Positions 1 to 20,313 of a DNA stretch of 20,313 nucleotides are shown here, piece after piece. This DNA is from a virus. Positions within the stretch are counted from its first letter, which is position 1, and every line of letters starts with the position of its first letter. The stretch covers positions 1-20,313 of IMG/VR virus record IMGVR_UViG_3300031721_000055; one strand, 5' to 3'. The notes under the pieces were generated by a model that did no database searches, was not told where the DNA came from, and was given only the letters and a program-made list of their open reading frames with translations. The translations under genes were made by a program, and so were the position numbers.

Positions 1-16
1 AGGTAAAACAGAGGAG

Positions 17-69
17 TTATCCCCATAGTTATCCACAGGCACCCTTACTTATCCACAGACTTACCCACA
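17..69 (+). promoter_or_regulatory. Cluster of four DnaA-box-like 9-mers
   Basis: TTATCCCCA (17-25), TTATCCACA (29-37), TTATCCACA (49-57) and TTACCCACA (61-69) all lie in the same orientation. The two central copies match the classical DnaA box exactly; each outer copy differs by one base. Starts are 12, 20 and 12 bases apart, a symmetrical arrangement. Binding by host DnaA is inferred from the motif. Confidence 0.6.
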
Positions 70-181
70 CGGGAGGTGCAACAGAAGGCAACAAGGGTAC
101 TTTTCATGCCAACACCCTTTGTGTGTACTTGCTAACTAACGACATACAATTACTTATTAGCGACATCACTTCAAATACCTC

Positions 182-209
182 TTGACTTTTGCTCAGATTA
201 GTGTATAAC
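182..209 (+). promoter_or_regulatory. Promoter P1, sigma70-like, inside the gene-free region
   Basis: TTGACT (182-187) and TATAAC (204-209) are separated by 16 bases, the same spacing as the promoters at 491 and 8790. The flank after the -10 (TATAACTGCAT) matches their TATAACTGTAT at ten of eleven positions. It points rightward into about 300 bases without a gene, so its product would be an untranslated RNA or a long leader. It is the weakest of the three copies, with -35 TTGACT rather than TTGACA. Confidence 0.5.
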
Positions 210-235
210 TGCATTATCCATGCTACTTAAACCCC

Positions 236-351
236 CACTTAAGGTGCTCACATAAGGTGCCTTTCCTTAATTGCCTTTCTTCTAGTTGTTTAAACCTACT
301 AACTAAAAAGCATTCTAACTTCTTCTACTTATTTGCCAAACACCTTAAGTG
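236..351. repeat. Inverted repeat pair CACTTAAGGTG / CACCTTAAGTG
   Basis: CACTTAAGGTG at 236-246 and its exact reverse complement at 341-351 are about 100 bases apart. A related near-palindrome, ACACCT-A-AGGTGT, sits at 407-419. The common core CACCTTA or TAAGGTG also recurs around 253-259 and 374-379. These could be operator or initiator binding sites; the binding protein is unknown. Confidence 0.5.
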
Positions 352-490
352 TAGAAGCCCTTAAATCGCCAACACCTTAACTGCCTACTCAAACCCTAGA
401 TCGCCAACACCTAAGGTGTATTGTAACTTGAACTAAAACATAGTTTATTTAACATTATATGAAATAATTTAGCTTATGCTAAAATAAAGC

Positions 491-518
491 TTGACATTTA
501 ACTTAAAATGGATATAAC
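491..518 (+). promoter_or_regulatory. Promoter P2 upstream of the terminase genes
   Basis: A perfect -35 TTGACA (491-496) and TATAAC -10 (513-518) lie 16 bases apart. The 42 bases at 482-523 match 8781-8822 at about 36 positions, including the whole of AAATAAAGCTTGACATTTA and of TATAACTGTAT. The expected start of transcription, about seven bases after the -10, falls at 524-526, directly before the ATG at 527, so the first gene may be leaderless. Confidence 0.75.
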
Positions 519-526
519 TGTATAAC

Positions 527-745
527 ATGATTAACTCTGAACAATTCAAAGCTGACCAGACTAAAGATAATCTACTTGAAAAGATGTACCACTACCTAGG
601 TGAGAGCAAGCTACACAAAGCAAACTTACCTCACTCAGATATCTACTATATACGAGAAGCCCTACATGAAAGGGTAGGGAAATGGTTCACCTTTAAGCAG
701 GTTGAGATGGCAGTTAAACTACATGAACAACGGTATCCTATATGA
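527..745 (+). CDS. Small protein of unknown function preceding terS
   Basis: This 72-residue protein is mostly charged and helical in character, with the stretch SDIYYIREALHERVGKWFTF near residues 37-56. It has no signal peptide or membrane segment. I recall short proteins with a similar 'SDI-YIREAL' core beside terminase genes of marine phages, but know of no function. There is no Shine-Dalgarno before the ATG and promoter P2 ends almost on it, so translation may be leaderless; an alternative start is the ATG at 584 (residue 20). Its stop overlaps the terS start in ATGA (742-745), which suggests translational coupling and a partner role for TerS or packaging. Confidence 0.7.
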   Translation: MINSEQFKADQTKDNLLEKMYHYLGESKLHKANLPHSDIYYIREALHERVGKWFTFKQVEMAVKLHEQRYPI

Positions 746-1104
746 CACGACAACTATCAGAACAACAGCAGCTATTCCTACAAGTACTCTTTGAAGATGC
801 TGGCGGTAGCGTTGTACGTGCTAAGGAATTAGCAGGATATGCTAAGTCTACCTCTACTACCTCCATTGTTAAGTCACTGAAGGAAGAGATAGCTGATCAT
901 ACTCAAATGTACATAGCTCGTAATGCACCTCAAGCTGCAGTAGCTATGGTGTCTGGTCTAACTGACCCTACACAGCTAGGCATTAAAGATAAGATGAATG
1001 CTGCTAAGGATATGATGGATCGTGCAGGCTTCGCCAAGACAGAGAAGGTAGAAGTTAAGACCACTGGAGGTATTATGTTACTTCCACCAAAGAATTCGGA
1101 CTAA
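742..1104 (+). CDS. terS: Terminase small subunit
   Basis: The 120-residue protein should recognise viral DNA and hand it to the large terminase at the portal. The first half (about 5-60) is helical and could form a DNA-binding helix-turn-helix: SEQQQLFLQVLFED, then VRAKELAGYAKSTSTTSIVKS. The second half has an oligomerisation-type helix, KDKMNAAKDMMDRAGFAKTE. The end, 'KTEKVEVKTTGGIMLLPPK', is a tail style I associate with small terminases of marine phages. Length is normal for the family. It is coupled by ATGA to the preceding gene and lies one tRNA upstream of the large subunit, which supports the call. No distinct Shine-Dalgarno is visible. Confidence 0.8.
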   Translation: MTRQLSEQQQLFLQVLFEDAGGSVVRAKELAGYAKSTSTTSIVKSLKEEIADHTQMYIARNAPQAAVAMVSGLTDPTQLGIKDKMNAAKDMMDRAGFAKTEKVEVKTTGGIMLLPPKNSD

Positions 1105-1118
1105 CCCTCCAGAGAGAA

Positions 1119-1132
1119 TTGCCTAACGGCAA
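1119..1132 (+). other. Small hairpin just after terS
   Basis: TTGCC (1119-1123) and GGCAA (1128-1132) form a 5-bp stem with a four-base loop, fifteen bases after the terS stop. No run of T follows, so it is not a convincing intrinsic terminator. It may be part of the structured region that continues to 1395. Confidence 0.3.
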
Positions 1133-1140
1133 ACTAAATT

Positions 1141-1206
1141 AGTAGAGATACACAGCACTTACGCCAATAAAATAATATAATATGAGTGGCTGATAGTATC
1201 TCTACT
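1141..1206 (+). ncRNA. Long imperfect hairpin upstream of the tRNA
   Basis: AGTAGAGATAC (1141-1151) pairs perfectly with GTATCTCTACT (1196-1206). The stem continues inward after a small internal loop: CAGC (1153-1156) with GCTG (1189-1192), then ACT (1157-1159) with AGT (1185-1187) around a bulged G1188. That gives eighteen pairs closed by an A/T-rich loop (1160-1184). It ends ten bases before the tRNA. A role in processing the terS-terL transcript, for instance as an RNase III substrate, is inference. Confidence 0.55.
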
Positions 1207-1216
1207 TCCCCTACAT

Positions 1217-1293
1217 GTTTGAGTAGCTCCAATTGGAAGAGCGGTGGATTCCAAACCCACAGGTTGTAGGTTCGAGTCCTACCTCATTCGCCA
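1217..1293 (+). tRNA. tRNA-Trp(CCA)-like gene with mismatched stems
   Basis: The cloverleaf reads: acceptor GTTTGAG (1217-1223), D stem GCTC/GAGC with loop CAATTGGAA, anticodon loop TTCCAAA with CCA at 1251-1253, T stem GTAGG/CCTAC with loop TTCGAGT, acceptor 3' strand CTCATTC, discriminator G1290 and an encoded CCA. D and T arms are perfect. The acceptor has two adjacent T-T mismatches (1218/1288 and 1219/1287) and the anticodon stem has an A-C mismatch (1248/1256). It could be a working phage tRNA, a decaying one, or a tRNA mimic. No integrase is seen, so I do not call it an attachment site. Confidence 0.7.
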
Positions 1294-1338
1294 AATTAAT
1301 AGTGCTTCATCCTCTCCTATTCAAGCAGTAGTGACGTT

Positions 1339-1395
1339 GAGGCCATTCGAGACTACACAAAGGTACGCCCAGTGTAGCAGAGGAATGGAAGCCTC
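1339..1395 (+). ncRNA. Three-segment hairpin in the leader of the large terminase
   Basis: GAGGC (1339-1343) pairs with GCCTC (1391-1395), CATTC (1344-1348) with GAATG (1383-1387), and CTACAC (1353-1358) with GTGTAG (1372-1377). The segments are separated by a 3-base bulge and a purine internal loop GAGA/CAGAG, closed by a 13-base loop. Sixteen pairs in all. It ends eleven bases before the AAGGA ribosome site of the next gene. It may be an RNA-processing site or a translation control element; a short T-run after it (1396-1398) is too weak to call a terminator. Confidence 0.55.
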
Positions 1396-1417
1396 TTTGT
1401 AATAGAAGGAAATTATA

Positions 1418-1843
1418 ATGGAACTAGCGGAAGCATTACCCAGTGCAGGTGAGTATGAACTACCCGATATAGATTTAGACTCATATGAATGGGTTCCTAT
1501 ACCACGCATAGGCAGGACAGTTCCTTTTGGATACCTACTATGTGAAGATGATAACGATATACTTGTACCAATCCCTGATGAACTAGACTTGTTAGAACAA
1601 GCAAAGAAACACTTGAAGTTGTACTCATACCGTGAAGTATCGGCATGGCTAACAACTCAATCGGGCCGCAGTATTTCACACATGGGTTTGAAGAAGAGAG
1701 CAGACAGTGACAGGAAGAACAAGACTAAAGCTAGAAGCGCAAATTACTGGGCCGAGCGGTACGCCAAAGCCAAAGCAATTGCGGAAAAGTACGAAGGCCA
1801 CCGCAAAGGTGCAAGAAACTTTGCCGATAGAAGATTTGTCTAG
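1418..1843 (+). CDS. N-terminal domain of the large terminase, separate frame
   Basis: A strong ribosome site, AAGGA (1406-1410), sits seven bases before the ATG. The 141 residues include 'WVPIPRIGRTVPFGYLL' (26-42), 'LVPIPDELDLLEQAKKHLK' (49-67), 'VSAWLTTQSGRSISHMGLKKR' style sequence (74-93) and a basic helix to the end. I recall this arrangement as the N-terminal part of large terminases in marine phages, where it is continuous with the ATPase; the middle looks like a helix-turn-helix that may contact DNA or TerS. Here it stops at TAG 1841-1843 and the ATPase continues in the +1 frame. It may be a stand-alone protein, the first half of a frameshift product, or the result of a one-base sequencing error. 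Confidence 0.7.
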   Translation: MELAEALPSAGEYELPDIDLDSYEWVPIPRIGRTVPFGYLLCEDDNDILVPIPDELDLLEQAKKHLKLYSYREVSAWLTTQSGRSISHMGLKKRADSDRKNKTKARSANYWAERYAKAKAIAEKYEGHRKGARNFADRRFV

Positions 1844-3284
1844 CCCTGCTATTGTATTAGCTGAACATATACATGAAGAAGCACCACAGAATGTTATCTT
1901 TACCCCTAATGCAGGCCCACAGACAGACTTCCTAGCAGCAGGTGAGAGAGAAGTTCTATATGGTGGTTCTGCTGGTGGAGGTAAGTCATATGCAATGCTT
2001 GCAGACCCTCTACGATACATTACACACCCACAGTTCTCTGGGTTAATACTACGTCACACTACAGAGGAACTCCGTGAGTTAATCTGGAAGTCTCAAGAGA
2101 TGTACCCTAAGATCATTCCGGGGATTAAGTGGTCTGAACGTAAAATGACTTGGACTGCACCATCAGGTGGCAGACTATGGTTCTCCTACTTAGACAAAGA
2201 TGATGACGTATCACGATACCAAGGTCTATCCTTCTCATGGGTAGGCTTTGACGAGCTTACACAATGGGGTACTTCGTATGCATGGGACTATCTAAGGTCA
2301 CGACTACGTAGTACTGCAACTGATCTTCCTATTTACATGAGAGCTTCTACGAACCCCGGTGGTCGTGGACATGCTTGGGTAAAGAAGATGTTCATTGACC
2401 CTGCTCCATATGGTGAAGCCTTTGATGCTACTGATTCAGAGACTGGTAACCCAATGGTATATCCAGCAGGACACTCCAAGGAAGGTTTAGCATTGTTTCG
2501 TAGGAAGTTTATTCCTGCTAAGCTATCTGATAACCCTTACCTAACGGAGACTGGTGATTATGAAGCTAACTTGCTTTCCTTGCCTGAACAACAGCGTAGG
2601 CAGCTACTTGAAGGAGACTGGGACATTGCAGAAGGTGCGGCTTTCCCTGAATTTAACCGTAGTATACATGTGGTGGAACCTTTTGAAATACCCAGTAACT
2701 GGACTAAGTTCAGGGCTGGAGACTATGGCTATAGTTCTTACTCCGCAATTGTATGGTGCGCTGTAGCTCCTAATGATCAGTTAATTGTTTACCGAGAGAT
2801 GTATGTCTCTAAGGTATTAGCAGAAGATTTAGCAGACATGATCCTTGAAGCAGAGAAGGGTGATGGACAGATAAAGTATGGGGTGTTAGACTCCTCTTGT
2901 TGGCACAAACGTGGTGACACTGGCCCTAGTATAGCTGAACGTATGACACAGAAGGGGTGTAGATGGAGGCCATCTGATAGGTCTAAAGGAACTAGAGTAT
3001 CAGGTAAGAATGAAATGCATAGAAGGCTACAGGTGGATGACTTCACTGGAGAGCCTCGGATGATTATATTCAATAACTGTAATAACCTTATATCTCAATT
3101 ACCTACTATACCATTAGACAAGAAGAATCCAGAAGATATAGATACTAATTACGCACATGATCACCTATATGATGCACTCAGATATGGTACGATGTCTCGT
3201 CCTAGATTTGGTGTATTTGATTATGATCCTGCATCAGCAAGACCTAATACACAGTATTTAGCAGATCCTATAATGGGTTATTAA
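1707..3284 (+). CDS. terL: Terminase large subunit, ATPase and nuclease domains
   Basis: This is the packaging motor and genome-cutting enzyme. Counting from the GTG at 1707, it shows Walker A GGSAGGGKS (86-94), Walker B FSWVGFDE (176-183), the coupling motif NPGG (216-219), and nuclease acidic residues in GDYGYSS (D339), VLDSS (D395) and HDHLYDALRYG (D485/D489). The first 35 or so residues are read from DNA that also encodes the end of the 141-residue ORF and are probably not real coding in this frame; family-like sequence begins near 'ETLPIEDL' (37-44). The purine-rich GAAGAAGAGAG before GTG 1707 lies inside the upstream gene. No ATG is available before Walker A. The true product is either a frameshifted fusion starting at 1418 or a shorter protein. 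Confidence 0.88.
   Translation: MTGRTRLKLEAQITGPSGTPKPKQLRKSTKATAKVQETLPIEDLSSPAIVLAEHIHEEAPQNVIFTPNAGPQTDFLAAGEREVLYGGSAGGGKSYAMLADPLRYITHPQFSGLILRHTTEELRELIWKSQEMYPKIIPGIKWSERKMTWTAPSGGRLWFSYLDKDDDVSRYQGLSFSWVGFDELTQWGTSYAWDYLRSRLRSTATDLPIYMRASTNPGGRGHAWVKKMFIDPAPYGEAFDATDSETGNPMVYPAGHSKEGLALFRRKFIPAKLSDNPYLTETGDYEANLLSLPEQQRRQLLEGDWDIAEGAAFPEFNRSIHVVEPFEIPSNWTKFRAGDYGYSSYSAIVWCAVAPNDQLIVYREMYVSKVLAEDLADMILEAEKGDGQIKYGVLDSSCWHKRGDTGPSIAERMTQKGCRWRPSDRSKGTRVSGKNEMHRRLQVDDFTGEPRMIIFNNCNNLISQLPTIPLDKKNPEDIDTNYAHDHLYDALRYGTMSRPRFGVFDYDPASARPNTQYLADPIMGY
1805..1843 (+). other. Candidate +1 frameshift window joining the terminase frames
   Basis: The upstream frame reads K-G-A-R-N-F-A-D-R-R-F-V-stop (1805-1843); the other frame reads through as V-Q-E-T-L-P-I-E-D-L (1809-1838). 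A shift of +1 anywhere between GCA 1811 and GTC 1838 joins them. Features that could favour a shift are the AGA codons at 1814, 1829 and 1832, TTT-G at 1820 and 1835, and the TAG at 1841. No classical prfB-like signal (CTT TGA with a spaced Shine-Dalgarno) is present. Confidence 0.4.
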
Positions 3285-3306
3285 CTTAACATTTTGTGAG
3301 TAACAA

Positions 3307-5382
3307 ATGGCAGAACCAATCCAAGAACTAAGCAGTGCATCCGTAGCTTTAGAAGATGTATCAGAAGCATCAGACGAGAAGCTATATGTTAGTAGTTTAG
3401 TCACCACAGTAGAAGAACGCTTTACAAAGGCAGAGACTGCACGTAGGCAATACGAAGAACAGTGGTTACGCAACTACAAGAACTATCGTGGTGTGTATAG
3501 TGATGCAGTTAAGTTCACTGAAGCTGAGAAGTCTCGTGTATTCATTAAGGTTACAAAGACTAAGGTACTCGCTGCCTATGGTCAGATAACTGATGTGTTA
3601 TTCAGTGCAGGACGCTTCCCTCTATCTGTAGATCCTACAGTGTTACCTGAGGGTATCTCTGGTGATGTACACTATGACCCAGCTGATAAGGGTCAAGAAG
3701 GCCCAGAGGCAAGTCCTTATGGCTTTGCTGGTGATGGTAATGACCTACCTGCTGGTGCTACTGAAGCTTCTTTACAGCTTGGTGCAATGGAGGCTAAGCT
3801 TGAGGGCAAGGATGTTAAAGAAGGCATGGGTAGTTCACCTACTTCTGTTAACTATAACCCTGCTATGCTTGCAGCTAAGCGTATGGAAAAGAAGATCCAT
3901 GACCAGCTAGACGAGTCAGAAGCAACTAAACAACTACGATCTGCAGCATTCGAGATGCCTCTCTTTGGTACTGGTATCATGAAAGGCCCAATGGCTGTGG
4001 ACAAGGAGTACCCAGATTGGGACGAGGAAGGTAACTACATTCCTGTCATCAAGACTGTACCTAAAGTATCTTACGTGTCTGTATGGGACTGGTATCCAGA
4101 TCCTGATGCTGCCACTGTAAGTGACTGTCAGTACTCAATTCAACGTCATAAGATGAACCGCTCACAACTACGTGAACTTAAGCGTAGACCTTTCTTCCGT
4201 AAGGATGTCATTGAAGATGTTATCACGCAAGGTGAAAACTACATTAAGAAGTACTGGGAAGATGATCTTAAAGACTACCAGCTAGACTCAGGTGTTGATC
4301 GCTTTGAGGTACTAGAGTACTGGGGTGTGATGGACATGCAGACTATAGAAGACCATGAGATTGATATTCCAGATGAACTAAAATCAGCTGATGAACTTCA
4401 AGTAAACATCTGGATCTGTAATGGTCGTGTGGTACGCTCAGTGCTTAACCCATTCAAACCTGTACGTCTACCTTACTACGCAGTACCTTATGAGCATAAC
4501 CCTTATTCAATCTTTGGCATTGCCTTAGCTGAGAACATGGATGATACGCAGACTCTTATGAATGGTTTCATGCGTATGGCTGTGGATAACGCTGTACTCT
4601 CTGGTAACCTAATCTTTGAGGTAGATGAAACTAACCTAGTTCCCGGGCAGGACATGCAGTTGTATCCGGGTAAAGTATTCCGTAGGCAAGGTGGTGCTCC
4701 GGGACAAGCGTTGTTCGGTACTAAGTACCCTAATGTATCTCAAGAGAACCTACAGTTATTTGATAAGGCACGACAGTTAGCAGACGAGTCTACAGGCTTA
4801 CCTTCTTTCTCCCATGGACAGACAGGTGTAACTGGTGTAGGTCGTACCTCTAGTGGCATTAGTATGCTAATGGGTGCTGCAGCTGGTGGTATTAAGACTG
4901 TTATTAAGAACATTGATGATTACCTGTTAGGGCCAATGGGCAAGAGCTTCTTCCACTTCAACATGCAGTTTGACTTTGATAAGGCCATTCGTGGTGACTT
5001 AGAGGTTAAAGCTCGTGGTACTGAGTCTCTAATGGCTAACGAAGTACGCAGTCAACGTCTGTTACAGTTCCTACAGGTTGGTGCAAACCCTGCCTTAGCA
5101 CCTTGGATGAAGTCACAATACATCATCCGTGAGATTGCTAAGTCAATGGAGCTAGACCCTGATAAGGTAACTAACAATGTTGAAGAAGCACAAGCACAAG
5201 CACTAATCATGCAACAGCAACAAGCTGAAGCACAGGCGGCTGCTCCACCACAAGGAGGTGCTCCTAATCCTTCTGATCCTACTGGGGCAGGTAATGGTAA
5301 TATCGGAATGGGTCAAGTACCAGTTCCGGGTGAACAAGGATTTAGTGGCAATGAATCTGCTCCTGCTGAAGCACCTCTGTAA
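3307..5382 (+). CDS. Portal (head-tail connector) protein
   Basis: The 691-residue protein would form the ring at the unique vertex through which DNA passes. Characteristic stretches are 'VWDWYPDPDAATVSDCQY' (259-276), 'LPYYAVPYEHNPYSIFGIAL' (388-407), 'ENMDDTQTLMNGFMRMAVDN' (409-428), 'LYPGKVFRR' (452-460) and 'GRTSSGISMLMGAAAGG' (512-528), which fit P22/T7-type portals of marine podoviruses. The C terminus is Q/A-rich (about 625-650) then G/P-rich and probably disordered. Length is within the usual range for short-tailed phages. The start has a weak GTGAG site six bases upstream. It lies directly after the large terminase, the standard neighbour. Confidence 0.9.
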   Translation: MAEPIQELSSASVALEDVSEASDEKLYVSSLVTTVEERFTKAETARRQYEEQWLRNYKNYRGVYSDAVKFTEAEKSRVFIKVTKTKVLAAYGQITDVLFSAGRFPLSVDPTVLPEGISGDVHYDPADKGQEGPEASPYGFAGDGNDLPAGATEASLQLGAMEAKLEGKDVKEGMGSSPTSVNYNPAMLAAKRMEKKIHDQLDESEATKQLRSAAFEMPLFGTGIMKGPMAVDKEYPDWDEEGNYIPVIKTVPKVSYVSVWDWYPDPDAATVSDCQYSIQRHKMNRSQLRELKRRPFFRKDVIEDVITQGENYIKKYWEDDLKDYQLDSGVDRFEVLEYWGVMDMQTIEDHEIDIPDELKSADELQVNIWICNGRVVRSVLNPFKPVRLPYYAVPYEHNPYSIFGIALAENMDDTQTLMNGFMRMAVDNAVLSGNLIFEVDETNLVPGQDMQLYPGKVFRRQGGAPGQALFGTKYPNVSQENLQLFDKARQLADESTGLPSFSHGQTGVTGVGRTSSGISMLMGAAAGGIKTVIKNIDDYLLGPMGKSFFHFNMQFDFDKAIRGDLEVKARGTESLMANEVRSQRLLQFLQVGANPALAPWMKSQYIIREIAKSMELDPDKVTNNVEEAQAQALIMQQQQAEAQAAAPPQGGAPNPSDPTGAGNGNIGMGQVPVPGEQGFSGNESAPAEAPL

Positions 5383-5554
5383 TGATAAGCCCACATGGGA
5401 AACATTCACAGAGTATATGGATTATCTAATTGAACAACAGCACCGTAAGATGGAACAGACTACCGATACAAAGGAGTTGTTCCAATCCCAAGGTGCAATT
5501 CAATCATTAAGATCATTAAAGTATTTACGAGAGAGAGTCAACAATGAAAAGTAA
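5351..5554 (+). CDS. Small protein of unknown function between portal and the 761-residue protein
   Basis: I take the ATG at 5351, with AAGGA at 5336-5340 ten bases upstream, giving 67 residues and a 32-base overlap with the portal gene in another frame. An in-frame ATG at 5258 exists but its extra sequence is only a shadow of the portal. The convincing part is 'DKPTWETFTEYMDYLIEQQH' followed by 'LFQSQGAIQSLRSLKYLRE', an all-helical, charged protein with a likely coiled coil. I recall small proteins of this style right after the portal in marine phages, function unknown. Its end overlaps the next start by 11 bases, so it belongs to the same translation unit. Confidence 0.7.
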   Translation: MNLLLLKHLCNDKPTWETFTEYMDYLIEQQHRKMEQTTDTKELFQSQGAIQSLRSLKYLRERVNNEK

Positions 5555-7829
5555 GAATGGCTATGAAGAAGGCGGTTTCTTAGATGATGGTGCAAGTGTA
5601 GATGCTGTATCAGGTAACGAAGTACCAACAGGCTCATTACAGTCGGAAGTACGAGATGATATTCCTACCCAGTTAAGTGAGGGTGAGTTTGTAATACCAG
5701 CTGATGTAGTACGTTTCATTGGTTTAGAGAAGCTCATGAAGATTCGTGCAACAGCCAAGGCAGGTTTAAGTGCTATGGAAGAGGAAGGCCAGATTGGTGG
5801 TCAACCTGCTCCTATGGAGCTAGATGAAGATGGTGAGATGGATGCTCTCATTGATGGTCTAGATGGTGAAGACTTTGAAGGTGCTATACAGAACTTTGCA
5901 GAAGGCGGCTCAATATCTAAGATGCCATCTTACAAGAAGTACATGGGCCGTGAGTTCGGCAAGACACAACAAATTGAGTTCCGTACTTTCATTAATGCCT
6001 CTGGTGATAAGATTGTTATTAAGTTTGTAGACGGACAACCTCTACGACCTATACCTGAAGGGTACTCTCCCTACGTTGAAGGTGATACACCAGAGGCTCC
6101 ACCAGAAGGTGAGGGTGTTACTGGTACAAGTGGGGGTGACGGTGGTGGATCTACTATGCAGAAGAATGATCCCAACAACCCATGGAAGGGCATTACTGCT
6201 CCGGGTGATTCAGACGCTATCAAGGAGCATCACCAGATCCGATCAGATAGGGTTACCCGTGATCGTGCAGCTGCACTTAAAGACTTAGGTGAACAGTTTA
6301 AGGATGAGACTAGTAGTACCATGGTCAATAAGCAGATGCAGAACTATATGACCCCTGATGCACTAGAGATATTTAATACACGGGGAACTAATAAAGACAG
6401 CTGGGAATGGTCTTTACTTAAGAATAAGACACCTGCAGAACTTGCTATCTGGGCGCAGAAGACTGCAGACACTATCCGTAGAACTTCGGGTCTACCTGAT
6501 CCTTTTTACACAGGAGAACCTGAAGGGAATATGGGTAAGGTAGGAGAATTCTTCTCAGAGGCCTTTAGTGGTGGTGGCGATATACTAGACATTATTAAGC
6601 GTGTTGGTGTAATTGCTATTGGTTCTGGCGTTGGCATCCCTTCGTTTATTATGAATGAGTTGTATGATAAGGCAGGTGGTGATAAGGCTGTAGTGGATGA
6701 TGCAATAGCACAGCAAGGAGCAACAGTAGAAACCTCAAGTGGTTCAGGTACAACCGAACTAGAGGATGCACTAAATATTCAAAAAGATCTTACTGTTAAG
6801 TTACAGGACGCAGAGGATCGTGGTGATAGTATTACAGCACAGAAGAATACTGCAGCAGCAGAATGGGCAGGAAAGGAAGCACAGTCTGACGCTATTCAAA
6901 AGGCTACACTTGAAGCACTTGCTACACAGAAGGGTGAGTGGGATGCAGAGAGTGAAGCATACACTACTAAGTTGGCAGACGCTGAGATTACACGAGGTAA
7001 CGTAGCAGATAATCACGCACTGCAACTCTCTGTTCAAAAGGAAGATGCAGAAACTAAGTACAATGAAATATCTGCTGCATTGAAGGGTTCTGAAGGTAAA
7101 ACTGATGCAATCACTCTGGCACTACAGGCTGCTAAAGATAAAGCAGCAGAGGATATTAGTAGTTTATCCACTCAACTACTTGAGTCTAACACGAATCTAT
7201 CCACACAGAAATCTGCTTGGGATACTTCAGAAGCTGACTGGGATGTTAAGCAGGGTGACTGGGATACAGTTAATAAAGAGTGGTCAGGTAAAGTAGATCA
7301 ATCAAATGCTATTCAAGCTGCACTACAGGAAGACTTGGCTAATACTAAGCAAGCTCTTGCAGACTCACAACAGGCAGTACAGGATAAGGATGTTGCTCTA
7401 TCAAACAAGGATGCTGAGTTACAGGCTGCCATTAATTCACGGCCTAATACTCCTCCTCCGGGAACAGGAACTACTACACCTGTAACACCCCCTAAGACTC
7501 CTCCGGCAACAGGTGGTGGAGGCCACCCTAGTGCTGGTAGTGGTGGAGGCAACAATGGTAGTGGTGGTTACACTCCACCATCAGACACAGGTGGCGGTGG
7601 CGGTGGCGGTGGTGGCTACACAGGGGGTTGGGGTAATTCCGGCTATAGCCAGAAGAAAGCTATGGAGACAGGCAATGGGTATCTTAATAAAGGTGGCTTG
7701 ATTAGGAAGGAAGATACGCCTACTATCAAGAAGATGCGTTCTGACAACACTACAGGCCTAGCAGCTAAGAAGAAATCAAAAGAAAGAGCAAAAGCTAAAA
7801 AGGGAGCTTTGGCAGCAAAACGAACTTAA
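5544..7829 (+). CDS. Large structural protein with coiled coil and Gly-rich tail, function unknown
   Basis: Of 761 residues, the N terminus carries 'SGNEVPTGSLQSEVRDDI' (23-40) and 'LSEGEFVIPADVVRFIGLEK' (44-63), a signature I associate with a common but uncharacterised protein near the portal in marine podoviruses. Then follow an acidic linker, a Gly/Pro linker (about 182-203), a helical region, a short hydrophobic segment 'VGVIAIGSGVGIPSFIM' (354-370), a long coiled coil (about 404-630) with Trp-rich repeats such as 'EWDAE', 'AWDTS', 'DWDVKQGDWD', a Pro/Gly-rich linker (633-698) and a basic tail ending KKKSKERAKAKKGALAAKRT. The hydrophobic segment and basic tail could suit an ejected or internal virion protein. 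The start has GAGAGAG upstream and overlaps the preceding gene by 11 bases. Confidence 0.75.
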   Translation: MKSKNGYEEGGFLDDGASVDAVSGNEVPTGSLQSEVRDDIPTQLSEGEFVIPADVVRFIGLEKLMKIRATAKAGLSAMEEEGQIGGQPAPMELDEDGEMDALIDGLDGEDFEGAIQNFAEGGSISKMPSYKKYMGREFGKTQQIEFRTFINASGDKIVIKFVDGQPLRPIPEGYSPYVEGDTPEAPPEGEGVTGTSGGDGGGSTMQKNDPNNPWKGITAPGDSDAIKEHHQIRSDRVTRDRAAALKDLGEQFKDETSSTMVNKQMQNYMTPDALEIFNTRGTNKDSWEWSLLKNKTPAELAIWAQKTADTIRRTSGLPDPFYTGEPEGNMGKVGEFFSEAFSGGGDILDIIKRVGVIAIGSGVGIPSFIMNELYDKAGGDKAVVDDAIAQQGATVETSSGSGTTELEDALNIQKDLTVKLQDAEDRGDSITAQKNTAAAEWAGKEAQSDAIQKATLEALATQKGEWDAESEAYTTKLADAEITRGNVADNHALQLSVQKEDAETKYNEISAALKGSEGKTDAITLALQAAKDKAAEDISSLSTQLLESNTNLSTQKSAWDTSEADWDVKQGDWDTVNKEWSGKVDQSNAIQAALQEDLANTKQALADSQQAVQDKDVALSNKDAELQAAINSRPNTPPPGTGTTTPVTPPKTPPATGGGGHPSAGSGGGNNGSGGYTPPSDTGGGGGGGGGYTGGWGNSGYSQKKAMETGNGYLNKGGLIRKEDTPTIKKMRSDNTTGLAAKKKSKERAKAKKGALAAKRT

Positions 7830-7854
7830 TACCCTTTATTGGCTACCTAAGATC

Positions 7855-7882
7855 GGGAGGTGTACAATTTCGTACCCTTCCC
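7855..7882 (+). other. Hairpin between the 761-residue gene and the scaffold gene
   Basis: GGGAGG (7855-7860) pairs with CCTTCC (7877-7882, one G-U wobble) and GTAC (7862-7865) with GTAC (7872-7875), with one T-C mismatch and a six-base loop AATTTC. It encloses a perfect-looking Shine-Dalgarno GGGAGG that has no usable start codon behind it. No T-run follows, so it is not an intrinsic terminator. Confidence 0.45.
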
Positions 7883-7913
7883 CACTGTTAGCCCCAACAA
7901 GAGAGTAAATATT

Positions 7914-8765
7914 ATGCAAGCAGTAAAGAACACACCAGAAGTAAAAGGTTTCATGCGAGTTAATACTAAGCAACAGCGTATGGATAATGACGAAGCAGAG
8001 CTAGCAGAATTAAAAGCAAAGCATGAGATGTCACCAGAAGAAAAAGCAGATGATGAAACTCCTGATACAGCGGAAGAGCGATCTTTCAAGAAGCGGTATG
8101 GGGATCTACGTAGGCATCAGCAAGAACAGAAGAGTGACTTTGAAGAACAGATTAAAGCTTTGCAGGGTGAACTTAAGACATCTGCAACAGGTGAGATGGA
8201 ATTACCTAGTACAGAAGAAGAGATTGCAGAGTGGGCAGGCAAGTATCCTCAAGTAGCCAATATTATGCAGACAATGGCATTGAAGGCAGCTAAGGATCAG
8301 AATGCAGACCTTACATCTCGTATGAAGGAGATTGATGATCTTCAGGTTAGTGCTAATAAGAGTAAGGCAGAGTCTCAGTTATTGAAGATTCACCCTGACT
8401 TTGAGCAGATCCGTGAAGATGATGCATTCCATGAGTGGGTAGACCTACAACCTAAATGGGTTCAGGACTCTCTATACCATAATGAATCAGATGCAACTAG
8501 TGCCGCACGAGCAGTTGACTTGTATAAGTTAGATGCTGGCATTAGCAAGAAGAACAAAGCAAAGAAAGGTGATAGTCGTAGTGCAGCACAGGAAGTAAGT
8601 TCCCGTGGTGGTTCTACTCCTACAGAAGGCTCTGGTGAACAGCAATATGTTGAGTCCGATGTAGCAGATATGACCATTGGCGAGTATGAAGAGCACCAAG
8701 ATGCTATTGCCAAGGCAATGCGTAGTGGTAACTTTGTATATGACCTATCGGGTAGTGCTCGTTAA
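7914..8765 (+). CDS. Capsid scaffolding (assembly) protein
   Basis: From the ATG at 7914, preceded by GAGAG at 7900-7905, the protein is 283 residues. I reject the GTG at 7860 because it abuts GGGAGG and its extra residues look uncoded. The sequence is strongly acidic and helical, with 'EAELAELKAKHEMSPEEK' near the N terminus, a long coiled coil and the signature 'IHPDFEQIREDDAFHEWVDL' followed by 'QPKWVQDSLYHNESDATSAA', which I associate with scaffold proteins beside the major capsid gene. The end is 'GNFVYDLSGSAR'. Scaffolds guide coat assembly and are lost from the mature head. Position right before the capsid gene is the normal one. The leader and promoter of the capsid gene follow immediately. 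Confidence 0.8.
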   Translation: MQAVKNTPEVKGFMRVNTKQQRMDNDEAELAELKAKHEMSPEEKADDETPDTAEERSFKKRYGDLRRHQQEQKSDFEEQIKALQGELKTSATGEMELPSTEEEIAEWAGKYPQVANIMQTMALKAAKDQNADLTSRMKEIDDLQVSANKSKAESQLLKIHPDFEQIREDDAFHEWVDLQPKWVQDSLYHNESDATSAARAVDLYKLDAGISKKNKAKKGDSRSAAQEVSSRGGSTPTEGSGEQQYVESDVADMTIGEYEEHQDAIAKAMRSGNFVYDLSGSAR

Positions 8766-8785
8766 GTTTAAATAAAGTTTAAATA
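8764..8785 (+). repeat. Tandem 11-base AT-rich repeat upstream of promoter P3
   Basis: AAGTTTAAATA occurs at 8764-8774 and again, directly adjoining, at 8775-8785. It lies immediately upstream of the P3 -35 and could act as an A/T-rich UP element for RNA polymerase. The first copy begins in the scaffold stop codon. Confidence 0.55.
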
Positions 8786-8789
8786 AAGC

Positions 8790-8817
8790 TTGACATTTAT
8801 ATAAAAATCAGTATAAC
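8790..8817 (+). promoter_or_regulatory. Promoter P3 for the major capsid gene
   Basis: TTGACA (8790-8795), a 16-base spacer and TATAAC (8812-8817). The flanks 8781-8799 and 8812-8822 are identical to those of P2, so the two are copies of one element. Predicted start is near 8824, giving a leader of about 270 bases before the capsid ATG. A separate promoter suits a protein made in the largest amounts. Confidence 0.78.
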
Positions 8818-8831
8818 TGTATTTTAAACCT

Positions 8832-8866
8832 CTAGTGTAATTAGACTGATCCTCTGGTTACACTAG
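8832..8866 (+). promoter_or_regulatory. Stable hairpin at the 5' end of the capsid mRNA
   Basis: CTAGTGTAA (8832-8840) and TTACACTAG (8858-8866) pair perfectly, and the stem extends inward through TTAGA (8841-8845) and TCTGG (8853-8857) with two G-U pairs: fourteen pairs and a seven-base loop. It begins about eight bases after the predicted transcription start and has no T-run, so a 5' stabilising stem is more likely than a terminator. Confidence 0.6.
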
Positions 8867-8869
8867 TAC

Positions 8870-8914
8870 GTTACAGAAGAGTAGGCTCCACTCGGCTACC
8901 CTACACAGAGTAAC
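8870..8914 (+). other. Second leader stem with purine internal loop
   Basis: GTTAC (8870-8874) pairs with GTAAC (8910-8914) and GTAGG (8881-8885) with CCTAC (8900-8904). Between the stems the loop is AGAAGA against ACAGA, which recalls the GAGA/CAGAG loop of the hairpin at 1339-1395. Ten pairs only, so the structure is less certain than its neighbour at 8832-8866. Confidence 0.4.
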
Positions 8915-9060
8915 ACAATATGTTTTGCAAATTCGTGTATAACATATAAGCAATTACAATAGTAAATAGACAGACCTGATACACTACAGCCCATATCTTA
9001 CATTAAGTCGATCAACTTATAAAGACTGCACCTGTAGAATAACAGCCTCTATGATATTGT
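8915..9060 (+). other. Remainder of the capsid leader
   Basis: About 150 bases of AT-rich sequence with no open frame of note. A TATAAC at 8938-8943 has no matching -35 sixteen bases upstream. I see no other element in it. Confidence 0.5.
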
Positions 9061-9092
9061 TATAGCTCCATTACAATTTATATAGGAGTATA
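9061..9092 (+). promoter_or_regulatory. Possible hairpin masking the capsid ribosome site
   Basis: CTCC (9066-9069) can pair with GGAG (9085-9088) of the AGGAG ribosome site, and TATA (9061-9064) with TATA (9089-9092), with G9065 bulged and a 15-base loop. AGGAG itself lies eight bases before the ATG, an ideal spacing. The stem is short and A/T-rich, so it may be only weakly formed. Confidence 0.35.
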
Positions 9093-9096
9093 TATC

Positions 9097-10170
9097 ATGG
9101 CTTTTGCAAAAGCGAGTGGTTATACCAACTTAAACTCAGGTAATTTCTCACCTGTAATTTATAGCAAACAAGTACAGATGGAATTTCGTAAGTCAGCAGT
9201 CTGCGAAGCGATCACTAATAGTGATTACTTTGGTGAGATTGCCAATGCTGGCGATTCTGTTCGTATTATCAAAGAGCCTGAAATTACTGTATTAGCATAC
9301 ACCCGTGGTACTGCTATTGCTACTCAGGATTTAACTGACGTTGATTTTACTTTAACTGTAGATAAGTCTAACTACTTTGCATTTAAACTAGATGACATTG
9401 AAGAGCAACAGACCCACATCAACTGGTTAAGTATGGCTAGTAATCGTGCGGCCTATCGTTTGGCTGACCAGTATGACCAAGAAATCTTGGGTTACTTGTC
9501 TGGTTACAAGCAAGCTGCTCTACATGCTAACGCTGGTGCAGTTAACAACGTAATCTCTGGTACTAAGGCTACGGCTGCTGCTGGAACAGATGAACTACTT
9601 ACAGCTAACAAGCTAATCAAGTCTTCATTTGGTAACATCACTACTAGTTCTGCTGCCGATCACTCTATCCCACTAGCTGCCCGTATGTCTGGAGCAACTG
9701 CTGCTGCTACTGCAACTGCAACTCCGTTGCAAATGGTAGCTCGTATGGCTCGTTTGATGGATCAGAACAATGTTGATAAGGCAGGTCGTTGGTTAGTTGT
9801 GGATTCTGTATTCCAAGAAATCCTAGCTGACGAAGATTCTCGTCTATTGAATATGGACTGGGGACAGTCTGGTGGTCTACGTAATGGTTTGATGTTGGAC
9901 AACTTGCATGGTTTCCGTGTATATGTTTCTAACAACTTGCCTTCTGTAGGTACTGGTTCATCCACGGCTGGCACTGCTAACCAAAACACTAACTACGGTG
10001 TTATTGTTGCAGGTCATGACTCTAGTGTTGCTACTGCTCAGCAGATCAACAAGACTGAGACTTACCGTGATCCAGATAGCTTTGCTGATATTGTACGTGG
10101 TATGCACCTTTACGGTCGCAAGATCCTACGTCCTGAAGCAATAGTTACTGCTAAATACAACGTAGCCTAA
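9097..10170 (+). CDS. Major capsid protein
   Basis: The 357-residue protein is the coat subunit; I infer an HK97-like fold. It opens 'MAFAKASGYTNLNSGNFSPV' and continues with 'IYSKQVQMEFRKSAVCEAIT' (21-40), a region resembling the N-arm and E-loop strands of P22-type and T7-type coats, then 'VDKSNYFAFKLDDIEEQQTH' (88-107), and ends 'YGRKILRPEAIVTAKYNVA'. Regular GGT/GCT/CGT codons suggest high expression. A textbook AGGAG lies eight bases before the ATG. It has its own promoter and structured leader, and a terminator follows, so it can be transcribed as a single-gene unit. Position between scaffold and adaptor supports the call. Confidence 0.9.
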   Translation: MAFAKASGYTNLNSGNFSPVIYSKQVQMEFRKSAVCEAITNSDYFGEIANAGDSVRIIKEPEITVLAYTRGTAIATQDLTDVDFTLTVDKSNYFAFKLDDIEEQQTHINWLSMASNRAAYRLADQYDQEILGYLSGYKQAALHANAGAVNNVISGTKATAAAGTDELLTANKLIKSSFGNITTSSAADHSIPLAARMSGATAAATATATPLQMVARMARLMDQNNVDKAGRWLVVDSVFQEILADEDSRLLNMDWGQSGGLRNGLMLDNLHGFRVYVSNNLPSVGTGSSTAGTANQNTNYGVIVAGHDSSVATAQQINKTETYRDPDSFADIVRGMHLYGRKILRPEAIVTAKYNVA

Positions 10171-10182
10171 GCGTTGTCACTG

Positions 10183-10214
10183 AGGGGGTGGGCAATCTGC
10201 CCCCTTTCTTTTAT
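10183..10214 (+). terminator. Intrinsic terminator after the major capsid gene
   Basis: AGGGGG (10183-10188) pairs with CCCCCT (10200-10205); the stem extends inward with wobble pairs to a CAA loop. TTTCTTTTATT follows at once. It stands thirteen bases after the capsid stop and 20 bases before the adaptor gene, so downstream genes need read-through or a promoter I cannot see. Confidence 0.8.
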
Positions 10215-10233
10215 TATGTAAAGAGTAGAAATA

Positions 10234-10956
10234 ATGGCAACATATGTCGCACTTGCAAACGAGGTCTTACGCAGACTCAATGAAGTTCAGATTGATACTG
10301 CTGGTGATGGCTTTGATACTCTACGAAACGTACAAGCTCTTGCTAAAGATGCTATCAACAGTAGTATTAGACGTATACTACAAGATGGTCAAGAGTGGCC
10401 TTTTATTAAAACAACAACAGTTCAAACGCTAACAGCAGGCGTTACTACTTATTCTTTCCCAGCCGACTATTCAAGTTCCGACTGGGATACTTTCTATATT
10501 AAACAGTTAGCCTCTAAGGTTAATACTCCTGCAGTTCTAAAGCCCATGCCTTATGAAGAATACACACAGTCTCATAGGTCTGCTGACGATGTTGCACCAG
10601 CTACAGGTTTAAGTGCGCCAACACAAGTATTTCAAACGTATGACACTTCCTTTGGTGTTACCCCCGTACCTGATGCTGCTTATGAAGTAGAGTATACATA
10701 TTGGAGTACACCAGCCTCACTTAATTTATTTGATGATGTAAGTATTATACCTGAGAGATTTAGCCATGTGGTCATTGATGGTGCCATGATGTATATGATG
10801 CAGTTCCGTTCTAATGCACAAAGCGCACAGATGCACCAAGCTTCTTTTGAAGATGGTATTAAAGCCATGCGTAATGTATTAATGGATGATACCTTCCAGA
10901 TGAGATCTACTTATGCTGTTAGGTCTGGGCAACGCACATCTTCTAGGATAGCATAA
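10234..10956 (+). CDS. Head-tail adaptor, gp11-like (tail tubular protein A type)
   Basis: The 240-residue protein starts 'MATYVALANEVLRRLNEVQI' and continues with 'DAINSSIRRILQDGQEWPFI' (38-57), a helical stretch typical of T7 gp11 and P22 gp4 type adaptors, followed by 'TYSFPADYSSSDWDTFYIKQ' (72-91). These proteins ring the portal and form the upper tail. T7 gp11 is a little shorter, near 200 residues. The ribosome site is weak (AAGAG upstream). The propeller gene follows after four bases, so both are probably translated together. Being directly beside the propeller with no tape measure supports a short tail. Confidence 0.75.
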   Translation: MATYVALANEVLRRLNEVQIDTAGDGFDTLRNVQALAKDAINSSIRRILQDGQEWPFIKTTTVQTLTAGVTTYSFPADYSSSDWDTFYIKQLASKVNTPAVLKPMPYEEYTQSHRSADDVAPATGLSAPTQVFQTYDTSFGVTPVPDAAYEVEYTYWSTPASLNLFDDVSIIPERFSHVVIDGAMMYMMQFRSNAQSAQMHQASFEDGIKAMRNVLMDDTFQMRSTYAVRSGQRTSSRIA

Positions 10957-10960
10957 CAAC

Positions 10961-12499
10961 ATGGCTGATCAATTATCAGTACAGAAAGTAATGTGCAGAG
11001 GCGGCTTAGACACTAGCCGTGATGTACTGGCACAAGGAGAAACTTCTCCGGGCAGTGCTATTCAACTTGTTAACTATGAACCTGCTGTAACAGGTGGATA
11101 CAGACGTATAAGTGGCTTTGCTAATTCCTACGGGACTCTTCCGGGCACTGGCGCTACACTAGGTGTTCACGTAGCAAATGGTATCAATGATGGTATCCTT
11201 GGTTGCAGGAAGCCTAGTTCTGGTAATAACTATTTACACCGATGGAACAACTCAACATCCGCATGGGTAGCTGTTACCTGTGGTGGTTCACCTACTATGA
11301 CAGGTGTAGGTAAAGTTCGTATTGCTAGCTTTAACTTTACAGCTAAGAAAGTTATTCTTACAGATGGTATTAATCCTGCTGCTACTTATGATGGTTCTAC
11401 GTACACGCAAATAACACATTCAGCAGCACCTACAGATCCTAAGTACGCTGTAGACTTTGCTAATCATATGTTCCTTGCAGGTGATCCTGCCCATCCTTCT
11501 AAGTTATTCTTTAGTGCGCCTTTAGCTGAGACTGATTTTGCTACAGGAAATGGTGCTGGAGTAATACAAGTAGGATTTGACATTGTAGCTATTAAACCTT
11601 TCCGAGATGCGCTATACATATTTGGAACAGACACTATCAAAGCATTGAAGGGAACTGCCGCAGCAAACTTTGTATTGTCAGGTGTTACTCACAATTTAGG
11701 TTGTCTTGCTACGGATAGCATTATTGAAATTGGTGGTGATTTATTATTCCTTAGTCAGGATGGTATGCGTCCTATATCTGGTACAAGTAAGATTGGTGAC
11801 GTAGAATTAGAAACTGTGTCTAAGGGTATACAATCTTTATTTACTGACATTGTATTTGATATAGATTTAAATGGGTTGTCTGCCGTTGTTATTCGCCAGA
11901 AGTCTCAGTTTAGAGTGTTCTTTTCTGCATCAGAGTCTCAAGGTATCATTGGAGGTCTTCGTAAATCGGAGACAGGCATGGCCTTTGAGTTTGGTCAGCT
12001 ACTAGGAATAGAAGCTACTTGTGCTGCTAGTGGTTATTTAGGACAGTATGAATTTGTTATACATGGCACCTCAGATGGTAAAGTACACAGACAAGAAATA
12101 GGTAATAGCTTTGCTGGTGCTGATATATTTAGTATGTATCAGACCCCATACATATACATGGAAAACCCAGAGCAACGTAAAATCTTTCATAAGATAAATA
12201 CATACCTACGTTCTGAGGGAGACAATGAACTTATCCTGTCTGTAGTGTATGACTATGAAGATATTAATGTAATGAACCCCACTAACTATGTGATGACTAC
12301 TGTAGGTGCTGCAGCATATTTTAATGAAGCTACCTACGACAGTACTGCTATATACAGCGGTAATCCTTCCCCCATACAGACTACTAATATCTCAGGATCG
12401 GGTAAGTCTGTATCATTTAAATACGTAACTAATAGCACTGATGCTAGTCACAGCATACAGGGTATTGTGTTAACTTACGGCACTGGAGATTTAAGATAA
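10961..12499 (+). CDS. Tail nozzle or stopper-type beta-propeller protein
   Basis: The 512-residue protein is mostly beta-strand, with repeated strand-turn blocks such as 'YRRISGFANSYG' (47-58), 'ATYDGSTYTQITH' (140-152), 'FGTDTIKALKG' and 'GDLLFLSQDGMRPISG'. This pattern, and its place after the adaptor, matches nozzle/tail-hub proteins of marine short-tailed phages (tail tubular protein B like, P22 gp10 like). It would extend the portal-adaptor channel and anchor fibres. Length is shorter than T7 gp12 (about 790). The ribosome site is poor, with only AGGAT about a dozen bases upstream, so coupling to the adaptor is likely. The stop abuts the fibre ATG (TAA ATG). Confidence 0.7.
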   Translation: MADQLSVQKVMCRGGLDTSRDVLAQGETSPGSAIQLVNYEPAVTGGYRRISGFANSYGTLPGTGATLGVHVANGINDGILGCRKPSSGNNYLHRWNNSTSAWVAVTCGGSPTMTGVGKVRIASFNFTAKKVILTDGINPAATYDGSTYTQITHSAAPTDPKYAVDFANHMFLAGDPAHPSKLFFSAPLAETDFATGNGAGVIQVGFDIVAIKPFRDALYIFGTDTIKALKGTAAANFVLSGVTHNLGCLATDSIIEIGGDLLFLSQDGMRPISGTSKIGDVELETVSKGIQSLFTDIVFDIDLNGLSAVVIRQKSQFRVFFSASESQGIIGGLRKSETGMAFEFGQLLGIEATCAASGYLGQYEFVIHGTSDGKVHRQEIGNSFAGADIFSMYQTPYIYMENPEQRKIFHKINTYLRSEGDNELILSVVYDYEDINVMNPTNYVMTTVGAAAYFNEATYDSTAIYSGNPSPIQTTNISGSGKSVSFKYVTNSTDASHSIQGIVLTYGTGDLR

Positions 12500-15400
12500 A
12501 TGGCTGGCTATACTAGACAATCAACTGCAGATATAGTATCTAACGCAGTAATAAAAGCGGCACCAGTGAATGCAGAATACAATGCAATCCGTGATGCCTT
12601 CGCCTTTGCAACTGGTCACAAGCATGATGGGTCTAGCACTGAAGGTGCTTACATACCTCTTATTGCCGATACAGATGCACTAAATAAAGTAGTCATTGAT
12701 ACTACTAACAATCGTATTGGTTTCTTTGTACAAGTAGGCAATGGCACTGTAGAACAACTACGCATTCAAGATGGGGCATTTGTTCCTGTAAGTGATAGTG
12801 ACATTGACCTTGGTGCCGCTGGTGCTGAGTTCAAGAATCTATACATTGATGGTATAGGTTATATTGATACCTTAGCTGTACATGAGAATGCTACCATTGC
12901 TGGTACTTTAGGTGTCACAGGCTTATCCACACTAGCCTCTGTTGATATTAATGCAGGTAACATTGACGGTACTACTATTGGTGCTGCTTCTAAAGCCGCT
13001 GCTAGTGTTACTTCACTTGTTGCTGATACTGCTGATATTAACGCTGGTACTGTTGATGCAACTATCATTGGTGCTACTACCCCTGCTGCAGGTACGTTTA
13101 CCGCAGTAACTACTACCACTGCAGACATTAACGGTGGCACAGTAGATGGTACTATTATAGGTGGGGCTACTCCAGCTGCAGGTACATTCACTGCTGTAGT
13201 AGCAACTACTGCAGACATCAATGGTGGTACAGTTGATAATGCTACTATTGGTGCATCTACGCCAACTACTATCATTGGTACTACTATTACTGGTAATTCT
13301 CTTGTAGGCCCACTTACAGGCACTGTAACAGGCAATGTCTCAGGTAACCTAACAGGTAACTCTGCAGGTGTTCACACTGGCGCAGTCACAGGCAATGTAA
13401 CAGGCAACCTAGCTGGTAATGTTACTAGCACAGGTACAAGTACACTAGCAACTGTTGACATCAATGCTGGTAATGTAGATGGTACCGCAATAGGTGCTGC
13501 TACTCCTAGTACTATTGTTGGTACAACTATCACAGCTACTAACTTTGTAGGCCCGATTGCTGGTGCAGTAACAGGTAACGTAACGGGTAATACTGCAGGT
13601 GTTCACACTGGTGCAGTTACGGGTAATGTGACTGGTAATATCACTGCAGGTTCAGGTACAAGTTCATTTACTAATGTAACCATCAATGGTTCATTGAATA
13701 TGAATGCTTCTACTTCTGCCACGGTAACTGGTCTATCTAATCCTGTTCAAGGTTCTGATGCTGCTACTAAGACTTATGTTGATGCCGAAGTTGCTGCAGT
13801 ACTAGACTCTGCTCCGGGAGCTTTGAATACTCTAAATGAATTAGCCGCTGCTCTGGGTGATGATGCCAACTATGCTTCTACTACTACTGCTGCAATAGCT
13901 ACAAAGCTACCTAAGGCAGGTGGAACCATGACTGGTGCCATTGCTATGGGTAACAACAAAGTTACTGGCCTAGGCGCTCCTACGGCTGGCACAGACGCTG
14001 CACACAAGACATACGTGGATGGTGTTGATGCATTGAAGCTAGCCAAGTCAGGCGACACCATGAGTGGTGTTCTTGCAATGGGAGCTAACAAGATTACAGG
14101 TGTAGCTAACCCTACGGCTGCACAAGATGTAGTTACTAAAAGTTACTCTGATACTTTATTTGGTTCTACTACTGCTGCTGCTACTAGTGCTTCTAACGCT
14201 GCTACTTCAGCGAGTAATGCTTCTACAAGTGAGACTAATGCTGCTGCATCTTATGATTCCTTCGATGATCGTTACTTAGGTGCTAAGTCTTCTAACCCAA
14301 CTGTAGACAATGATGGTAATGCACTAATTGTAGGTTCCTTACATTGGAACACTACAGCTAACACAATGCGTGTTTGGAATGGCTCTATCTGGAAGGACGC
14401 TGGTTCTACAGTTAACGGCACATCTGAACGTGTTTTATTCACTGCTACTGCTGGACAAACTACATTTGCAGTGACTTATGATGCTGGCTTTGCTGATGTA
14501 TACTTGAATGGTGTTAAGCTACTTCTTGCAACAGACTATACTGCTACTAATGGTACAAGTATTGTGCTTGCTTCAGGTGCTACTGTAGGGGATAGTGTAG
14601 ATATTGTATCTTATTCTGCTTTTGTATTGACAGACCACCACACTAAGACTGCTGCTGATGCAAGGTTCTTAGGCAAAGCTGGCGGCACCATGACAGGCGA
14701 TACGCTACATGGTGATAACGTCAAGGCTAAGTTTGGCACTGGTGGTGACTTAGAGATATTCCATGATGGTACCCACTCATACGTGAGTGACGTAGGTACT
14801 GGGCCTTTAAGAATTACCTCCAATGGTACAGGGGTGTTAATCAATAAGGGTACTTCTGAAAGTATGGGTAGGTTCTTAACTGATGGTGCTGTTGAGTTGT
14901 TTTATGACAACGCACTCAAAATAGCCACCACAGCCAGCGGTGTCAATATTACTGGAGTGGCAACGGCTGATGGTCTTACTGTTGATGGTATATCTACTTT
15001 AAATAATCATGTAAAAGTAGCAGACGGATACAGTATGGGGTGGGGCGATATAACCACTCGAATTACTGGCAATTCAACATCTGACATTATTTCGGCCTAC
15101 ACCGCTGGCTCTGAACGCATGAGGATAGACTCATCTGGCAAACTTCTTCTTGGAGATTCAGCAAGCCACACCTCTGATTTATTACAGATAGAAACTCCTG
15201 CCTCTGGCGGTGGTCACGGCATTCAGATTAGAAGGAATGATTCCAACACAGACCAAGCCGTTGGCTCAATCACTTTTGGAAATAACACTGCTACTGACCT
15301 TGCTTCTATATCTGCAAAAACAGACGGTGCAACTGACAGTGGCGCTTTGTTGTTTAAAACATCTGTATCAGGTGGCGTTAACACAGAACGCGTGAGAATA

Positions 15401-16201
15401 GACGCAGCTGGAAACGCTCTTGTTGGTAAGTCTTCACAAGCTAGTAGTTCATCTGGATGCGAATTACTTTCTAATGGAACGGCTCAGTTTACAAGAGATG
15501 GTAACTCTGGTTTAAGAATTAATCGATTAACTTCGGATGGTGAGCTTATACGTCTTAGCAAAGCTGGCACTGTTGTAGGTAGTATCGGTTCTACTTCTGG
15601 AAAGCTTAAAGTAGGTTCAGTTGACACGCAGCTTATTTTTGCTGACCAGTTTGACGAAATATATCCTAGCGTCAATGGCGCTACAACTCTAGGCGATCCG
15701 GGGGCAAGATTCAAAGACCTGTACCTATCAGGTGGAGTATTTCTCGGAGGAACGGGTGCTGCTAATAAGCTAGATGATTACGAAGAGGGTACTTGGACTC
15801 CTAATTTAAGAGATTCAAGTGGTAATTCGGTGGGTCAATCAGGTCAAAGTGGACATTATACGAAAATAGGTAATTTAGTTTATTGTATATTTGCGATTCA
15901 AGTTAATAGCGTATCTGGCGCAGGAAACGCTTTACAGATTAAGGATTTACCTTTTACTGTTGAAAACGTATCACACGGCTCTGCTGAACCTTCTTCTGGT
16001 GAGCTTACCTATGCGAACAACCTAACATCCAAAGATTTAGGAGGGGGTATAATTCTGAGAGCAAATAACTCTACTGATTATGTTGAGTGTAAATATACTT
16101 CGGGAGGCGCTCAAACTGGCATCGGTCAAACAAATTGGAATACTGGTGATATTTCATCAAGTACATTTTTAGCTGGAAGTTTCACCTATAGAACAACCTA
16201 A
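12500..16201 (+). CDS. Tail fibre 1, mosaic host-recognition fibre
   Basis: In 1233 residues: an N-terminal virion-attachment part with 'GHKHDGSSTEGA' (39-50); a beta-helical repeat region (146-390) built of 'ADINGGTVDGTIIGGATPAA' type units and 'TGNVTGN' stretches; 'GGTMTGAIAMGNNKVTGL' style repeats (409-550); an A/S/N-rich coiled link (555-585); a middle part; 'ERMRIDSSGKLLLGDSA' (872-888); and a C-terminal head starting 'LDDYEEGTWTP' (1091-1101) with 'HYTKIGNLVYCIFAIQV', a typical receptor-binding tip. Codon use changes near residue 805-830 (more GGA/GGC, AGA/AGG), so the tip may be a later acquisition. It starts on the base after the propeller stop; GGAG lies about eleven bases upstream. 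It has no S74 chaperone. Confidence 0.85.
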   Translation: MAGYTRQSTADIVSNAVIKAAPVNAEYNAIRDAFAFATGHKHDGSSTEGAYIPLIADTDALNKVVIDTTNNRIGFFVQVGNGTVEQLRIQDGAFVPVSDSDIDLGAAGAEFKNLYIDGIGYIDTLAVHENATIAGTLGVTGLSTLASVDINAGNIDGTTIGAASKAAASVTSLVADTADINAGTVDATIIGATTPAAGTFTAVTTTTADINGGTVDGTIIGGATPAAGTFTAVVATTADINGGTVDNATIGASTPTTIIGTTITGNSLVGPLTGTVTGNVSGNLTGNSAGVHTGAVTGNVTGNLAGNVTSTGTSTLATVDINAGNVDGTAIGAATPSTIVGTTITATNFVGPIAGAVTGNVTGNTAGVHTGAVTGNVTGNITAGSGTSSFTNVTINGSLNMNASTSATVTGLSNPVQGSDAATKTYVDAEVAAVLDSAPGALNTLNELAAALGDDANYASTTTAAIATKLPKAGGTMTGAIAMGNNKVTGLGAPTAGTDAAHKTYVDGVDALKLAKSGDTMSGVLAMGANKITGVANPTAAQDVVTKSYSDTLFGSTTAAATSASNAATSASNASTSETNAAASYDSFDDRYLGAKSSNPTVDNDGNALIVGSLHWNTTANTMRVWNGSIWKDAGSTVNGTSERVLFTATAGQTTFAVTYDAGFADVYLNGVKLLLATDYTATNGTSIVLASGATVGDSVDIVSYSAFVLTDHHTKTAADARFLGKAGGTMTGDTLHGDNVKAKFGTGGDLEIFHDGTHSYVSDVGTGPLRITSNGTGVLINKGTSESMGRFLTDGAVELFYDNALKIATTASGVNITGVATADGLTVDGISTLNNHVKVADGYSMGWGDITTRITGNSTSDIISAYTAGSERMRIDSSGKLLLGDSASHTSDLLQIETPASGGGHGIQIRRNDSNTDQAVGSITFGNNTATDLASISAKTDGATDSGALLFKTSVSGGVNTERVRIDAAGNALVGKSSQASSSSGCELLSNGTAQFTRDGNSGLRINRLTSDGELIRLSKAGTVVGSIGSTSGKLKVGSVDTQLIFADQFDEIYPSVNGATTLGDPGARFKDLYLSGGVFLGGTGAANKLDDYEEGTWTPNLRDSSGNSVGQSGQSGHYTKIGNLVYCIFAIQVNSVSGAGNALQIKDLPFTVENVSHGSAEPSSGELTYANNLTSKDLGGGIILRANNSTDYVECKYTSGGAQTGIGQTNWNTGDISSSTFLAGSFTYRTT
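13031..13300 (+). repeat. Three 90-base coding repeats in fibre 1
   Basis: Residues 178-207, 208-237 and 238-267 each begin ADIN[A/G]GTVD and follow the pattern TIIG-TP-GTFTAV. The first two share TPAAGTFTAV exactly. Degenerate relatives occur at residues 146-177 and 316-345 with 'VDINAGNIDG' and 'VDINAGNVDG'. The repeats point to growth of a beta-helical shaft by duplication. Confidence 0.75.
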
Positions 16202-16205
16202 TTAC

Positions 16206-16223
16206 TGCTAGTGGATTCTAGCA
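16206..16223 (+). other. Hairpin between fibre 1 and the 83-residue gene
   Basis: TGCTAG (16206-16211) and CTAGCA (16218-16223) form a perfect 6-bp stem with a six-base loop, four bases after the fibre stop. No T-run follows, so intrinsic termination is unlikely. Confidence 0.45.
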
Positions 16224-16252
16224 ACAGACATTAATAAACAGGAATAAATAAC

Positions 16253-16504
16253 ATGGCACTAACTAAAGAAGTAATCGTAGACAAGATCGAAGTCTTAGAA
16301 AACGGCACAGTACAAGTACGCACAGCCACACGAATCTTAGAAGATGGTGTAGCACTATCCTCTTCTTATCATCGTCACGTATGCACACCAGATTGTGACA
16401 CCACAGGTGAAGATGCCAAGGTAATTGCTATCTGCGCAGCAGTACATACCGATGCTGTTGTATCAGCTTACGCAGCAGCACAAGCAGCATCAGCCCCAGA
16501 ATAG
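16253..16504 (+). CDS. Small protein of unknown function between the two fibres
   Basis: The 83-residue protein begins 'MALTKEVIVDKIEVLENGTV', continues with 'QVRTATRILEDGVALSSSYH' and ends in an Ala-rich helix, 'AVVSAYAAAQAASAPE'. It has two cysteines in 'HVCTPDC' (43-49) and a third in 'AICAAV'. I recall short proteins with 'VQVRTAT' and 'SYHRHV' cores next to fibre genes in marine phages; function is not known to me. AGGA about nine bases upstream of the ATG is a fair ribosome site. Its TAG overlaps the AGGAG site of the following fibre, so the two are co-translated and it may help fibre attachment or assembly. Confidence 0.75.
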   Translation: MALTKEVIVDKIEVLENGTVQVRTATRILEDGVALSSSYHRHVCTPDCDTTGEDAKVIAICAAVHTDAVVSAYAAAQAASAPE

Positions 16505-16515
16505 GAGAATAATAA

Positions 16516-19500
16516 ATGTCTAAGGCAAGAAACATTGCAGACCTTTTAGAAGCAGATGGTGAAGTCAAAGCTAGTAGGGTTGATGCTCACTCGCTACCTC
16601 TAGCTGGCGGCACGATGACAGGTAACATTGCTACCAAAGGTATCAGTGCAGTCACAGCAGGTACATCAAACTTTGTAGCAGGTGTTAACGCGGGTAACTC
16701 TATTGTATCTGGTGGTAACAATAATACGTTGGTAGGTGATGAAGCTGGTACTGCAATTACCACAGGAGACAACAACACAGCAAGTGGTAAAAGTGCTTTA
16801 GCCGCTAACAATACGGGTGGTAACAATACTGCTAGTGGGTTTTACGCTTTATCCGCTAACACCACTGGTGCATCAAACACCGCAGTAGGTAAAGATGCTT
16901 TATCAAACAACACTACGGCTAGTAGTAACACCGCTGTTGGTACTGCTTCTTTAGCAGTAAACACCACAGGCTCAAGCAATACCGCTTCTGGCACTAGCGC
17001 ATTACAATCCAACACTACAGGCTCTAACAACACAGCTAGTGGCTATCAGGCTTTAAGGGCTAACACCACGGGCACTGTTAACGTAGCGGTAGGTACTATA
17101 GCCTTAGCCGCCAATACTACAGGTAATTACAATACAGCTAGTGGTTATGCTTCTTTAGCGTCTAACACTACAGCAGCTCAAAATACTGCCGTTGGTTACT
17201 CCGCTTTAACAGCCGCTACTACAGGTGCTAATAACACTGCTGTAGGTTCCCAATCTCTAGCCTCTACTACTACGGCAGCAGATAACACGGCGGTTGGTCG
17301 GAGTGCATTACAGGCCAATACCACAGGTATACGTAACACTGCTGTAGGATATGCTGCTTTAGATGCTAACACTACAGCGCATGACAACTCAGCTTTTGGT
17401 GAGTCATCATTATCCGCAAACACTACAGGAGCACGAAATACTGCAATAGGTCGGGATGCTTTAAAGGCTAACACTACCGCAGGCAGTAACGTGGCTGTTG
17501 GTTTTCAAGCTTTATATGCTAACACCACAGGTGCCTCTAATACTGCGGTAGGTGAAGGTGCATTAGATGCTAACAGTACCGCTAGTTATAACACAGCAGT
17601 TGGTAGGGATGCTTTAGGTTCTAACACCACAGGCCAGAAGAATATAGCAATGGGTTATAACTCCCTGACCTTAAACACCACGGGTGACTACAATATAGCA
17701 ATAGGCCATGTTGCACTAAACTCTAATACTACTGCTGATAGTAATACAGCGGTAGGTTATTATGCGCTTAATGCTAACACCACAGGCGATCAGAATACAT
17801 CGATAGGAGGAAACTCTTTAATTGCAAATACCACGGGTAGAAATAACGCATCCCTCGGATATACTTCTCTAAAATCAAACACCACAGGCTCCAGCAATAC
17901 AGCACTAGGTGCTAACGCACTATGGTCAAATACTACAGCTAGTAACAACACAGCGGTTGGATTAAGTTCCTTATTTGCCAACACCACAGGATCTAATAAT
18001 ACAGCAAGTGGCTATCATGCTCTGTATGCTAACACTACGGGTGGTTATAACTCTGCTTTTGGTGAAGGTGCTTTACAAGCTAACACTACGGGTAATAATA
18101 ACTCAGGGTTGGGTAGACAGGCTTTGAAAGCTAATACCACAGGCTCTAGTAACGTGGCTGTTGGTCTTAATGCTCTTTGGAGTAACACTACAGCTAGTTA
18201 TAATGCGGCAGTAGGTCAGCAAGCTTTGCAAGCTAACACCACAGGTTATAATAATAATGCTGTCGGTTTTGTCTCTTTGTACTCAAACACTACAGGCAAT
18301 CTAAACTCATCTTTAGGATCGTACACTCTATATGCTAACACCACAGGCTCTCGTAACACAGCAGTAGGCTATGACAGCTTATATCAAAACACTACAGGTT
18401 CAGATAACTCTGGTAGTGGCGCTTATTCTTTATTCTCTAACACCACAGGATCCAATAACACTGCAAGTGGCTTTGAGGCTTTGAAGGCTAACACCACAGG
18501 CTCTGACAACACTGCCGTTGGATTACAAGCTCTCTGGAAAAACACTACAGGCATACGAAATGTAGCAACAGGAAGAAGTGCCTTAGAGAATACCACTACA
18601 GGTTCATATAACACATCTTACGGTACATACACTGGGCAGGCTGCCACCACGGCAGAATATAATGTATTTCTAGGCTATAAGGCAGGGCAAGCCACAACCA
18701 CAGGAGCTGTTAATACTGTAGTTGGTGCAGAGGCACTCCTATCTAACACCACAGGTGCCGCTAACGTAGCCGTTGGTAATAGTGCATTGAGGAGTAATAC
18801 CACAGCTTCTTATAACACTGCTGTAGGTCGTGAGGCTTTATACTCTAACACTACAGGTGCATTAAACGTAGCTACTGGCTATCAGGCTTTAATGGCTAAC
18901 ACTACAGGAGCCAACAACACCGCCATTGGTAGGATGGCACTAAAAACTAACACTACTGGCTCAGACAACACTGCTAGTGGCTTGAATGCTTTATTTGCTA
19001 ATACTACGGGTATTAAAAATACATCTACTGGCAGGAGTTCAATGGAGTTAAACACTACAGGCTCCAACAACACCGCTAGTGGTTTTGAGTCTATGGCATT
19101 TAACACCACAGGCTCCAACAACACTGCTAGTGGCTTTGAGGCCCTGTATAAGAACACCACAGGTGGCAGCAACACTGCGGTAGGTCTTTATGCCATGCTG
19201 TACAACACCACAGGATCTGTAAATACAGCAATTGGAACGTCTGCCTTACAGAGCAACACTACAGCCAGCTACAACACTGCGGTAGGTCGAGAGGCTCTAA
19301 AGGATAATACTACAGGGTCTGCTAACTCAGCCCTTGGTATTAACTCTTTGGCAGCTAACACTACAGGCTCCAACAACACAGCTAGTGGCTATCAGTCTTT
19401 GAAGTTTAACACTACAGGAGCCAACAACACAGCTAGTGGTTTTGCCTCCTTGTACTCAAATACTACAGGTGCCTCAAACGTAGCAGTTGGAGCTAGATCG

Positions 19501-20187
19501 CTAGAAGCCGCAACTACTGCACCAGAGAATACTGCGGTAGGTAAGGACGCAGGAGGTGGCATTACATCGGGGGGTTATAATGTATTCATAGGTTTCAACA
19601 CAGGCAAGTACAATACAGCAACCACTCAAGGCCAGCAGAATACACTAATAGGTTCTTATTCTCACACTTCTAGTGCGACAGGTTTTAACCAAATATGTTT
19701 AGGCCATGACGTTAATAGTGCGGGTGATAACACGGTAACTATAGGTAAGGGCCATGGCAGTAGTAACAGAATCTATAATACTTTTACATCTAACGCCACT
19801 TGGACGCATTCGTCAGATGAAAGACTTAAGAAGGAAATATCTTCAAACAATGATTGTGGCTTGGACTTCATTAACGCATTACGTACAGTTACCTACAAAT
19901 GGAAAGCGCCATCTGAGTTAGATCCGTCTATGTACAACTATGATGCTGATAAGTCTTCAGTAGAATATGACAAAAAGATGTACGGTTTTGTTGCTCAAGA
20001 AGTTAAAGCAGCGATGGATACTCATAACATAACGGACTTTGCAGGTTACAGTAAGCTGGAAGATGGTATAGACAATATAGAAGGCATCTCCTATGAGATG
20101 TTTGTTGTTCCCTTACTGAAAGCAGTACAAGAATTATCAACCAAGAACGCAGCACTCGCTGCACGTATAGCAGCACTAGAGGAATAA
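16516..20187 (+). CDS. Tail fibre 2 with 57 repeats and S74 self-cleaving chaperone
   Basis: The 1223-residue protein opens 'MSKARNIADLLEADGEVKAS', an attachment style common in marine phage fibres, then 'LAGGTMTGNIATKG'. Residues 69-1037 are an unbroken array of 17-residue units, consensus [N/S]NTAxGxxALxxNTTGx. A less regular link (1038-1095) leads to the S74 intramolecular chaperone: 'HSSDERLKKE' at 1098-1107 contains the conserved S-D-x-R-x-K; by analogy with K1F endosialidase, cleavage would fall between S1100 and D1101, releasing a 123-residue trimerisation domain. The end 'LKAVQELSTKNAALAARIAALEE' type sequence is a coiled coil. AGGAG (16503-16507) lies eight bases before the ATG. Confidence 0.87.
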   Translation: MSKARNIADLLEADGEVKASRVDAHSLPLAGGTMTGNIATKGISAVTAGTSNFVAGVNAGNSIVSGGNNNTLVGDEAGTAITTGDNNTASGKSALAANNTGGNNTASGFYALSANTTGASNTAVGKDALSNNTTASSNTAVGTASLAVNTTGSSNTASGTSALQSNTTGSNNTASGYQALRANTTGTVNVAVGTIALAANTTGNYNTASGYASLASNTTAAQNTAVGYSALTAATTGANNTAVGSQSLASTTTAADNTAVGRSALQANTTGIRNTAVGYAALDANTTAHDNSAFGESSLSANTTGARNTAIGRDALKANTTAGSNVAVGFQALYANTTGASNTAVGEGALDANSTASYNTAVGRDALGSNTTGQKNIAMGYNSLTLNTTGDYNIAIGHVALNSNTTADSNTAVGYYALNANTTGDQNTSIGGNSLIANTTGRNNASLGYTSLKSNTTGSSNTALGANALWSNTTASNNTAVGLSSLFANTTGSNNTASGYHALYANTTGGYNSAFGEGALQANTTGNNNSGLGRQALKANTTGSSNVAVGLNALWSNTTASYNAAVGQQALQANTTGYNNNAVGFVSLYSNTTGNLNSSLGSYTLYANTTGSRNTAVGYDSLYQNTTGSDNSGSGAYSLFSNTTGSNNTASGFEALKANTTGSDNTAVGLQALWKNTTGIRNVATGRSALENTTTGSYNTSYGTYTGQAATTAEYNVFLGYKAGQATTTGAVNTVVGAEALLSNTTGAANVAVGNSALRSNTTASYNTAVGREALYSNTTGALNVATGYQALMANTTGANNTAIGRMALKTNTTGSDNTASGLNALFANTTGIKNTSTGRSSMELNTTGSNNTASGFESMAFNTTGSNNTASGFEALYKNTTGGSNTAVGLYAMLYNTTGSVNTAIGTSALQSNTTASYNTAVGREALKDNTTGSANSALGINSLAANTTGSNNTASGYQSLKFNTTGANNTASGFASLYSNTTGASNVAVGARSLEAATTAPENTAVGKDAGGGITSGGYNVFIGFNTGKYNTATTQGQQNTLIGSYSHTSSATGFNQICLGHDVNSAGDNTVTIGKGHGSSNRIYNTFTSNATWTHSSDERLKKEISSNNDCGLDFINALRTVTYKWKAPSELDPSMYNYDADKSSVEYDKKMYGFVAQEVKAAMDTHNITDFAGYSKLEDGIDNIEGISYEMFVVPLLKAVQELSTKNAALAARIAALEE
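16720..19626 (+). repeat. 57 tandem 51-base coding repeats without an indel
   Basis: Each unit of 17 codons carries NTAVG/NTASG near its start, AL or SL in the middle and NTTG or NTTA near its end. The first unit, at 69-85 of the protein, is the most degenerate, as are units near the end (EAATTAP, GGGITSGG). Units differ strongly at codon level, so most are old. The spacing never slips, which fits selection on a repeating fold such as a trimeric beta-helix or YadA-head-like stack. Confidence 0.9.
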
Positions 20188-20191
20188 AAAG

Positions 20192-20313
20192 ATGGACGAA
20201 TTAACAGCAGTAGAAATCGCAGCACACCACGCAGCTTGTGGTGACTCAGTAGCCCTAATCAATGCAGGTAAGCCAGCAGGTATGGAAGACGCAGATTGGA
20301 CTGATACCCTAGC
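20192..20313 (+). CDS. Start of a small protein, cut by the window end
   Basis: GAGGA (20179-20183) lies eight bases before the ATG and overlaps the end of the fibre gene. The visible 40 residues read 'MDELTAVEIAAHHAACGDSV' then 'ALINAGKPAGMEDADWTDTL' and the frame is still open. The style resembles short post-fibre proteins in marine phages with 'INAG-P-GM' cores, function unknown to me. It is translated with the fibre and the rest lies beyond the window. Confidence 0.6.
   Translation, partial: MDELTAVEIAAHHAACGDSVALINAGKPAGMEDADWTDTL

Follow-up and report, generated by a model that had tools for sequence, protein, structure and literature searches.

A conserved hairpin beside an acquired tRNA and a shortened PemK-linked RNA in the terS–orfX gap of a marine phage: a possible toxin decoy

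What occupies the gap between the terminase genes of this phage, and do its parts act together? A first-pass annotation had drawn two long hairpins bracketing a tRNA-Trp-like gene between terS and terL, and had proposed that processing at these hairpins releases the tRNA and parts the two messages, as at the RNase III sites of T7, or that the hairpins control the TerS:TerL ratio. The window, by which we mean the whole stretch of DNA analysed, is a 20,313-base viral contig and represents part of a marine phage genome of the HMO-2011 type. We make this assignment because it encodes a terminase large subunit, an SU10-type portal, a P22-like coat protein and an adaptor (PHROG, Pfam), and because Roseobacter phages CRP-1 and CRP-345 and Puniceispirillum phage HMO-2011 give nucleotide matches to it (blastn). 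The terminase, portal and capsid genes are related and their order is conserved. The window reads terS, gap, orfX, terL, portal, and CRP-1 and HMO-2011 have the same succession of genes, although in these two phages terS overlaps the next ORF and, unlike in the window, there is no terS–orfX gap. A terS gene is present in every relative apart from partial contigs, the comparison contigs being public and fragmentary, and orfX has no match in PHROG or Pfam. The features of the region are as follows.

742–1104, plus strand: terS, terminase small subunit (PHROG 2538, E 1.8e-5), ending 36 nt before hairpin 1
1119–1132, plus strand: mini-hairpin TTGCC-TAAC-GGCAA, from alignments against L095 and L132
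1141–1206, plus strand: hairpin 1, with an 11-bp lower stem (1141–1151/1196–1206) and a 5-bp upper stem (1156–1160/1184–1188)
1216–1435, plus strand: acquired insert (blastn breakpoints 1215/1436 against L095)
1217–1293, plus strand: tRNA-Trp (CCA)
1311–1342, plus strand: 5′ domain of the toxin-linked RNA, CCTC/GAGG (1311–1314/1339–1342) around CTATT-CAAGC-AGTAG (1317–1331)
1344–1377, plus strand: conserved core, CATTCGAGA and the hairpin CTACAC-AAAGGTACGCCCA-GTGTAG
1379–1396, plus strand: short third hairpin AGAGG-AATGGAAG-CCTCT, then TTGTAAT; identical in L118
1418–1843, plus strand: orfX, a conserved ORF of unknown function that overlaps the terL start
1707–3284, plus strand: terL, terminase large subunit (PHROG 979, E 3e-62; Pfam PF03237, E 1.8e-11)

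Comparison with relatives separates these parts. The sister phage L095 is 99.7% identical to the window over 1436–4000 and 97.9% identical, gaps included, over 1–1215, and it has 35 other nucleotides where the window has the insert 1216–1435, which comprises the tRNA, the toxin-linked RNA, a new ribosome-binding site and the first orfX codons. A single conserved hairpin-tRNA-hairpin cassette was therefore rejected: relatives lack both the tRNA and hairpin 2, and the bracketing is seen in the window phage alone. On the evidence of these breakpoints, the tRNA-Trp and hairpin 2 (1216–1435) are a recently acquired cassette that is unrelated to hairpin 1. The tRNA-Trp(CCA)-like gene was itself correctly recognized (ARAGORN; Rfam tRNA 46.1 bits), and the sequence shows two U-U mismatches within its acceptor stem, plus one A-C mismatch in the anticodon stem. 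Exact copies of this tRNA were not found in other viral contigs.

The slot that received the insert starts at the same place in the relatives, directly after CTTCCCCTACA (CTTCCCCTTTCC in L132). Most clade members have no tRNA in it; L132 has a tRNA-Asn after hairpin 1, and in L118 and L119 the slot contains a tRNA-Trp with an internal deletion, followed by hairpin 2, a tRNA-Ser(GCU) and further tRNA-like sequence. This insertion slot just 3′ of hairpin 1 gains and loses tRNA genes, and the window phage acquired tRNA-Trp there together with a short RNA copy. The mini-hairpin at 1119–1132 falls within a stretch of ~24 nt that is common only to the tRNA-bearing L132. Several other contents of the region deserve mention. 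Behind the tRNA-Ser(GCU) of L118, a second tRNA-like sequence with a long variable arm (2364–2480), uncalled by ARAGORN, reads as a Ser(UGA) tRNA-like element. The same slot in L104 (about 6353–6465) holds a different noncoding AT-rich insert of ~110 nt in which TATGTAGATA is repeated. Among more distant relatives (L010–L080), the terS–orfX gap often contains various small ORFs, many with a RKGGMVLSTVDNRK-like tail, and reads as a wider accessory-gene slot.

Hairpin 2 as drawn (1339–1395) is the minimum-energy fold of its stretch, with a z-score of −1.76 and 7 of 200 shuffles as good, and the longer stretch 1294–1417 gives a z-score of −0.47. The inner stem (1353–1358/1372–1377, with a 13-nt loop) is real, but the hairpin as a whole is barely above chance. 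The drawn fold is more stable in the window than the fold typical of the RNA family described below (−18.3 vs −14.8 kcal/mol); in L118, the outer stem is poorly kept and the corresponding values are −7.5 vs −14.8 kcal/mol. The covariation expected of the drawn hairpin did not materialize. It is absent from almost all relatives, L095 included, and no exact copies of its inner stem occur in other viral contigs. A role as a T7-like RNase III site is unsupported, and hairpin 2 is instead an abbreviated member of a toxin-linked RNA family.

The family to which this RNA belongs emerged from the sequence CTACACAAAGGTnnGCCCAGTGTAG, common to the window and L118, whose pattern was also matched by 8 further viral contigs and by 6 from Gammaproteobacteria, the latter against ~0.01 chance occurrences expected in that collection by our own estimate. 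Relatives of the core were found only by a pattern with two free bases, and outside this pattern the preceding CATTCGAGA is also common to the copies; a looser pattern for the 5′ end gave 19 hits that are mostly chance. In proteobacteria, the full RNA is about 115–130 nt in length, single and non-repetitive, with one per locus. In bacterial copies of 124–132 nt, a 5′ hairpin (CCTG/CAGG) precedes the core hairpin, and behind the core come the long hairpin of domain 2, with loop GATGACAA, then a terminator and the tail TTGTCAT. Two-sided changes are found at 14 of its pairs, 10 of them in domain 2. The domain-2 loop is complementary to the 3′ tail at 7 of 7 positions in 4 of 11 sampled RNAs and at 5–6 of 7 in the others, some of the changes being paired. 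A further viral search, which left free three bases of the core 5′ strand and the whole 3′ strand, returned the core-stem variants CTGCAC/GTGCAG, CTGCGC/GCGCAG, CTTCAC/GTGAAG and CTGTAC/GTACAG, and G-U intermediates are present in L214 and L215. Covariation of the core stem is seen in A5, and we regard this stem as supported because the variants in the free columns and the G-U intermediates keep pairing.

The window copy carries the conserved hairpin with CATTCGAGA and AAAGGTnnGCCCA, and its core is matched at 36.6 bits by model R1, which was built without the window (E 1.8e-8, the E-values of the RNA models being rough owing to short calibration). The sequences for R1 were picked by the core pattern, and the protein-first searches given below are independent of that pattern. 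The 5′ domain emerges when the window is set against L202, L118 and bacterial copies, and its hairpin CTATT-CAAGC-AGTAG matches CTGAT-CTAGC-ATCAG of phage L202 with compensatory changes. Where the bacterial RNA has domain 2 and the terminator, the window has the 18-nt hairpin 1379–1396; both the terminator and the domain-2 loop are absent from the window copy, and no promoter is evident before it. A search of Rfam 15 (4227 families) returned only the tRNA in window positions 1000–1500 at E ≤ 5, Rfam gave no match at the RNA in viral or bacterial loci, and nucleotide similarity revealed no copy in annotated phages or plasmids. The family is computationally shown to be real and is undescribed within the open-licence literature, an earlier description elsewhere being possible.

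The bacterial loci suggest a link with a toxin. Of the first 6 bacterial contigs, 5 have a PemK/MazF-like gene directly before the RNA. This toxin belongs to PF02452 PemK (E 2e-14; 47 and 53.9 bits vs a curated cut-off of 23.1). When the search starts from the protein in a sample of Gammaproteobacteria, the RNA is found just downstream in 4 of the 5 genomes with this PemK group, one of the RNA-linked toxins being only 41% identical. Two of these five genomes (G001 and G003) are seeds of the family, and the independent weight lies in the plasmid and further Pseudomonadota sets, where the RNA is present at 5 of 8 plasmid loci (toxin identity 33–41%) and, at E ≤ 1e-4, in 9 of 10 additional Pseudomonadota genomes selected on the protein only; in the tenth, a weak RNA match lies in the right place. 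From the toxin stop codon to the RNA the distance is 13–72 nt, both being on the same strand. Matches of the RNA-first model number 7 among 369 gammaproteobacterial genomes and 7 among 293 genomes of one order. Both the protein-first and the RNA-first searches link the RNA to PemK, and the PemK gene and the downstream RNA are therefore a conserved module.

The association has exceptions on both sides. Bacterial RNAs with no PemK neighbour occur in L209, L213, L214, L217, L265, L268 and L270, and the toxin locus of L222, which has no RNA, carries an HTH-type ORF directly upstream instead. No consistent adjacent ORF that could be a protein antitoxin was found at the RNA-linked toxin loci. The toxin sequence has no match in PADLOC, NCBIfam or PDB, and an AlphaFold model of it was unusable (pLDDT 38). 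Individual loci also show unusual arrangements: the full-length RNA of L209 (7044–7173, minus strand) immediately follows a gene resembling that of a ribonucleotide reductase small subunit, and in L216 (1009–1438) and L210 (2037–2473) the PemK gene is frameshifted and the downstream RNA well preserved.

Toxins of type III toxin-antitoxin systems share the MazF/Kid/CcdB fold, their antitoxins are pseudoknotted RNAs, and the type is defined by an antitoxin RNA that lies upstream of its toxin gene, a terminator separating the two (PMC5086642). From the architecture of the PemK module and from this likeness, we infer that the bacterial RNA probably controls the PemK toxin and neutralizes it; it would do so as an RNA antitoxin that employs the loop-tail interaction. 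As in ToxIN, CptIN and TenpIN, a toxin of the MazF-fold RNase type would stand beside a structured RNA with what may be a pseudoknot-like interaction. However, the toxin here is a PF02452 PemK protein, the RNA lies downstream of it (by 13–72 nt) rather than upstream, and tandem repeats are absent, so that the module departs from type III in both the position and the form of its RNA. The type II systems PemIK and MazEF have toxins of the same PemK/MazF family (PF02452), but the PemK genes considered here have a structured RNA beside them and no conserved small protein antitoxin gene. If true, this proposal would add an RNA-based toxin control system, of which present database annotation shows nothing but a solitary type II PemK/MazF toxin.

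Phage copies of the RNA are found in about ten unrelated lineages without PemK, and most of them sit with late genes: ahead of terL (L197), between terL and portal (L196, L202 and L203), and before or after capsid genes (L198 and L232). In L202, a tRNA array (Pro, Leu, Thr, Asn) lies directly behind the RNA. The RNA of L197 (about 2630–2885) has an identical 29-nt direct repeat, CTAGAAGAAAGAAGAAGGATTAACCAGAT, on both sides, which suggests insertion by duplication before terL. All 13 phage copies have the core and most keep the 5′ hairpin, but the domain-2 loop, which is present in near bacterial copies, is missing from 11 of the 13, the window copy included. Because of this loss, the phage copies may be unable to inhibit the toxin. 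In the reading that we prefer, they are decoys or partial mimics and would bind the toxin once late genes are transcribed.

A precedent exists in phage PhiTE, whose pseudo-ToxI is a phage RNA that resembles a bacterial antitoxin and was shown to suppress ToxIN (PMC3475682). There, as here, a phage has an antitoxin-like RNA without a toxin. The RNA family and toxin are different, however, and the PemK-linked RNA is carried by many unrelated phages. Phage tRNAs have been proposed or shown to evade RNA-cutting defences (PMC10264068, PMC11555353), and in the present clade, too, phages gain tRNAs and replace them at one slot, although the tRNA-Trp of the window has stem mismatches. That the neighbouring tRNA fits a response to RNA-cleaving defences is speculation.

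For the locus as a whole, our confidence is evenly balanced on the reading that an ancestral hairpin 1 stands beside an acquired cassette of tRNA-Trp and toxin-linked RNA, with the phage copies acting as toxin decoys. We advance more tentatively the broader proposal that the PemK-linked RNA is an antitoxin of an undescribed class, single, non-repetitive and downstream, that is spread over proteobacteria and plasmids and of which many unrelated phages carry stripped-down decoys; in the window phage, the decoy would adjoin a tRNA within an exchangeable slot. The phage copies might instead represent a late-operon RNA, with a role in packaging, termination or processing, that the bacterial pair has borrowed, or they might be inert passengers of tRNA cassettes. 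We judge this unlikely, but it deserves serious consideration, as copies lie in the terminase-portal-capsid region of several unrelated phages and most have lost domain 2. Against it stand the strong linkage of the full RNA to a bacterial toxin gene and the retention of the core in L118, where the adjacent tRNA-Trp has decayed. If the decoy reading is true, phage RNA mimicry, so far represented mainly by pseudo-ToxI, recurs in about ten phage lineages, and near-identical phages with and without the cassette in one slot offer a concrete test bed.

Hairpin 1 has a different history. Its 66 nt fold at −22.3 kcal/mol, compared with a mean of −8.7 for shuffled sequences (z-score −5.7; none of 200 shuffles equals it), and the pairing originally drawn at 1141–1206 is thus real. 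A clade defined by an orfX search, and hence blind to the hairpin, comprises 37 contigs at ≥89% identity, below which orfX identity falls to ~60%, two short fragments excepted. Hairpin 1 lies between terS and orfX in all 37, most of which lack a tRNA. Among 22 distinct variants, all 10 lower-stem pairs are always standard, with 100% of cells paired (99.7% for hairpin 1), and five of the ten show two-sided changes (C-G to U-A, G-C to A-U, A-U to G-C); this signal is lost on sliding or shuffling. The element accordingly passes the covariation check among relatives with the same flanking genes, with no pair broken. One U-G pair is near-invariant, and GCACTTACGCC and GAGTGGC in the upper part are nearly invariant. 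A model of hairpin 1 found no match among 82 loci outside the clade. We conclude that this structured element is genuine and specific to its lineage, and is most likely an RNA, and the alignments identify it as an ancestral cis-element of this HMO-2011-type clade. As its form is both paired and sequence-conserved, we read it as a putative cis-acting site in the terS–orfX/terL leader that would be recognized in the late transcript, with candidate roles in processing, stability or translation of the terS/terL message or as a protein site. A promoter was also considered and rejected, the signal being weak and barely over chance.

Among more specific roles, hairpin 1 might regulate the translation of orfX and terL in cis, with CTTCCCC after the stem pairing with the orfX Shine-Dalgarno sequence (GGAAG). 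CTTCC(CC) is kept in nearly all 22 variants, and most relatives have AGGAAG within 10–40 nt of it. We nevertheless find this rather doubtful, given that inserts in the window, L104, L118 and L132 shift the Shine-Dalgarno sequence away from the stem and only a 4-bp match is left in L006 and L095.

The T7-like proposal, in which RNase III would cut at each hairpin to release the tRNA and divide the terS message from that of terL, is improbable. Hairpin 1 does have a compatible architecture, with two stem segments and an asymmetric internal loop, and always lies between terS and orfX/terL; T7 sites likewise lie between late genes and have internal loops. However, it is equally conserved in tRNA-less relatives, the sequence of its upper stem and loop start is conserved more than an RNase III site would need, and hairpin 2, whose drawn form is weak, is missing from nearly every relative. 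Hairpin 1 also differs from the T7 sites in its clade-specific sequence conservation. Because nearly all 37 relatives have the hairpin and no tRNA, it cannot exist to free the tRNA; a role in separating the terS and terL messages or in the TerS:TerL ratio is possible. Least probable of all is a pac or cos packaging site acting as DNA, which would suit an element that adjoins terS/terL and is conserved across the clade, but the compensatory changes and near-invariant U-G pair suggest a folded RNA rather than a double-stranded DNA site.

Two further features of the window lie outside this region. A cluster of DnaA-box-like repeats at 17–70 (TTATCCCCA, TTATCCACA twice and TTACCCACA) is followed by AT-rich noncoding DNA to position 526, and this stretch near terS is a candidate replication origin. 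At 16516–20187, an ORF of 1223 aa contains dozens of near-identical repeats of the NTTGSNNTASG type, and its C-terminal end resembles tail-fibre chaperone domains.
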